This document shows, piece by piece, positions 1 through 64,000 of a stretch of 64,000 bases of DNA. The DNA is from Tistrella mobilis (GTDB lineage Bacteria > Pseudomonadota > Alphaproteobacteria > Tistrellales > Tistrellaceae), in the NCBI RefSeq assembly GCF_041468085.1, contig NZ_CP121017.1, forward strand, positions 4,623,501 to 4,687,500, given 5' to 3'. The position numbers and the translations under genes were made by a program. How positions within the stretch are numbered: the first letter of the stretch is position 1; the number at the start of each line of letters is the position of its first letter. A model generated the notes under the pieces. It had not been told where the DNA came from. It was given only the letters and a program-made list of their open reading frames with translations, and did no database searches.

Positions 1-225
1 TGCCCAGAGCAGCTTGGCCGGCCAGACAAGTCCCAGCATGTAGACCAGGGTCAACCGGTCCATATCGGCGCCCGCTTCGGCCAGGATCGCGATCAGGGCC
101 GCGACGAAGAACATCAGCGCCAGGGTCTGAGTGGTATAAAGGCTGAGCAGCAACAGCCGCACGCGCCCGCCGACGGGGTCGGCGGGCGCGGCGGTGATGC
201 CGCCCGGAGATGACGGTCCGATCAT
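1..225 (-). CDS. MFS transporter, RhtX/FptX siderophore-importer-like (partial, N-terminal 75 residues)
   Basis: The reading frame opens at ATG 225 (complement) and runs off the window edge, so only 75 residues are visible. After a short Pro/Ala-rich leader there is a hydrophobic helix (RLLLLSLYTTQTLALMFFVA) and a second segment ending GLVWPAKLLWA, which resembles the N-terminus of single-subunit inner-membrane siderophore permeases (RhtX/FptX) and of AmpG. It begins 14 bp after the TonB receptor stop, so the two are probably co-transcribed; outer-membrane receptor plus RhtX-type permease plus PchR-type regulator is a known combination for ferric-siderophore uptake. The call leans on this context. 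An AmpG-like muropeptide permease cannot be excluded from the fragment. Confidence 0.55.
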   Translation of the reverse strand, partial: MIGPSSPGGITAAPADPVGGRVRLLLLSLYTTQTLALMFFVAALIAILAEAGADMDRLTLVYMLGLVWPAKLLWA

Positions 226-239
226 CCGGGCTTTCCCTG

Positions 240-2387
240 TCAGAACTGCCAGGCGAAGCCGACGCCCACGGTCCGGCCCCGGGCCGGGGCACCATAGGCG
301 GTGGACGGCGCCGAGAAGTAGCCGTAAAGGTCGCGTGTCTCGTCGAGCAGGTTGTCGCCCCAGAGATAGAGCTCGCCGCCGCCACTCATCACGCCCAGAT
401 GCAGGTCGATCTCGTCATAGGCGCCGAGGTCGAAACTGTTCTGCGGATCGGCGCTGCGCGCGCCGACATGGGTATAGTCGGCACGCAGGTTCAGGGCAGG
501 CTGGGGCAGGCTGCCCAGCCGCACCGGCAGGTCGCGCACCCAGCCGACACTGAACCGCCCGGCCCAGCGCGGCACGTCGGGCACGTCGTTGCCTGAATGG
601 ACATCACCGGCACCAAGGCCGATCAGGTCGGTGCGGATCCGCGCATCGATGAAGGTGAGCCCGGCCGCAAGCGTCAGGCCGTTCCCCAGCCGCCAGGTGC
701 CGTCGATCTCCGCGCCCTGACTGCGGGTGTCGGCATTGATCGCATTGGTGACATAGGTGCTCGGGTCATAGCTCAGCAGGTGGTTGTTCTTCACATCGTT
801 GAAGAACACGGCACCCGCGAGTTCGAACCGCCCGTCGGCGCTCAGCGTCTTGAAGCCGGCCTCGATGCTGCGATTGACCGCGGCTTTGTAGGGCACGCTG
901 TCGGCGGGCTGATTGGAATAGTCGCTGAATCCGCCCGGATCGTAACCGCGCGACGCCAGCACATGCAGCGTGGTTTCGGGCGTCACCGCCCAGGAGAGCC
1001 CGACACGGCCGGTGGTATAGGCGTCGTCCAGCCTGCGGGCGTCGGGTGTGGCCATGCCGCCGCCGCGATAGACGGCGTCATAGGTCTTCTCCTCCCAGGC
1101 CTGGCGCAGACCCGCGGTCAGCTTCCAGTCCGGTGCCACCGGTACGGTCGCCTCGCCATATACGGCATAGCGCCGGGTGGTGAAGTCGCGCTCCACCGCG
1201 CTGCCGGTGCCATAGGTGTTGCGCGGCGTGTCATATGACCGGTCGCCATGGTGCAGATTGATGCCGGCCACCCAGAACAACGGCGCATCCGGCAGCGACG
1301 ACAGCCGGACATCCTGCGCGAGCACCGTCTCTTCCGAGGTGTCGACGATCCAGTATTCGCCGCCCCGGCCCATGGCCTGCTGGATCAGCCGGTCATAGGC
1401 GACCAGGCCGGTGAAATCGGCACGGGCGATCGAGGTGGTGGAGGTCAGCCGCATGTCCCGGACGTCATGAGCAATTTCGAGCGCATAACGCTCCATCGTC
1501 TTCTCGTTGTCGTCGAACAGCCCCGGCGTCAGATCATTCACCGGCGGGTCGCGATAGGGCATCAGAACCAGCAGGTTGGTCAGCTCCTTCACCTGCTGGC
1601 GTTCGGCCGTGGCAAAGACGCGGGTGCCATCGAAATCCTCCCAGAGCAGGCTGCCGCGGAAGGCGAGATCCGTGGGCTTGCTCAGCGGGTCCCCGGTGTT
1701 GAGATTGTCGACCCAGAGATCCGATCCGGAATAGCGCAACGCCACGCGACCGCTCAGATTTTCGGTCAGCGGCCCGCCGACGGCACCTTCGGTCAGGTGC
1801 TGGTTGTCCTGGCCGTATTCGCCACGCAGATAGCCTTCCAGCTCCCGGGTCGGGCGGCGGGTGGTGACATTGATCGCGCCTGCGGCGCCGTTGCCGCCGA
1901 ACAGCGTGCCCTGCGGACCCTTCAGCACCTCCACCCGCTCGATATCGAGCGTGCCGAGGCCCGCGTAATGCGGGGTGAGCGCCGTACCATCGATATTCAG
2001 CACCACCGAGGCATCGTCCATGCTCATCTGATAAAGCGCGCCGACGCCGCGGATCGAGACATTGTAGAGATTGGGGCCGCCCGAGGAATTGACCGAGACG
2101 CCCGGAGTCGCGCGCAACACATCCTCGATGGTCTGCAGGCGGCGGGTCTCGATCTCCTCGCCCGTGGTGACCGACAGGCCGAAGGGCACGTCCTTGGCGC
2201 CTTCTTCCGCCCGGCGGGCGGTGACGGTCATCGGGGCAAGTTCGACCGCGGCGGCACCGTCTTCGGCAGCCTGGCCGGCGGCGGGGGCAACGGCAAGTGC
2301 GGCTGCGACAAGCGGGCCGAGGGGGGAGAGGACGGGGCTCCGCCCGGCCCTCGGGGCGGTCGGTCGCGTCGGGTCGATCATCATCAA
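240..2387 (-). CDS. TonB-dependent siderophore receptor
   Basis: A 715-residue outer-membrane receptor that would import ferric siderophore using TonB energy. Residues 1-41 form a signal peptide ending near AAGQA-AE. A TonB-box-like PMTVTARR lies at about 52-59. The plug domain follows, with the family signature RVEVLKGPQGTLFGGN at about 151-166 and AGAINVTTRRP just after. The rest is a 22-strand-type barrel, ending in the typical C-terminal aromatic residue (GVGFAWQF). The length is normal for the FyuA/FptA-like group. It is transcribed away from the AraC regulator and ahead of the partial permease, which suggests induction by its own siderophore. The ligand cannot be read from the sequence. 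Confidence 0.9.
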   Translation of the reverse strand: MMMIDPTRPTAPRAGRSPVLSPLGPLVAAALAVAPAAGQAAEDGAAAVELAPMTVTARRAEEGAKDVPFGLSVTTGEEIETRRLQTIEDVLRATPGVSVNSSGGPNLYNVSIRGVGALYQMSMDDASVVLNIDGTALTPHYAGLGTLDIERVEVLKGPQGTLFGGNGAAGAINVTTRRPTRELEGYLRGEYGQDNQHLTEGAVGGPLTENLSGRVALRYSGSDLWVDNLNTGDPLSKPTDLAFRGSLLWEDFDGTRVFATAERQQVKELTNLLVLMPYRDPPVNDLTPGLFDDNEKTMERYALEIAHDVRDMRLTSTTSIARADFTGLVAYDRLIQQAMGRGGEYWIVDTSEETVLAQDVRLSSLPDAPLFWVAGINLHHGDRSYDTPRNTYGTGSAVERDFTTRRYAVYGEATVPVAPDWKLTAGLRQAWEEKTYDAVYRGGGMATPDARRLDDAYTTGRVGLSWAVTPETTLHVLASRGYDPGGFSDYSNQPADSVPYKAAVNRSIEAGFKTLSADGRFELAGAVFFNDVKNNHLLSYDPSTYVTNAINADTRSQGAEIDGTWRLGNGLTLAAGLTFIDARIRTDLIGLGAGDVHSGNDVPDVPRWAGRFSVGWVRDLPVRLGSLPQPALNLRADYTHVGARSADPQNSFDLGAYDEIDLHLGVMSGGGELYLWGDNLLDETRDLYGYFSAPSTAYGAPARGRTVGVGFAWQF

Positions 2388-2470
2388 CGGTTCCTGGCGT
2401 CAGTGGGTGCGGCTGTGGCGCCTCGCCCGTCACACATGCGGTCGCATCGATTGCGCGGCCGTGTCTTTCG

Positions 2471-2490
2471 TGATGATAATGCGTTGCATT
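2471..2490. promoter_or_regulatory. Putative Fur-type operator between receptor and AraC gene
   Basis: In the 186-bp divergent region there is an AT-rich stretch, TGATGATAATGCGTTGCATT, containing the perfect inverted repeat AATGC-GTT-GCATT (2478-2490). The GATAAT start and dyad recall Fur-box core sequence. The position would let iron control both the receptor and the regulator. Assignment is by eye only. Confidence 0.4.
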
Positions 2491-2573
2491 CGCGCTTCCG
2501 CCCGGATCCGGTCGATCTCCACCCCGAACCGCGCCAAATCCGGCCTCTCCCGGCCCTGAACCCCGGTCCGCCG

Positions 2574-3518
2574 ATGATCAAGAGTCCTGACCCTTCTGCC
2601 GAGATACCGGTTTCCCGCCTGATTGCCGGCAGCGACCCGGCCACTGCGGCGCCCGCCTGGCAGGTGACCCTGCTCCGGCTCCAGGATGGGGTGGAGCTGG
2701 TCCATTGGTGCGGTCGCTTCGAACGGCCGACCAGCTTCGCCCTTCATGACGACAGCGACCGGATCCATTTCAGCTTCACCAGCCGGCTCGACGGCGCCGC
2801 CCGGTGCAGTTTTCCGGCCGACCGGCGGGATCATGCGATCCGGGCAGAAACCGGCTGCATCAGCTTCGGTCGCGGCCGCCACGGCAGCTATCACCAGCAG
2901 GGCATGCTTGAGAACGTGACCGTCATGGTGCGGCCCGACATTTTTGCCGCCTGGGCCGGAGAGGGCGCGTGCGGGCTCATCGGGTTGCTCGCCACCGAGG
3001 GCGGCTTCCTTGCCGATCATCGGGGCCGCGAGCTGACCGACACGGCCCGCGGCCTCGCCCGCGCACTGCGCCTGGCCGGCGAGATGCCCTCGGCCGCCCG
3101 CCACCCGCTCTGGTACCGGGCTCAGGGCACCGCGCTGGTCGGGCTGTTCCTTGAGGCACGCAGACAGGAGCATCTCCTGCCCGCCGCCGCCGCCCCCGCC
3201 GATCGGGCCCGGCTACGCCGCGCCCGCGACATTCTTCTGGCCGATCTCTCCTGCGCACCATCGCTCGCCGATCTTGCGCGTACCGCAGGGCTCAGCGTCA
3301 CCCGACTGGAACGGGGCTTCCATGCCCTGTTCGGCACCAGCGTCTACGGCCTGTTTCAGCAGGAACGCATGGCAGAGGCCCGTCGCCGGCTGCTCGACGG
3401 CGAAGTCTCGGTCACCCGTATCGCCGCCGATCTCGGCTATACCAACACCAGTCATTTCGCCGCCGCCTTCCGCAAGCAGCACGGCATCAACCCCTCGGCC
3501 CTGAAGCGCCGGCGCTGA
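2574..3518 (+). CDS. AraC-family transcriptional regulator, PchR-type
   Basis: A 314-residue regulator. The frame is open far upstream, but that stretch is antisense to the receptor gene, so I start at ATG 2574 (MIKSPDPS). The N-terminal about 220 residues would be the ligand/siderophore-sensing domain. The C-terminal about 90 residues hold the two AraC helix-turn-helices: LADLARTAGLSVTRLERGF, then VSVTRIAADLGYTNTSHFAA followed by FRKQHGINPSALKRRR. PchR/YbtA proteins activate receptor and permease genes when bound to ferric siderophore, and this gene is divergent from exactly such genes. The activator role and ligand are inferred. Confidence 0.85.
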   Translation: MIKSPDPSAEIPVSRLIAGSDPATAAPAWQVTLLRLQDGVELVHWCGRFERPTSFALHDDSDRIHFSFTSRLDGAARCSFPADRRDHAIRAETGCISFGRGRHGSYHQQGMLENVTVMVRPDIFAAWAGEGACGLIGLLATEGGFLADHRGRELTDTARGLARALRLAGEMPSAARHPLWYRAQGTALVGLFLEARRQEHLLPAAAAPADRARLRRARDILLADLSCAPSLADLARTAGLSVTRLERGFHALFGTSVYGLFQQERMAEARRRLLDGEVSVTRIAADLGYTNTSHFAAAFRKQHGINPSALKRRR

Positions 3519-3590
3519 TCGTCATCCTTCCGTCGCACGCGGGGCTTGCGCCCCCGCCCCTCTTCGGATAAGGTCCGCGCCGTCCCGAGC

Positions 3591-3680
<90 letters not shown>

Positions 3681-3723
3681 TTCGTTTCCGCCGCTTCCGG
3701 CGGTGAACGGACGACCGGTTTCG

Positions 3724-3755
3724 AACGGCCCGGCACTGCAAAGCGCCGGGCCGTT
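3724..3755. terminator. Stem-loop terminator after tRNA-Ser
   Basis: AACGGCCCGGC (3724-3734) and GCCGGGCCGTT (3745-3755) form an 11-bp stem with a 10-nt loop, followed by a short T run on the plus strand. It lies 43 bp after the tRNA and 33 bp beyond the end of the convergent DUF1272 gene, so it may serve both. Confidence 0.6.
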
Positions 3756-3788
3756 TCGTATTGGACGTCCGGCCCGGGCGGATATCCC

Positions 3789-4034
3789 TCACCCGCCAGG
3801 GCAGCCGGCCTCCTTCAGGATCCGCCGGGCAGACGGGGGATGGCGGTCAAGCAGGGCCGTCGGCCGCACCGGCCGCGCCACCAGTCCGCCGCCGCAATTC
3901 GGACAGATCCCGCCAAGCCGCCCTTCGGCACAGCTCTCGCAGAACGTGCATTCGAACGAACAGACGAAGGCCCCCGGCGCATCCGCCGGCAGGTCCACGT
4001 CACAGCACTCGCAGCCGGGTCGCATGTCGAGCAT
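3789..4034 (-). CDS. DUF1272 small zinc-ribbon-like protein
   Basis: An 81-residue protein starting MLDMRPGCECCDVDLP. I chose ATG 4034 because AAGGGAGG lies just upstream and the family begins at this point; a longer in-frame start exists at 4127 but adds atypical residues. Cysteine pairs CECC, CSFECTFCESC and CPNCGG match the DUF1272 pattern and suggest one or two bound zinc ions. The C-terminal part LVARPVRPTALLDRHPPS is also family-typical. The molecular function of DUF1272 is unknown. It is a single gene between tRNA-Ser and the Fic gene. Confidence 0.88.
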   Translation of the reverse strand: MLDMRPGCECCDVDLPADAPGAFVCSFECTFCESCAEGRLGGICPNCGGGLVARPVRPTALLDRHPPSARRILKEAGCPGG

Positions 4035-4146
4035 CGGGCAGCCTCCCTTCTCCTGACAGGGCCCCCATGGCCCCGCTGCCCCAGGATGGGGCCGGTCCGC
4101 GCGACCGGACAAGGCGGCATAGCCCACTTTTCCGGTCGCAGGCGCC

Positions 4147-5292
4147 TCAGCCGCGCACCAGCGAAATCAACGGCTCGAAGGCATAGAGCGCCGGTCGTCG
4201 CCCAGCCGCTGGTTCCAGCGTGTTTAACAGGCCCGCATCAAGCAGATTCTTGGTAAACTTATGTGCTGTCGGCGCAGGAATGCCGGATCGACTGGTGAAC
4301 GTATTGTTCCGAAACACCGGGCGCGTAAAAATAAAATCAAGAGCCGTAATGGCCCACTTTGAGGACAATGTTTCCCTGAAGTGGCCTTTCATTTCCTCAT
4401 AGAACGTTCGAATCTGCTCGGCTTTTTCCAGATTCTGCCGCGCCTGGGACTCGATTGCCGTCAAAAAGAATACGACCCACTCTTCCCATTTCCCAGAAGC
4501 AGAGACGTATCTCATGCGATCAATATATTCATCTTTGTTTTGTTCGAAGAATTCGCTGATATAAAAATACGGCTCGGAAATCTTGCCGGATTTCCAAAGC
4601 ATCAATGGGATCAGCATGCGGCCAATACGGCCGTTCCCGTCCTTGAAAGGATGCAGCGCTTCGAACTCCAGGTGTGCGATGGCAGTGCGGATGTGAATTT
4701 CGCAGTCGTCATCCTTCAAAAAATTGAAAAAGCGATCCAGGCCTTCATCCAGTCGCTGCGGGCTGATGGGAATAAACAGAATCTTCCGGCTCCCCCGATC
4801 CGCCAGATAATTCTGCTCTGTCTTAAATTCACCGGGGGAAAGATGCGACCCTCGGCCAAAACCGAGCAGAACCTTATGTGCAGAACGAATCAACCACTTT
4901 GACAGGGGTGCCCCATCCTTCATGGAAGCCTGCGCCATCTTCATGGCCCGGCCGTATAGAAAAACCTCGATCGTTTCGCTGCGGGCGTTCGTATGCTCGA
5001 CGTCGCCATCATCCTCCTGCTCCGCTTCCAGGCGCAGAACTTCATCAAGGGTACTGACAGTCCCTTCCATGCGGGATGAAATCACAGCCTCGCGGCTGCG
5101 GAGGGGGGCCAACAGAATGTCGCTGCTGTGCATGCCCTTGAGCATCTGATCGTAACGGGCCAGCGCCGCCGCGGCCTCCGACATGGGTTTGATCAGCCTT
5201 GCATGATCGAGCATCCGTGGCGGAAACCGATCATAATGATACTGAACGGCATCGCTCGGATCGAAACCGGCAGGAGAGCGGGCGTCATTCAT
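4147..5292 (-). CDS. Fic-family protein (AMP-transferase type) with N-terminal inhibitory motif and C-terminal winged helix
   Basis: A 381-residue Fic protein; such enzymes usually transfer AMP from ATP to hydroxyl side chains. The catalytic motif HPFKDGNGRIGR is complete at residues 214-225 (H214 general base). An inhibitory-helix motif of the form S/TxxxEG/N is present at 72-77 (SSRMEG), N-terminal to the core, which makes this a class II, auto-inhibited Fic. The C-terminus (about 310-381, including SGIPAPTAHKFTKNLLDAGL) looks like a winged helix, so DNA binding or autoregulation is possible. The gene is visibly more AT-rich than its neighbours, with codons rare elsewhere in the window (ATA, TTA, AAA), suggesting acquisition by transfer. 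No antitoxin gene adjoins it. Its target is unknown; a divergent Hsp70 gene lies next to it. Confidence 0.93.
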   Translation of the reverse strand: MNDARSPAGFDPSDAVQYHYDRFPPRMLDHARLIKPMSEAAAALARYDQMLKGMHSSDILLAPLRSREAVISSRMEGTVSTLDEVLRLEAEQEDDGDVEHTNARSETIEVFLYGRAMKMAQASMKDGAPLSKWLIRSAHKVLLGFGRGSHLSPGEFKTEQNYLADRGSRKILFIPISPQRLDEGLDRFFNFLKDDDCEIHIRTAIAHLEFEALHPFKDGNGRIGRMLIPLMLWKSGKISEPYFYISEFFEQNKDEYIDRMRYVSASGKWEEWVVFFLTAIESQARQNLEKAEQIRTFYEEMKGHFRETLSSKWAITALDFIFTRPVFRNNTFTSRSGIPAPTAHKFTKNLLDAGLLNTLEPAAGRRPALYAFEPLISLVRG

Positions 5293-5293
5293 C

Positions 5294-5468
5294 TTGGCTC
5301 TCGTTTCCTCGCCTATTCGAGATACAACGGCGTTAGCGTCGACTCTGAGAGAAGCAAAAGCCGTTGTCTATCGGAATCATCAAAATTTGATATACAACTG
5401 CGCTTGCCTCTCGTTTCTGAGAAGCAAACATCCTTGAGTCTCGCCTTCACCCAAAAAACGAGAGGCAA
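5294..5468. promoter_or_regulatory. Repeat-rich control region upstream of fic
   Basis: This is the structured part of the 304-bp gap between the Fic and Hsp70 genes. Three near-identical 14-mers occur: minus-strand GAAACGAGAGCCAA (5307-5294, overlapping the fic ribosome-binding site), minus-strand GAAACGAGAGGCAA (5417-5404), and plus-strand AAAACGAGAGGCAA (5455-5468). A second layer is an imperfect tandem repeat with period about 69: GATACAAC...CTGAGAGAAGCAAA (5321-5358) and GATATACAAC...CTGAGAAGCAAA (5389-5428). ACAACGGC (5324-5331) also pairs with GCCGTTGT (5360-5367). The region looks like multiple operator sites; the binding protein is unknown. Confidence 0.55.
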
Positions 5469-5596
5469 CTCCCACCTTGCACAATCCGCCGCCCGCGCCT
5501 AGTCTTGCCTCCCCCAAAACCGCATAAGCCATTGATTTCTATGAAATCGCCTTGGCGATGTGCCGGAACGGGCCTTTCGACCTCGGAGACAGGACC

Positions 5597-6895
5597 ATGC
5601 GGCAGACCACGGACGGGGTGCTCGGCCTCGATTTCGGCACCACCAACAGCGTTGCAGCGCTGGCAACCGCGCCCGGGGTATCGGAACTGGTCGAGTTCCA
5701 GGGGGCAAAGGCGACCGGGGCCGTGTTCCGCTCGGCGTTGTGCTATTGGCAGGACGACGAGGTCAAAGGCGGTATCGCCCACGAGGCCGGGCCCTGGGCG
5801 ATCGCCGAATATCTGGCCTTCCCGCAGGACAGCCGATTCATCCAGTCGTTCAAGAGCGTGGCTGCCACCCCGCTCTTCGAACACGCCACCATTTTCGACA
5901 AGCGCTACCGCTTCGAAGAGCTGGGCCGGATGTTCCTGGGCCGCCTGACGGCCCATGCCGGCGGCCGGCTCGACCGGCGACCGGAGCGGATCGTGGTCGG
6001 CGTGCCGGTGGAGTTCGCCGGCTTCCGCGCCGACCCCGCCCTCGCGCGCGAGCGGTACGACCGCATGTTCGAGACCTTCGGCACCCGCATCCACTACGTC
6101 TATGAGCCCCTGGGCGCCGCCTTCAGCTATGCCGCAGGGCTCGACCATGCCGCCACGCTGCTGATCGCAGATTTCGGCGGCGGCACCAGCGACTTCTCGG
6201 TCGTGCGGGTCGCGGAACCGGGTGCCGCACGGCGCTGCCTGCCGCTCGGCTCGGCCGGTATCGGCATCGCCGGCGACCGGTTCGACTATCGGATCCTCGA
6301 CCGGCTGGTGCTGCCCTTCCTGGGCAAGGGCGGCCGCTACCGGTCCTTCGACAAGGTGCTCGACATCCCCTTGAGCTTCTTCTCGGATTTCGGCGACTGG
6401 TCGAAGCTCGCCCTGATGCGCAATCCGAAGACCATGGATGCGCTGGAGCGCCTGCGCCGGGCAGCGCTGGAGCCGGAGGCCGTGGGTCGGATGATCACGG
6501 TGATCGAGAACGAGCTCGGCTACCCGCTCTATGACGCGGTCGGCCGGGTGAAGCGCGCCCTCTCCACCGACACCGAAGCCGATTTCACCTTCAGCGCCCC
6601 CGGCCTCGACATCAATGCCCGGGTCACCCGCGCCGAGTTCGAGGACTGGATCGCCGAAGACGTCGCCCGCATCGCCGCCACGGTCGACACCGCCCTCGCC
6701 AAGGCAGGGGTAGAGGCCGCGGCCATCGACCGTGTGTTCCTCACCGGCGGCTCGTCGCTCATCCCGGCCATCCGCCGGCTGTTCGAAGACCGCTTCGGCC
6801 GCGACCGCATCGCCACCGGCAACGAACTGACCTCCATCGCCCATGGCCTGGCCCTGATCGGCCAGGAGGATGACGTGACGGAGTGGGCGGTCTGA
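5597..6895 (+). CDS. Hsp70-family ATPase, YegD-like
   Basis: A 432-residue actin-fold ATPase without a DnaK-type substrate-binding domain. Phosphate-1 motif LDFGTTNSVA is at residues 11-20, phosphate-2 ADFGGGTSDFSVV at about 191-203, and the adenosine motif FLTGGSSLIPAIRRLF at about 381-396. The length and architecture match the YegD group of short Hsp70-like proteins, whose clients are unknown. I start at ATG 5597, after GGAGACAGGACC; an in-frame ATG at 5552 would add 15 unlikely residues. It is GC-rich like the chromosome, in contrast to the divergent Fic gene. A chaperone or assembly role is inferred from the family only. Confidence 0.9.
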   Translation: MRQTTDGVLGLDFGTTNSVAALATAPGVSELVEFQGAKATGAVFRSALCYWQDDEVKGGIAHEAGPWAIAEYLAFPQDSRFIQSFKSVAATPLFEHATIFDKRYRFEELGRMFLGRLTAHAGGRLDRRPERIVVGVPVEFAGFRADPALARERYDRMFETFGTRIHYVYEPLGAAFSYAAGLDHAATLLIADFGGGTSDFSVVRVAEPGAARRCLPLGSAGIGIAGDRFDYRILDRLVLPFLGKGGRYRSFDKVLDIPLSFFSDFGDWSKLALMRNPKTMDALERLRRAALEPEAVGRMITVIENELGYPLYDAVGRVKRALSTDTEADFTFSAPGLDINARVTRAEFEDWIAEDVARIAATVDTALAKAGVEAAAIDRVFLTGGSSLIPAIRRLFEDRFGRDRIATGNELTSIAHGLALIGQEDDVTEWAV

Positions 6896-6910
6896 TCCGG
6901 ATTGACCGGT

Positions 6911-7744
6911 CTACGCCTCCGGCAATCCCGGCCAGAAATGGCTGTCGGGCAGTTTCCGGGCGCCGAAGATGGCCTGGCCGACGCGGACCACGGTCGCGCC
7001 CTCTTCGATCGCGATCTCGAAATCGCCCGACATGCCCATCGACAGCTCGTCGAGGGAAAGCCCGGCCGGCGCGTCCTGTCGCAACCGGTCGCGCAGCTCG
7101 CGGAGCAGCACGAAGCAGCGCCGCACCCGGGCTGCCTCGGCCGAGAACAGGGCGAGCGTCATCAACCCGCGCACCTTGAGCGCGCTGAAGGCCGGCAGCT
7201 CCTTCAGGAAACCAGCCACCTCTTCCGGCGGCAGGCCGTATTTGCTCTCTTCGTCGGAGGTGTTCACCTGTACGAAGACGTCGAGACTGCGGCCTTCGAT
7301 CTGCAGGCGGCGATCCAGCGCCTCGGCGGCCCGCAGATTGTCCAGCGCCTGGAATTCGGCGGCGAAACGGGCCACCAGCTTGGCCTTGTTCGTCTGCAGA
7401 TGGCCGATCACCGACCATTGAAGATCAGCCAGATCCGCCATCGCCTCCCATTTGCGCGCGGCTTCCTGCACCTTGTTCTCGCCCAGCAGCCGGCAGCCGG
7501 CGGCATAGGCCAGGCGGATATGGGCTTCGTCCATGGTCTTGCTGACCGGCAGCAGGCGAACCGTTGCCGGATCGCGGCCCACCCGCGCCGCAGCAGCCGC
7601 GATACGTGCATGGACCGCCGCCAGATTCTCCCGGAAATCCTCGACCGATTCGGCGCGCGGCCAGCGGTCATGAAGATCGTGGCGGGTCGCCGTATCCAGG
7701 CTGGAGGTATCGGGTATGGCGGTATCGCAGAGGGTGTCGGTCAT
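6911..7744 (-). CDS. YggS/PLPBP-family pyridoxal-phosphate homeostasis protein
   Basis: A 277-residue single-domain alanine-racemase-fold protein that binds PLP but has no known catalytic activity; the family balances vitamin B6 and amino-acid pools. Family motifs: LLPVSKTMDE (PLP lysine), GCRLLGENKVQEA, WSVIGHLQTNKAK, VFVQVNTSDEESKYG, LSMGMSGDFEIAIEEGATVVRVGQAIFG. I prefer ATG 7744 (MTDTLCDTA) to ATG 7816, because the extra 24 residues lack family resemblance. The N-terminus is about 40 residues longer than in E. coli YggS. It converges on the Hsp70 gene (15 bp between stops). Two palindromes lie upstream. Confidence 0.92.
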   Translation of the reverse strand: MTDTLCDTAIPDTSSLDTATRHDLHDRWPRAESVEDFRENLAAVHARIAAAAARVGRDPATVRLLPVSKTMDEAHIRLAYAAGCRLLGENKVQEAARKWEAMADLADLQWSVIGHLQTNKAKLVARFAAEFQALDNLRAAEALDRRLQIEGRSLDVFVQVNTSDEESKYGLPPEEVAGFLKELPAFSALKVRGLMTLALFSAEAARVRRCFVLLRELRDRLRQDAPAGLSLDELSMGMSGDFEIAIEEGATVVRVGQAIFGARKLPDSHFWPGLPEA

Positions 7745-7824
7745 CGCTGAGGCCTCGTCTGATCGGAGCGGGGGCACTCCGGCCCGGACATGCCGGACAT
7801 GTCCGGCCGCCATCATCGACCCGT

Positions 7825-7864
7825 TTTGGCCTCATGCCAAATATAATATTGGCCTAGGCCAATA
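7825..7864. promoter_or_regulatory. Two TTGGC-type palindromes upstream of the YggS gene
   Basis: TTTGGC-CTCAT-GCCAAA (7825-7841) and the perfect 18-bp palindrome TATTGGCCTAGGCCAATA (7847-7864) are separated by only 5 bp of AT-rich DNA. They lie between the YggS start (7744) and the stop of the HprK-like gene (7866). Shared TTGGC/GCCAA half-sites suggest two operator copies for one dimeric regulator, although the 18-mer could instead form a transcript hairpin at the end of the upstream gene. Confidence 0.45.
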
Positions 7865-7865
7865 A

Positions 7866-8834
7866 TCAGCCCTGTCGCCCGAGCAGCGGCGCCAGGGCGT
7901 TTATGCCGGCGTCGATCCGGTCGAAGCCGAGCGGACGGGTCAACCGCCAGACCGGCAGCCGGGCTGTAAGATTGAAGGTGAAGGCCCTGAGTCCGACCAC
8001 CCCCAGCAGCGCCTGCGACAGGCCCGGACGATAGAGCGCGCCGTGGATCGCGCGGATCGCATCCAGCCCCGTCAGCCGCTCCAGCCGCGCCGGCGCCTCG
8101 GCATCGGAGGCCGCAGCCAGCTCCACCAGGGCGGCCAGGGGGCCCGGCGCACGGTCGGGCCGGCCCTCGCCCCCCAGCGGCAGCAGGGCGCCGCTCTTGT
8201 TCCGCCCTTCCACCGGCACCCAATTGCCATGACCAAGACCGAAAGCCGCGATCGCCTCGTCCGACAGCCGGAGCCGCGGCACACCGGGCCAGCCGGTGAC
8301 GACGGTTCCGGATTCCGGACGCATCAGCCCGGCCACATCATCGATCTGCAGCAGGTCATCGGCCAGCAGGGCATGACCGCGCGAGAGCAGCGCCCCGGCC
8401 ATCGTCGACTTGCCGGCGCCCGATGGCCCGGTGATCGCCAGCAGCCCCGCGGCGGTGCGCAGGCTCGCCACATGCAGCGGCATCAGCCCGCGCTGCAGCA
8501 GCACGGCGGCAAAGACACTGCCATAGAGCCAGTTGAGCAGCCGGTCCGGATGGCTGTCATGGTCAGGTCCCGGCGCAACCTCGATCGATTGCCCGCCACG
8601 AACCAGATAGCGGCCGGCTTCCCCCAGGGAAAACAACACCTCGTCGCCGGCCACCTGCCACAGCAGACCGGTCTTGTCGGGGTCGGACAGGGTCTGGGGT
8701 ACCGGCCTCAGTCGCAGCCGGACGGCGCCCGCGTCGAAGTCCGCGGGATTGGCCGGGACGACGGCATCGCTCACCAGATCCGGCAGGGCCAGATCCGAGA
8801 CCAGCCCGAAGGCGCCGTGACGATACCGGTACAT
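7866..8834 (-). CDS. HPr-kinase-like (HprK-related) P-loop protein
   Basis: A 322-residue protein. The N-terminal about 110 residues are a variable domain (RHGAFGLVSDLALPDL...). The C-terminal HprK-like kinase domain has a Walker A GPSGAGKS at residues 136-143 and an acidic pair LADDLLQID at about 157-165. Flanking signatures LPLHVASLRT-type and GWPGVPRLRLSDEAI are typical of HprK-related kinases. Classical HprK phosphorylates HPr Ser46; here no HPr, PqqD-like or nucleotidyltransferase gene is nearby, so the substrate is unknown. I start at ATG 8834 (GAGCGGGA upstream), not ATG 8876. It is divergent from the beta-propeller gene and ends at the palindromes before the YggS gene. Confidence 0.8.
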   Translation of the reverse strand: MYRYRHGAFGLVSDLALPDLVSDAVVPANPADFDAGAVRLRLRPVPQTLSDPDKTGLLWQVAGDEVLFSLGEAGRYLVRGGQSIEVAPGPDHDSHPDRLLNWLYGSVFAAVLLQRGLMPLHVASLRTAAGLLAITGPSGAGKSTMAGALLSRGHALLADDLLQIDDVAGLMRPESGTVVTGWPGVPRLRLSDEAIAAFGLGHGNWVPVEGRNKSGALLPLGGEGRPDRAPGPLAALVELAAASDAEAPARLERLTGLDAIRAIHGALYRPGLSQALLGVVGLRAFTFNLTARLPVWRLTRPLGFDRIDAGINALAPLLGRQG

Positions 8835-8974
8835 CGGATCCCGCTCGTGGTTCTTGTCCGGACAGAGGCTTAACACGTGCAGGTGCCCCTGTCGACGCGG
8901 GCCGCCAATGCCATGTCACGATGTGCGCACGACGCGTGCTAGACTGATACCAGTCCCCGAAGAGACGAGGCCCC

Positions 8975-9856
8975 ATGCCCGACGCCGCCTTCACCCATCT
9001 CGTCGCCTCCCGCGAGGGGCTCTATGTTGCCGGTATCGACGGCTATGAGCGCCGCCGGGACGGGCTGTTCTTCGGCGCCACCATCCGCGACGGCATGGTC
9101 TGGGTGTTCGAGGCGCTGGACGAGAATCTGCACGCCCGCACCAACCGGGGCCGCATCCTGCGCATTCCCGTCGATCCGGCGACCACCGCCTTCGGCCCGG
9201 CCGAGGTGATGGCGGAGGGGCTCGACAATGGCTGTCATCAGATCGATTTCATCCAAGGCCGGCTGGTGGTGGTCGATACCTACCGCCAGAAGCTGGTCGT
9301 CTTCCGCGACGACTTTTCCGCCGCCGACCTTCACTATCCGGCCGGGCAGGCCGATGCCGGCGCCAGGGATGATCCCGGCTACGTTCACATGAATGGAATC
9401 GGCGGCGATGGCCACAACCTGTATGTCATGCTCAGCCATGCCGGAGTTCAGCCGGCACGGGTATCTGAAGTGATCCGCCTGGATAAGAGCTTCCAGCCGG
9501 TAGAGCGCTTCAGTCTCCCGGGGCTCATGTGTCACGATCTGGTGGTGCTGGAAGACGGGCGGCTGATCGCCAACGGCTCGATGGGCGGCTTTCTGATCGA
9601 TCGCCAGGGTATCATCGCCCAGGTCGACAGCCTGCTCACCCGCGGCCTGTCGATCGGGGCGGACGATGTCGTGATCGGCAGTTCCACCTTCGGCGATCGC
9701 GAGCGCCGGATCGCCGCCACCGGCCGGCTCACCTTCACCAGCCGCGACCTCGCGCTCCGCGCCCGCTATGACCTGCCGGCCGCCCCAACCCAGATCCGGC
9801 GCCTGGACGGGCGCGACCTGTCGATCTTCGACTACCGGGCCACGATCGGAAACTGA
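8975..9856 (+). CDS. Hypothetical protein with beta-propeller-like repeats
   Basis: A 293-residue protein without signal peptide or membrane helix, hence probably cytoplasmic. It shows repeated short strand-turn-strand blocks typical of beta-propellers: GRILRIPVDP, NGCHQIDFIQGRLVVVDTYRQKLVVF, HMNGIGGDGHNLYVMLSH, CHDLVVLEDGRLIANGSMGG. Conserved-looking His, Asn and Asp residues in these blocks could bind metal or ligand. I do not recognise a named family with certainty. The gene is divergent from the HprK-like kinase across 140 bp and converges on the dioxygenase gene (9 bp between stops). Function unknown. Confidence 0.6.
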   Translation: MPDAAFTHLVASREGLYVAGIDGYERRRDGLFFGATIRDGMVWVFEALDENLHARTNRGRILRIPVDPATTAFGPAEVMAEGLDNGCHQIDFIQGRLVVVDTYRQKLVVFRDDFSAADLHYPAGQADAGARDDPGYVHMNGIGGDGHNLYVMLSHAGVQPARVSEVIRLDKSFQPVERFSLPGLMCHDLVVLEDGRLIANGSMGGFLIDRQGIIAQVDSLLTRGLSIGADDVVIGSSTFGDRERRIAATGRLTFTSRDLALRARYDLPAAPTQIRRLDGRDLSIFDYRATIGN

Positions 9857-9865
9857 GCCTGGAGC

Positions 9866-10663
9866 TCACGCCCAGCCCCAGGCGTCCAGCCGCAGAACCC
9901 GGCCCTCCACCGCCCGGTGAAGCAGACGGGGGCTTCGGCCGGCACCGGCGCCGGCGGCCACCATCAGCGGCATCAGATGCTCGTCGGTCGGATGGTTGTC
10001 GGGGCCGTGGGGAGCAAGCCTCCGCCAATCCGCGAGGGCGTCGAGATCGCCCGCCGTCACCATCTCCGCCACCCAGTCCGCAAAGGCGGCGGCATAATCC
10101 GCCTCGCCGCCGCCGGCCGCGCGGTTGCGGAAGAAGCCGCGCAGATCATGGGTCAGGCTGCCGCTCGCCAGCACCAGCACATTCTCGTCGGCAAGCGGCG
10201 CCAGCGCCCTGCCGATCGCGAGATGGCCGGCGGCATCGGTCTCGGCCAGCGACAGGCCGACCACCGGCACATCCGCTGCGGGCCAGGCCAGCATCAGCGG
10301 CGTCCAGGCCCCGTGATCCAGCCCGCGCCCGGCATCTTCGGCAACCGGCAGGCCGGCAGCCAGCAGAAGATCGCGGGCCCGTGCCGCCAGACCGGCATCG
10401 CCGCGTGCCGGATAGTGCAGCCGGTAAAGCGGCTCGGGAAAACCGTAGAAATCATGGATGGTCGCCGGTCTCGCGGCCGTCCCGACCGTAGGTATCCCGG
10501 CACGCCAATGGGCCGAGATCACCAGGATCGCCCGCGGGGCCGCCGGCAGCAGCCCGGCAAGACCGGTGAGGAAGGCCCGGGTCGGGCTGCTGCCGAGCAC
10601 CATGTCCGGAGCGCCATGCGACACGAACAGGACCGGCTGACGAAGGGCGGGACGATCGGTCAT
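9866..10663 (-). CDS. DODA-type (class III) extradiol ring-cleavage dioxygenase family protein
   Basis: A 265-residue member of the LigB/YgiD family, non-haem iron or zinc enzymes that open catechol-type rings (for example DOPA 4,5-dioxygenase). Motifs: FVSHGAPDMVLGSSPTRAF (metal His near residue 15), ILVISAHW, IHDFYGFPEPLYRLHYPARG, DAGRGLDHGAWTPLMLAWP (second His cluster), LVLASGSLTHDLR. The length is typical. It lies 43 bp downstream of the DoxX gene on the same strand, and a LysR gene is divergent from that pair; this trio suggests an inducible response to a phenolic or quinone compound. The substrate is not determinable. Confidence 0.88.
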   Translation of the reverse strand: MTDRPALRQPVLFVSHGAPDMVLGSSPTRAFLTGLAGLLPAAPRAILVISAHWRAGIPTVGTAARPATIHDFYGFPEPLYRLHYPARGDAGLAARARDLLLAAGLPVAEDAGRGLDHGAWTPLMLAWPAADVPVVGLSLAETDAAGHLAIGRALAPLADENVLVLASGSLTHDLRGFFRNRAAGGGEADYAAAFADWVAEMVTAGDLDALADWRRLAPHGPDNHPTDEHLMPLMVAAGAGAGRSPRLLHRAVEGRVLRLDAWGWA

Positions 10664-10706
10664 GGGCGGAGCACTCCGGACTGGAGAGGTGATGCGGAGG
10701 GGGTGG

Positions 10707-11150
10707 TCAGGCGCGGGCCGGGCGGCGGCTGCCGTCGGTCACGCGGCCATAGAGCTTCGGCCCCAGAGCCGCAGCGCCATCACCCAACAGGATCTGCACG
10801 CCCAGGGCGGCAATCCAGAACACCGGGAACTCCCAGCCGCCATTGGGGGCCGAAAACACCCAGCCATTGCCGGCATGGACCAGGGCCGCACCGATCAGAA
10901 CCGGGATCTGGCCAAGCGCCACCAGCCGGGTCGCGATGCCCAGGATCAGCAGCAGGCCGCCACCGACTTCGGCCGCGATGGTGAGATAGGCGACGATCGG
11001 CGGATAGCCGAGCGAGCCGAAAAACGCGACCGTGCCCGGCACAGTGAAGACGAAAACCTTCATCAGACCGTGGGCAATGGCGGCGATGCCGAGGGTGAGG
11101 CGCAGCAGCAGGGCTGCCTGGGACGGGTTGGAACCGCTGAGCAGGGACAT
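10707..11150 (-). CDS. DoxX-family membrane protein
   Basis: A 147-residue inner-membrane protein with four hydrophobic helices: AALLLRLTLGIAAIAHGLMK, YLTIAAEVGGGLLLILGIAT, ALGQIPVLIGAALVHAG and FPVFWIAALGVQILLGDGAA. The pattern AHGLMKVF...FFGSLGYPP is typical of DoxX/DoxD-type proteins, often linked to thiol or quinone redox chemistry. ATG 11150 is chosen because CTGGAGG precedes it; an ATG at 11171 is less well supported. It is probably the first gene of a two-gene operon with the extradiol dioxygenase. Confidence 0.88.
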   Translation of the reverse strand: MSLLSGSNPSQAALLLRLTLGIAAIAHGLMKVFVFTVPGTVAFFGSLGYPPIVAYLTIAAEVGGGLLLILGIATRLVALGQIPVLIGAALVHAGNGWVFSAPNGGWEFPVFWIAALGVQILLGDGAAALGPKLYGRVTDGSRRPARA

Positions 11151-11285
11151 GGCGAAACCTCCAGGACGCATGAGACGAGCGGCGGCGGAGACGATGGCTT
11201 CAGGCTTGCGTCTTCCCGTCGCCCCGGGTGTGACATGAAGCTGCCATCGGGCGCCTCATAACTCAAATCACTCGCTTGAAGGTTT

Positions 11286-11306
11286 GATATTGCTGATGGG
11301 AATATC
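11286..11306. promoter_or_regulatory. Putative LysR operator (GATATT-N9-AATATC)
   Basis: An inverted repeat with arms GATATT (11286-11291) and AATATC (11301-11306) contains a T-N11-A core (T11290, A11302), the classic LysR box. It lies between the DoxX gene and the divergent LysR gene, 33 bp before the LysR start. Confidence 0.5.
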
Positions 11307-11338
11307 GTGGTGAAACCCACGGATGGGGGGACAAGCCC

Positions 11339-12295
11339 TTGGATGCGCGTGATCCGGATCGCATCGATCTCAACCTGCTCAAGGTCTTCGCCGCGGTTAT
11401 GACCGAACGCAATGTCGGCCGGGCGGCACAGCGGCTGGGCATGACCCAGGCAGGCGCGTCGAATGCGTTGCGTCGGCTGAGGCGGATCTTTGATGACGAG
11501 CTGTTCCTGCGCACGCCGCGGGGCGTGGAGCCCACCACCCGTGCCGCCGAGATCTGGCCGGGCATCTCCGCCGCCCTCGGCCAGATGCGCGCCGCCCTGA
11601 CCCCGGCCACGCCTTTCGATCCCTGCACGGTGACCGGCGAGGTCGGCATCGGCGTCACCGAGATCGCGGAGCTGGTGATGGGACCGGCGATCGTCCGCCA
11701 TCTTCAGGCAGAGGCGCCGGGGCTTGCACCCCGCTTCCACCACATCGATCGCCGCGATGCCGCCCGGGCGCTGGATGACGGCGAGATCTGGCTGGCGCTG
11801 GGCATGCTGCCCGACCCGCCGCCCCGCATCACCCGGATCTTTCTGCGCCGCGACCCGCTGCTGACGCTGGTGCCCGACGGGCTCGACATCAACACCGTGC
11901 CGCCGGACCCACGGGACGGGCCGGAGGCGCTGCCGCTGATCACCCTCGACGCCTTTGCCGGGGCGCCGCATGTGCTGGTCTCGGCCACCGGCAGCGCGCA
12001 GGGGGTGATGGACCGGGCGCTGGCCGATCTGGGGCGAGAGCGCCGGCTGCTGGCCGTCGCCTCCACCCTGCCCGGTGCGGCCGAAATTGCGGCCTGTGCC
12101 AAGGCCTTGCTCACCGCCGTCGGCCCCACCGCCGTCACCATCGCCCGCCGTGGCGGCTTCACCGTCATGCGTCCGCCGGCCGAGCTGAACCCGCAGCCGG
12201 CGCGACTGGCGCTGATGTTCCATCGCCGGGACGAGGGGCTGCCCGCCCATCGCTGGCTGCGGGCAGAGATCACCCGGCTGGCGCGGACGATCTGA
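11339..12295 (+). CDS. LysR-family transcriptional regulator
   Basis: A 318-residue regulator. The N-terminal winged helix (about residues 8-66) reads LNLLKVFAAVMTERNVGRAA then GMTQAGASNALRRLRRIFDD, the usual LTTR helix-turn-helix. The C-terminal about 230 residues form the substrate-binding-like inducer domain. The start is TTG 11339 (MDARDPDRIDLNLL), preceded by GGGGGG; no ATG fits. It is divergent from the DoxX/dioxygenase operon and probably controls it through the inverted repeat at 11286-11306. Its 3' end overlaps the convergent PhzF gene by 26 bp. Confidence 0.9.
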   Translation: MDARDPDRIDLNLLKVFAAVMTERNVGRAAQRLGMTQAGASNALRRLRRIFDDELFLRTPRGVEPTTRAAEIWPGISAALGQMRAALTPATPFDPCTVTGEVGIGVTEIAELVMGPAIVRHLQAEAPGLAPRFHHIDRRDAARALDDGEIWLALGMLPDPPPRITRIFLRRDPLLTLVPDGLDINTVPPDPRDGPEALPLITLDAFAGAPHVLVSATGSAQGVMDRALADLGRERRLLAVASTLPGAAEIAACAKALLTAVGPTAVTIARRGGFTVMRPPAELNPQPARLALMFHRRDEGLPAHRWLRAEITRLARTI

Positions 12296-13100
12296 AGCGG
12301 GCGGCGATCTCGGGATGAAGCCTCGCATCGAAGACGGTGACCGCCGGGCCCGCCACCCGCACCCGCTCTGGCGCGACGATACAGGAGAGGCTTCCGCCGC
12401 GCGGTGAGGCCTGCACGGCCTCCAGCGCCGTGCGGCCCAGACGTGCCGCCCACCACGGGGCCAGCGTCGCATGGATCGATCCGGTGACCGGATCCTCCGG
12501 AATGCCCCAGCCGGGGCAGAAGAAGCGCGACACGAAGTCGATGCCGCTGCCGGGCTCGCCCGGGGCGGTGATCACCAGCCCCTCGGGATGGATACGGCCG
12601 ATCACCGTCTGGTCGGGCACGAAATCCCGCACCAGGGCAGCCTCTGCCAGGACCACGAACAGGTTCTCGAAATTGCGGCCCACGAAGACCGGCGGCACGG
12701 GGAAGATGCCGGCCAGCGCCTGGGGCAGAGCCGCCGCCGCCATGTCGAAGCGCGGCAGATCGAGTTCATAGCCGGCCGGGGTCGCCGCCACCCGGATCGG
12801 CCCGACCGCGGTCTCGAAGGCGAGCGGCCCCGCTTCGCCCAGTTCCGCGATCAGGACATGGGCGGTGGCGAGCGTGGCATGGCCGCAGAACGGCGCCTCG
12901 TCGACGGGGGTGAACCAGCGCAGCCGCCGCACCCCGGGCCGGCCCGGTTCGGGCCAGGTGAAGGCGGTCTCGGCCAGGTTGTTCTCGGCCGCCAGCGCCT
13001 GCATCGCCGCAACCGGTGCCGGCCCATCCAGGACCAGCACCGCGGCGGGGTTGCCGGCAAAGGGCCGGTCGGTAAAGGCGTCGACCTGGAACATCCGCAT
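12270..13100 (-). CDS. PhzF-family isomerase-like protein
   Basis: A 276-residue protein with the diaminopimelate-epimerase-like two-domain fold of PhzF. The N-terminal signature VDAFTDRPFAGNPAAVLVLDGP and the catalytic-glutamate segment NNLAETAFTWP (Glu at about 45) are present, as are FCGHATLATAHVL and GWGIPEDPVTGSIHATLAPWW. PhzF isomerises a dihydro-anthranilate in phenazine synthesis, but most genomic homologues are uncharacterised and no phenazine genes are here. It is the last gene of a presumed EamA-SDR-PhzF operon (17 bp after the SDR stop). Confidence 0.92.
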   Translation of the reverse strand: MRMFQVDAFTDRPFAGNPAAVLVLDGPAPVAAMQALAAENNLAETAFTWPEPGRPGVRRLRWFTPVDEAPFCGHATLATAHVLIAELGEAGPLAFETAVGPIRVAATPAGYELDLPRFDMAAAALPQALAGIFPVPPVFVGRNFENLFVVLAEAALVRDFVPDQTVIGRIHPEGLVITAPGEPGSGIDFVSRFFCPGWGIPEDPVTGSIHATLAPWWAARLGRTALEAVQASPRGGSLSCIVAPERVRVAGPAVTVFDARLHPEIAARFRSSAPAG

Positions 13101-13117
13101 CCGCGGGCCTCCCTGCG

Positions 13118-13927
13118 TCAGCGTGCGACCAGCGGCGTGAAGAACAGATGCGCCCCGCCATCGACCATCAACGTCTCGCCGGTGACATGGGGCGTGTCGA
13201 CCAGCGCCAGGATCGCGCGGGCGACGTCTTCGGGCGCTGCCACCCGGCGCAGCGGCGTGGTCTTCTCAAGCTTCGCCTTCTGGGCATCGTAGCGATCGGC
13301 GCCCATGCCCTCGCGCAGCCAGCGGCCCTCGATGAAGCCGGGGCAGACCGCGTTCACCCGGATCTCGGGCCCCAGCACGCGGGCCAGCGACAGGGTCATG
13401 GTGTTGAGCGCCCCCTTCGACGCCGCATAGGCGACCGACGAGCCGACGCCCGCAATGCCCGCGATCGACGAGACGTTGACCACGGCACCGCTGCCCGACT
13501 GCTTCAGCGCCGCAGCGCAGGCGCGGGTCATCTGGAAGGCACCGACCACGTTGACGGCATAGAGATCCAGGAAATCCTGTGCCTGCAGCCCGTCCAGATC
13601 GGCATGGTCGCAGAAGCGGGTGGTGCCGGCATTGTTGATCAGCCGGTCGATGCGCCCGAAGGCCTCTTCGGCGCCGGCGGCGATCCGCCGGCAGTCCTCG
13701 TCCGAGGCGATATCGCCCATCACCACCACCGCCCGTCCACCGGCGGCCCGCACCATCCCGGCCGTCTCTTCCGCCGCATCGCGGCTGCGGGCGGCATTCA
13801 CCACCACCGCCGCACCGCGGGCGGCGAAGGCCAGCGCCACTGCGCGGCCCACGCCGCTGCCCGATCCGGTGACGACGGCGACTTCGGCTGGCAGGGTCTG
13901 GCTGCCGGTCTCGGCGGATGTGGTCAT
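13118..13927 (-). CDS. SDR-family NAD(P)-dependent oxidoreductase
   Basis: A 269-residue classical short-chain dehydrogenase. The dinucleotide-binding glycine motif VVTGSGSGVGRAVALAFAAR is near the N-terminus, followed by INNAGTT (NNAG), VVNVSSIAGIAGVGSSVAYAASKGAL (catalytic Ser, Tyr, Lys as YxxxK) and VNAVCPGFIEGRW. ATG 13927 with upstream GGAGGA is preferred over a longer frame. The most likely reactions are 3-oxoacyl or sugar/alcohol oxidoreduction; the substrate is unknown. It sits between the EamA transporter and PhzF genes on the same strand. Confidence 0.92.
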   Translation of the reverse strand: MTTSAETGSQTLPAEVAVVTGSGSGVGRAVALAFAARGAAVVVNAARSRDAAEETAGMVRAAGGRAVVVMGDIASDEDCRRIAAGAEEAFGRIDRLINNAGTTRFCDHADLDGLQAQDFLDLYAVNVVGAFQMTRACAAALKQSGSGAVVNVSSIAGIAGVGSSVAYAASKGALNTMTLSLARVLGPEIRVNAVCPGFIEGRWLREGMGADRYDAQKAKLEKTTPLRRVAAPEDVARAILALVDTPHVTGETLMVDGGAHLFFTPLVAR

Positions 13928-13991
13928 GGGGTGCGTCTCCTCCGGTACGGCACGCGACCGGATCATCGCGTGCGTTTTTCTGCACCCCCGG

Positions 13992-14969
13992 TTATCGCGC
14001 GGCGGCAGGGTCCGGTCCAGTGCGACGCCATGCCGGCCGCAATGCGGGATTTGCCGTGGCCAGAGCCGCCAGCAGCAGCAGAGCACCGGCAACTTGCAGA
14101 AGGCTCGGCACCTCGCCTTCGATCGGCCAGCCGAATGCGGCCGTGATCACCGGCTGGATCAGCAGCAGCAACGAGGCCGCCCCGACCGGCAGGCGCCCGA
14201 GTGCCGCGGTGGCAAGGCCCTGACCGCCGGCATGGGCCAGGATGCCGAGGCCGGCCACGGCTGCCCATCCGGTCAGACCCGACGGCATCAGAACCTCGCC
14301 CGATGCCACCGCCAGCAGGCCCAGCCCCACAGCCGAGACAACCGTGGTGATGAGCATGGTTGTCCCGGCGGCGATGCTGCGCCGGGCCGTCTTGATCGCG
14401 ATCAGATAGGCGGCATAGCAGGCCGCGGCAGCCACGGCCGATAGATCGCCCATGATGTCGGCGCCGGCACGGTCGCCGGTGTCGCGCACCAGCAGCCAGG
14501 CACCGGCAAGGGCGAGCGCCAGCCCGGCGATCAGGCCCCGGCCGGGCCGCTCGCCGGCAAAGATCCAGAGTGCCGCAACCACCATCACCGGCGCCAGCTG
14601 ACAGAGCAGGGCCGCATTGGCGACGGTGGTGGTGCCGATCGCCTTGTGGAAGAAGAACAGGTCGCCGGTGAAGGCGAGCCCGGCCGCCACGGCAGCAAGA
14701 CTGCCGCGCCGGCAGGTGCCCGGCGACGTGGTCGCAGCCGGACGCCGGCGGTCGGCCATGGCCGACCAGACGGCGAGCAGCGGCAGGGCCAGAACCATCC
14801 GCCAGAAGCCGGCAGCACCCGGTCCGACATCGGCAGCACGGACCAGGAAGGGAACGAAGGCAAGACAGACGACGGCCGCGATCATCATCAGCCAGGCCAT
14901 GCCGGTGCCGGCGGACGTGGCGACGACGAAGCGCCCGCCGCCGGAAACGACGGGGGAGGAGGAGGTCAT
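13992..14969 (-). CDS. EamA/DMT-family transporter
   Basis: A 325-residue drug/metabolite transporter with about ten hydrophobic segments arranged as two EamA repeats. The first repeat has MAWLMMIAAVVCLAFVPFLV and FWRMVLALPLLAVW; the second has AAVAAAACYAAYLIAIKTAR, TTMLITTVVSAVGLGLLA and LLLLIQPVITAAFGWPIEGE. Such proteins export small metabolites such as amino acids. I start at ATG 14969; an ATG at 15038 is possible. It probably leads an operon with the SDR and PhzF genes, divergent from a LysR gene, so export plus modification of one metabolite is a reasonable inference. Confidence 0.9.
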   Translation of the reverse strand: MTSSSPVVSGGGRFVVATSAGTGMAWLMMIAAVVCLAFVPFLVRAADVGPGAAGFWRMVLALPLLAVWSAMADRRRPAATTSPGTCRRGSLAAVAAGLAFTGDLFFFHKAIGTTTVANAALLCQLAPVMVVAALWIFAGERPGRGLIAGLALALAGAWLLVRDTGDRAGADIMGDLSAVAAAACYAAYLIAIKTARRSIAAGTTMLITTVVSAVGLGLLAVASGEVLMPSGLTGWAAVAGLGILAHAGGQGLATAALGRLPVGAASLLLLIQPVITAAFGWPIEGEVPSLLQVAGALLLLAALATANPALRPAWRRTGPDPAAAR

Positions 14970-15157
14970 GTGCGGGGGAACTTCGCGTGCGGGGGAGCGG
15001 GGGAATGCGAAGCGCCGGATCGCGCCGGCATCCGCCACCGGAACGGGGGCCGGGCGGCGGATGCGGATCTGCGGGGGAGAGGGGGAGGGCGACGCAATCC
15101 GGCAGTGGCCACTCTGCCGCCGCTTCCGCTATGATGAAAGTGAATGTTCCTGATGAC

Positions 15158-15178
15158 AGCATCACGGATCGTGATGCT
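15158..15178. promoter_or_regulatory. Perfect 21-bp inverted repeat, LysR operator candidate
   Basis: Arms AGCATCACG (15158-15166) and CGTGATGCT (15170-15178) are perfectly complementary around GAT. The dyad ends 18 bp before the chosen start of the LysR gene, in the divergent gap with the EamA gene. It supports autoregulation and argues for the downstream start codon. Confidence 0.6.
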
Positions 15179-15196
15179 GAGACGGAGACCACGCCG

Positions 15197-16153
15197 ATGG
15201 GCACCACTGAACTTGCCCTTGCCCGTGCCGGCCTGCCCGGCCGCCCGGATCCCGTGCTGCCGGCGCTGGAGATCGATCTGCTGCGCGCTCTTGTGGCGGT
15301 GATCGACCAGGGCGGCTTCACCGCTGCGGCCGAGCGGCTGAACCTGACCCAGTCTGCCGTGTCCATGCAGTTGAAACGACTGGAAGACCGGCTGGATCGC
15401 CGGCTTGTGGAGCGCGATCGCCGGGGTGTACGCCCCACGGCCGATGGCGAGGTGCTGATCGGCTATGCCCGGCGCATGCTGGCCCTGAACGACGAGGCGG
15501 TGCTGCGCCTGCTGGATGCCGGCGCCCGCGGCCGGGTCCGGATCGGCGCGCCCGACGACTATGCCAGCGTCTTCCTGCCGCCGATCATCGCCCGTTTCGC
15601 AGCCGCCAACCCCAGAGTCGAGATCGAGGTCCACTGCGCCCTCTCACGCGAGCTGGAGGTCGAGCTTGCCCAGGGCGGCCATGATCTGGTCCTGGTTACC
15701 CGCCGCGACGGCCATGGCGGCGGTTCTCTGGTCCGGCGCGAGCCGCTGGTCTGGGCAGCGGCCGCCGGTCACCGGCCCGAGACGGCAGAGACGGTGCCGC
15801 TCGCCCTCTTCCCCGAGGGCTGCGCCTTCCGGCCCCATGCGCTCGCGGCACTCGACCGGGCGCGGAAGCCCTGGCGGGTGGCGTTGACCAGCGGCAGCCT
15901 GTCGGGCATCCAGTCCGCCGTGGCCAGCGGCCTCGCCCTCACCGCACTTGCCCGCAGCACCGTGCCGCCGGACTGGCGGATCCTGGGGCCGGAAGACGGC
16001 TTCCCGCCTCTGCCCACGGTCGATATCGCACTCAAGACGGCCGAGCGCCCCTCCGAACCGGTACGGCTGATGGTCCGTCATCTGCTGGAAGCGCTGGGTG
16101 CCCCCACCATCGTGCAACCGGTCCCCATCGCCCCGCCGGTCGCCTTCGGCTGA
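15197..16153 (+). CDS. LysR-family transcriptional regulator
   Basis: A 318-residue LTTR. The DNA-binding domain is clear: LEIDLLRALVAVIDQGGFTA followed by AERLNLTQSAVSMQLKRLED and RLDRRLVERDRRGVRPT. The inducer-binding domain follows (GRVRIGAPDDYASVFLPPII, FPEGCAFRPHALAALDR). I use ATG 15197, which follows GGAGACCACGCCG and leaves the 21-bp dyad upstream; ATG 15131 would place the dyad inside the coding region. It is divergent from the EamA-SDR-PhzF operon and likely regulates it. The gene ends 23 bp before the convergent PhoD stop. Confidence 0.9.
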   Translation: MGTTELALARAGLPGRPDPVLPALEIDLLRALVAVIDQGGFTAAAERLNLTQSAVSMQLKRLEDRLDRRLVERDRRGVRPTADGEVLIGYARRMLALNDEAVLRLLDAGARGRVRIGAPDDYASVFLPPIIARFAAANPRVEIEVHCALSRELEVELAQGGHDLVLVTRRDGHGGGSLVRREPLVWAAAAGHRPETAETVPLALFPEGCAFRPHALAALDRARKPWRVALTSGSLSGIQSAVASGLALTALARSTVPPDWRILGPEDGFPPLPTVDIALKTAERPSEPVRLMVRHLLEALGAPTIVQPVPIAPPVAFG

Positions 16154-16176
16154 GGCCGGCGGGGCGGAAAGATCGG

Positions 16177-17298
16177 TCAGGCGATCCCGGCTATCGATAC
16201 GCTCACCCGCCGCCGCGGGATGCCGCCGGCATCGACCACGGCCAGATCGATTGTGCCCGCCCACCAGTCGATGTCGATCCGGCCCCAGTTTTCCAGTGGC
16301 CAGATCGGCGTCAGCCGGTTCGGTCCCGGCTCGTCGACGATCGCGAGATTGGGCAGATTGACGCTGCTCGACGTCAGCTCCGTCACCGGATAGGGCGGCC
16401 CGTCCGGCCCGGCCGCGCGGCGATAGATCGCCCCCAGATGCCGGTCGCCCGACAGCAGCACCACGCCGCCGGCACCGGTATCACGGATCAGCCGCCAGAA
16501 CCGCGCCCGCTCGTCCGGCATGCGCGACCAGCCTTCCCAGCCATGACCGTCAGCCACAAGCTGCACCGAACTGACCACAAGCCTGAGCTCTGCCGGCTGG
16601 CGGAAACAATCGGCCAGCCAGGCCCATTGATCCTCGCCCAGCATACGGGCTCCCGGTCCGGCGGGCAGATAGCGGCCGCCACCTGGGATGGCGGTCCCCT
16701 GGGGGGCCGGATGCAGAGCGGTACGGAAGCTGCGCAGATCCATCAGGATCACCTGCAGCCGGCGCCCCTCGGGCCCAAAGACGGCGGCATGGTGGAGCCC
16801 CGGCCGCATCCACCGCGGATCGCCGGCCTCGATCTGCCAGAATTTCAGGAAAAGCGCCTTCGCAGCCGCCTTGTGCGGGAAGTCTGCGCCGCCGTCGTTC
16901 ACGCCATAGTCGTGATCGTCCCAGATCGGCATCACTGCGCGGTTGCTGCGCAGAGCGGCCAGTGCCGGCCGGGTTCCGGCCAGGTCATAGGCGGCGGCAA
17001 GTTCCGCCATCGCAGGGCCGGTGACGTCGCCATAGACATTGTCGCCGGCGAAGATCGCGACCTGGGGGTCATAGGCCAGAACATGGTCGAGTGCCGGTGC
17101 CGGCCGGGCCTGATGAATGCAGGACATCAGGGCCACGCGCGAGACCGGCGCAACGGGGGTCGCAGAAGCGGCGGATGCCGCAAGCAGCCGTGCCGCGCCG
17201 GCAAGGGCCAGCCCCGCCGCACCGGCCCTGATCAGGCTGCGACGCCCGATCGGGGCGGAGGCGACCGCAGGATTATGACGGGACCGGTTGGTCGACAC
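16177..17298 (-). CDS. PhoD-like alkaline phosphatase/phosphodiesterase (Tat-exported)
   Basis: A 373-residue metallophosphatase-fold protein. The N-terminus carries a twin-arginine signal (GRRSLIRAGAAGLALAGAAR), so export as a folded metalloenzyme to the periplasm is expected. Metal-site motifs of the PhoD group: MSCIHQARP, IFAGDNVYGD, PIWDDHDYGVNDGG, ILMDLRSFR and LLSGDRHLG. The start is GTG 17298 with AAGGAGCTGG upstream. PhoD enzymes release phosphate from esters, fitting the nearby ugp genes, but many PhoD-like proteins have broader targets. It is divergent from the Kef-type antiporter gene. Confidence 0.88.
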   Translation of the reverse strand: MSTNRSRHNPAVASAPIGRRSLIRAGAAGLALAGAARLLAASAASATPVAPVSRVALMSCIHQARPAPALDHVLAYDPQVAIFAGDNVYGDVTGPAMAELAAAYDLAGTRPALAALRSNRAVMPIWDDHDYGVNDGGADFPHKAAAKALFLKFWQIEAGDPRWMRPGLHHAAVFGPEGRRLQVILMDLRSFRTALHPAPQGTAIPGGGRYLPAGPGARMLGEDQWAWLADCFRQPAELRLVVSSVQLVADGHGWEGWSRMPDERARFWRLIRDTGAGGVVLLSGDRHLGAIYRRAAGPDGPPYPVTELTSSSVNLPNLAIVDEPGPNRLTPIWPLENWGRIDIDWWAGTIDLAVVDAGGIPRRRVSVSIAGIA

Positions 17299-17453
17299 GG
17301 CACCAGCTCCTTCGCCAGCAGGGGAAGATCATTCTGGGCGATGTCGGCGTCAGACAGATGACAACAGCGGCCCGGCGTGATTTTGCGGTTGACGCCGCCC
17401 CGGCGCTGCTGTTCTGGAACAGGATACCCCATCGCCACCGGAAGTTCCTGCCC

Positions 17454-19181
17454 ATGAGCCAGCTCGGCCCGCTCGTCGACATCGTCACGGCACTTGCCGC
17501 CGCCGTGGTCATCGTGCCGGTGTCGATCCGTATCGGCGCCTCGCCGGTGCTGGGCTATCTGGCCACGGGCCTGGCGGTCGGCCCCCATGGCTTCGGCCTG
17601 GTCGAAGAGGGCCCGGCGCTGCATCTCTTCGCCGAATTTGGCGTGGTCTTCCTGCTGTTCTCGATCGGCCTCGAACTCTCTTTCGAACGCATCCGGACCA
17701 TGCGGCGCCTGGCGCTGGGGCTGGGGGCCGCCCAGGTGGTGGTGACTGCCGCCGTCATCGCGGCGATCGGCACGGCGCTGGGCCTGGCGCCGATGACCGC
17801 GGGCATTCTGGGCTGCGCCCTCGCGCTCTCCTCCACCGCCGTGGTGCTGCAGTTGATGGTGGAGCGCGGTGAACAGGTCACCCGCATCGGCCGGGTCGCC
17901 ATCGCCGTGCTGCTGTTCCAGGATCTGGCGGTGGTGCCGATGCTGGCGGCTCTTCCCCTGCTCGGTGCACCGGGAGAAGATGCCCTGATGGCGCTGGGCC
18001 TGGCGGTGGTCAAGGCGGCGGTGGCACTGGCCGGCATCTCGCTGGCCGGCCGCTATCTGTCGCAGCCGGCTTTCCGGCGGATCGCGGCGCTGCGCAACCC
18101 GGACGTCTTCATGGGGGCCACCCTGCTGGTGGTGCTGGGCACCGCTTTGCTGACCGCGCTTGCCGGCATGTCGCTGGCGCTCGGGGCCTTCCTGGCCGGC
18201 GCCCTGCTGGCCGGCACCGCCTTCCGGCACCAGATCGAAGGCGACATCGAGCCGGTACGCGGCCTGTTTCTGGGTGTGTTCTTCCTGTCGGTGGGCATGG
18301 GCATCGATCTGGCGCTGGTTCTGCGCGAACTGCCGCTGGTGCTGGGGCTGACCGCGGGGCTGATCCTGGTCAAGGCGGCGGTGCTGGGCGGCCTTGCCCG
18401 CGGCTTCGCCCTGCCGGTCTCTCTGTCGGTGCGATCAGGCCTGCTGCTCGCCCAGGGCGGCGAATTCGCTTTCGTGGTCATGGCGACCGCCGGCAGCTTC
18501 GGCCTGATCGCCCCGGCCGAAGCGGCGCCGATCGTGGCCGCCGTGGCCTTCTCCATGGCGCTGACGCCGCTTCTGGATGCCGCGGGCCGGCGGCTGGAAC
18601 AGCTGCTCACCCCGCCCGTGGCGACGCCCCAGACGGCACTCGGCGACGAGGCCGCCGATCTTGAGGAACATGTGCTGGTGCTGGGCTTCGGCCGGGTCGG
18701 CCGGACTTTGGCCCATGTGCTGGAAAACAGCCGCCGCCCCTATCTGGCGCTCGATCTGGACAGCGAGCGGGTGACCCAGGGCCGCGGCCAGGGCCACAAC
18801 GTCTTTTTCGGCAACGGCGCCCGCCGCGACGTGCTGCGCGCCGCCGGCATCGAACGCGCCACGGCCGTGGTGGTGACCATCGACAATGCCGGCGCGGCCG
18901 AGCGTGCGGTCAGGACCATCCGCCATGCCGCGCCGGGGGTGCAGATCATCGCCCGCGCCCACGACACCCGCCACGCCGATCGGCTGCGTGTCGCCGGCGC
19001 CGATCGCGTGTTGCCCGAGACCATCGAGGCGAGCCTGATGCTCGCTGCCGCGACCCTCGACGCCGTCGGCCAGTCTGCCGAGGAAACAGAAGCCTGTCTC
19101 GGCCAGCTCAGGGCCGACGGCTACGCCCAATTGCTGCCGTTGATCGTCGGCCGCAATCAGGACGACGGCGGCAGCCACTGA
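17454..19181 (+). CDS. CPA2-family cation:proton antiporter, Kef-type with RCK domain
   Basis: A 575-residue membrane protein. The N-terminal about 390 residues contain about twelve hydrophobic segments of the Na+/H+ exchanger fold (for example GASPVLGYLATGLAVGPHGF, FGVVFLLFSIGLELSFERI, GCALALSSTAVVLQLMVERG). The C-terminal part is a TrkA_N/RCK domain with Rossmann motif LVLGFGRVGRTLAHVLE and following acidic LALDLDSERV. KefB/KefC relatives exchange K+ for H+ and are gated by glutathione adducts or NADH. I start at ATG 17454; earlier codons lack a family match. It lacks an RCK_C domain, as KefC does. Transported ion inferred. Confidence 0.9.
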   Translation: MSQLGPLVDIVTALAAAVVIVPVSIRIGASPVLGYLATGLAVGPHGFGLVEEGPALHLFAEFGVVFLLFSIGLELSFERIRTMRRLALGLGAAQVVVTAAVIAAIGTALGLAPMTAGILGCALALSSTAVVLQLMVERGEQVTRIGRVAIAVLLFQDLAVVPMLAALPLLGAPGEDALMALGLAVVKAAVALAGISLAGRYLSQPAFRRIAALRNPDVFMGATLLVVLGTALLTALAGMSLALGAFLAGALLAGTAFRHQIEGDIEPVRGLFLGVFFLSVGMGIDLALVLRELPLVLGLTAGLILVKAAVLGGLARGFALPVSLSVRSGLLLAQGGEFAFVVMATAGSFGLIAPAEAAPIVAAVAFSMALTPLLDAAGRRLEQLLTPPVATPQTALGDEAADLEEHVLVLGFGRVGRTLAHVLENSRRPYLALDLDSERVTQGRGQGHNVFFGNGARRDVLRAAGIERATAVVVTIDNAGAAERAVRTIRHAAPGVQIIARAHDTRHADRLRVAGADRVLPETIEASLMLAAATLDAVGQSAEETEACLGQLRADGYAQLLPLIVGRNQDDGGSH

Positions 19182-19204
19182 TCGGCGGGGCCACGTCGCG
19201 GAGC

Positions 19205-19897
19205 TTACACCGGCTTGAAATCGTCGCTTTCGGCGTCATACGCCATCAGCTGAGCACGGCCGATATCGTAATACCAGCCATGGAGCTGAAGCGTCCCCTG
19301 CTCCAGCCGCTCGGCGATCCAGGGGAAGGTGGCGAGGTTCTTCAGCGACACCTTGATCGATTCGAGTTCGCAGAGATGCTGGTGCTCGTGGGCATCGACA
19401 TGGGCGTGATCATGCAGCACCTGCTCACGCACGCCGTCGATCTGCGACATCCAGACGTCGATGAAATCGGTGCTGGGCTGGGTCGGATCGCGCTGCAGCA
19501 GGGCCCGGATGCCGCCACAGCCGGCATGGCCCATCACCACGATGTGTTCGACCTTCAGCCCGTCGACCGCGAATTCCAGCGCCGCCGAAGTGCCGTGGCG
19601 GGCGCCGTCGGGCTCGAAGGGCGGCACCAGATTGGCCACGTTGCGCAGAATGAACAGATCGCCCGGATCGGCGGAGGTGATGATCGCGGGATCGACGCGA
19701 CTGTCACAACAGCCGATCACCATGACCTTGGGGGTCTGCTGGCGGGCCAGCTTTTCGAAGAACTCCGGCCGGGTCTGCATGGCATCGTCGCGAAAGCGGC
19801 GAAAGCCGTCGATCACCTTCTCGAGCGCGTTCAATATCGTCTCCTCGGGCATCCACGGTACCGCATGCGGTACCGTCTGGCTCTGGACTTCCCCCAT
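19205..19897 (-). CDS. Beta-class carbonic anhydrase
   Basis: A 230-residue zinc enzyme that hydrates CO2 to bicarbonate. Active-site residues are visible: Cys63, Asp65 and Arg67 in IGCCDSRVDP, and His124 and Cys127 in MGHAGCGGIRALL. FILRNVANLVPPFEPDG and GTSAALEFAVDGLKVEHIVV are family-typical. ATG 19897 has GGAGAG immediately upstream; a second in-frame ATG at 19852 is closer to the usual family N-terminus but has a poor ribosome-binding site. Codons 8-15 include a perfect 22-bp palindrome. The gene is single, convergent with the Kef gene. Confidence 0.95.
   Translation of the reverse strand: MGEVQSQTVPHAVPWMPEETILNALEKVIDGFRRFRDDAMQTRPEFFEKLARQQTPKVMVIGCCDSRVDPAIITSADPGDLFILRNVANLVPPFEPDGARHGTSAALEFAVDGLKVEHIVVMGHAGCGGIRALLQRDPTQPSTDFIDVWMSQIDGVREQVLHDHAHVDAHEHQHLCELESIKVSLKNLATFPWIAERLEQGTLQLHGWYYDIGRAQLMAYDAESDDFKPV
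19855..19876. repeat. Perfect 22-bp palindrome at the carbonic anhydrase N-terminus
   Basis: Arms of 11 bp (ACGGTACCGCA, 19855-19865, and its exact complement 19866-19876) meet without a spacer. With the ATG at 19897 the palindrome encodes residues 8-15 (in-frame TVPHAVPW region); with the alternative ATG at 19852 it would lie 3 bp before the start codon. It could be an operator or a translation-limiting hairpin. Confidence 0.6.
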
Positions 19898-20091
19898 CTC
19901 TCCAGCCTTCTAGATAGCATCGCCCCCCAGGCGGCGAAAGTCCCCGCCTTGCGCAGTGGTGCAACGCCATCGGCGGGCGATATCACGCTGCGGTAACATC
20001 GCCGCCACGAAACCGTCAAAAGGCCACGGTAGAACCGCGACCAGTCGACGGTTCTGCACCCTCGTCTCAACCGTCGATCCGGTGACCCATC

Positions 20092-20874
20092 ATGAGCACA
20101 TCCGACGCCGTGTCCCGTCCTGCTTCACGCGCCAGCCTGCCCGCCGGCTTCGTCATCGGCCATCGCGGCGCAAGCGGTCATGCGCCCGAGAACACGCTGC
20201 CGGCGATCCGCCGCGCGGCGGAGCTGGGTGCGCCGATGGTGGAATTCGACGTGAAGCTCACCCGTTCCGGCGTGCCGGTGCTGCTCCATGACGACCGGGT
20301 GGAGCGAACCACCGACGGCCGCGGCCCGGCTGCGGGCTTCGAGCTGGCGGCGCTCAAGGCACTGGATGCCGGCGCCTGGTTCGCGCCCGGTTTCGCCGGC
20401 ACCCGCATTCCGACCCTGGCCGAGGCCGTGGCGGTGCTCACCGAAACTGGTCTCGATGCCAATGTCGAGATCAAGCCCTGCCCTCATCGTGAGGCCGAAA
20501 CCGCGGCGGTGGTGGCAGAGGAGCTGCGCCGGCTCTGGCCGGCAGGCAAGCGGCCGCCGCTGCTCTCTTCCTTCGAGATGGCCTCGCTCCGCACCGCGCT
20601 GAGCGTCGCCCCCGAACTGCCGCGGGCCCTGCTGTTCGAAGGCCTGCCCGCCCCCCGCACCCTGGAGGCGCTGGTGGGGGAGCTGCGCCCCGCCGCCCTG
20701 CATCTGTGGGAGCGGGTGATCGACAAAGGCCTTGTGGCCTGGGCGCGCATGCGCGGCCTCGACCTCAGGGCCTGGACGGTCAACGACCCCGCCCGCGCCG
20801 CATATCTGCACGCCCTTGGCGTCACCGCCGTGTTCACCGATTTCCCCGACCGGATGCTGTCCGGGGCAGGCTGA
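20092..20874 (+). CDS. ugpQ: Glycerophosphodiester phosphodiesterase
   Basis: A 260-residue GDPD enzyme that cleaves deacylated phospholipids to glycerol-3-phosphate and an alcohol. Catalytic motifs: FVIGHRGASGHAPENTLPAI (general His and substrate Arg/Glu), MVEFDVKLTRSGVPVLLHDD (metal Glu/Asp and second His) and DANVEIKP. No signal peptide, so it acts in the cytoplasm like UgpQ. It is the first gene of a co-directional set with ugpB, A, E and C, whereas in E. coli ugpQ is last. The arrangement supports uptake of glycerophosphodiesters followed by hydrolysis. Confidence 0.93.
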   Translation: MSTSDAVSRPASRASLPAGFVIGHRGASGHAPENTLPAIRRAAELGAPMVEFDVKLTRSGVPVLLHDDRVERTTDGRGPAAGFELAALKALDAGAWFAPGFAGTRIPTLAEAVAVLTETGLDANVEIKPCPHREAETAAVVAEELRRLWPAGKRPPLLSSFEMASLRTALSVAPELPRALLFEGLPAPRTLEALVGELRPAALHLWERVIDKGLVAWARMRGLDLRAWTVNDPARAAYLHALGVTAVFTDFPDRMLSGAG

Positions 20875-20971
20875 CCCCCCGCCCGCTGCCGCAGACGATC
20901 CGGTCGACCCGCACCTGTCCCCAAGACCGACCCCGGAAGACAGCACCTCCGGACCCTCAGGGAGCGTCGTC

Positions 20972-22300
20972 ATGAACAAGACCTGGATCGTTGCCGCGGC
21001 CGTGGCCGCCAGCTTCACCGTCGGCGGTTTCGCCGGCGCCGCCGATGCCGCCACCAAGGTGGAATGGTGGCATGCCATGGGCGGTGAGCTTGGCCAGAAG
21101 GTCGAGCAGATCGCCAAGGACTTCAACGCCGGCCAGTCGGATTACGAGATCGTCCCGGTCTACAAGGGCAATTATGCCGAAACCATGACCGGCGCGATCG
21201 CCGCCTTCCGCGCCGGCCAGCAGCCCGCGATCGTGCAGGTCTTCGAGGTCGGCACCGCCACCATGATGGCGGCCAAGGGTGCCGTGAAGCCGGTTTACGA
21301 GGTGATGGAAGAGGCCGGCGAGCCCTTCGATCCCAAGGCCTATCTCCAGGCGGTGACCGGCTATTACAGCACCACCGACGGCCGCATGCTGTCGATGCCG
21401 TTCAACAGCTCGACGACGGTCATGTATGTCAATCTCGACGCCGCGAAGAAGGTCGGCATCGACTACAAGACCGATCTCGCCACCTGGGAACAGGTCGGCG
21501 ACTACATCAAGAAGGCGCAGGCGGCGGGCTATACCTGCGGCCTGACCACCGGCTGGCCGTCCTGGGCCCAGCTTGAGAACTTCTCGGCCTGGCACAACCT
21601 GCCCTTCGCCACGAAGCAGAATGGTTTCGGCGGCTTCGACACCGAACTGGCCTTCAACGGCCCGGTGCAGGTGAAGCATCTGGAGACGCTGGGTGAATGG
21701 CAGAAGACCAAGGCCTTCGACTATGGCGGACGCCGCAGCGATGCACGCCCGAAGTTCATCTCGGGCGAATGCGTGCTCTATATCGACAGCTCCGCGTCAC
21801 TCGCCGGCATCCGTAATGGCGTCAAGGACTTCACCTTCGGCGTGACCATGTTGCCCTACTGGAAGAGCGCGGTCGAAAAGCCCCAGAACTCGATCATCGG
21901 CGGCGCCAGCCTCTGGGTGCTGAACGGCAAGCCGGCCGAAGAGTACAAGGGCGTCGCGAAGTTCTTCAGCTACCTGTCGTCGCCCGAGGTTCAGGCCGAC
22001 TGGCACCTGTTCACCGGCTATCTGCCGATCACCAATGCGGCCTATGAATATGCCAAGAAGCAGGGGGCCTACGAGAAGACCCCGGATGCCGAGGTCTCGA
22101 TCCTGCAGATGAACCTCAACCCGCCGACCGAGAACTCGAAGGGCCTGCGTCTCGGTAACTTCGTCCAGATCCGCGACGTGATCGAGGAAGAGATGGAGCA
22201 GGTCTTCGCCGGCAAGAAGACCGCCAAGGCCGCGCTCGACGACGCCAAGGCGCGTGGCGACGAGCTGCTGCGCCGGTTCGAGCGGACCGCCGGCAACTGA
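20972..22300 (+). CDS. ugpB: sn-Glycerol-3-phosphate ABC transporter, periplasmic binding protein
   Basis: A 442-residue extracytoplasmic binding protein. A Sec signal peptide (KTWIVAAAVAASFTVGGFAG, cleaved near ADA-AT) is followed by VEWWHAMGGELGQKVEQIAK, the UgpB-type N-terminus, and by MPFNSSTTVMYVN and GWPSWAQLENFSAWHNLPFA, which match the ligand-site regions of UgpB. ATG 20972 follows AGGGAG. It delivers glycerol-3-phosphate and glycerophosphodiesters to the UgpAE permease. A strong stem-loop after its stop probably sets higher expression of this gene than of the permeases. Confidence 0.93.
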   Translation: MNKTWIVAAAVAASFTVGGFAGAADAATKVEWWHAMGGELGQKVEQIAKDFNAGQSDYEIVPVYKGNYAETMTGAIAAFRAGQQPAIVQVFEVGTATMMAAKGAVKPVYEVMEEAGEPFDPKAYLQAVTGYYSTTDGRMLSMPFNSSTTVMYVNLDAAKKVGIDYKTDLATWEQVGDYIKKAQAAGYTCGLTTGWPSWAQLENFSAWHNLPFATKQNGFGGFDTELAFNGPVQVKHLETLGEWQKTKAFDYGGRRSDARPKFISGECVLYIDSSASLAGIRNGVKDFTFGVTMLPYWKSAVEKPQNSIIGGASLWVLNGKPAEEYKGVAKFFSYLSSPEVQADWHLFTGYLPITNAAYEYAKKQGAYEKTPDAEVSILQMNLNPPTENSKGLRLGNFVQIRDVIEEEMEQVFAGKKTAKAALDDAKARGDELLRRFERTAGN

Positions 22301-22321
22301 TCACCTGAAGATCCGTGCAGC

Positions 22322-22356
22322 CGGCCCGTGCGGGGGGTGCTCCCCCGCACGGGCCG
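22322..22356. terminator. Intercistronic stem-loop between ugpB and ugpA
   Basis: CGGCCCGTGCGGGGG (22322-22336) pairs perfectly with 22342-22356 around GTGCT, a 15-bp GC-rich stem with no T tract. Such structures after binding-protein genes usually protect the upstream message or give partial termination, so that ugpB product exceeds permease. Confidence 0.6.
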
Positions 22357-22396
22357 CGTCGCTTCGTATCCCATCCACCCGGAACCCGTCCGCCCC

Positions 22397-23284
22397 ATGG
22401 CCACCCGCTCGCTCTTTCGCGGCAGAGCCCTGCCGCTTGCCCTGGTCGCGCCCCAGATCGCCATCACCCTGATCTTCTTCGTCTGGCCTGCGGCCCAGGC
22501 GCTGAAACAGTCGATGCTGATCGAGGACGCCTTCGGCTTCGGCTCGGAATTCGTCTGGTTCGAGAATTTCGAAAGCGTGCTGACCGATCCCGGCTATCAC
22601 AACGCGATCGCGGTTACGGCGCTGTTCAGCATCGGCGTGATGCTGGTCTCGCTGAGCCTGGGTCTGCTGCTGGCGGCGCTGGTCGACGGGGTCACCTCAC
22701 GACGGGCCGGTGCCGTCTACAGGGCGATCTCGGTCGCCCCCTATGCCATTGCCCCGGCGGTTGCCGGCGCGCTCTGGTTCTTCATCTTCAACCCCACGGT
22801 CGGCATCGTCACCCACTGGCTGAGCCAGGTCGGCATCGACTGGAACCATGTCCGCAACGGCGATCAGGCCCTGCTGCTGGTGATCCTCGCCGCGGCCTGG
22901 AAGCAGATCGCCTATAATTTCGTGTTTTTCCTGGCCGGGTTGCAATCCATCCCCCGCTCGCTGATCGAGGCGGCGGCGATCGATGGCGCCGGACCCGGGC
23001 GGCGCTTCGTCAGCATCGTTCTGCCCCTGCTCTCGCCCACCGCCTTCTTCCTGATGGTGGTGAACGTGACCTATGCCTTCTTCGACACCTTCCCGGTGAT
23101 TCACGCGGTCACCCAGGGCGGTCCCGGCAATGCCACCGAAACCCTGGTCTACAAGGTGTTCCGCGACGGCTTCATCGGCCTCGATCTCGGCCGGTCGGCG
23201 GCACAGTCGGTGATCCTGATGGTGGTGGTCGCCGCCATGACCGTGGTCCAGTTCCGCTGGGTCGAACGCAAGGTCCATTACTGA
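22397..23284 (+). CDS. ugpA: sn-Glycerol-3-phosphate ABC transporter, permease subunit
   Basis: A 295-residue inner-membrane permease with six hydrophobic segments. The EAA loop that contacts the ATPase reads [20 protein letters not shown]. The N-terminal helix [20 protein letters not shown] and C-terminal [20 protein letters not shown] are typical of UgpA. I start at ATG 22397 (MATRSLFRG); an upstream in-frame ATG at 22328 lies inside the intercistronic hairpin. It pairs with UgpE, whose gene begins 15 bp downstream. Confidence 0.93.
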
Positions 23285-23299
23285 GCGAGGAATGCTCCC

Positions 23300-24154
23300 A
23301 TGGCCATGGTCGAAGGCGGCACCCGCTCGCGTCTCGTCCGTCATGCCCTGATCTGCGGCCTGCTCGCCGCGATCGTCTTTCCGGTCTACATCGCCTTCGT
23401 CACCTCGACCCACGAGGCCTCGACGATGCTGCAGGGCGTGATCCCGCTCCTGCCCGGCCCCGATCTGGTCCCGACCTATGCCCGCGTGCTCGCCACCGGC
23501 ATCCCGACCTTCGGCGACCTGCCGGTTGCGACCATGATGCTGAACTCGCTGGTCATGGCGCTCGGCATCGCCATCGGCAAGATCGTGATCTCCCTGCTGT
23601 CGGCCTATGCGATCGTCTTCTTCCGCTTCCCGCTCCGGATGCTGTGGTTCTGGATGATCTTCGCCACCCTGATGCTGCCGGTGGAAGTCAGGATCGTGCC
23701 GACCTTCCAGGTGGTGTCGGATCTGGGCCTGCTGAACAGTTTCGGCGGGCTGATCGTACCGCTGCTCGCCTCTGCCACCGCCACCTTCCTGTTCCGGCAG
23801 TTCTTCCTGACCATCCCCGACGAGCTGGTCGAGGCCGCACGCGTCGACGGCGCCGGACCGATCCGCTTCCTGGTCGACGTGATCCTGCCGCTCTCGCGCA
23901 CCAATATCGCAGCGCTGTTCGTGATCATGTTCGCCTATGGCTGGAATCAGTATCTCTGGCCGCTGATCGTGACCACCGACCCGCAGATGACCACGATGCT
24001 GATCGGCATCCAGCGCGCGCTGTCCGGCAGCGACGAGCTGACCCCCTGGAACCTGGTGATGGCGATGAGCCTGCTCGCCCTGCTGCCGCCGCTCGCGGTC
24101 GTGCTCGGCATGCAGCGCTGGTTCGTCAAGGGCCTGGTCGACGCAGAGAAGTAG
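23300..24154 (+). CDS. ugpE: sn-Glycerol-3-phosphate ABC transporter, permease subunit
   Basis: A 284-residue MalG-type permease. The EAA loop is [20 protein letters not shown], followed by [20 protein letters not shown] and [20 protein letters not shown], which matches UgpE. Six membrane segments are visible, beginning [20 protein letters not shown]. It forms the translocation channel with UgpA. The gene lies between ugpA and ugpC, with 71 bp before the ATPase start. Confidence 0.93.
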
Positions 24155-24225
24155 TCGTTGGCGGGTGTTTGACGACCCTCGTCCGTATGCGGAATCCCGT
24201 CTCAATCCGAAGGCAGACCTGTCCC

Positions 24226-25368
24226 ATGAGCACGCTGACCCTGGCCGATCTGCGCAAATCCTATGCCGACACCCCGGTCATCCATGGTGTCGATCTCGAT
24301 GTCGCCGATGGCGAATTCGTGGTGCTGGTCGGGCCGTCCGGCTGCGGCAAGTCCACTTTGCTGCGCATGGTGGCGGGTCTGGAGACGGTCACTGCCGGCC
24401 GGATCCTGATCGACGGCCGGGTGGTCAACGAGCTGGAGCCCCGGGATCGCGACATCGCGATGGTGTTCCAGAACTACGCGCTCTACCCCCATATGACCGT
24501 GTTTCAGAACATGGCCTACGGGCTCAAGATCCGCGGCATGGCCAAGGCCGACATCCGTCGGCGGGTGGACGAGGCCGCCGCCATGCTGGGCCTGGGTGCC
24601 CTGCTCGACCGCCGGCCGGCTGCCCTGTCGGGCGGTCAGCGTCAGCGGGTCGCCATGGGCCGCGCCATCGTGCGCGAGCCGAAGCTCTTCCTGTTCGACG
24701 AGCCGCTGTCCAATCTGGATGCCAAGCTCCGGGTGCAGATGCGGCTGGAGATCAAGCGCCTGCATCAGCGCCTGGGCGTCACCAGCCTCTATGTCACCCA
24801 TGATCAGGTGGAGGCGATGACCCTCGCCGACCGGCTGGTGGTGATGAATGGCGGGCGGGCGGAACAGATCGGCCGGCCGCTCGATCTTTATCTTCGGCCG
24901 GCCACCCGGTTCGTGGCCGGCTTCATCGGCTCCCCCGCCATGAACTTTATGCCGGCGGCGCTGGCCGCCGATGCAATTCTGGTTGAGGGCGACCGGCCGA
25001 TCCGCGTCGATCCGGCAGCGCTCGGCCTTGAAGGTCTGACCGGTATGGCCGGGACCGGCGCCGTGCTGGGGCTCAGGCCTGAAGACCTGCATCGCCCCGG
25101 CGCCAGTGCACTTGCCGGTGCACCGGTGCTTGAAATGGGGCTGGAGGTGATGGCGGTAGAGCCGCTGGGGGCGGACACCCTGATCCACGGCCGGCCGACC
25201 GCGCCCTGCGGCACCGCGCTCGCCGATGCGGCGGGCGAGGCCCGTGGCCTCGTCACCGCCCGTCTCGCCGGTGCGGTCGAGACGGCGCCGGGCGCGCATA
25301 TGGCCCTTCAGGCGCGGCTCGACCGGCTGCACGTCTTCGGCGGTGACGGCAGGCGCCTCGGCGCCTGA
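24226..25368 (+). CDS. ugpC: sn-Glycerol-3-phosphate ABC transporter, ATP-binding subunit
   Basis: A 380-residue MalK-type ATPase. Walker [11 protein letters not shown] (about residues 37-46), Q-loop [14 protein letters not shown], signature [14 protein letters not shown], Walker [17 protein letters not shown] and H-loop [11 protein letters not shown] are all present. A C-terminal TOBE/regulatory region of about 140 residues follows ([12 protein letters not shown]). ATG 24226 is chosen because upstream codons lie in a non-coding gap. It closes the ugp operon and converges on the mscS gene, separated by the 17-bp repeat array. Confidence 0.93.
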
Positions 25369-25373
25369 GCATC

Positions 25374-25468
25374 GGCGACCGGCAGGTTCAGGCGACCGGC
25401 AGGTTCAGGCGACTGGCAGGTTCAGGCGACCGGCAGGTTCAGGCGACTGGCAGGTTCAGGCGACCGGC
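25374..25468. repeat. 17-bp tandem repeat array at the mscS 3' end
   Basis: Five complete copies of GGCGACCGGCAGGTTCA start at 25374, 25391, 25408, 25425 and 25442, with a partial sixth at 25459-25468. Copies 3 and 5 carry ACT instead of ACC. On the minus strand each unit contains the last codons and stop of the mscS-like gene (gtc gcc tga), so the array looks like repeated slippage duplication of the gene end into the space before ugpC. Confidence 0.9.
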
Positions 25469-26352
25469 GGCTGGGCCTGTGCCGGGCCGTCTCCGGCCGG
25501 GGCAAGCCCCACGGTCACGCCTTTCGGCGCGATGAGGTGCAGGTCGCGCTGCGGGAACGGAATACTGCAACCGGCGGCCTCGACCGCAAGCTTGGCGCGC
25601 TTCATCATGTCCCAGCGCAGGTTCCAGTAGTCACCGATCGTGGCGTTGAACCGCATGGTGATGTCGACCGAGCTTTCACCCAGATTGGTGACCATCACCT
25701 GCGGAGCGGGATCCTTGAGCACCCGCTCATCCGCGGCCAGAACCGCCGACAGCGCCTCGATCGCGGTGTCGATGTCGTCGTCATAGGCGATACCGACCAC
25801 GATATCCATGCGCCGGACCGGGTTGCGGGCATAGTTGGTGATCGGCTGCCCCCAGACCTGGCTGTTGGGCAGGCTCATGAACACCCCGTCCGCCATCTTC
25901 AGTTCGGTGGTGAACAGATTGACGTTGATCACCGAGCCGGCGCGGCCGCCGGCGTCGATGAAATCGCCGATCCGGAACGGCCGGAGGAAGAGCAGCATGA
26001 TTCCGGCTGCAACATTCGACAGCGTGCCCTGCAGCGCCAGGCCGATGGCGAGGCCGGCGGCGCCGAGCACGGCGATGATGCTGGCCGTCTGTACCCCGAA
26101 CTGGCCGAGGACGATGATCACCGTCAGGACCAGGATGCCATAGCGCACCAGGCTGGCGATGAACGGCCGGAGCGTCGGGTCCATATGACTGATCCGGCCG
26201 AGGGATCGATCCACCGCCTTCTCCAGCCAGCCTGCGATCAGCCAGCCGCCGATCAGAAGGGCGATGGCGCCGAGGACGGCCATGCCATAGGTCACCGCCA
26301 GCGTGCTGAGTGCCGCAACCACGGCATCGATTTCGGTCGTTACCTGATCCAT
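25456..26352 (-). CDS. Mechanosensitive ion channel, MscS family
   Basis: A 298-residue small-conductance channel. Three N-terminal hydrophobic helices (TYGMAVLGAIALLIGGWLIA, then YGILVLTVIIVLGQFGVQTA, then the pore helix with GAAGLAIGLALQGTLSNVAA and IMLLFLRPFRIGDFI) precede the soluble beta and alpha/beta domains. The pore-helix Gly/Ala packing pattern matches MscS. Length is close to E. coli MscS (286). It releases solutes on osmotic downshock. Its stop codon sits in copy 5 of the 17-bp repeat array; the array may therefore change the C-terminus in variants. Confidence 0.94.
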   Translation of the reverse strand: MDQVTTEIDAVVAALSTLAVTYGMAVLGAIALLIGGWLIAGWLEKAVDRSLGRISHMDPTLRPFIASLVRYGILVLTVIIVLGQFGVQTASIIAVLGAAGLAIGLALQGTLSNVAAGIMLLFLRPFRIGDFIDAGGRAGSVINVNLFTTELKMADGVFMSLPNSQVWGQPITNYARNPVRRMDIVVGIAYDDDIDTAIEALSAVLAADERVLKDPAPQVMVTNLGESSVDITMRFNATIGDYWNLRWDMMKRAKLAVEAAGCSIPFPQRDLHLIAPKGVTVGLAPAGDGPAQAQPPVA

Positions 26353-26425
26353 GCGGACGAGGTCTCCTTATCGGTCCATCCACGCCGGTGCCCGCCGGGT
26401 CGGGATGCCTCAGCGCGTTGACGCG

Positions 26426-26770
26426 TCAGCGGGTCAGGCGACCGATCAGCTCCTCGTTACGACGACGGACCATGCCTGGAATCAGGAACAGGTCCAGCAA
26501 CAGCCAGAGCGCAAGCAGCGCGTAACCGAGATATCCGACCAGCAAGAACACCAGCGCAGCAGATATGCCGTTCAATGCCAGCATGATCAACCCCGAGACC
26601 CAGGATCCCAGATACATCCGGTGTACACCGAACCATCCCAGAAAGAACCAGAGAAGATAGGCGAGCAGCGCACTCTTCTTCTCGTTGTCGTAGCGCATCA
26701 TCATGACCGTCTGGTCGGTTCCGCTGGTGCGGCGTTCCTCCGGCCGGAGAAAATCTTCGTCTCTGCTCAT
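26426..26770 (-). CDS. TM2-domain membrane protein
   Basis: A 114-residue protein with a charged N-terminus (MSRDEDFLRPEERR) and a TM2 domain: KKSALLAYLLWFFLGWFGVH, RMYLGSWVSGLIML and a third hydrophobic stretch ALVFLLVGYLGYALLALWLL. The GxxGxHRxYLG motif between helices is diagnostic. Function of bacterial TM2 proteins is unknown. ATG 26770 is chosen; upstream codons to 26878 lack resemblance. It lies 73 bp from the mscS start on the same strand. Confidence 0.85.
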   Translation of the reverse strand: MSRDEDFLRPEERRTSGTDQTVMMMRYDNEKKSALLAYLLWFFLGWFGVHRMYLGSWVSGLIMLALNGISAALVFLLVGYLGYALLALWLLLDLFLIPGMVRRRNEELIGRLTR

Positions 26771-26877
26771 GGGCGGATCCGTCCTGAAGGCGGCCACGGG
26801 ATGCGGCCGGGGGGTTTCACATGGAACCATGCCCCCTTCCGCATCGCAACCTCGGCCCCGAACATACCAGCCGGGCA

Positions 26878-28002
26878 CTACCGGTCAGACTGTTGCATGC
26901 CCTCAAGCGCGGCGGTCAGTTCCTGCCCCAGCCGCTCCACCAGCCCGGCCACCGGCAGCGTTCGGGACAGGCCGGCCCCCGCCCCCGCCCACCAGGCCTG
27001 CGCCTCCGGCACACCCGCCGCATCGGCACGGGCGCGGATCGGTCTGGTCAGCCCGTGCTGGGCCGGGAAGGCCGCCAGGGCCGCCGGTTCCACCGGCATG
27101 GCCTCGCCCGCCGCCAGAAGCTTGCGGGCCTGACGGGCGGTAAAGGCGCGTGTGAGCACCGTGCGCCCCTCACCCGCCGCCGCGGCCTCGGCCAGCAGAC
27201 GGCGGTGGCCGGGCTTCGTGCCGGCCTCCGCCGTCGACAGGAAGGCCGTGCCCAGCTGGGCGCCGGCAGCGCCCATGGCCAGGGCCCCGGCGACGCCGCG
27301 GCCGGTCATGATCCCGCCCGCGGCAATCAGCGCGACGCCCGCAGCGGCCGCCTCTTCCACCAGCGCCTCCAGCAGCGCCGGCCAGCCGAAGGCCGGGGCC
27401 GGCCCGTCGGCATCGAACATGCCGCTATGACCACCGGCATCTGCCCCCTGCACCACGATCATCTCCACCCCTGCCGCGATCAATGCGCGGCCTTCCAGGG
27501 GCGTGGTCGCCGTGCCGATCAGTGCGATGCCGCGCGTCCGCGCCGCCTCCACCAGCCCCGCAGGCGGCAGGCCCATGGTGAAGCTCAACGCCGCCGGCGC
27601 CTCGTCGAGCACGGCACGGATCTGGGCGTCGAGCGGCGGGGCGGCATCCGAAACATCCTGCGGCAGCTCCGCCCCGACCCGACCCGCCAGCGGTTCCAGC
27701 GCCCGGCGTGCCGCCGCAATCTCCTCGGCCCCGGCGATCCGCCCCTTATGGAAGAACAGGTTGACGGCAAACGGCCGGTCGGTCTTCGCGCGGATTGCAC
27801 GGATCTCCGCCGGGATGTCCTGGGCGCGGGTATAGGCAGCCCCCAGCGCGCCCAGAACCCCCGCCTCGCTGGCACCGGCCACCAGTTCCGCGGTGGTGGG
27901 CCCACCGGCCATGGGCGCCTGAATGACCGGAAGGCGGAGACCGAAGCGGCGGGTCAGATCGGTGGCGACGACGGGTCGGGCAGACATGGCGGGGGCAGAC
28001 AT
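26878..28002 (-). CDS. Nitronate monooxygenase (2-nitropropane dioxygenase family)
   Basis: A 374-residue FMN-dependent TIM-barrel enzyme that oxidises alkyl nitronates such as propionate 3-nitronate. Motifs: LRLPVIQAPMAGGPTTAELV at the N-terminus, FAVNLFFHK, VVQGADAGGHSGMF (flavin/catalytic region), LIAAGGIMTGRGVAGALAMG and AAGAQLGTAFLSTAEA. The frame continues upstream antisense to the LysR gene, so I start at ATG 28002 with GGAG 10 nt upstream; a second ATG at 27987 is possible. It is divergent from a LysR gene across a strong inverted repeat, which implies substrate-induced control. Confidence 0.92.
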   Translation of the reverse strand: MSAPAMSARPVVATDLTRRFGLRLPVIQAPMAGGPTTAELVAGASEAGVLGALGAAYTRAQDIPAEIRAIRAKTDRPFAVNLFFHKGRIAGAEEIAAARRALEPLAGRVGAELPQDVSDAAPPLDAQIRAVLDEAPAALSFTMGLPPAGLVEAARTRGIALIGTATTPLEGRALIAAGVEMIVVQGADAGGHSGMFDADGPAPAFGWPALLEALVEEAAAAGVALIAAGGIMTGRGVAGALAMGAAGAQLGTAFLSTAEAGTKPGHRRLLAEAAAAGEGRTVLTRAFTARQARKLLAAGEAMPVEPAALAAFPAQHGLTRPIRARADAAGVPEAQAWWAGAGAGLSRTLPVAGLVERLGQELTAALEGMQQSDR

Positions 28003-28085
28003 GGCAGGGATCTCCGGCAGGGGCTTCTGAACCGTCTTCAGCCTACCCCCGCCATATGCTTGCACACCAGCGACGATCGATGGAT

Positions 28086-28112
28086 CCTGTTTACAGTTTT
28101 TATGCAAACAGG
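28086..28112. promoter_or_regulatory. Inverted repeat, LysR operator candidate (nitronate monooxygenase promoter)
   Basis: CCTGTTTACA (28086-28095) and TGCAAACAGG (28103-28112) match in 9 of 10 positions as an inverted repeat with a 7-bp AT-rich centre. It lies in the 120-bp divergent region, directly before the LysR ribosome-binding site. Confidence 0.6.
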
Positions 28113-28122
28113 AGCGGCAGCC

Positions 28123-28980
28123 ATGGATCTCGCGGACCTGGCGGCGGTGAAAGCGGTGGCGGAGCTCGGCGGTGCGACCCCGGCGGCGGAGCGGCTGAAC
28201 TGCGTGCCCTCGGCGGTGACCGCCCGCCTGAAGCGGCTTGAAGCCGAACTGAACGTCGCCCTGTTCCGCCGCCGGTCCCGCGGGCTCGACCTCACCGAGG
28301 CCGGGCAGCGGCTGAAGGATTATGCCGACCGGCTGCTGATGCTGGCCGAAGAGGCGCGCCGCTCGGTCGCAGGTGGCGGTATGGCCGGTCTGCCGGTCCG
28401 GATCGGCGCGATGGAAACCATCGCCGCCACCCGCCTGCCCGGCATCCTGGGCCGCTTCCGGCAACAGGCCGGTGGCGAGGCCCGGCCGATCGGCCTCGCC
28501 ACCGGTACCACCGACGAGCTGGTCGCGGATCTTCTGCGCCATCGCCTGGACGTGGCGCTGATCGCAGGCCCCCTCGACCACCCTGCCCTCGCCAGCCGTC
28601 GCGTCTGGACCGAACACCTGGTCCAGGCGGCTCCCGTGGCCGGGGCAGAGACCGGCAGCGACGGGCTGCCCCTGCCGCTGATCGGCTTCCGGTCGGGCTG
28701 CGCCTATCGGGCCCGGGCCGAGAAACTGCTGCGAGAGGCCGGCCGTCTGCCGGTCCGGGTGCTGGAACTGGGCACGCTCGACGGCGTGATCGGCTGCGTG
28801 GCGGCGGGGCTCGGCTTCACCATCCTGCCGGCGCGGGTCTTCCAGGGCCATACCGCCCCCGGTATCGCTCTCACCCCCCTGCCCGCCGCCGCCGCAGAGG
28901 TCGAGGTGCTGGCGGCCTGGCCGCGCGGGCGCGGCGACGGTCTGGCCGAAGCCTTCGCCGCCGCGGCAGAGGCGGCATAG
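28123..28980 (+). CDS. LysR-family transcriptional regulator
   Basis: A 285-residue LTTR. DNA-binding domain: LADLAAVKAVAELGGATPAA, ERLNCVPSAVTARLKRLEAE and FRRRSRGLDLTEAGQRL. The inducer domain includes PVRIGAMETIAATRLPGILG and the CGxxAGLGFTILP-type segment GCVAAGLGFTILPARVF. ATG 28123 follows GGAGCGGCAGCC. It is divergent from the nitronate monooxygenase gene, which it probably controls. It ends 6 bp before the convergent esterase stop. Confidence 0.9.
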   Translation: MDLADLAAVKAVAELGGATPAAERLNCVPSAVTARLKRLEAELNVALFRRRSRGLDLTEAGQRLKDYADRLLMLAEEARRSVAGGGMAGLPVRIGAMETIAATRLPGILGRFRQQAGGEARPIGLATGTTDELVADLLRHRLDVALIAGPLDHPALASRRVWTEHLVQAAPVAGAETGSDGLPLPLIGFRSGCAYRARAEKLLREAGRLPVRVLELGTLDGVIGCVAAGLGFTILPARVFQGHTAPGIALTPLPAAAAEVEVLAAWPRGRGDGLAEAFAAAAEAA

Positions 28981-28986
28981 GCGCGC

Positions 28987-29691
28987 TCAATCCTGCGGCA
29001 GCCGCTCCATCAGGAAGCGGGCAGCCGCCTCGGCACCCTGCTGGTCGATGCCATGGGCAAGGCCGGGCCGGCGGATCAGCTCCGCCGGGATGCCGGCCGC
29101 CTCAAGCTTGGCGAGCGCATGGCCCGAGGCCTCCACCGGCACGACCGGGTCGTTGGTGCCGTGGATCAGCAGCACCTCGGGCCGGCGTCCGCCGTCGGTC
29201 ATCGGCGGCACCTGGCCCAGCATGGCCCCCGAGAAGCCGACGATCGCCGCCGGCGGCTGGTCGAGCGCCAGCCCCACCCCCAGCGACATCATCGTGCCCT
29301 GCGAAAAGCCGATCAGGGCCAGCCGGTCGGCGCCCAGCCCATGAACCTTCAGCTTCTCTGCCAGAAAGGCCCTGAGCGGGGCGGCAGCGCGGGCCACCCC
29401 CGCCGCCATCCTTGCATGCGCCGCCGCCATATTGGCGGGGTCCCGGCGCAGCATGTCGGGGTCGTAATCGTCCAGGCCGAACCACTGCCGGCCGAAGGGC
29501 GACATCTCGCAGGGATAGGGCGCATCCGGCGCATAGAAAGCGGTGTGCGGCAGCGCCTGGGCAAAGAACGGCGCCAGCCCGATCAGGTCCTGGCCGTCGG
29601 CGCCATAGCCGTGCAGGAAGACCACGATCCGGCGGACGATACCGTCCTTGGGCAGAAGATCGGGGCCGGTCAGGGTGGCGGGCGCGGTCAT
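28987..29691 (-). CDS. Alpha/beta hydrolase, phospholipase/carboxylesterase (LYPLA-like) family
   Basis: A 234-residue alpha/beta hydrolase. The oxyanion region is VVFLHGYGADGQDLIGLAPF, the nucleophile elbow is LIGFSQGTMMS (Ser), and the acid and base are in LLIHGTNDPVVP (Asp) and GLAHGID (His), a complete triad. Such enzymes hydrolyse esters or thioesters of fatty acids. ATG 29691 is used because the open frame above it is antisense to the preceding gene. It is the second of two adjacent paralogues (37 bp apart) that share the same motifs. Confidence 0.9.
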   Translation of the reverse strand: MTAPATLTGPDLLPKDGIVRRIVVFLHGYGADGQDLIGLAPFFAQALPHTAFYAPDAPYPCEMSPFGRQWFGLDDYDPDMLRRDPANMAAAHARMAAGVARAAAPLRAFLAEKLKVHGLGADRLALIGFSQGTMMSLGVGLALDQPPAAIVGFSGAMLGQVPPMTDGGRRPEVLLIHGTNDPVVPVEASGHALAKLEAAGIPAELIRRPGLAHGIDQQGAEAAARFLMERLPQD

Positions 29692-29728
29692 GGGTCTGGT
29701 CTCCGGAAAGGACAGGCGGTCGGATGGC

Positions 29729-30457
29729 TCACTGCGGCAGGTGATCGTCGAGGAAAGCGGTCGCCGCCGCAAGCCCGGCGAAATCGACCCGGTGATCCAG
29801 CCCCGGCCGGGCCAGAAGCCGGACAGGGAAGCCGGCCGTCCCAAGCCGCGCCTGCACCCACCGGGCCGAGGCGAAGGGCACCACGTCGTCGGCCTCGCCA
29901 TGAACCAGCATGACCGCCGGCCTGGGGCTCGTATCCGGCAGATCCGGCAGCACGCCAAGCAGCGTGCCCGAGAACCCGACCACCGCAGCCGGTGCCGGTT
30001 GCCCGGCAGCCAGGCGCGCCGTCATCATGGCCAGCGACATCATCTGCCCCTGCGAGAAGCCGGCGAAGGCGGTCGCCTCGGCCGGCACCTCCAGGCGGGC
30101 GACCAGGCCCCCGATCCGTTCCTCCAGCGCCGGGCAGGCGGCCGCGGCGTTCCGGCCCATCAGGACATGGCCCGCGGCATCCTCGGGCGGCATCGCCGCC
30201 GGATCGCCCGCCACCCAGCCGGGACGGAAGCCGGGGGTGGAGAACCATTGCCGGCCGCTCACCCCGTCCGGGCAGGTCTCGCCGCCATCGGGGCAGAAGA
30301 AGGCCGCCGTGGTCATGCGCCGGGCCATGCGCCGGGCAAGCGCCATCATCTCGCGGCCGTCGCCACCATAGCCATGGAGCAGAACCACCAGCCGCCGCAC
30401 GGGGCCGTCCTCTGGCAGAAGCAGTTCGTGGGCCGGGACAGGACTTGCGGATGACAT
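29729..30457 (-). CDS. Alpha/beta hydrolase, paralogue of the downstream esterase
   Basis: A 242-residue alpha/beta hydrolase of the same family as its downstream neighbour. Motifs align: VVLLHGYGGDGREMMALARR, AFAGFSQGQMMSLAM (nucleophile Ser), MLVHGEADDVVPF (Asp) and PGLDHRVDF (His). An extra segment with FFCPDGGETCPDG and a different central region suggests a different substrate pocket. The two genes are in tandem and probably arose by duplication. No cofactor or transport gene nearby hints at a substrate. Confidence 0.88.
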   Translation of the reverse strand: MSSASPVPAHELLLPEDGPVRRLVVLLHGYGGDGREMMALARRMARRMTTAAFFCPDGGETCPDGVSGRQWFSTPGFRPGWVAGDPAAMPPEDAAGHVLMGRNAAAACPALEERIGGLVARLEVPAEATAFAGFSQGQMMSLAMMTARLAAGQPAPAAVVGFSGTLLGVLPDLPDTSPRPAVMLVHGEADDVVPFASARWVQARLGTAGFPVRLLARPGLDHRVDFAGLAAATAFLDDHLPQ

Positions 30458-30595
30458 GCGGGCTCCCTGGCATCAGGATCGTGCGGCGGGGGTGTCGGCA
30501 CTGCCGCCGAGCCTGGATCAGATCCCTTTCGGGTGCAATCATCCGATCGGGGCAGGATGCCCGGGACATCACGCCGGCCAAGGACAACGCAACCG

Positions 30596-31024
30596 ATGAG
30601 CGACGAGACCGAGACCCGGCAGCGGGCCGATATCCAGGCCCTGCTGCGTGCCCATGCCGCCTTCTACGAGGCCTTCGCAACCCGCGATTTCGCCGCCATG
30701 CAGGGGATCTGGGCGGCGCGGCTGCCGATCGCCTGCATTCATCCCGGCTGGGGCGCGCTGGTGGGGCGCGAGGCGGTGATGACCAGCTGGCGGACGATCC
30801 TGGCCAATGCCTCGGCCCCGGCACTTGCGGTCGATCTGATCGACGTCACCATCTACGACAGCACCGCGCGCATCCTGGCCTATGAGCGGATCAACGACGC
30901 GGTCCTGATCGCAACCAACCTGCTGGCGCGCGAGGACGGGGCCTGGAAGATCGTGCACCACCAGTCGGGCCCGACCCCGCCGCCCACGGAATACGCGACT
31001 GTCCCGCCCCATCGCCTGAACTGA
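30596..31024 (+). CDS. SnoaL-like/NTF2-fold protein
   Basis: A 142-residue protein with the NTF2-like cone fold: helix QALLRAHAAFYEAFATRDFA, then AMQGIWA, CIHPGWGALVGREAVMTSWR and strands VDVTIYDSTARILAYERIND and GAWKIVHHQSGP. This matches the family often annotated as nuclear transport factor 2-like or ketosteroid-isomerase-like with a conserved HPGW motif. Enzyme activity is not predictable. ATG 30596 is chosen over 30533. It is followed by the marC-like gene in the same direction after 117 bp. Confidence 0.8.
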   Translation: MSDETETRQRADIQALLRAHAAFYEAFATRDFAAMQGIWAARLPIACIHPGWGALVGREAVMTSWRTILANASAPALAVDLIDVTIYDSTARILAYERINDAVLIATNLLAREDGAWKIVHHQSGPTPPPTEYATVPPHRLN

Positions 31025-31141
31025 TCCCCCACCCGGATCTGATCCGACGGCGCGCCCGCGGCAGGGTTGCGACCGTCACATGCCCCGTGACATCGTCGGT
31101 CTGACGGCGCGGCTGCCGCGCAGCCTCCAAGGGAGAGTGCG

Positions 31142-31867
31142 ATGCTGGAACTGGCGATCAGTGCCTTCGTCACCCTGTTCGTGGTGATCGATCCGGTCGG
31201 GCTGGCGCCGATGTACGGCGCGCTCACCCGCGAGCATACCGAGGCGCAGCGCCGCCGGATGGCCTGTCGCGGCGTGATCGTGGGCGGGCTGGTGCTGCTC
31301 GGCTTCGCGCTGGGCGGCGAGGCGCTGCTGAATGCGATCGGCGTCTCGCTCGATGCCTTCCGGGTGGCAGGCGGCATCCTGCTGTTCGTCATCGCCTTCG
31401 ACATGGTCTTCGAGCGGCGCACCGAACGGCGCAAGCGTCAGGTCGAAGCCGCCCATGCCGCCGACACCCAGGCCGGCGCCGCAGCCATGCTGGCAGCCGA
31501 ATCCGCCTTCGCCGCCCCCGAACTTCTGGAGGAGGCTTTCGAACACGAGCACGAGGACGTCTCGGTCTTCCCGCTGGCCATCCCGCTGATCGCGGGGCCC
31601 GGTGCCATCACCTCCACCCTGCTGCTCACCACCCGTGCCGGGGGCGACTGGGTGGCGACGCTGCTGGTGCTGGGCATCCTGGCCCTGGTTCTGGCCTCGA
31701 CGCTGGGCGCGCTGCTGATCGCCGGCCGGCTGAACCGCCTGATCGGCGAGACCGCAGCGGCGGTGATCAGCCGGGTTCTGGGCATCCTGCTGGCGGCCCT
31801 CGCCGCACAATTCGTGCTCGATGGCGCGGCAGAGCTGGTCGTCGGGGTGATCCGCCAGGGAGCCTGA
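31142..31867 (+). CDS. MarC-family integral membrane protein (UPF0056)
   Basis: A 241-residue inner-membrane protein with six hydrophobic segments: LAISAFVTLFVVIDPVGLAP, CRGVIVGGLVLLGFALGGEA, FRVAGGILLFVIAFDMVFE, FPLALPLIAGPGAITSTLLL-type (here FPLAIPLIAGPGAIT), LLVLGILALVLASTLGALLI and a C-terminal segment. The IDPVG and AGPGAIT motifs are diagnostic. An insertion rich in Ala and Glu (residues about 100-140) is longer than in E. coli MarC. Function is unknown; a link to multidrug resistance was proposed and later questioned. AAGGGAGAG precedes the start. Confidence 0.9.
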   Translation: MLELAISAFVTLFVVIDPVGLAPMYGALTREHTEAQRRRMACRGVIVGGLVLLGFALGGEALLNAIGVSLDAFRVAGGILLFVIAFDMVFERRTERRKRQVEAAHAADTQAGAAAMLAAESAFAAPELLEEAFEHEHEDVSVFPLAIPLIAGPGAITSTLLLTTRAGGDWVATLLVLGILALVLASTLGALLIAGRLNRLIGETAAAVISRVLGILLAALAAQFVLDGAAELVVGVIRQGA

Positions 31868-31903
31868 GGGGCCGGGGATCTGAGTGGTTGGGCGCCAGAG
31901 GGC

Positions 31904-33442
31904 TCAGGCGGCCTCGGCCGCCATCCGCCAGCGGCGGCGCATCACCTTGGCGACGGCCTCCAGACGGCGTTCCACCACCTCACCCATCAGGTCGCGCCCG
32001 CCTGCGCGGGCACGCAGCGTCAGTGCCTGGGGCGTCAGCTCCAGCTCCCCCCGGTCGAGCAAAGCCGGGGCACAGCCCGAGAAGGTGTCCCCCAGCCGCA
32101 AGGCCAGGCCGATCAGCCGGGCGCGGGCCTGAGCCGGCTGGTCGAGCAGATCGCGCGCCGGCCGGGCATGCAGCCCGGTGATGTTGCCGGCATAGCGCGC
32201 ATAGACCGCCAGCGCCAGGAAAGCGCGTTCGCGGTGGCGCAGCGGCAGGAAGGGCATGGTCAGGATCTCTTCGATCGCATGATCGGCCCGTCGGTCGGGA
32301 TGGGCGGCGATGGCGATTTCAGACAGCAGGCAGGCGGCGTGCCGCAGGCGCAGATCGTTCGGTGTCTCGTCGGGGAACAGCGGCGCGATCCAGTCATGGA
32401 CCCGGTCGCCATAGGCGCCGAAGCCCGAATGCTGATCGGCGATGTCGCGGCAGGCGGCCATCAGCGGATCGGCCGCCCTGAGCGCTGCCGGCAGGTTCTC
32501 GTAGAGCACGCCCTCGCGCAGGCCGTAGGTCGAGAACACCACCTCCGAAGGCTTCACCCGCCGCACCAGCCCGGCAAGTGCCGCCGCGGCATGGGGCAGG
32601 GTCGCCAGCCGCCGGGCCGGCGCCGCCTTCAGTCGGGCGAGATCGGCGGGCTTCATGCCCATCACCTTGTCGGCCAGCGCCAGGGTCTGGGTCATGTCGA
32701 GCGTGTAGCGGTGGATCGCTGCGATCGGGTGGCGGGTCTCGGCGATATGGACCCGCGCGATGGCACGCCAGCCTCCGCCGACCAGATAGAGCCCGCGTCC
32801 GGCCGCCTCTGCCGCCCAGGGGGCGTCGTCGAGCGCCTTGTCCACCGCCTCGGTCCAGGCCCGGGCATCGGAACCGCGGGCCGCCAGGCGCAGCGCGCCC
32901 ACGGGCAGGGTGATCTGGCGGCCGACGGCGCCCTGCTCCACCCGCACCAGCTCCAGCGAGCCGCCGCCCAGATCGGCGACCAGCCCGTCGGCCTCGGGCT
33001 CCGACGACAGAACGCCCAGGGCGGAGAGGGTCGCCTCTTCGACACCGGTGACGATCCGGATCGGGATCCCGCACTCACGCTCCACCCGCTGGATGAAGGC
33101 GGCGCCGTCGGCGGCATCACGCACGGCGGCGGTCGCAACCGCAATGATCGCCTCGCCGGCAAGCTCGCGACCGATCGCCGCGAAGCGGCGCAGGGCCAGC
33201 GCCGCGGCCTCGGCCCGTTCGGGATCCAGCCGGCCGGTATCGGCCACACCGGCGCCCAGCGCGCACAGCGCCTTTTCATTGAAAATGGGCTGCGGCATGC
33301 GCTTCAGCCCGTCGAAGATCACCAGCCGCAGCGAGTTCGAGCCGATATCGATCACGCCCAGGCGGCGCGGGCCGTTGCCGGGAAGACGCAGATCCGGCGC
33401 CGCATCGGTGCCGGCCGTGGTCGGGAATACCCGTTCGCTCAT
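31904..33442 (-). CDS. ppx: Ppx/GppA-family exopolyphosphatase
   Basis: A 512-residue enzyme of the sugar-kinase/actin superfamily that shortens polyphosphate or hydrolyses pppGpp. Motifs: GVIDIGSNSLRLVIFDG (phosphate 1), EEATLSALGVLSSEPEADGL, VADLGGGSLELVRVEQG (phosphate 2) and STYGLREGVLYENLP. The C-terminal third is the HD-like helical domain, which makes this the longer Ppx form. It lies 112 bp downstream of ppk on the same strand, the usual ppk-ppx pairing for synthesis and breakdown of polyphosphate. GGAGTGG precedes ATG 33442. Confidence 0.93.
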   Translation of the reverse strand: MSERVFPTTAGTDAAPDLRLPGNGPRRLGVIDIGSNSLRLVIFDGLKRMPQPIFNEKALCALGAGVADTGRLDPERAEAAALALRRFAAIGRELAGEAIIAVATAAVRDAADGAAFIQRVERECGIPIRIVTGVEEATLSALGVLSSEPEADGLVADLGGGSLELVRVEQGAVGRQITLPVGALRLAARGSDARAWTEAVDKALDDAPWAAEAAGRGLYLVGGGWRAIARVHIAETRHPIAAIHRYTLDMTQTLALADKVMGMKPADLARLKAAPARRLATLPHAAAALAGLVRRVKPSEVVFSTYGLREGVLYENLPAALRAADPLMAACRDIADQHSGFGAYGDRVHDWIAPLFPDETPNDLRLRHAACLLSEIAIAAHPDRRADHAIEEILTMPFLPLRHRERAFLALAVYARYAGNITGLHARPARDLLDQPAQARARLIGLALRLGDTFSGCAPALLDRGELELTPQALTLRARAGGRDLMGEVVERRLEAVAKVMRRRWRMAAEAA

Positions 33443-33554
33443 CCACTCCGTCCGCTTGGGGTGTGCGGTCCGTACTACCTGTCGGCGGCCGCGGGCAGCG
33501 CGGCCGGCCCGCCGGCTCAGCGAGGCCCAGCTCAGAGAGGGCGGATCACCGACA

Positions 33555-35942
33555 TCAGGTCAGCGACAGGTGGGGCACTTCCCCCCGCTTCCGCAGCGCC
33601 TTGCCCCGGCCCGACAGGCTGGGATTGGTCATGAAATAGGTATGCGCCGAGAAGCCCTCGCCAACCGGGGCCATGCGCTTATACACGCCGTCGGGACCGA
33701 GCGTCCAGCTCTGGAGCGTGTCCTTCAGATTGGCGACCATGATCTGGTCCAGCACCTGCTGGTGCACGGTCGGGTTCTCGATCGGCACCAGGGTTTCCAC
33801 CCGCCGGTCGAAATTGCGCGGCATCCAGTCCGCCGAAGAAATGAACAGTTTCGCCTGGGGCGACGGCAGCGGCTGGCCGTTGCCGAAGCAGACGATGCGG
33901 CTGTGCTCCAGGAAGCGCCCCACGATGCTCTTCACCCGGATGCGCTCCGACAGCCCCGGCACACCCGGACGCAGGCAGCAGATGCCGCGGATGATCAGAT
34001 CGATCTCCACACCCGCCTGCGAGGCGCGGTAGAGCGCATCGATGATCAGCGGGTCGACCAGGCTGTTCATCTTGGCCCAGATCGCCGCCGGCCGGCCGGC
34101 CTGGGCATTGGCGATCTCGCCGTCGATATGCTCCAGCAGACGCAGGCGCACGCCGCGCGGGCTGACCGCGATCTTCTCGAAATGTGACGGCTCGGCATAG
34201 CCGGTCAGGTAGTTGAACAGATAGGCCGCATCACGGCACAGCGCCTGATCGTCGGTGAAGAACGACAGGTCGGTATAGATCTTGGCCGTGATCGGATGAT
34301 AGTTGCCGGTGCCGAAATGAACATAGGTCGTCAGCCCCTCGCCTTCGCGCCGGACCACCAGGCTCAGCTTGGCGTGGGTCTTGAGCGAGATGAAGCCGTA
34401 GACCACCTGCACGCCCGCACGCTCCAGGTCGCGCGCCCAGCGGATATTGGCCTCCTCGTCGAAGCGGGCCTTCAGCTCGACCAGGGCGGTCACCGACTTG
34501 CCGGCCTCGGCGGCGGCGACCAGCGCCTTCACGATCGGGCTGTCATTGCTGGTGCGATAGAGCGTCTGCTTGATCGCCACCACATTCGGATCCATCGCCG
34601 CCTGGCGCAGGAACTGCACCACCACGTCGAAGCTCTCGTAAGGATGGTGGACGATCATGTCCTTCTGGCGGATCGCCGCAAAACAGTCGCCGCCATGTTC
34701 GCGGATCCGCTCAGGAAAGCGGCTGTTGAAGCTCTGGAACTTCAGGTCCGGCCGGTCGTCGATGATCAGCTGGCGGATATCGGCCATGCCGGGCATGGCG
34801 GTCACCACCACCATATCGGGGCTCTTCACCCCCAGTTGGCCCGACACGAAATTGCGCAGGCCTTCCGGCATCTCGTCGTCGATCTCAAGATGGATCACGC
34901 TGCCGCGACGGCGGCGCTTCAGCGCGCTCTCGAACAGCCGGACCAGGTCTTCGGCCTCTTCCTCGATTTCCAGATCGCTGTCGCGCAGCACCCGGAACTC
35001 GCCCGAGGCGATGACGTCATAGCCCGGGAACAGGCCGTCGATCAGCAGCAGGATCGTGTCCTCGATGCCGATCATCCGGACCTCGTCGGTTTCCGGCAGC
35101 CGCACGAAGCGGCCGACCTGGGCCGGCAGGCGGACCAGGGCATTCATCATCGTGCCGTCGGCCTTGCGGCGCAGCTCCAGCACCAGCGCCAGACCGCCAT
35201 TCGGGATGAAGGGGAAAGGATGCGCCGGATCGACGGCGAGCGGGGTCAGCACCGGGAAGATCTGGTTGCGGAAATGCTCGTCCAGCCAGACCCGCTCCTT
35301 CTTGGTCAGCTCCGACGGCGAAACCACCCGGATGCCCTGCTCCTTCAGCTCCCGGCGCAGCATGCGCACCGACCGCTGCTGCTCGCGCATCGTATCATGG
35401 GTGCGCTGGCGGATCTGGCGCAGCTGCTGGGCGGGTGTCAGCCCGTCCTGGCCGATCAGCTCGATGCCCATCTCCACCTGGCTCCACAGGCCCGCCACGC
35501 GGACCATGTAGAACTCATCCAGGTTGTTGGCAGAGATCGACAGGAAACGCACCCGCTCCAGCAGCGGATGGCGGGTGTTCCAGCTCTCTTCCAGGACACG
35601 ATTGTTGAAGGCCAGCCACGACAGCTCGCGGTTGATGAAGCGCTGGGGCGAGGTGATGTCGATCCGCCGCTGACCGCGCGCCGGCCGGCTTGCCGCCGGG
35701 GCCGGGGCTGCCGCAGGCTCCACCGCCACCGTCGCCGCCGCCACCGCCCGGGCCTCGACCTCGGCTGCACTTTCTCCGGAGCTCGGCACGACGCTCGCGG
35801 CACCTGCCGCCGCAGCCGCTTCGGCCGCCGCCGTTTCGCTCAAGGTCTCGGGTACCCCGGCCTCGACGGCCGTTTCCACCGCCGGGGCCGCGGCGGCGTC
35901 GGTTTCGGTGACAGGCTGCGCGGCGCGGGGGGTGGTCGGCAA
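33555..35942 (-). CDS. ppk: Polyphosphate kinase 1
   Basis: A PPK1 enzyme (795 residues from TTG 35942) that polymerises ATP gamma-phosphate. Core motifs: [83 protein letters not shown] (phosphohistidine), [14 protein letters not shown] and [20 protein letters not shown]. The first about 90 residues are an Ala/Pro/Glu-rich, low-complexity tail absent from typical PPK1 (about 690-720 residues). No ATG exists before the conserved core. TTG 35942 has AGGAGAG at ideal distance; TTG 35984 is an alternative with no ribosome-binding site. Followed by ppx. Confidence 0.93.
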
Positions 35943-36089
35943 GATGGCTCTCCTGGGCGGGGTCTCTGGCGTGAAAAACGACAATCACGATAGCGGATCT
36001 TTGTTGCGGATGCATGATCGAGATGCCATTTCGCGCCTGAGCCCGCGGATCGGACCGCGGCCCCCACGCCCCAGGGAGACTGCCCCCGG

Positions 36090-36608
36090 ATGCCGCGCCT
36101 GATCCTGCTCCGCCATGCCAAATCGGCCTGGGACGATCCCGCCCTCGCCGACCACGACCGGCCGCTCAACCGCCGCGGCCGCACCGCCGCCCGGCTGATG
36201 GCCAAACCGGTGGCCGAAGCGGCCCCGGATCTGGTGCTCTGCTCCACCGCCCGCCGCACGCGCGAAACGGTGGAGCGCATGGTCGAGGCCGGCGCCTTCC
36301 CCGCCGGCCGCGTGGTTCACGACCGCGAGCTCTACCATGCCACCCCGGCCGCCATCCTGGCCGTGGTCCGCGCCCGGGCGGCCGATCACCCGTCGGTGAT
36401 GGTGGTCGGCCACAACCCCGGCCTGCACGAGCTGGCAGCCGCCATGGCAACCGCAGGCGACGACGAGGCCCGCGCGGCGCTCGCCGCCAAATTCCCGACC
36501 GCCGCCCTCGCCGTTCTCGATCTCGAGAACGCGGGATGGCAGCCGGGTGCGGCCCGGCTGATCCGCTTCGTCACCCCACGGATGCTGGAGGCCGCGGCCG
36601 GTCAGTGA
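36090..36608 (+). CDS. Histidine phosphatase, SixA-like
   Basis: A 172-residue histidine-phosphatase-superfamily protein. The catalytic RHA/RHG-type motif is at the N-terminus (LILLRHAKSAWDD, His near residue 8), with LNRRGRTAARLM, CSTARRTRETVERM and the second His in MVVGHNPGLHELAA. SixA removes phosphate from phosphohistidine of His-phosphotransfer proteins. AGGGAGA lies upstream of ATG 36090. It is divergent from ppk and overlaps the convergent ABM gene by 7 bp. The actual substrate is unknown. Confidence 0.9.
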   Translation: MPRLILLRHAKSAWDDPALADHDRPLNRRGRTAARLMAKPVAEAAPDLVLCSTARRTRETVERMVEAGAFPAGRVVHDRELYHATPAAILAVVRARAADHPSVMVVGHNPGLHELAAAMATAGDDEARAALAAKFPTAALAVLDLENAGWQPGAARLIRFVTPRMLEAAAGQ

Positions 36609-36946
36609 CGACCGATCAGGCTGTCCTCCGGCGCCTCGGCCCGCTGGTGCAGGCCGTAATCCCTGAGCACGGTCATCACCCGCACGTGGTAGTCGTGAAA
36701 GATCCGGTCGCGCCCAGCCTTCTGTGCCGAAAGATGAGGGTCGAGATTGCGCCAGCGCAGGACCGCCTCCTCGTCCTCCCAGATCGTCACCGACATCACC
36801 TTGGCCGGATGGAGCGTGCTTTGAAAGCACTCTACGGAGATGAAGCCCTCCATCTTCTGCAGCATGGGCTGTAACCGGTTCACCATGTTCACGTAGGTCT
36901 GATTCTGTCCGGGCACGGCTTCGAGTTCGAAAGTCACGACGATCAT
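36602..36946 (-). CDS. Antibiotic biosynthesis monooxygenase (ABM)-domain protein
   Basis: A 114-residue protein with the dimeric ferredoxin-like ABM fold: IVVTFELEAVPGQNQTYVNM, LQKMEGFISVECFQST, VMSVTIWEDEEAVLRWRN and HDYHVRVMTVLRDYG. Family members are cofactor-free monooxygenases, haem-degrading enzymes or simply small-molecule binders. It begins 11 bp after the glyA-like stop, with AAGGAAA upstream of ATG 36946, so it belongs to the benE/aminotransferase/SHMT cluster. Its role there is unknown. Confidence 0.82.
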   Translation of the reverse strand: MIVVTFELEAVPGQNQTYVNMVNRLQPMLQKMEGFISVECFQSTLHPAKVMSVTIWEDEEAVLRWRNLDPHLSAQKAGRDRIFHDYHVRVMTVLRDYGLHQRAEAPEDSLIGRH

Positions 36947-36957
36947 CTGGCGTTTCC

Positions 36958-38244
36958 TTAACGAGCGTTATGTATGGCAGGGCGATAGACCGGGTAGCGG
37001 CGGCAGAGCGTGACGACCTGTTCCCGAACCCGGTCGCGGACGGTCGGGGCTGCGCCCGTTCCCAGCGCGTCGAGCACATCGGCCAGCCAGCCCGCCAGGG
37101 CCTCGCACTCGGCGATGCCGAAGCCGCGGGTGGTGACGGCGGGCGTGCCGATACGCAGGCCCGAGGTGACGAAAGGGGAGCGCGGATCACCGGGCACGGC
37201 GTTCTTGTTGGCGGTGATCCAGGCATCGGCCAGCGCGGCATCGGCATCGCGGCCGGTGAACGGGCGGTCCGAGAGATCGATCAGCATCATGTGATTGTCG
37301 GTCCCGCCCGAGACGATCCGGTAGCCGCGCTCCATGATCACCCGGGCCATCGCCCGGGCATTGGCCAGAACCTGCTTCTGATAGGTCCGGAACCCGGGCG
37401 ACAGCGCCTCCCTGAACGCCACCGCCTTGGCCGCGATCACATGCATGGCCGGCCCGCCCTGGGTGCCGGGAAAGACCGCACCGTCGAGCTTGCGACAGAA
37501 ATCCTCCCCCTGCCCCTTCGCCAGGATCAGCCCGCCGCGGGGGCCGCGCAGGGTCTTGTGGGTGGTGCTGGTCACGACATGGGCATGTGGCAGGGGGTCG
37601 GGATATTCACCCGCCGCCACCAGGCCGGCGACATGGGCCATATCGACCCAGAAGATCGCCTCGACCTCGTCGGCGATCGCCCGCATACGCGCCCAGTCCT
37701 TGCGCCGGGAATAGGCCGAGAAGCCGCCGATCAGCATCCGTGGCCGGGTCTCGCGGGCGATGCGGGCCATGTCGTCATAGTCGATCAGCCCGGTTTCGGG
37801 ATTGAGCCCGTAGGGCACGATCCGATAGTGGCGGCCCGAGAAATTGGCCGGGTTGCCGTGGGTCAGATGGCCGCCCTGGGACAGGTTCATCCCCATCACC
37901 GTGTCGCCGGGCCGCACCAGCGCCAGGAAGATCGCCGCACTGGCCTGGGCGCCGGCATGAGGCTGAACGTTGGCATAGTCGCAGTCGAACAGGGTCTTTG
38001 CCCGATCGATTGCCAGCCGTTCGGCAACATCGACATTCTGGCAGCCGCTGTAGAAGCGCCGGCCGGGATAGCCCTCGGCATATTTGTTGGTGAAGACCGA
38101 GTTCTGCACCGCCATCACAAGCGGGCTTGCGTAGTTTTCCGAGGCGATCAGCTCGACATGATCTTCCTGACGATCTTCCTCAGAGGCGATCGCCCGGGCA
38201 AGTTCGGGATCGACATCGGCAAGGCGGATGGACGGATCGTACAT
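36958..38244 (-). CDS. Serine hydroxymethyltransferase-like enzyme (divergent GlyA)
   Basis: A 428-residue fold-type I PLP enzyme. It aligns with E. coli GlyA almost without gaps in the first 110 residues: [34 protein letters not shown] (Tyr55, Glu57, Tyr65 kept), [14 protein letters not shown] (PLP Lys) and [11 protein letters not shown]. The loop that in E. coli GlyA reads SGS at 97-99 is AGA here (PHAGAQAS), removing two hydroxyls near the PLP phosphate, and CEYVD is CQNVD. This suggests a paralogue, perhaps acting on a substituted serine or another beta-hydroxy amino acid. It sits in a MocR-linked cluster, not in a folate or nucleotide operon. Confidence 0.85.
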
Positions 38245-38275
38245 GGCGGGGCTCCCATCTGTCCGGGGGGCAGGG

Positions 38276-39486
<1,211 letters not shown>

Positions 39487-39490
<4 letters not shown>

Positions 39491-40728
39491 CGGGCCGCTC
39501 CTTCCTGCGAGGCCGGGGGCGTGATCGGCCGGGCAGCCGGGCCGCGGCCACGGCGGTCGAGCGCCAGATGGGCCAGAAGCCCGATCAGCAATCCCCAGAA
39601 GGCACCGCCGATGCCGAGCATGGTGATGTTGGCGGCGGCCGCCAGGAAAGTGATCAGCGCCGCCTCGCGGCCCGCCGGATCGGCAAGCGCCGAAGCCAGA
39701 CTGCCGCCGATCGTGCCCAGCAGGGCAAGCCCGGCGAGGGTGGTGATGAAGGTTGCAGGCAGGGCCATGAAGACGGCCGCCAGGGTCACACCGAACACGC
39801 CGACCAGAATATAGGCCACCCCCGCCGCGATACCGGCGACCCAGCGTTTCGAGGGGTCTTCATGCGCCTCGGGGCCCGTGCAGATCGCCGCCGTGATCGC
39901 CGCCAGATTGAAGGCATGGGAGCCGAAGGGCGCCATCAGCAGCGAGCCGATCCCGGTGACGGTCACGATCGGGCTGGCGCTGGTCCGGTAGCCGTCATTG
40001 CGCAGCACCAGCATGCCCGGCATGTACTGCCCGGTCAGGGTGATCAGGAACAGCGGCAGGGCCACGGACAGCAGGGCGTTGAGCGAAAAGGCCGGCATGG
40101 TGAAGACGGGGGCTGCGACCGCAAGCTCCAGCCCCTCCAGATCCACCCGCCCCTGAACGAGCAGGAATCCGAGGCCAAGCACCAGAATGCCGACCACTGC
40201 ATAGCGGGCAGTGAAGCGTTTGATCGTCACATAGGCCAGGATCAGCAGCCCGGCGAGCAGCGGGTCGATGCTCATGCCGCCGAAGGCGCCGATACCGAAC
40301 TGGAGGAGGATGCCGGCGAGCAGACCGGCAGCCACCCCCGGCGGGATCAGCCGGATCACCCTGTCGAAACAGCCGGACAGGCCAAGCAGCACGAAGCCCG
40401 CCGCCGAGATCAGATAGGCGCCGACGGCCTCGGCATAGGGCGTGGTCTGCAGTGCCACCACCAGGAAGGCGGCGGCCGGGGTCGACCAGGCGGTGATGAT
40501 CGGGGCCCGGAACCGCCAGCTGAGAATGAGCCCGGTGATGCCCACGCCGATCGAGACCGACCACACCCACGAGGCCGTCAGTGCCGGGTCGAGCCCGGCC
40601 ACGCGGGCTGCCTGGAAGACCAGAATGAAGGTCCCGCCGTAATTGACGATGACCGAGACGAGACCGGCCACGACCGGATGGACGAGGTCGGCGGGGCCGA
40701 TGGCGCGCGACTGAGCGGATGAGCGCAT
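39487..40728 (-). CDS. BenE-family benzoate/H+ symporter-like transporter
   Basis: A 413-residue membrane protein with about twelve hydrophobic segments. Family motifs: HPVVAGLVSVIVNYGGTFIL, FRAPIITAWSTPAAAFLVV, CFDRVIRLIPPGVAAGLLAG, FGSHAFNLAAITAAICTGPE and HEDPSKRWVAGIAAGVAYIL. BenE proteins import aromatic acids with protons, but specificity varies. ATG 40728 has GGAGGA upstream; the longer open frame is not supported. It is the first gene of the minus-strand cluster with the aminotransferase, SHMT-like and ABM genes, and is divergent from the MocR regulator. Confidence 0.88.
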
Positions 40729-40938
40729 GGCGTCGGGGATCCTCCGTAACGACGGGACCGCCCGCTCGGGGGCGGCGCCTTCTCGTAGCGCGCCAATGGC
40801 GGGTTGAGCCCGGACACTTTCAGAGAGATGGCCAGACCACTTTGCCCGGGTGCCGCGAATGTGCATGCCGATGGCGCCGATCCCTGCGGCTGCATAGAAT
40901 GTCCGGGTATCGCGCCATGCTTGCCGGCGCCCCTGTCA

Positions 40939-42468
40939 GTGAAGCCGCACGCCCTGAAAACCTTCGAACTCGACACGCTGAAGATCCGTCTGGCGGATGC
41001 CGACATGCAGCGCCTGGACCTGCATCAACGCATCCAGCGGGCGTTGAGCGGGTTGATCCTCGACGGCGCCCTGGCTCCCGGCATGAAGCTGCCGGCCAGC
41101 CGCCGGCTGGCGGCCTCGCTCGGCATCGCCCGCGACACGGTTGAGAATGCCTATGTCCAGCTGCATCGCGACGGCTTCATCATCCGGCGCGAAGGCTCGG
41201 GCAGCTATGTCTCGCCAACCCTTGGTGCCGATCTCGAAGGGGCTGCCCGCCGCCGGCTCCGCCGGCAGGCGCAGGCGCCACATGGCCCGGCCGGCGGAGC
41301 CGGGCTGAGCCGGCGCGGCCGGAGGGTCCTGGAAAGCGGCGGCGTGACCGACCAGCGCGCGGTCCGCCCGTTCGTGACCGGCCTGCCCGAGACCTGCACC
41401 TTCCCGACCGAGATCTGGGAACGCCTGCAACGCCGGGTGATCCGCGACCATCGCGACGGCATCCTGCTGCATGGCGACCCGCAGGGGGCCGCACCGCTGC
41501 GCGAGGCGATCGCCGCCTATCTCACCCTGGAGCGCGGCGCCGGGGTGGCGGCAGACCAGATCCTGGTGCTGAGCAGCACCCGCCAGGCGCTCTATCTCTG
41601 CGCCCAGCTTCTGGTCGATGCCGGCGGGCCGATCCTGATGGAGAATCCCGGCTATTTCGGCGCCCGCAAGGCCTTCGAGGCCGCCGAGGCGCGGATCGTG
41701 CCGATCCCGGTCGATGCCCGGGGCATCCGGGCCGACCTGGTCAGGGCCGATCAGAGCGGTGCGGCCTGCGTCTATGTCACGCCGTCACACCAGTATCCGA
41801 CCGGCGCCACGCTGTCGCTGGACCGCCGGATCGACCTGATCGCCTGGGCCGCAGAGACCGGTGGCTGGATCATCGAAGACGATTACGACAGCGAGTTCCA
41901 CTATGACGGTCTGCCGACCGCCTGCGTCCAGGGCCTCGACCGCGAGCGGCGGACGATCTATATCGGCACCTTCGCCAAGACGCTCTATCCCGGTCTGCGG
42001 CTCGGCTATATGGCCCTGCCCCCGACTCTGGTCGAGGCCTTCACCCGCGCCCGCAGCATCATCGACGGCCACACCCCGCAGCTGCAGCAGCTCACCCTCG
42101 CCCGCTTCATGGCCGACGGGCATTACAATGCCCATATCCGGGCCATGCGCAAACTCTATGCCGGCCGCCGGCAGGTGATGCTCGATGCCATCACCCGGCA
42201 TCTGGACGGCATCGCCACCGCCACCCGCCCGGCCGGCGGCCTGCAGATCCCCTGTTTCCTGGAGCCCGGCTGGCCGGAAGCCGATACCATCGCCCGCGCC
42301 GCCGCAGCCGGGCTTGTGCTGCCGGGCCTCGGCCGCCTGCATATCGGCCCCGGCGCCCGCCCCGGCTGGCTGCTGGGCTACGCCTCCCTCGCCGCCCACG
42401 AGATCGAGGCCGCCATGCTCCGCCTGGGGGGCGTGTTGCGCCAGGGGCACAGCAACGGGGTGCCGTAA
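40939..42468 (+). CDS. MocR-family (GntR/aminotransferase fusion) transcriptional regulator
   Basis: About 509 residues from GTG 40939. An N-terminal GntR winged helix (LHQRIQRALSGLILDGALAP, LPASRRLAASLGIARDTVEN, YVQLHRDGFIIRREGSGSYV) is fused to a full aminotransferase-like domain with LSSTRQALYLCAQLLVDAGG, VYVTPSHQYPTGATLSLDRR, IIEDDYDSEFHYDG and the PLP-lysine segment IYIGTFAKTLYPGLRLGYM. MocR proteins such as PdxR, GabR and TauR use PLP and an amino compound as effector. It is divergent from the benE cluster, whose PLP enzymes it probably controls. Earlier in-frame starts at 40828 and 40804 are possible. Confidence 0.9.
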   Translation: MKPHALKTFELDTLKIRLADADMQRLDLHQRIQRALSGLILDGALAPGMKLPASRRLAASLGIARDTVENAYVQLHRDGFIIRREGSGSYVSPTLGADLEGAARRRLRRQAQAPHGPAGGAGLSRRGRRVLESGGVTDQRAVRPFVTGLPETCTFPTEIWERLQRRVIRDHRDGILLHGDPQGAAPLREAIAAYLTLERGAGVAADQILVLSSTRQALYLCAQLLVDAGGPILMENPGYFGARKAFEAAEARIVPIPVDARGIRADLVRADQSGAACVYVTPSHQYPTGATLSLDRRIDLIAWAAETGGWIIEDDYDSEFHYDGLPTACVQGLDRERRTIYIGTFAKTLYPGLRLGYMALPPTLVEAFTRARSIIDGHTPQLQQLTLARFMADGHYNAHIRAMRKLYAGRRQVMLDAITRHLDGIATATRPAGGLQIPCFLEPGWPEADTIARAAAAGLVLPGLGRLHIGPGARPGWLLGYASLAAHEIEAAMLRLGGVLRQGHSNGVP

Positions 42469-42554
42469 GGCATAAGGCTCTGTCGTCCCGCCCCCTGCCA
42501 TGTTCTTATATCCGACAGGATCATATCCGCAGCGGCTCGACGCAGAGGCACCGC

Positions 42555-42746
42555 ATGCCCTTTCCGGCACTGAACAAAGATGATGAGGCAGGCACCGCCA
42601 CAACCCGGTCGCGCCGCACCCTGCTCCAGAAACTTCGCGTCGCAGCTTCAGCAAAAGCGACAGTGGGACCGACCGCGGCCCGCAGTCAGGATTTTCTGTA
42701 CGATGAAGCGGGTCTCCCGCGGTCTGACGGAAACAACACCGCCTGA
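42555..42746 (+). CDS. Possible small hypothetical protein
   Basis: A 63-residue frame (MPFPALNKDDEAGTATTRSR...) in the 295-bp gap between the MocR and GDPD genes. GAGG lies 5-9 nt before the ATG, and the product is hydrophilic and basic, with no recognisable motif. Coding bias is weak and it may be spurious; the rest of the gap shows nothing else I can name. Confidence 0.2.
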   Translation: MPFPALNKDDEAGTATTRSRRTLLQKLRVAASAKATVGPTAARSQDFLYDEAGLPRSDGNNTA

Positions 42747-42763
42747 CGGCAGCCCCCTGGTCC

Positions 42764-43591
42764 TCAACCTTTCCCCGACCACCGGTTCCGCAGCCGGCGC
42801 AGCCAGACCGGCAGAAGCGGGGTGGGCAGCGGGGCGCCCAGGATGCGGTCGGGGGCATCGACGATCGCGGCGGCGGCCCCGGCCCGGATCAGCCGGCGCA
42901 GGCGGCGGCGGCTGTCGGTGCCGTAGACCAGCACCAGCGGCGGATCGGCGCGGCTGCGCAATGTCCTGATCGCGCGCGGGCCGAAGCGGCGGCCGTTGAC
43001 CACCACAAGATCCGCCAGATCGAGCACCTCGGCCAGGACGGCGACATCTCCCGGCCGGCGCAGCACGGGCCCCACCGGCAGGGTCGGCAACAGTCGGGCA
43101 GCCAGGCTCACCACCGCCGCCGAGGTCGAGGTCACCACCAGCCGGCCGGGGGGCAAAGGCGCGGCCTCGATCGCGCGCGCCACGGCGGTCACCAGCCCGA
43201 GCGCCGCTTCTTCCCCCGCCTCCGCCGGCGGCTTCAGTTCCAGATTGAGACCGAGCCCGACCCGGCCGGCCAGCGCCAGGGCGCGCGCCAGGCTCGGCGG
43301 CGGCTCAGCCACCGCCCCTGCCCCGAACCACAGGGCCGCATCCATCCGGGCAAGGTCTGCCGCCGCCACGGCCGCAAGCGGCCCGCGGCCACTGGTGGTG
43401 GCGTCGAGATCAGGATCATGCAGCAGCACCGGCGTGCCGCAGCCGGTCAGCCGCACATCCACTTCGGCCCAGTCGGTGCCGAGCATCGGCACGCCGGCCA
43501 GGGCCTGAAGCGTGTTCTCGGGTGCATGGGCGGCCCCGCCGCGATGGGCGATCAGCCGCCCGCGCGGCAGCAGGACCGGTCGGCGCGCCAC
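42764..43591 (-). CDS. Glycerophosphodiester phosphodiesterase family protein (second GDPD)
   Basis: A 275-residue GDPD. Catalytic segments: RLIAHRGGAAHAPENTLQAL (His, Arg, Glu), WAEVDVRLTGCGTPVLLHDP (metal acid and second His) and LGLNLELKPPAEAGE. It lacks a signal peptide. It differs from the UgpQ at 20.1 kb and is not next to transport genes. It begins 4 bp after the stop of the Pat-type gene, so the two are almost certainly co-transcribed, an unexpected pairing of phosphodiester hydrolysis with protein or acyl-CoA chemistry. Confidence 0.9.
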   Translation of the reverse strand: MARRPVLLPRGRLIAHRGGAAHAPENTLQALAGVPMLGTDWAEVDVRLTGCGTPVLLHDPDLDATTSGRGPLAAVAAADLARMDAALWFGAGAVAEPPPSLARALALAGRVGLGLNLELKPPAEAGEEAALGLVTAVARAIEAAPLPPGRLVVTSTSAAVVSLAARLLPTLPVGPVLRRPGDVAVLAEVLDLADLVVVNGRRFGPRAIRTLRSRADPPLVLVYGTDSRRRLRRLIRAGAAAAIVDAPDRILGAPLPTPLLPVWLRRLRNRWSGKG

Positions 43592-43595
43592 CGGT

Positions 43596-46349
43596 TCAGC
43601 GCGATGCCGGCGGCGCGGGGCTCTCTGCGGTCTTGCGCAGGTCCAGCACCACTTCGACCACGTCGTCTTCCAGCGAATCGCGCACGGTGAAGCCCAGCGT
43701 CACCATCAGCTTGCGCATCGGCCGGTTGTCGCGCAGCACCTGCCCCACGATCCGGTGGATGCCGCGGGCCCGGCAATAGGCGATCACCTTGTTCATCAGC
43801 CGGATGCCGAGGCCGCGGCCCTTCAGGTCGGACCGCACCACCACCGCGAATTCGGCATCCACCGCATCCGGATCGAACACCACCCGCACCACGCCCACGG
43901 TCTCGGCGCCGGTCTCATCGGGCAACACGCCGGGCTTCACCGGCGGGATGTCGCCGCCGTCGAAGCGGGTGCGGGCGATGAAGGCCATCTCGCGGTCGTA
44001 ATCGATCTGGGTGAAACGGGCCATTTCGGTGTGGCTGAATTCACGCACCACGCCGAAGAAGCGGTAGCGGATGTCCTCGGGCGTCAGATGCCGGACGAAA
44101 TCCTGGTGGCCGGGCTCGTCTTCGGGGCGGATCGGGCGCAGCACCGCATGGCGGCCGTCGGCCATCGTCACCGTCTCCACCAGGTCCAGCGGATAGGGTC
44201 GGATGGCCAGCGGTCCACGGGCACCGCTGCCGGGGAAGACCTCGACATGGGCATCCAGCACCAGCACGCCCATGTCGTCGGCGATCAGCGGGTTGACGTC
44301 CAGGCCGCGCATCTCGGGCAGGTCGACCACCATCTGCGCCACGCGGATCAGAACGCCGGAAATCTCGTCCAGATCCGCTGCCGGCCGGTCGCGATAACCC
44401 AGCAGCAGTTTGTGCACCCGGGTGCGCATCATCAGCTCGCGCGCCAGCACGGTATTGAGCGGCGGCAGGGCCAGTTCCCGGTCGTCGACCAGTTCTTCGG
44501 CGGTACCGCCCTGGCCGAAGCTGATCACCGGCCCGAAGACGGGATCGTGGATCACCGCAATCCGCAGCTCATGCGCCCGGGGCCGGCGGATCATCCGCTG
44601 AACCAGGAAGCCGTCCAGCGGCGCGCCGGGCGCGCGGGTGCGCAGCCGCTCGGCCAGGCTGGCGGCGGCACCGCGCACCTCGTCGGCATTCTGCAGGTCG
44701 ACCACCACACCACCCACCTCGCTCTTGTGGGTGATGCCGCTGGAGGCGACCTTCAGCACCGCCGGGAAGCCCAGCGCCGCGGCGGCTGCCACCGCCGCCT
44801 CGGCATCCGCCGCGAAACGGGTCTCGATGGTCGCGATGCCATAGGCGCCGAGGATCCGGCCGGCCTCGATCTCGGTCAGCCGGCTGCGGCCTTGGGCCCG
44901 CGCGCCGGCAATCACCGCCCGGGCGGCCGCGACATCCGGCGTGAAGGTCTCGGGCACCGAGGACGGCGTCTCCATCAGCATGTCCTGGATCCGGCGATAG
45001 CCGACCCGGTGCATGAAGCCGCGCACGGCGTGATGGGGGGTGTCATAGGTGGCGATGCCGGCCTCGTTCAGCACCCGGCGGGCCGGGGCCGCGCCCTGCC
45101 CGCCCAGCCAGCTGGTCAGGATCGGCCGGCGGGTACGCTCCGCCGCCTTGGTCACCACCCGGGCGACATCGGCGCCGTCGGCAACGCCGGTCGGCGCATG
45201 CAGCACCAGCACCGCATCGGCCCCTTTGTCCTCCAGCAGGATGTCCAGCGCCTCGGCATAACGCCCCGCATCGGAGTCGCCGCCGATATCGACCGGATTG
45301 CCGCCCGACCACACCCCCGGCAGCACGCCGTCCAGCTTCGCCACGGTTTCAGGCGACAGCTCCGCCAGGCTGCCGCCGGCGGCAACCAGGCTGTCGACCG
45401 CCATCACCCCCGGCCCGCCGCCATTGGACAGGATGGCCAGCCGGTCGCCCCGCGGCGGCTGCAGCCGGTGCAGGGTCTCGACCGCGTCGAACAGCTCGTC
45501 GATCTCGCCCACGCGCAGAATGCCGGCGCGGCGCAGCGCCGCCTCGTAGACCTCGTCCTCGCCGGTCGCGGCGCCGGAATGGGTAAAGGCCGCGCGGGCG
45601 CCTGCCGGTACCCGGCCGGATTTGATCGCCAGCACCGGCTTGTTGCGCGCCGCCGCCCGCGCCGCCGACAGGAAGCGGCGGGCGGAATCGATCGCTTCGA
45701 CATAAAGCAGGATCGCGCGGGTGGCGGGGTCGCCGGCCAGATAGTCGATCACGTCGGCGAAACCGACATCGCGGCAGTCGCCCAGGCTGATCATGGCCGA
45801 AAAGCCGATGCCGTGGGCGACGGCATGGTCCATGACCGCGGTGCCGATCGCGCCCGACTGGGTCAGAAAGGCGATGCGCCCGCGCGGCACCCGGGCGGGC
45901 GCGAAGCTGGCGTTCAGCCCCACTTTCGGCACCACCAGCCCCAGCGTGTTGGGGCCGACCAGGCGCAGCCCCGTGGGTCGCGCCGCCTCCACCGCCGCCT
46001 GGGCGAGCGAGGCGCCGCCCGCGGTATAGGTCCGCCCCAGTCCGGCCCCGATCAGCACCGCGGCACGCACGCCGCGCTGGCCCGCCTGGCGGACCATCTC
46101 CGGCACCTGTTCGGGCGGGGTGCAGATCAGCGCCAGATCGGGCGTCACCGGCAGATCGGCAATGGTGCGATAGGCCAGCACGCCTTCGACCGAGTTGTAG
46201 CGCGGGTTGACGGGCATGATCGGGCCGGCGAAACCGCCATCCAGCAGGTTGCGCATCACCATGCGCCCCACACTGCCTGGCCGGGTGCTGGCGCCGATCA
46301 CGGCCACCGCCTTGGGGTCGAAGATCGCGTCGAGATTTCGGATGGTCAT
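43596..46349 (-). CDS. Pat-type protein: NDP-forming acyl-CoA ligase domains fused to GNAT acetyltransferase
   Basis: A 917-residue multidomain protein. Order: CoA-binding domain (VAVIGASTRPGSVGRMVMRN), succinyl-CoA-synthetase-like domain (FLTQSGAIGTAVMDHAVAHG, GFSAMISLGDCRDVGFADVI), ATP-grasp domain (ALGFPAVLKVASSGITHKSE, GVVVDLQNADEV), then a C-terminal GNAT domain (AEFAVVVRSDLKGRGLGIRL, VIAYCRARGIHRIVGQVLRD, MRKLMVTLGFTV). This is the layout of Pat/PatZ protein lysine acetyltransferases that inactivate acetyl-CoA synthetase, and of bifunctional acetate-CoA ligases. Whether the ligase half is active cannot be decided by eye. ATG 46349 is chosen. A CRP-like dyad lies upstream. Confidence 0.9.
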   Translation of the reverse strand: MTIRNLDAIFDPKAVAVIGASTRPGSVGRMVMRNLLDGGFAGPIMPVNPRYNSVEGVLAYRTIADLPVTPDLALICTPPEQVPEMVRQAGQRGVRAAVLIGAGLGRTYTAGGASLAQAAVEAARPTGLRLVGPNTLGLVVPKVGLNASFAPARVPRGRIAFLTQSGAIGTAVMDHAVAHGIGFSAMISLGDCRDVGFADVIDYLAGDPATRAILLYVEAIDSARRFLSAARAAARNKPVLAIKSGRVPAGARAAFTHSGAATGEDEVYEAALRRAGILRVGEIDELFDAVETLHRLQPPRGDRLAILSNGGGPGVMAVDSLVAAGGSLAELSPETVAKLDGVLPGVWSGGNPVDIGGDSDAGRYAEALDILLEDKGADAVLVLHAPTGVADGADVARVVTKAAERTRRPILTSWLGGQGAAPARRVLNEAGIATYDTPHHAVRGFMHRVGYRRIQDMLMETPSSVPETFTPDVAAARAVIAGARAQGRSRLTEIEAGRILGAYGIATIETRFAADAEAAVAAAAALGFPAVLKVASSGITHKSEVGGVVVDLQNADEVRGAAASLAERLRTRAPGAPLDGFLVQRMIRRPRAHELRIAVIHDPVFGPVISFGQGGTAEELVDDRELALPPLNTVLARELMMRTRVHKLLLGYRDRPAADLDEISGVLIRVAQMVVDLPEMRGLDVNPLIADDMGVLVLDAHVEVFPGSGARGPLAIRPYPLDLVETVTMADGRHAVLRPIRPEDEPGHQDFVRHLTPEDIRYRFFGVVREFSHTEMARFTQIDYDREMAFIARTRFDGGDIPPVKPGVLPDETGAETVGVVRVVFDPDAVDAEFAVVVRSDLKGRGLGIRLMNKVIAYCRARGIHRIVGQVLRDNRPMRKLMVTLGFTVRDSLEDDVVEVVLDLRKTAESPAPPASR

Positions 46350-46381
46350 GTGGGTGGCCGCTCCGGTCCGGTCGCCGCGGA

Positions 46382-46397
46382 TGTGATGCACATCACC
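46382..46397 (-). promoter_or_regulatory. CRP/FNR-like site upstream of the Pat-type gene
   Basis: TGTGA-TGCACA-TCACC matches the Crp consensus half-sites (TGTGA-N6-TCACA) at 9 of 10 positions. It starts 33 bp before ATG 46349. On the minus strand a possible extended -10 (TGATATAGG) lies just upstream of the dyad, so binding would more likely repress. Confidence 0.45.
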
Positions 46398-46467
46398 CTA
46401 TATCAGGATGGCGTCGATCGCGAGACGGTGCGTCGTCGTGGCGCGGCAACCCCCGGCATCGGTCCCT

Positions 46468-47340
46468 TCAGCGCGTCCAGACGAAGGCCGGCAGCATCGC
46501 GGTGGGCATGAAGCCCTCTTCGGCACAGACCTGTTCCGCCCGTCCGGCGTCGGGCAGGTCGCCATGGGCCAGGCCCAGCTTTTCCGCCATGATGCCGCCG
46601 GCGATAAAATAGCCCGGAATGCCGAAACCGGTTGCCCCCTGAATATCGGTATGCGGGCCATCACCCACAGCCGCCACCCGCTCCCGCGGCAGGTCGAGGA
46701 TCTCCAGGCAGCGCTCATAGACCGAGGCGTAGGGTTTGCCGAAAGAGATCACCCGGCCGCCGAGCTTCTCATAGGCCTCGGCCATCACGCCCGCACAGGG
46801 AAAGCGCGAGCCGTCGATGCGCACGATCACCATATCGGGATTGGCGCAGATCATCGGCAGACCGCGGGCTGCGGCGGCTTCCAGCGCCGGCATCAGCGGT
46901 TCCAGCCGCGGATCCTCGTCGTCGAAGCCGGTGTTGAGCACCAGATCGGCCGTGGCCGCATCGTGAACATCGGCGAAGGGCAGGCCGTCGAGCAGGCCGG
47001 CATCGCGCGGCGGGCCCAGATGCAGCACCCGCCGGCCGATCTCCCCCGCCGCCAGCATGGAGGCTGCGGCATCGCGCGCGGTCTCGCCCGACGACACCAC
47101 GCCGTCATAGAGGCCGCGATCGACGCCGAAACGGTCCAGCTGCTCGATCACCCGCGAAGCCCGACGCGGAGCGTTGGTCAGGAACACGATCCGCCGGCCG
47201 GTCTCGCGCAGCCGGGTGAGGCAGTCGACGGCGCCGGGATAGAGCTGGCGGCCGTCATGGATCACGCCCCAGAGGTCGAGGATGAAACCGTCATGGGCGG
47301 GCGCGATGGCGGCGACGCCATCATATACGGTCATGGACAT
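46468..47340 (-). CDS. HAD-superfamily hydrolase, class IIA (TIGR01459-type)
   Basis: A 290-residue HAD phosphatase of the NagD-like subfamily. Motif I FILDLWGVIHDG (the second catalytic Asp position is not the usual DxDG but Trp-Gly, as in the TIGR01459 group), motif II VFLTNAPRR, motif III/IV region GKPYASVYERCLEIL and VAAVGDGPHTDIQGATGFGI. Substrate unknown. ATG 47340 has no clear ribosome-binding site; translation may depend on upstream genes, as the TipF-like gene ends 83 bp before on the same strand. Confidence 0.88.
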   Translation of the reverse strand: MSMTVYDGVAAIAPAHDGFILDLWGVIHDGRQLYPGAVDCLTRLRETGRRIVFLTNAPRRASRVIEQLDRFGVDRGLYDGVVSSGETARDAAASMLAAGEIGRRVLHLGPPRDAGLLDGLPFADVHDAATADLVLNTGFDDEDPRLEPLMPALEAAAARGLPMICANPDMVIVRIDGSRFPCAGVMAEAYEKLGGRVISFGKPYASVYERCLEILDLPRERVAAVGDGPHTDIQGATGFGIPGYFIAGGIMAEKLGLAHGDLPDAGRAEQVCAEEGFMPTAMLPAFVWTR

Positions 47341-47423
47341 CGGAGGGGCGGATCCGTTCTCGGAGCGGGGAGGAAGGCAGCGGCGGCAGAGCGGGCTGAC
47401 GGCAGGGAGGACAGGCGGCCGGA

Positions 47424-48713
47424 TCAGCCGAGGCGCCGCGGTTCGCCGAACAGATAGCCCGCACCGTATTCGATGCCAAGGTCCAAGAGGTCGATCAGCC
47501 GCTGCTCGTCGTCGATATGGTCGACCACGACACGGATGCTGCGGGCACGCAGTTCGCGCAGCAGGTCGCGGAAGGCGGCAGCCCCATCGGGCGTACGGGC
47601 ACCGGCCAGCGCCACGGCGGCCGGAATCTTCACATAGGCGAGCAGCCGGCCGCGGGCCAGGGTCTCCGTACTCATCCGCTTGGGATCGACCCCGTCGGCA
47701 AGGAAGCGGCACCCCAGCCGTGTCAGCCGCTGCAGGGCATTGATCTGCGGATCGCTCAACGCCATCCAGGTGGTGGCTGGGGCTGCGACGATCACCGAGG
47801 ATGGTACGCCCGCATCTTCGGCCAGATAATCGGCCAGATCCTCGTGCACCAGCGGGTCGGCCAGGCCGTGGCCGGTGACATAGGCCACCACGGGCAGGTT
47901 CGGCTCCCCCGCCCTGGGTCGGCGGCCGACACGCAGGGCACGCAGCAACAAGTGGTTGTCGAGCCGCTGGGCCAGCCCCGGCACCCTGGCACGATCCTCC
48001 ACCACATCCAGGCCGATCACCCGCCCGTCGGGGCCATGAACCACGGCACGGGCCTCGATCAGCGCCGGGCGCCGGCTGGGCAGGCGGACGATGGAAGTCA
48101 CCATCACATCGATCGCCCCGGCGCCGACCGCGGCATCCAGCACCGCTTCGGGATCCAGCGGCGGCAATGGTGGCACAGGGCGTGTGTCGGCGGGGCCTGC
48201 CTGGGCCGAGGCCCGGGCCGTCGCGGTGGCACGGGCAGGCCCGGTTGCCGGTTCGCGCCGGTTGCGGGCCAGTTCAGGCAGCAGGCGTTGCAGGCTGCGC
48301 AGCTCGTCGACCAGATCGCCGGACTGTCCGCCGCTCTCGATCCGGGCGACCCGGTCCGACAGCGCGCGCAGGTCGATGGCCAGCTGCATCCGCTCCCGCT
48401 TTTCGACCGCCAGCCGGGAAAGCAGGGCGACGACCAGATGGGCAAGTGCCAGACCGCCCGCAGCCGCAGCCCAGACGATCAGCCGGAACAGCACACCTTC
48501 GGCGGGGATAAGGGCAGCCGGCAGCAGGCCGACGGCAGCATAACCCGCCATGTACAGCCGGTCGCGCCGGTCGAGGGCGAAGGGTTCTACCGGCGGCGGT
48601 ACCGGCCGGCCGGTCACGTCGACGGCGTCGACATCCCCCAGGACGTCGTCCTCGACCAGGTCTTCGGGGGCGATCCGCGGTTCACGCCGCCCGGCCGACG
48701 ATCTCCCCAACAT
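47424..48713 (-). CDS. Membrane-anchored degenerate EAL-domain protein, TipF-like
   Basis: A 429-residue protein. Two hydrophobic helices near 54-100 (YMAGYAAVGLLPAALIPAEG, FRLIVWAAAAGGLALAHLVV) are followed by a coiled coil (about 103-155, AVEKRERMQLAIDLRALSDR) and, after a Pro/Ala linker, an EAL-like domain. The EAL motif is changed to EAR (ALIEARAVV), the DDFG metal loop is missing, and the end VVDHIDDEQRLIDLLDLGIE plus GYLFGEPRRLG matches the EAL C-terminus. Catalysis is unlikely, so it may bind c-di-GMP. Architecture recalls Caulobacter TipF, a flagellar positioning factor. It overlaps the pyrD stop by 32 bp. Confidence 0.75.
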   Translation of the reverse strand: MLGRSSAGRREPRIAPEDLVEDDVLGDVDAVDVTGRPVPPPVEPFALDRRDRLYMAGYAAVGLLPAALIPAEGVLFRLIVWAAAAGGLALAHLVVALLSRLAVEKRERMQLAIDLRALSDRVARIESGGQSGDLVDELRSLQRLLPELARNRREPATGPARATATARASAQAGPADTRPVPPLPPLDPEAVLDAAVGAGAIDVMVTSIVRLPSRRPALIEARAVVHGPDGRVIGLDVVEDRARVPGLAQRLDNHLLLRALRVGRRPRAGEPNLPVVAYVTGHGLADPLVHEDLADYLAEDAGVPSSVIVAAPATTWMALSDPQINALQRLTRLGCRFLADGVDPKRMSTETLARGRLLAYVKIPAAVALAGARTPDGAAAFRDLLRELRARSIRVVVDHIDDEQRLIDLLDLGIEYGAGYLFGEPRRLG

Positions 48714-49764
48714 CCCTCACCCCCTCGGCGGCAACCCGCCGGTTCAGGCCTTCGACGATCCGCCCGACCAGCCCCGGCCCCTCATAGACCAGCGCCGAAT
48801 AGAGCTGGAGCAGGCCGGCGCCGGCCGCAAGCCGGTCCCAGGCATCGTCGGCGGTCTCGATCCCGCCGACGCCGATGATCGGCATGGTGCCATCCAGCGC
48901 CCGGAACACGTCGCGGGTCAGCGCCAGGGCCCGGGCCTTCAGCGGCCGCCCCGACAGACCGCCGGTCTGGCTGCGATGGGGGCTTTGCAGCGTGTCCGGC
49001 CGGGCGATGGTGGTGTTGGCGACCACCATGCCGTCGATCCCGGCATCGCGGGCGGCATCCACCGTGTCGGCCAGGCCGATCTCGTCCAGATCCGGTGCGA
49101 TCTTGACCAGGATCGGCGGCCGCGCCGTGCCGGCGATCCCCTGGTCGCGCGCCGCCTTCAGCCCGCTGAGCAAGCCTGAGAGATGCGCCCGCCCCTGCAG
49201 GTCGCGCAGCCCCGGCGTGTTGGGCGACGAGACGTTGACCACCACCGCATCGACCAGCGGCCCCAGCTTCGCAAGGCCGGCGGTATAGTCGGCGAGGGCA
49301 TCCTCGCTGGTCTTGTTCTTGCCCAGATTGGCAAAGACAGGGCCCGTCGACCGCCGCCGGGCGGCACGGGCGGCCAGCCTGCCGGCCACCACATCCAGCC
49401 CGTCATTGTTGAAGCCCATGCGGTTGATCACCGCCCGGTCCTCGGTCAGCCGGAATAGCCGCGGCCGGTCGTTGCCGGGCTGGGGCCTGGGGGTCACGCC
49501 GCCAATCTCGATGAAGGCGAAGCCATAGCCGAACAGCGGGTCGACGGCGACCGCGTTCTTGTCGTAGCCGGCCGCCAGACCCAGCGGATGCGCGAAATCC
49601 AGCCCCCAGAGCCGGCGGCGGAGCGCCGGCACCGGCCGGGCGGGATGCGGCGGCACCGCCAGTCGGGCAAGGCCGCTGGTCAGGCCGAACAGCGACAGGC
49701 CGTGGGCACGTTCCGGATCCAGGCGGTAGACGAGCGGCGCGAGCCGCCCCCAGGCGTCGCTCAT
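48682..49764 (-). CDS. pyrD: Dihydroorotate dehydrogenase (quinone)
   Basis: A 360-residue class 2 PyrD that oxidises dihydroorotate to orotate with FMN and passes electrons to quinone at the inner membrane. Motifs: GLAAGYDKNAVAVDPLFGYG, FIEIGGVTPRPQPGNDRPRL, VNVSSPNTPGLRDLQ (catalytic Ser region), ILVKIAPDLDEIGL and PIIGVGGIETADDAWDRLAA. The N-terminal helix YRLDPERAHGLSLFGL is the quinone-site segment of class 2 enzymes. It overlaps the upstream DUF952 gene by 4 bp and the downstream TipF-like gene by 32 bp, a tight operon. Confidence 0.96.
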   Translation of the reverse strand: MSDAWGRLAPLVYRLDPERAHGLSLFGLTSGLARLAVPPHPARPVPALRRRLWGLDFAHPLGLAAGYDKNAVAVDPLFGYGFAFIEIGGVTPRPQPGNDRPRLFRLTEDRAVINRMGFNNDGLDVVAGRLAARAARRRSTGPVFANLGKNKTSEDALADYTAGLAKLGPLVDAVVVNVSSPNTPGLRDLQGRAHLSGLLSGLKAARDQGIAGTARPPILVKIAPDLDEIGLADTVDAARDAGIDGMVVANTTIARPDTLQSPHRSQTGGLSGRPLKARALALTRDVFRALDGTMPIIGVGGIETADDAWDRLAAGAGLLQLYSALVYEGPGLVGRIVEGLNRRVAAEGVRDVGEIVGRAA

Positions 49765-50162
49765 GCGCCCGCTCCGGAGACCGCGGCATGGGCGGGGAAA
49801 ACATGCAGCCCGTCGGGCCCCAGCGGCAGCGGATCGGTGCGCACCACGGCGACCGACGGCAGCGGCCCGTAGATATGCGGGAACAGCTGCCCCCCGCGTG
49901 ACGGTTCCCAGCGCAGCAGCGCGCCCAGCCGGCGGACGTCGATCGTCACCAGCATCAGATCGTCACGGCCTTTCAGATGCAGACGGGCGGTTTCGGCCAG
50001 CTGATCGGCGGTGGAACAGTGGATGAAGCCGTCGGTCTCGCACAGCCGGCCGCCGCGATAGGCGCCCGGGGTGGCCGCCGCCCAGCGTGCCGCCTCGGCG
50101 AAATGGAAGATCCAGCCCCTGTCCTCGCCCGCCTGGGCGGGTCGGTCGGTGATGTCGGTCAT
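49761..50162 (-). CDS. DUF952-family protein
   Basis: A 133-residue protein. The family signatures are IFHFAEAARWAAA, YRGGRLCETDGFIHCSTADQ, DDLMLVTIDVRRLGALLRWE and QLFPHIYGPLPSVAVVRTDP. DUF952 proteins are related to ADP-ribose-type folds, and their function is unknown. ATG 50162 follows GGGAGACGACC; the longer open frame is unsupported. It ends in an ATGA overlap with pyrD. It is a common neighbour of pyrD in alphaproteobacteria as far as I recall. Confidence 0.9.
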   Translation of the reverse strand: MTDITDRPAQAGEDRGWIFHFAEAARWAAATPGAYRGGRLCETDGFIHCSTADQLAETARLHLKGRDDLMLVTIDVRRLGALLRWEPSRGGQLFPHIYGPLPSVAVVRTDPLPLGPDGLHVFPAHAAVSGAGA

Positions 50163-50217
50163 CGGTCGTCTCCCGCCATGGTCTTTCCCCGTCGCATAGA
50201 CCCGGCCATCCGGATCG

Positions 50218-51504
50218 TCATGCGATCCGCGCCGCAAGGCGCCTGTCCAGTCCGTCGACCAGCCAGCCATCCAGCTTGTCCAGGAAGGTGATGCACTGGT
50301 CCAGCTGCTCGCGGGCGACGAATTCGTCCGCCCGATGGGCCTGATCGATACTGCCCGGCCCGCAGACCACCACCGGCACGCCGGCACGCTGGAAGATGCC
50401 GGCCTCGGTGGCGAAAGCCACCACATGGGTACGGTTGCTGCCGGTCAGCGCCAGCGCCATGGCCTCGGCGGGGCTGTCTGCCTCGGGCGTCAGCGGCTCG
50501 ACGTTCACGTCCACCACCGTGGTCACCCCGGCATCGTCCGAAACGGCTTTCAGCCGGGGCAGCACCTCTGCCTCGACCCGCGCATCCAGGCGGCGGACGA
50601 TGTCGTCGATCGAATGACCGGGCATCAGCCGGGCAGACCAGTCCAGTTCGGCCTCGCGGGGGATGATGTTGACGGCAGTACCGCCCCGCACCATCACCGC
50701 GGTGACGGTGGTATAGGGGGGCTCGAACCCGCTGTCGGCCTGGGCGATGCCGGCATATTCGGCCTCCAGTTCCTCAAGAAAGCCGGTGATGCGGGCCGCG
50801 GCCGAAATCGCATTGGCGCCCAGATGCGGCTGCGAGCTGTGTGCCTCCACCCCGGTCACCCGGGTGCGGCACAGGCAGACGCCCTTATGGGCCGTCACCA
50901 CCCGCATCGAGGTCGGCTCCCCCACCACCGCCAGCCGCGGCCGGGCGGCAAGGCCCCGGATGTGGCGGGCAAGGTCGGGGGCACCCATGCAGGCGACCTC
51001 TTCGTCATAGGTGAAGGCGAAATGCACCGGGTCCGTCAGCGGCAGGGCCGCCCAGTCGGGCAGCTTGGCCAGCACACAGGCGATGAAGCCCTTCATGTCG
51101 CAGGTGCCACGCCCAAGCATCAGCCCGCCACGCTCGGTCAGGCGGAACGGATCGGTCGTCCAGGGCTGTCCATCCACCGGCACCACGTCGGTATGGCCCG
51201 CCAGCATCACGCCGCCCCGGCCCTCAGGACCGATGGTCGCGAAGATATTGGCCTTGGTGCCGTCGGCCGACGGAATCCGCTCGTGCCGTACTCCATAGAG
51301 ATCCAGCCAGCTCTCGACGAAGGCGATCAGCGGCAGGTTGCTGTAGCGACTGGTGGTGTCGAAGGCGATCAGCCGCGCCAGCAGCGCATCGCGCCGGGCG
51401 GCAGCGGTCGGCAGGGCGGCGATCAGCGCCGCGGCTTCGGCATCCGGTACCGCCGGGTCGGCCGCCGGGCCGATCCGGCCGGCGAGGTCAATCGAGGCGT
51501 CCAT
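50218..51504 (-). CDS. argE: M20 metallopeptidase, acetylornithine deacetylase (ArgE)-like
   Basis: A 428-residue two-zinc amidohydrolase. Metal ligands appear in order: GHTDVVPVDG (His, Asp), GTCDMKG (bridging Asp), TYDEEVACMGA (catalytic and metal Glu), VGEPTSMRVV (Glu) and GPGSIDQAHRADEFV (final His). The dimerisation domain is inserted at about 220-340. The similarity is to ArgE, releasing ornithine from N-acetylornithine, but related M20 enzymes act on other N-acyl amino acids. An ArgD-like gene lies 11 kb away. It is a single gene, 55 bp from the DUF952 start. Confidence 0.85.
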   Translation of the reverse strand: MDASIDLAGRIGPAADPAVPDAEAAALIAALPTAAARRDALLARLIAFDTTSRYSNLPLIAFVESWLDLYGVRHERIPSADGTKANIFATIGPEGRGGVMLAGHTDVVPVDGQPWTTDPFRLTERGGLMLGRGTCDMKGFIACVLAKLPDWAALPLTDPVHFAFTYDEEVACMGAPDLARHIRGLAARPRLAVVGEPTSMRVVTAHKGVCLCRTRVTGVEAHSSQPHLGANAISAAARITGFLEELEAEYAGIAQADSGFEPPYTTVTAVMVRGGTAVNIIPREAELDWSARLMPGHSIDDIVRRLDARVEAEVLPRLKAVSDDAGVTTVVDVNVEPLTPEADSPAEAMALALTGSNRTHVVAFATEAGIFQRAGVPVVVCGPGSIDQAHRADEFVAREQLDQCITFLDKLDGWLVDGLDRRLAARIA

Positions 51505-51649
51505 GGCAGACGGCGACCTTCAGGGAGGAGGGCTGACAGAGAAGGAAGCTGGCAGACGGAGAGAGCGGCCATCACGGCGACATGTGCAGCTGCGAAGACC
51601 ACTCCGGTTTCTCAAACCGTAAACAGGTCCGGGCTTCGGCGCAACGCAG

Positions 51650-53101
51650 TCACCCCCGCCAGTAGGCGCGGGTGAACAGGACCAGCACGGTAAACAGCTC
51701 CAGGCGGCCGAGCAGCATGGCGAAGGCCAGCACCGTCAGCACCGGGTCGGTCATGGTGGCATAATTGCCGACCGGGCCGATGATCGGCCCGAGCCCGGGG
51801 CCGACATTGGCCAGCGCCTGGGAAACCGCGGTGGCGGCGGTGATGAAGTCCACCCCCAGCAGCGCCACCACGATCGACAGCACCACGAAGACCGCGAAGA
51901 AGACGGTGGTGAAGCTCAACACCGACAGCAGAATGGCTTCGGGCACCGGCCTGCGGTTGTAGGTGGGCACGATCACCGCATTCGGGTGGACCAGCTGGCG
52001 AAGGTGGCGGCGGGCGGCGGTCACCAGGATCACGAAGCGGAAGACCTTGATGCCGCCGGCGGTAGAGCCCGTGCAGCCGCCGACCAGGATCAGCCAGAAG
52101 AACACGGCGAAGGGGAAAGTGCCCCAGAGATTGTAATCGGCCGTGGCAAAACCGGTCGTGGTGATGACCGAAACGACGTTGAACAGCGACACGCGCAGCG
52201 CCTGCAGCGGCGCCATGTGTTCATGCAGCACCAGCCAGAGGCTGAGCGTCACCGTCCAGACCAGGATGGCGAGGAAGAACGCCCTCACCTGCGCATCCTT
52301 CCAGAGCGCATCGCGATCCTGGCCGAGCACGCGGATATAGAGCACGAAGGGCAGGGCACCGCCGATCATGAACACCACGATGATCATCTCGATCAGCGGG
52401 CTGTCGAAATGGCCGATCGAGGCATCGGAGGTGGAAAAACCGCCGGTCGATACCGTCGACATGGCGTGGACCAGCGCCTCGAAGCCGTTCATGCCGGCGG
52501 CCCAGAGCAGCGCCATGCAGGCCAGCGTCATCACCACATAGACCCGGCCGAAAGCCGCCGCCAGCTGGGCGGCCCGCGGCACGATCTTTTCGGAATTGTC
52601 CGAGCTTTCGGTCCGGAACAGCTGCATGCCGCCGATGCGGAGCATGGGCATGATCGCGACCGAGGTGACGATGATGCCGATGCCGCCCAGCCAGTGCAGC
52701 ATGCCACGCCAGATCAGTACCCCGGGAGGCGCGGTGTCCAGCCCGGTCAACACCGTGGATCCGGTGGTGGTCAGGCCCGACATCGCCTCGAAGAACGCGC
52801 CGGCATAGGTGATATGGGGCGACGCGAACAGCAGCGGCAGCGCCGCGAAGGCCGCCACCGACAGCCATGAAAGGGTGGTGGTCAGGAAGGCGTGGCGCAG
52901 GCTGAGCGAGGTGGGATGCGCGGTGCGTGTGGTCAGCACCAGGCTGACGCCGGCGAAGATGGTCACCAGCGACGACACCACGAAGACCGACCAGTCGGGA
53001 CTGGCCACCACTGCATCGAAGGCTGCCGGCACCAGCATGGTGGCGCCCAGCAGTGCCAGCAGCACGCCGATGATGAACAGCACCGGCTTGACGTCGATCA
53101 C
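51650..53101 (-). CDS. trkH: TrkH-family potassium uptake protein
   Basis: A 483-residue K+ translocating subunit with four pore-loop repeats visible: MSGLTTTGSTVLTGL, MSTVSTGGFSTSD, NVVSVITTTGFATADY and SQALANVGPGLGPIIG, each carrying the selectivity Gly. Helices such as PVLFIIGVLLALLGATMLVP open the protein. GTG 53101 gives the usual TrkH N-terminus and length; the longer frame from 53161 adds a basic unrelated stretch. It would work with a TrkA-type RCK protein encoded elsewhere. Confidence 0.95.
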   Translation of the reverse strand: MIDVKPVLFIIGVLLALLGATMLVPAAFDAVVASPDWSVFVVSSLVTIFAGVSLVLTTRTAHPTSLSLRHAFLTTTLSWLSVAAFAALPLLFASPHITYAGAFFEAMSGLTTTGSTVLTGLDTAPPGVLIWRGMLHWLGGIGIIVTSVAIMPMLRIGGMQLFRTESSDNSEKIVPRAAQLAAAFGRVYVVMTLACMALLWAAGMNGFEALVHAMSTVSTGGFSTSDASIGHFDSPLIEMIIVVFMIGGALPFVLYIRVLGQDRDALWKDAQVRAFFLAILVWTVTLSLWLVLHEHMAPLQALRVSLFNVVSVITTTGFATADYNLWGTFPFAVFFWLILVGGCTGSTAGGIKVFRFVILVTAARRHLRQLVHPNAVIVPTYNRRPVPEAILLSVLSFTTVFFAVFVVLSIVVALLGVDFITAATAVSQALANVGPGLGPIIGPVGNYATMTDPVLTVLAFAMLLGRLELFTVLVLFTRAYWRG

Positions 53102-53262
53102 GGCCGCGGACCCCCGAGCAGTGCGGCGCCCCTGATCAGGCGCACGGAACCCAAGCCGCACCCCCGATCGGGCATGCGGCGCCGCCCGCGATGATCGGGG
53201 AAAGCGTCGCGGCTGTCCACGTCCGAGGTGACGCCGCGGTCAGGGAAGGCCCCATGAAAGAC

Positions 53263-53298
53263 GACACCCCTGCCCATCCGTGAACAGGCAGGGGTGTC
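53263..53298 (-). terminator. Stem-loop terminator after folE
   Basis: GACACCCCTGCC (53263-53274) and GGCAGGGGTGTC (53287-53298) form a perfect 12-bp stem with a 12-nt loop, 39 bp beyond the folE stop. A short T-containing stretch follows on the minus strand. It separates folE from trkH. Confidence 0.6.
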
Positions 53299-53336
53299 TC
53301 GACACCCGGGCGCGGGGTAATGCCCGCGACCTGTGG

Positions 53337-54002
53337 TCAAAACCCGGCCGGATTGCCGATCAGGGTCAGGAATTCGCGGCGCAGCGTCGGGTTGTGGCGG
53401 AACTCGCCCAGCATGCGGCTGGTCACCATGCTCACCCCCGGCTTGTGAACGCCGCGGGTGCTCATGCACTGGTGCTCAGCCTCGATCACCACGGCCACAC
53501 CCTTGGGCTGCAGCACTTCCTCGATCGCATTGGCGACCTGCGAGGTCAGCTTCTCCTGGATCTGCAGGCGCTTCGAGAAGGCCTCGACCACGCGGGCGAG
53601 CTTGGAAATGCCCACCACGCGGCTGCGCGGCAGATAGGCCACATGGGCGACACCGATGATCGGCACCATATGATGCTCGCAATAGCTCTCGATCCGGATG
53701 CCGCGCAGGGCCACGACCTCGTCGTAGCCGTCGGTCTCTTCGAAGGTCCTTTGCAGGATCTCGACCGGATCCTGGCTGTAGCCCGCGAAGAATTCCTCGT
53801 AGGACCGCACCACACGGTCGGGCGTGGACAGCAGGCCTTCCCGGTCCGGGTCATCGCCCGCCCAGCGGATCAGGGTCCGCACGGCGGCTTCCGCCTCGGC
53901 GCGGCTGGGGCGGCCTCCGGAGGCATCGGCCTTGGCGGCATCGGGTGCGCCGAGCTCTGCCGGGCCTCCCATTTTCACGGCCACGACGTTTTCACGTGTC
54001 AT
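53337..54002 (-). CDS. folE: GTP cyclohydrolase I
   Basis: A 221-residue FolE that converts GTP to dihydroneopterin triphosphate, the first step of folate and pterin synthesis. Zinc and active-site residues: [13 protein letters not shown] (Cys, His, His) and [15 protein letters not shown] (Cys, Arg). Other signatures: [40 protein letters not shown] and [21 protein letters not shown] non-conserved N-terminus of about 35 residues precedes the domain. ATG 54002 is chosen over an ATG at 54074. The product also has the C-terminal FLTLIGNP ending. Confidence 0.96.
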
Positions 54003-54336
54003 CTGACGTGCAACTCCCAGGGTGCGGCCGACAGCTGCGCAGCGGGCCCACGCGAACGGCGGGGGACGGCGCATCGGGCTTCCGGCCGTGTGCGGATTCC
54101 GTTTCGTTTACGCAAGCCCGCAACCGATGGATCACCGGGGTGGAGAGCGTATCGCGACGGAGCCGCGATGGTGTGGACCGGTGAACCGCGATACGGCGGA
54201 TCATCCTGCCCACGATCTGAGGCACATATCAACTATTGATTGCTGATCATGCGCTCGACATAACTCTGACTATAGGTCGCAGCGTTAGCACCTGCAAGCG
54301 CAGGCCATGCCGTACGACCGGGATCAGTTGTGAGGA
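54003..54336. other. Non-coding gap between folE and apaG
   Basis: This 334-bp region should contain the folE promoter on the minus strand. It holds a small dyad ATCAA-CTA-TTGAT (54228-54240) in an AT-rich patch near TTGATTGCTGATCATGC, and a 13-bp duplication at the apaG end. I see no convincing gene or riboswitch in it. Confidence 0.4.
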
Positions 54337-54343
54337 TCAGTTG
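54321..54343. repeat. 13-bp direct duplication at the apaG 3' end
   Basis: GGATCAGTTG occurs at 54321-54330 and again at 54334-54343 with TGA between. On the minus strand the second copy includes the apaG stop (aac tga tcc), so the gene end was duplicated downstream. Confidence 0.6.
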
Positions 54344-54744
54344 ATGGTATGGGCAGCGTGCGGGCTGTCGAGCGAGAAGGTCGGGATCTGGACCTCGAAG
54401 GTCTCACCGCCGGCGCTCTCCATCTGATAGCTGCCGCCCATGATGCCCGAGGGCGTGGTGAGCGGCGCGCCGCTGGTGTATTCGAAGCTCTCGCCCGGTG
54501 CCAGCACCGGCTGTTCGCCGACCACACCCGCACCGCGAACCTCCTGCAGCCGGCCCAGCCCGTCGATGATCCGCCAGTGGCGGGCGCGCAGCTGCACCGT
54601 CTCCTCGCCGTGGTTCTCGATCCGGATGCGATAGGCGAAGACGAACTGCCCGTCCTCGGGCGAGGACTGGTCGTCGACGTAGAACGGGCGCACCGCCACC
54701 ATGATCGAGCGGGTGGTCGCGCTGTATTCGTGGTCCGCCGCCAT
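54337..54744 (-). CDS. apaG: ApaG protein
   Basis: A 135-residue ApaG with the compact fibronectin-III-like beta fold: SIMVAVRPFYVDDQSSPEDG, FVFAYRIRIENHGEETVQLR, HWRIIDGLGRLQEVRGAGVV and GEQPVLAPGESFEYTSGAPL followed by SGIMGGSYQM. ApaG has been linked to Co2+/Mg2+ resistance, but the biochemical role is unclear. ATG 54744 is chosen; the upstream frame is not coding. The gene is 160 bp downstream of the metZ stop on the same strand. Confidence 0.95.
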   Translation of the reverse strand: MAADHEYSATTRSIMVAVRPFYVDDQSSPEDGQFVFAYRIRIENHGEETVQLRARHWRIIDGLGRLQEVRGAGVVGEQPVLAPGESFEYTSGAPLTTPSGIMGGSYQMESAGGETFEVQIPTFSLDSPHAAHTIN

Positions 54745-54904
54745 GGGTCCTACCTGCTGCAACGTGGATCGACGGGCCCGGAAGAGGCCCGGACAGGGAA
54801 TATCGCGACCCATGCAACCGATTTCCAGGGCAGAGCGCAAGCGGTGATGCCCGACCGGTGTCGGGACGGCATGTCCGGACACCGGTTTCCGGGGCGTCGG
54901 AACC

Positions 54905-56185
54905 TCAGGCGGCGTCCAGTGCCGCCGCCAGATCGGCCGCCAGATCCTCGACATCCTCAAGCCCGACCGACACCCGGACCAGGCCGTCGCCGATGCCGAC
55001 CGCCGCCCGCACCTCGGCCGGCAGCCGCTGATGGGTGGTCGTGGCGGGATGGGTCGCCAGCGTCTTGGCATCGCCCAGATTGTTGGAGATGTCGGCAATC
55101 TCCAGCCGGTTCAGGAAGCGGAACGCCGCCTCCTTGCCGCCCTTGAAATCGAATGCCAGCAGCGTGCCGCCGCCCGACATCTGCTTACGGGCCAGATCAT
55201 GGCCGGGATGGGAGGCAAGCCCCGGATAAACCAGCCGGGTGAGGGCGGGATGGCCTTCGAAACGGCGGGCGAGGGTGGTGGCGCTGCGGGTCTGTTCCCG
55301 CACCCTGAGCGGCAGCGTCTCCAGCCCCTTCAGCAGCACCCAGGCATTGAAGGCGCTGAGGGTCGGGCCGGTATGACGCAGGAAGTCGCGCAATGCCCCG
55401 TCGCAGAACGCCTCGCTGGCCAGGATCGCCCCGCCCAGCACCCGGCCCTGGCCGTCGATATGCTTCGTTGCGGAATAGACCACCACATCGGCGCCCAGCG
55501 CCATCGGCTTCTGCAGGATCGGGGTTGCAAAGACGTTGTCGACCACCAGCTTCGCGCCATGGGCATGGGCGATTTCGGCCACCGCTGCCAGATCGATCAG
55601 TTCCAGCTGCGGGTTGGACGGCGTCTCCAGGAAGAACAGCTTCGTCTCGGGGCGCACGGCCGCCGCCCAGGCGTCGAGATCGGCGCCGCGCACGAAGCTG
55701 GTGGTGATGCCGAAGCGCGGCAGCAGTTCGGCCAGGATGTACTGGCAGGATCCGAACAGCGCCTCGGCCGCCACGATGTGGTCGCCGGCACGGAGCTGAC
55801 AGATCAGCGCATTCCAGACCGCCGACATGCCCGAGGCGGTTGCCCGGCAGGCTTCGGCGCCCTCCAGCGCCGCCAGGCGGGTCTCGAAGGTGCGCACCGT
55901 CGGGTTGCCGTAGCGGCTGTAGACGAAGCCCGGCTCCTCGCCGCGGAACCGCGCCTCGGCGCGGGCGGCGTCGTCATAGACATAGCCCGAATTCAGGAAC
56001 AGCGCCTCGGCGGTTTCGCCATGGGGGCTGCGGTCCAGCCCGGCACGTACCGCCAGTGTCGCAAGCCCGCGTGTCGCAAGCCCGCGCTCTGCCGCGGCTT
56101 CCGTTCCGGCCGCTGCAGCAGTGGCCTTCCACAATCCGTCGCCACAGTCGGCGTCGACATCCGTCCGGTCTTCGGTATCCCGCAT
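54905..56185 (-). CDS. metZ: O-succinylhomoserine sulfhydrylase
   Basis: A 426-residue Cys/Met-metabolism PLP enzyme. Signatures: FVYSRYGNPTVRTFETRLAA, ATASGMSAVWNALICQLRAG, FFLETPSNPQLELIDLAAVA, LVVDNVFATPILQKPMALGA, YSATKHIDGQGRVLGG (PLP Lys241) and NLGDAKTLATHPATTTHQRL. MetZ makes homocysteine from O-succinylhomoserine and sulfide, giving methionine. The first about 40 residues are an Ala-rich extension. The leader carries a SAM-II riboswitch and an intrinsic terminator, so expression should fall when S-adenosylmethionine is plentiful. ATG 56185 lies 15 bp after the terminator T-run. Confidence 0.95.
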   Translation of the reverse strand: MRDTEDRTDVDADCGDGLWKATAAAAGTEAAAERGLATRGLATLAVRAGLDRSPHGETAEALFLNSGYVYDDAARAEARFRGEEPGFVYSRYGNPTVRTFETRLAALEGAEACRATASGMSAVWNALICQLRAGDHIVAAEALFGSCQYILAELLPRFGITTSFVRGADLDAWAAAVRPETKLFFLETPSNPQLELIDLAAVAEIAHAHGAKLVVDNVFATPILQKPMALGADVVVYSATKHIDGQGRVLGGAILASEAFCDGALRDFLRHTGPTLSAFNAWVLLKGLETLPLRVREQTRSATTLARRFEGHPALTRLVYPGLASHPGHDLARKQMSGGGTLLAFDFKGGKEAAFRFLNRLEIADISNNLGDAKTLATHPATTTHQRLPAEVRAAVGIGDGLVRVSVGLEDVEDLAADLAAALDAA

Positions 56186-56199
56186 GGTCTTCGGCCCAT

Positions 56200-56224
56200 A
56201 AAAAAACCCGGCCTCTGGCCGGGT
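56200..56224 (-). terminator. Intrinsic terminator in the metZ leader
   Basis: On the minus strand CCCGGCC-AGA-GGCCGGG (56223-56207) is followed by seven T (56206-56200). A 7-bp GC stem plus T run between the SAM-II aptamer and ATG 56185 is a textbook attenuator. Confidence 0.9.
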
Positions 56225-56253
56225 CTGCGCGTGAAGGGTTCGGTGCGCGGCCC

Positions 56254-56314
56254 CCGACCTTTTAGCGGCGTGATTAACGTGGTCCGCAAGCCGGCCGGCC
56301 CAAATCCCCACGAT
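56254..56314 (-). promoter_or_regulatory. SAM-II riboswitch
   Basis: Read on the minus strand, the element begins CGTGGGGATTTGG, continues through GGCTTGCGGACCACGTTAA, and ends CGCCGCTAAAAGG. These are the hallmarks of the SAM-II (metA) aptamer: the 5' GTGG strand pairing with CCAC, the GATTTG-type loop strand, and the 3' GCTAAAAGG strand that completes the pseudoknot. SAM-II elements occur upstream of methionine genes in alphaproteobacteria. The aptamer ends 30 bp before the terminator. Confidence 0.9.
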
Positions 56315-56390
56315 CGTCGCCAGGCCCTGCCCCGGCGACGCGACAGGCACGATACGCCCGCCCGCCACGGGGGGTCAAGTGCCGATCATG

Positions 56391-57041
56391 TCAGGAGAAT
56401 TCCCCATCCGGCGGATGGAGATGCAGGATCGGCCCGCCCGCCTCGGCGGCCTCGTCGGGATCATGGGTCACGATCAGCGCCGGCACGCCACGCCTCCGCA
56501 GGCGGTCGAAGACCAGCGCCCTCAGGCGTGCGGCCAGCGGCCGGTCCAGCCGGGCAAAGGGTTCGTCCATCAGAACCACCTGCGGTTCAGCCGCCAGCAT
56601 GCGCATCAGCGCCACGCGCGCCCGCTGCCCGCCCGACAGGGTCGCCGGATGCCGCCCGCCCAGCCCGTCCAGCCCGGCCTCGGCCAGTGCCGCGGCGATC
56701 CGGTCCCGCCGCGTCGTCCGATCGAGCCCGGCGGGCAGGCCGAAACCGATATTGGCGGCCACCGTCAGATGCGGGAACAGCAGGTCGTCCTGCATCATCA
56801 ACCCCACCCGGCGCCGCTCGGGCGGCAGGTCGTCGATCGGCCGGCCATTCAGCCGGATACGGCCGCGCATGGTCACCACCGGGTCGGCGATGCCGGCGAT
56901 CACCGCCAGCAGGGTCGACTTTCCGATCCCCGACGGCCCCAGCACCGCCGCGATCACCCCGGGCGGCACGCCCAGATTCAGCGGCCCGATCAGCCGGTGC
57001 CCGCCAATGGCCACCGCCACCTCTTCCAGCTCCAGGCTCAT
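56391..57041 (-). CDS. ynjD: ABC transporter ATP-binding protein, YnjD-like
   Basis: A 216-residue ABC ATPase. Walker A GPSGIGKSTLLAVIAG (about residues 35-50), Q-loop LMMQDDLLFPHLTVAANIGF, signature TLSGGQRARVALMRMLA, Walker B VVLMDEPFARLD and H-loop LIVTHDPDEA are intact. It has no regulatory C-terminal domain. Its start overlaps the stop of the permease gene (ATGA), so it is the last gene of a ynjB-C-D set. The substrate of this importer family is not established; homologues are related to thiamine/iron-type importers. Confidence 0.88.
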   Translation of the reverse strand: MSLELEEVAVAIGGHRLIGPLNLGVPPGVIAAVLGPSGIGKSTLLAVIAGIADPVVTMRGRIRLNGRPIDDLPPERRRVGLMMQDDLLFPHLTVAANIGFGLPAGLDRTTRRDRIAAALAEAGLDGLGGRHPATLSGGQRARVALMRMLAAEPQVVLMDEPFARLDRPLAARLRALVFDRLRRRGVPALIVTHDPDEAAEAGGPILHLHPPDGEFS

Positions 57042-58738
57042 CGGCACCGCCTTCGGCCGGCCGGGTCGGGGATCAGGCTCGCCAGCAGAAAGCCAGCGGC
57101 CGGCAGCATCGCCAGCAGCAGGGCCGCGGCCGCCGCCGCCCGGCGGTCCAGCCCGGCTGCCGTCGCCACCGCCTCCGTCGCCAGCAGCGGGATCCGGCCG
57201 CCACCGATCATCACCGCGGGCAGATACTGCGCCACCCCGGCCGAAAAACCGATCGCCGCCGCAACCGCCAGCGGCCGTACGGTCAGCGGCAGCATCACCG
57301 CCGTCCAGGCGCCGAAGCCACTGCGGCCCAGGCTGCGCGCCAGCCGGCGCGGCCGCTGATCGGTGCGCCGATAGCTTTCCCGAAGCGCCAGGAAGACATA
57401 GGGGAACACGGTCGCCAGGTGGCACCAGACCAGCGCAAGTCCTGTACCGTCCAGGCCAAGGCGCAATACCGGGCCCTGCAAGCCCGCCAGAAAGGCGGCT
57501 GGCGGCAGCAGCAGCGGCAGATAGATCGGCCCTTCGCCGACGGCACGGGCCGGGGAACGGGCCTGGCTTTCCAGCAGCAGCAGGGCGAGCGGCACCGCAA
57601 TCAGCACGGGCAGCAGGGCGTAAAGTGCACTCGCCCGGGCCGCAGGCGCCAGATCGGCCGCCATGCCCGTCAGGCGCGCCATCGACCAGCCGGCGGGCAG
57701 CGGATCGGGAAAGCGCCAGACCGCGGCCCCGGCCCAGAAGACCAGCGTCACCACGGCCAGCACCGCCATCGCCAGCACCAGCAGCCCCAGCCCGGCGGCA
57801 AGGCGGGAGGCAAAGGGCGCCAGTGGCCGGCGGGGGCGGACGGTCAGCCGATCCGCCCCGCCACGCCGCACCAGCCGTTCTGCGGCCAGCCCGGACAGGA
57901 TCAGCGCAACCGCCAGGACCAGCTGAAGCAGGGCGGCCGCGGCACCGGCCGCCGCGCGGGCCGGATCGGGATCGAACAGCAGCGACAGGCTGCGCACCGC
58001 CAGCACCGGTGGCAGGCTGGGACCCAGCACCAGCGCCATGTCGACCGTGCCCAGCCCATAGACTGCCACCGCCGCGACCGGCAGGCGCAGCAGCGGCCAG
58101 ATCTGCGGCGCCACCACCCGCCACCAGGCGCTGGCGGCCGGCCAGCCCAGACTGCGGGCGCGATCGAGTGCGGCGCGCGCGCCCACCCGTTGCTGCGCCG
58201 CGATGGTCAGCGCCAGCAGGAAGGGCATCTCTTTCACCACCAGCCCGGCGATCAGCGACAGCCCCCAACTGTCACCGGGCAGCGGCAGATCGGGCGGCAG
58301 CGCCCGCCCGTCGGCCGCGGTATAGATCCATCCGCCCGCCAGGCGGAACAGCAGCCCGGTGGGCGCGATCAGGAAGGCGAGCCCGACCGCCACGGCCGCA
58401 TGGGGGGCCGCCACCAGGACGAGGGCAAGACGTTCGGTCGCCCGCGCCCGTACCGGGCGCGCCGCAACCAGGGCCGCGATCGCCCCGGCCAGCGCTGCCG
58501 AGATGACCGTCGCCGCCACCGCCACCAGAACCGACAGCAGGATCGAGCGTCCGATGCCGGGTTCGGCCGCCAGCAGCCGCCAGGCGGAAAGCGGGGCCGT
58601 GGCAACGGCTCCGGCCAGCCCGCCCGCCAGCGGCGGCGCCAGCACCGCAGCCGCGATCCAGGGGGCAAGGGCCAGCAGCCGCGACCGCCCGGGCGGCGCC
58701 GCAGGCCGCCAGTCTCCGGCGCCCGGCAGCCCGGTCAC
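57038..58738 (-). CDS. ynjC: ABC transporter permease, YnjC-like (fused two-domain)
   Basis: A 566-residue permease with about twelve hydrophobic segments, forming two binding-protein-dependent permease modules in one chain. Module 1 includes LLAGGLAGAVATAPLSAWRL-type helices and RARSLGWPAASAWWRVVAPQ (EAA loop 1); module 2 contains RRLARSLGRSGFGAWTAVML (EAA loop 2) and AVAAAIGFSAGVAQYLPAVM. This fused layout matches YnjC and ThiP. The start is GTG 58738, 7 bp after the ynjB stop. It works with the adjacent YnjB and YnjD products. Confidence 0.88.
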   Translation of the reverse strand: MTGLPGAGDWRPAAPPGRSRLLALAPWIAAAVLAPPLAGGLAGAVATAPLSAWRLLAAEPGIGRSILLSVLVAVAATVISAALAGAIAALVAARPVRARATERLALVLVAAPHAAVAVGLAFLIAPTGLLFRLAGGWIYTAADGRALPPDLPLPGDSWGLSLIAGLVVKEMPFLLALTIAAQQRVGARAALDRARSLGWPAASAWWRVVAPQIWPLLRLPVAAVAVYGLGTVDMALVLGPSLPPVLAVRSLSLLFDPDPARAAAGAAAALLQLVLAVALILSGLAAERLVRRGGADRLTVRPRRPLAPFASRLAAGLGLLVLAMAVLAVVTLVFWAGAAVWRFPDPLPAGWSMARLTGMAADLAPAARASALYALLPVLIAVPLALLLLESQARSPARAVGEGPIYLPLLLPPAAFLAGLQGPVLRLGLDGTGLALVWCHLATVFPYVFLALRESYRRTDQRPRRLARSLGRSGFGAWTAVMLPLTVRPLAVAAAIGFSAGVAQYLPAVMIGGGRIPLLATEAVATAAGLDRRAAAAAALLLAMLPAAGFLLASLIPDPAGRRRCR

Positions 58739-58745
58739 GCCCGGC

Positions 58746-60029
58746 TCAACCGGCGAGATAGCGCCGCGACCATTCGGCCTCCAGCCAGTCGGTCCAGCTG
58801 GGATGCGGCTCGGGGATGGCCGGGCCCAGCTCCTCTTCGCTCGGCCAGGCGGGGCCCAGATCGATGTCGCGGAACACCGCCCGATCCTCTTCCGACAGCC
58901 GCCCGGCCGAGAGCACGGTCATGTCGCCCCAGATCAGCGGATCCAGCTTCGCGGCCTGGATCTCGGGCGAAATCAGCATGTTGGCGAAGACCATCGCACC
59001 CGCCTTCGCATCGGCATTGGCGGGAATGGCGACGAAATGGGCATTGGCGATGCTGCCGCCCGACCAGCCGATCACCCGGGTGGATGCCGGCATCAGCCCC
59101 GATGCGATCGCCGAGGCCGCCTGGCCCGGATGGAAGGCAAAGCCCAGATCCACCGCACCATCGGCCTGCATCCGCTCCAGCGCCGGGCCATTGGGCGGGA
59201 AGGCCCGGCCTTCGCGCCACATCGCCGGCCGGATCCGGTCGAGCCAGGCCCAGAGCGGCGCGGTCAGGTCCGGCGCCCTGGCCGGATCCACCGGGCGCAT
59301 CAGGGCCGGGCGCTTGTCCTTGGGCAGCAGCATGATCAGCATCTGCTTCAGGAAGGCACTGCCGATGAAATCCGGCGGCGCCGGATAGGTGAAGCGGCCG
59401 GGATGGGCCTCGATCCAGTCGGCGAGGGCGGCGGGGCTGCGCGGCGGGTCGGGCGTCACCGCCCGGTCGTAGACCAGGCCGAACTGCGACAGCCCCCAGG
59501 GCACCTCGTAGCCGTCGACCGGCAATGACCCGTCGCGGGCAAGTGCCGGATTGGCCCCCAGGTCGATGAAGCGGGCATCGGGCAGCCGGTCGAGCATCGG
59601 CCCCCAGAGCAGATCCGCCGTGCGCAGCGCCGCGAAATTCTCGCCGTTGATCCAGATGAGGTCGACCGAGCCGCCTTCGGTCTTCCGCCCCGCCGCCGCC
59701 TCGGCCTTGATCCGCGCCACCGCCTCGGCGGTATCGGCGAGCTTCACCTGTTCGACGATGACGGCGCAGCAGCCTTCGGCCTCGGCCGCCACGCGCTCGA
59801 TGAATTCGTTGATCTTCGGGTCGCCGCCCCAGGCATTGAAGCGCACGGTCTGGCCGCGGGCCTCGTCCAGCACCGCCTGCCAGTCGGTCTGCGCCCGCAG
59901 CTGTGCCCCCTGCGGCTTCGGGGCCGGCTGCGGCGCCGTGGCCGTGCTCCCGGCCGCCTGGGCCGATGCCCCCCAGCTCAGTGCTGCCGCCAGGGCCATC
60001 CGTCCTGCGATCCGCATCCACAGCGTCAT
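58746..60029 (-). CDS. ynjB: ABC transporter substrate-binding protein, YnjB-like
   Basis: A 427-residue periplasmic binding protein. A signal peptide (RIAGRMALAAALSWGASAQA) is followed by the YnjB signature GQTVRFNAWGGDPKINEFIE, KLADTAEAVARIKAEAA and SVDLIWINGENFAALR, then WGLSQFGLVYDRA and FTYPAPPDFIGSAFLKQMLI. It should capture the substrate for the YnjCD importer; no ligand has been proven. ATG 60029 is chosen, with ATG 60017 possible. I saw no TPP-riboswitch motif upstream, which argues against thiamine as ligand. Confidence 0.9.
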   Translation of the reverse strand: MTLWMRIAGRMALAAALSWGASAQAAGSTATAPQPAPKPQGAQLRAQTDWQAVLDEARGQTVRFNAWGGDPKINEFIERVAAEAEGCCAVIVEQVKLADTAEAVARIKAEAAAGRKTEGGSVDLIWINGENFAALRTADLLWGPMLDRLPDARFIDLGANPALARDGSLPVDGYEVPWGLSQFGLVYDRAVTPDPPRSPAALADWIEAHPGRFTYPAPPDFIGSAFLKQMLIMLLPKDKRPALMRPVDPARAPDLTAPLWAWLDRIRPAMWREGRAFPPNGPALERMQADGAVDLGFAFHPGQAASAIASGLMPASTRVIGWSGGSIANAHFVAIPANADAKAGAMVFANMLISPEIQAAKLDPLIWGDMTVLSAGRLSEEDRAVFRDIDLGPAWPSEEELGPAIPEPHPSWTDWLEAEWSRRYLAG

Positions 60030-60112
60030 CCCTCGGCATCCTCTTCCAGGCTGTCGGTTGTCTCAAGCATATGCCGGATCATCCACGGCGGTACAAATCA
60101 CGTGCGCGTGTC

Positions 60113-60943
60113 TCACCCGGCCGGCGGGGCGCAGGTCATGGTCGAGACGTGATGGACCATAGGCGTGCGCTCAGCACCATCCACGGCATCGATGGCAAGA
60201 TCCAGCTGCTGGCGCAGCGGCAAGCCCGTCGCGGTGTCGTAGGTCTCTTCCATCACATAATCCGACGACAGATAGCCCGAGCGCACGATCCCGGGCGCCC
60301 CCTCGGTCATCTGATGCGACACGGTGCGGATCATCACCGCCGGGCGGCCGTCGATCTCCATGCCGCCCGCCACCACCCGGCTGCGTTCGGCGGCCTCGGG
60401 CCGGCGGACATAGACGCTTTGCGCCGGATCGGCCACCAGCGCCTGCCGGAACAGGGCGATCAGCGGCGGATCGGGCGGCACCGGCAGGGCGTCGCCCTGG
60501 TCGAGCGGCCGGCCATAGACGCCGGCCCCGCCCAGAAAGCCCAGATAGCCCGACAGCAGATAGGCCGGGCGGAGCCCCGGCTCCGCATCCCCGCCATCAT
60601 CCATCCGCACGACCACCCGGCCCTCGGCCGGCACCATCCGTGCGCCCACCGCGGCATTGCGGAAGGCGGCGGCCAGCCGCACCGCGCCGTCCTCCAGGGG
60701 GTGATAGGCAACACCCACCGGGCCGTCACTGCGGCTGTCCCGCGCGCCGATCCGCGGATCCAGCGTCGCCTGCATCTCCAGGCGGCAGTCGAGCTCGGTC
60801 TCGGCCGCAGGCCCCGTCAGCATCACCGAACCGTTCAGCGGCTGCACCGGCTCTGTGGCCAGGAAGGTCCGGGGCCCGCTGCCGGCACAGGCCGAAAGCG
60901 CCAGCAGGGCCAGACCGGCAAGGCTGGGGCGGATCTGCGGCAT
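60113..60943 (-). CDS. Hypothetical lipoprotein
   Basis: A 276-residue protein with a lipoprotein signal: short hydrophobic helix SLAGLALLALSA then lipobox LSAC, so it is anchored by Cys near residue 20. The mature part is soluble, with strands such as GRVVVRMDDGGD, MEIDGRPAVMIRTVSHQM and SGYLSSDYVMEETYDTATGL, giving the impression of a beta-rich domain similar to DUF3108-type proteins. ATG 60943 follows GGAGG. It lies 83 bp upstream of ynjB on the same strand but the link is uncertain. Function unknown. Confidence 0.7.
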   Translation of the reverse strand: MPQIRPSLAGLALLALSACAGSGPRTFLATEPVQPLNGSVMLTGPAAETELDCRLEMQATLDPRIGARDSRSDGPVGVAYHPLEDGAVRLAAAFRNAAVGARMVPAEGRVVVRMDDGGDAEPGLRPAYLLSGYLGFLGGAGVYGRPLDQGDALPVPPDPPLIALFRQALVADPAQSVYVRRPEAAERSRVVAGGMEIDGRPAVMIRTVSHQMTEGAPGIVRSGYLSSDYVMEETYDTATGLPLRQQLDLAIDAVDGAERTPMVHHVSTMTCAPPAG

Positions 60944-61099
60944 CGGGGGACCTCCTGCATCATCTGTCATCCAGCTCCTGCCCCATACAGGCCCGGAACC
61001 GCCGGAAGGTCAACCACAGGGAAAGCGTTGATCCTGCGCCCGGGGCCGCATCTGCGGCCTTGATCGCGGCGGGGCGCCCGGCTATCTTGCCTGCACCGC

Positions 61100-61174
61100 G
61101 CGGGCGTAGTTCAGCGGTAGAACGTCAGCTTCCCAAGCTGAATGTCGTCGGTTCGATCCCGATCGCCCGCTCCA
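61100..61174 (+). tRNA. tRNA-Gly (anticodon CCC)
   Basis: A 75-nt tRNA with encoded CCA (61172-61174). GCGGGCG (61100-61106) pairs with CGCCCGC (61164-61170). The anticodon stem TCAGC/GCTGA encloses TTCCCAA, giving CCC at 61132-61134 (reads GGG). T arm GGTTCGATCCC. Confidence 0.97.
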
Positions 61175-61182
61175 GTTTCAGA

Positions 61183-61219
61183 AAAACACCCCGCCAGGGC
61201 AGCCCTGGCGGGGTGTTTT
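61183..61219. terminator. Strong bidirectional terminator after tRNA-Gly
   Basis: A perfect 17-bp stem (61183-61199 with 61203-61219) has a CAG loop; the arms begin AAAACACCCCGCC and end GGCGGGGTGTTTT, giving T runs on both strands. It separates tRNA-Gly from the convergent icd gene. Confidence 0.92.
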
Positions 61220-61288
61220 CGTCTGCGGCGGTTGAGGCCGTACAGGACGTCGCGGTGCAGGGGGCGGCGCCCCCTGCACGGATACGGA

Positions 61289-62779
61289 TCAGGCCTCGCC
61301 CTGGTCGCGGCTGAAGCCGTCGGCGCCATCGGTCACCAGCAGCTTCTCCACATGCATCCAGCGATGGCGCGCGCCCACCTTGCCGATCAGGGCAAGGGCC
61401 GCGGCATCGTCGAAGCCGGCTGCGGCATCGGCGCGGCGGACGAAGCGGGCCCGCCAGTGGGGGGTGAGTTCGGTGCGCGATGCGGCCCCTGGCCAGATCG
61501 CGGTGCCGCGGTTGGACAGGTGCTTCAGCCGGAAGGGCGAGCCTTCGGCCAGGGCCGTGATCTCGGCACCCAGTTCTGCGGGGGCGGCGTTCTCCACCTC
61601 GAAGAACAGATCGAAGCCGACATCCTCACGCGTGGTGACGGTAATGCGGTCGGGCAGGGCGGGGGCGGGGGCTGCCTCGATCCCGGCCGGTGCCGCGGCC
61701 TCGGGCAGGGCGGCCGGGTCGATCCGCTCCAGATTGGCGGCCACCGCCTCGGCGAAGGCCATGGTCGATGCCGCCTCGACCTTGCCGCGGGCCAGATCGC
61801 CCGTCAGCACCCGGCCCTCCGACAGGGTCAGTGCCAGCGCCGCCTCGATCCGCGCCGCCGCCCGGGCCTCGCCCAGATGGCGCAGCAGCATCAGGCCGGC
61901 CTGCAGGAAGGCGGTGGGGTTGGCGAGGCCGCGCCCGGCGATGTCGGGGGCCGAGCCGTGGACCGCCTCGAACATCGCCGCATGGTCGCCGACATTGGCG
62001 CTGGCGGCGAGGCCCAGCCCGCCGACCAGGCCGGCAGCCAGATCCGAGAGGATGTCGCCGTTCATGTTGGTCATGACCGCGACGTCGATCTGTTCCGGCG
62101 CCACCACCAGCTTGTGGGCGCAGGCATCGACGATCATATGGTCGGTGGTGATGTCGGGATAGCCGGCGCCCACCGCCTCGACCGTGCGCTTGAACAGGCC
62201 CTCGGTCAGCTTCAGGATGTTCGCCTTGTGCACAGCGGTCACGCGGCTGCGGCCCTCGCGCCGGGCCAGTTCATAGGCTGCGCGCGCGATCTTGGCAGAG
62301 CCGCGCCGGGTGATCAGCTTCAGCGCCTGGGCGGTGTCCGGCGTCTGCATGTGCTCGATGCCGGCATAGAGGTCTTCCACATTCTCGCGCACGATCACCA
62401 TGTCGATGCCGCGGCCCGAGAACGGGGTGGTGATGCCGGCCAGTTCCTTCACCGGCCGGATATTGGCGTACATCTCGAACAGCTTGCGCAGCGTCACATT
62501 GGCGCTTTTGCCGCCATGGCCGACCGGGGTTTCCAGCGGCGCCTTCAGCACCAGACGGGCGCGTTCGATCGCATCCACCGTCTCGGCCGGCACGCCGGTC
62601 GCGACACCGGCCGCGAAGGCACGGCCACCGGCGACTGCCGGTGTCCATCTCACCGGGGCGGCCGCCGCCTCGAAGATCAGCCGCACGGCTGCGGCAATCT
62701 CGGGTCCGATCCCGTCGCCTTCGATCAGCACCACGTCGTGGGTGACGGGCTTGACGGGCTCAGTGGTCGTGGACGGCAT
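61289..62779 (-). CDS. icd: Isocitrate dehydrogenase, NADP-dependent, alphaproteobacterial long type
   Basis: A 496-residue TCA-cycle enzyme converting isocitrate to 2-oxoglutarate. Domain motifs: [40 protein letters not shown] (isocitrate site), [15 protein letters not shown](V)[47 protein letters not shown] and [20 protein letters not shown]. It has a C-terminal domain of about 130 residues ([31 protein letters not shown]) that is typical of alphaproteobacterial ICDH (TIGR02924) and absent from E. coli Icd. GGAGAG precedes ATG 62779. Coenzyme choice is inferred. Confidence 0.92.
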
Positions 62780-63138
62780 GTTCCGGCTCTCCTCGATACG
62801 GGGCGCGCATCACCGCGGCATCCCCCCGACACCGTTTCGGCCGCGCGCCCGCGCGGCATTTGGGCACAGATCCGCCGTTTGTAAAGTTGCTTCAATCACA
62901 GTTTGCCGCCGCAGGACCAAAGTCGGGGGCAGATTGAACCCGCGGGCGCAGCCACATCGCACCCGTCCGACCCTCGCGTTCATGATGCAGCGCGGCAAAT
63001 TGTCGCTCGATGTCAAGTGACCGGGCGCCGAAGGCCCCAGGCTCGTGGATGAACATCGCAAACGACGCCGACCACGGCGCAAGGCATGTGGCACGGGACA
63101 CGCGGGGAGCGGGTCGCCGGGCCGCAGACGGGGGTCTC
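62780..63138. other. Divergent non-coding region between icd and the APC permease
   Basis: This 359-bp region must carry the icd and permease promoters. An AT-richer patch around 62875-62905 (TTGTAAAGTTGCTTCAATCAC) is the likeliest promoter area. I find no clear operator, riboswitch or reliable small gene. Confidence 0.4.
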
Positions 63139-64000
63139 ATGTCCACGATCACGGAAGCATCCGGTGCCAAGGGCCCGGCTGCGCCGGCGGCCGGCTCGCT
63201 GCGCCGCGACGCCGTCGGCGTCTCGCACATCGTCTTCTTCGTCCTGGCTGCTGCGGCGCCGCTGACCGCAGTGGTCGGCGCCTCGCCCGCGGCCTTCGCC
63301 TTCGGGAACGGCGCCGGCGTCCCCGGCACCTATCTGCTGGTGGGGGCACTCTATCTGCTGTTCGCCGCCGGCTTCACCGCCATGAACCGCTTCGTCAGTT
63401 CGGCCGGCGGCTTCTATCCCTTCATCGCCGCCGGCCTCGGCAAGCCGGTCGGCGTGGGCGGCGCGCTGATCGCGCTCGCCACCTACAACGCCATCGACAT
63501 CGCGGTCTTCGGCCTGTTCGGCTTCTTCATGGCCGATACCACCGGCGGCCTGCTGCCCTGGTGGGCCTTCGCGCTGGCACTGGGCATCGCCGTTCATGTC
63601 TGCGGCATGCGTCGGATCGAGTTCAGCGGCCGGGTGCTCGGCATCTGCATGGCCGCCGAGATCCTGATCCTGCTGGTGCTGGACCTCGCAATCGTCGCCA
63701 CCGGCGGTGGCCCTGAAGGCTTCACCGCCACCAGCTTTGCCCCCGCCACCATCGCCGGCGAGGGGCTGGGCATCGGTCTGGTCTTCGTCGTCGCCTCGTT
63801 CATCGGCTTCGAAGCCACCGTCATCTTCGGCGAAGAGGCCCGCGATCCGCGGCGGACCATCCCGATCGCCACCTATGTGGCGGTGGTGGTGATCGCCTGC
63901 TTCTATGCCTTCTCGACCTGGGCGATCACCCAGTATTACGGCCCGACCGCCATCGTCGCCGCCGCCACCGAGCACACCGCGACCCTGTTCTTCGATGCCT
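63139..64000 (+). CDS. APC-family amino-acid permease (partial, C-terminus missing)
   Basis: The first 287 residues of a membrane transporter; it runs off the window. After a short cytoplasmic tail comes the APC-type helix 1 GVSHIVFFVLAAAAPLTAVV with an unwound Gly/Ala region, then PGTYLLVGALYLLFAAGFTA, NRFVSSAGGFYPFIAAGLGK (the conserved G-G-x-Y segment after helix 2) and IGLVFVVASFIGFEATVIFG followed by EEARDPRRTIP. This last motif is highly diagnostic of amino-acid/polyamine permeases. The substrate is unknown. It is divergent from icd. Confidence 0.9.
   Translation, partial: MSTITEASGAKGPAAPAAGSLRRDAVGVSHIVFFVLAAAAPLTAVVGASPAAFAFGNGAGVPGTYLLVGALYLLFAAGFTAMNRFVSSAGGFYPFIAAGLGKPVGVGGALIALATYNAIDIAVFGLFGFFMADTTGGLLPWWAFALALGIAVHVCGMRRIEFSGRVLGICMAAEILILLVLDLAIVATGGGPEGFTATSFAPATIAGEGLGIGLVFVVASFIGFEATVIFGEEARDPRRTIPIATYVAVVVIACFYAFSTWAITQYYGPTAIVAAATEHTATLFFDA

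Follow-up and report, generated by a model that had tools for sequence, protein, structure and literature searches.

Tandem repeats near the ends of genes are well known in bacteria. Mycobacterial interspersed repetitive units (MIRUs) are tandem units of this kind, longer than the 17-bp unit described here and dispersed over many loci, whereas the 17-bp unit of Tistrella is limited to one locus. Variable-number tandem repeats (VNTRs) that overlap the stop codons of open reading frames (ORFs) have been described in Yersinia pestis, where they make up 10 of 88 VNTR loci (PMC3689786). According to the authors of that study, a change in the copy number of such a repeat would leave the coding of the ORF unchanged, and the low diversity at some 3'-end VNTRs was read as a possible constraint (PMC3689786). 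The archaeal Borg elements are reported to carry an intergenic tandem repeat with a 20-nt unit that is missing from a close relative (PMC9879509). Here we describe a short tandem array at the 3' end of an mscS-like gene in Tistrella mobilis and compare it with these systems. A search of the literature on Tistrella tandem repeats, judged by title, found nothing on the array.

The window, the whole stretch of 64,000 nucleotides that was analysed, sits on a 4.92-Mb contig of a 6.30-Mb genome. The array lies between two convergent genes, as follows.

24226 to 25368, plus strand: ugpC/malK-like ABC transporter ATPase gene, 380 aa (PF00005, PF17912).
25374 to 25468, no strand assigned: 17-bp tandem array, 5.6 copies of GGCGACYGGCAGGTTCA, comprising five full copies and a 10-base partial copy.
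25456 to 25458, minus strand: stop codon (TGA) of the mscS-like gene, forming the final three bases of the fifth full unit.
25456 to 26352, minus strand: mscS-like mechanosensitive channel gene, 298 aa (PF00924, PF21082, PF21088, PF05552).

Tandem Repeats Finder (TRF) reported the array at 25374-25468 with a period of 17, 5.6 copies, 94% matches and a score of 176, the highest of the 68 TRF rows in the window. The window was also shuffled 100 times with its dinucleotide composition kept, and the top scores of these shuffles had a median of 54 and a maximum of 89. All five full copies match GGCGACYGGCAGGTTCA exactly and follow each other head-to-tail, and 10 bases of a sixth copy come after them. 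The sole variable base is a C or T at unit position 7, which runs along the array in the order C, C, T, C, T, C. The array therefore consists of several near-identical head-to-tail units of minisatellite size, as in minisatellites and VNTR-type repeats. An earlier note on this DNA had described a unit that is not a multiple of three, with copies told apart by C/T variation, and both statements agree with the period and the base order found here.

The gap between the convergent genes is mostly filled by the array. The stop codon of the ugpC-like gene is at 25366-25368, and the array starts five bases later. On the minus strand each unit reads CC(G/A)-GTC-GCC-TGA, that is P-V-A-stop. The P-V-A codons of the mscS-like gene are in the partial sixth copy and its stop codon ends the fifth full copy, while the remaining copies lie beyond the end of the gene, in the narrow space that separates it from the ugpC stop. 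The repeats thus hold the final codons and the stop of the channel gene, as the earlier note had stated, with only one of the TGA triplets being the real gene end.

The array was compared with the corresponding region in related genomes. The genus and family searches covered three genomes, namely that of the window and those of two sister species, with one genome per species. The ugpC-like/mscS-like gene pair was present in both sisters, with 91-92% DNA identity in the flanks of the junction and, in one of them (G001), an mscS-like match at 3638248-3639138. In both sisters the end of the mscS-like gene is single-copy, reading TCAGCCGACCTGC compared to TCAGGCGACCGGC in the window, and TRF found no repeat at a score of 40 or more in either sister junction. 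Copy number therefore differs between related genomes, the array being present in the genome of the window and a single copy in two of two sister species; this is a difference between species, not between strains. The single-copy state in the sisters supports the proposal of the earlier note that the gene end itself is what was multiplied. Since the array is absent from both sisters, it is most simply read as an expansion in the window's own lineage. A scan of wider genome contigs gave seven loci, one from T. mobilis and six others with 29-54% protein identity in the best segment.

We modelled the coding consequences of whole-unit changes in copy number over 1022 array states, comprising 0 to 8 full units with all C/T combinations and either base in the partial copy. 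The 298-aa channel was unchanged in 1020 of these states, which are all those with 1-8 full units. The two exceptions have no full unit; in these the stop codon is lost and the channel ORF extends to 319 aa. The UgpC product was unchanged in every one of the 1022 states. Every unit supplies identical final codons and an identical stop, so that a single full unit is enough to preserve the channel C-terminus, and the C/T change is synonymous in the proline codon of the mscS-like gene. The model suggests that whole-unit gain or loss should leave both neighbouring proteins unchanged, and the suggestion that repeat recombination could alter the channel C-terminus found no support for changes of this type.

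With a stop codon in its fifth unit and an ORF that is kept in 1020 of 1022 states when copy number changes, the array is a fresh instance of an already known kind, the 3'-end VNTR overlapping a stop codon. Like the Y. pestis VNTRs, it is a short-period array whose unit includes the stop codon of the gene, and one Y. pestis 3'-end unit, M59/ms05, is likewise 17 bases long (PMC3689786). The Y. pestis repeats differ in organism and sequence and their copy-number variation was measured, whereas the Tistrella array is known from one genome per species (PMC3689786). The contrast with the Borg arrays is greater, as those are described as scattered genome-wide, perfect and enriched in A (PMC9879509), while the Tistrella array, with its C/T variants and high GC content, is the sole one of its unit.

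Collectively, these results suggest, with a probability of about 0.86, that the array is an ordinary minisatellite of the VNTR type, which was seeded by the gene end, was multiplied by tandem duplication and is most likely neutral. Its origin may be traced to a short direct repeat at the start of the array.

25374 to 25400, plus strand: 10-bp direct repeat GGCGACCGGC, 17 bp apart, the putative minimal seed; the same 10-mer closes the array at 25459-25468.

In the lineage of the window, the final codons and stop of the mscS-like gene would have come to adjoin a short downstream copy. Misaligned replication, or another tandem-duplication process, between the GGCGACCGGC repeats 17 bp apart would then have multiplied the 17-bp unit, with slippage being a plausible mechanism. 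A single copy would subsequently have gained a C/T change and a two-unit (34-bp) block would have been duplicated later. We infer this order of events from the array itself, whose C, T, C, T alternation would follow most simply from such a late block duplication. The array may have persisted because it lies between two convergent stop codons and alters neither protein; in all likelihood it has no function and is neutral to selection.

Among the alternatives, the one that survives best is that the array acts as a bidirectional transcription terminator or as a structured 3' RNA element for both convergent genes. Its position between convergent stop codons would suit such a role, and a short GC-rich inverted repeat, CAGGCGCCTCGGCGCCTG, lies over the ugpC stop at 25350-25367 and is nearly conserved in both sisters, although it is outside the array. 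In contrast, the predicted folds of the 110-nt array region were weaker on each strand than those of its shuffled counterparts (z = 1.52 and 1.40), and a pair of 141-nt versions that included flanks came close to theirs (z = -0.72 and -0.35). A scan of 24900-27000 gave no intrinsic-terminator-like site, and a scan of 20000-31000 gave no Rfam family at gathering score. The array thus has neither the excess stability nor a site of the kind expected of an intrinsic terminator, which combines a stable hairpin with a T run, and both sisters do without the array altogether. Collectively, this leaves the terminator or RNA element as no better than a slim prospect. The inverted repeat CAGGCGCCTCGGCGCCTG is itself a possible hairpin without a T run. 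A weak Rfam match to sX12 at 25477-25547 (20.3 bits compared to a gathering score of 106, E 0.34) is outside the array and was treated as chance.

That the copy number is an artefact of assembly is a slimmer prospect still. The array is only 95 bp long and its copies are distinguishable by the C/T base, and the genome is in 4 contigs with a listed completeness of 100%.

The regular 17-bp spacing of near-identical units could also be that of a cluster of protein-binding sites, either iteron-like or regulatory. The unit was searched for in the genome of the window and in the sisters. Single units with up to 2 mismatches were indeed commoner in the window's own genome than matches to the reversed-pattern control, with 45 matches, five of them the array, compared to 7. 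The other 40 near matches are not adjacent to each other, however, and the closest pair is about 250 bp apart. When the unit was extended by its next six bases and up to 3 mismatches were allowed, all 5 matches in the genome were in this array; the two sisters gave none and the reversed-pattern control gave none. No second array was found by pattern searches of the window's genome and of the genus, so the genome has no second cluster and the sisters lack one at the orthologous site. Furthermore, the array is downstream of both genes and its units coincide with the coding end of one of them. A binding-site cluster is therefore very unlikely.

It is just as unlikely that the array is a frame-independent stop cassette, which would catch readthrough or frameshifted ribosomes leaving the channel gene, with selection maintaining its length. 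Three successive units do place a minus-strand TGA codon in each of the three frames, as 17 is not divisible by three.

Finally, the array is hardly conceivable as a member of some REP- or MIRU-like family of dispersed or mobile repeats, since the dispersed family that Tistrella genomes do carry has a different, 71-bp unit, the 17-bp unit with its next six bases was limited to this locus in the three genomes, and a two-unit pattern had no exact match in viral contigs. Scattered single-unit near matches exist, as described above; the same element at several loci, which would mark a dispersed repeat, was not seen. A plasmid search with a 1501-base query gave two records, both matching a short segment within ugpC, in a near mode that is blind to diverged short arrays.

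The earlier note had also asked whether similar 3'-end arrays occur elsewhere in the genome. We applied TRF to a sample of 464 kb, adding 20 further stretches of contig C4, each of 20 kb, to the window. Eleven TRF rows in this sample had a score of 80 or more, the 17-bp array included. The ORF context was inspected for seven other arrays of the 464-kb sample, with two very long repeats in one stretch (L083) set aside, and none of the seven spanned a clear stop codon. The one that comes closest to doing so (L071:12458-12534) has a 30-bp period and 2.5 copies and lies in a minus-strand ORF that looks coding, some 70 bp ahead of the stop codon, according to mechanical ORF calls.

Another of the sampled arrays, at L075:13246-13581 (G000:C4:1513246-1513581), has 4.8 copies of the 71-bp unit in the genome of the window compared to 1.9 and 2.1 in the sisters. 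This array also differs in copy number, so a between-species difference in tandem copy number is not special to the 17-bp locus. Parts of the 71-bp unit, often of about 52 bases, recur at many places, with at least 30, 36 and 35 matches in the genome of the window and the two sisters among 40 first-look candidates scored per genome. The locus itself is among those counted, as are a few matches to the flanking gene. The unit appears by eye to be rich in GC inverted repeats and has no Rfam match; it may represent a hitherto undescribed family of dispersed repeats in Tistrella. In both sisters, matches to this family are found directly upstream of the ugpC-like gene (G001:C1:3636836-3637001 and G002:C1:197595-197766). 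In the window, only 71 bases separate a permease ORF, which ends at 24154, from ugpC, which starts at 24226, and among the matches listed none to the 71-bp family falls anywhere in the window. A further array, of 3.5 copies of a 16-bp unit, is at L076:19239-19294. In the region matching it, one sister has a 16-bp array of another consensus (L090:1777-1818), and both sisters are shorter, at 579 and 562 bases compared to 601.

The 17-bp array shows no new mechanism. It is a clear small case in which the 3' end of a gene itself seeds a tandem array while the protein is left unaltered, and it might act as a typing marker for the species.
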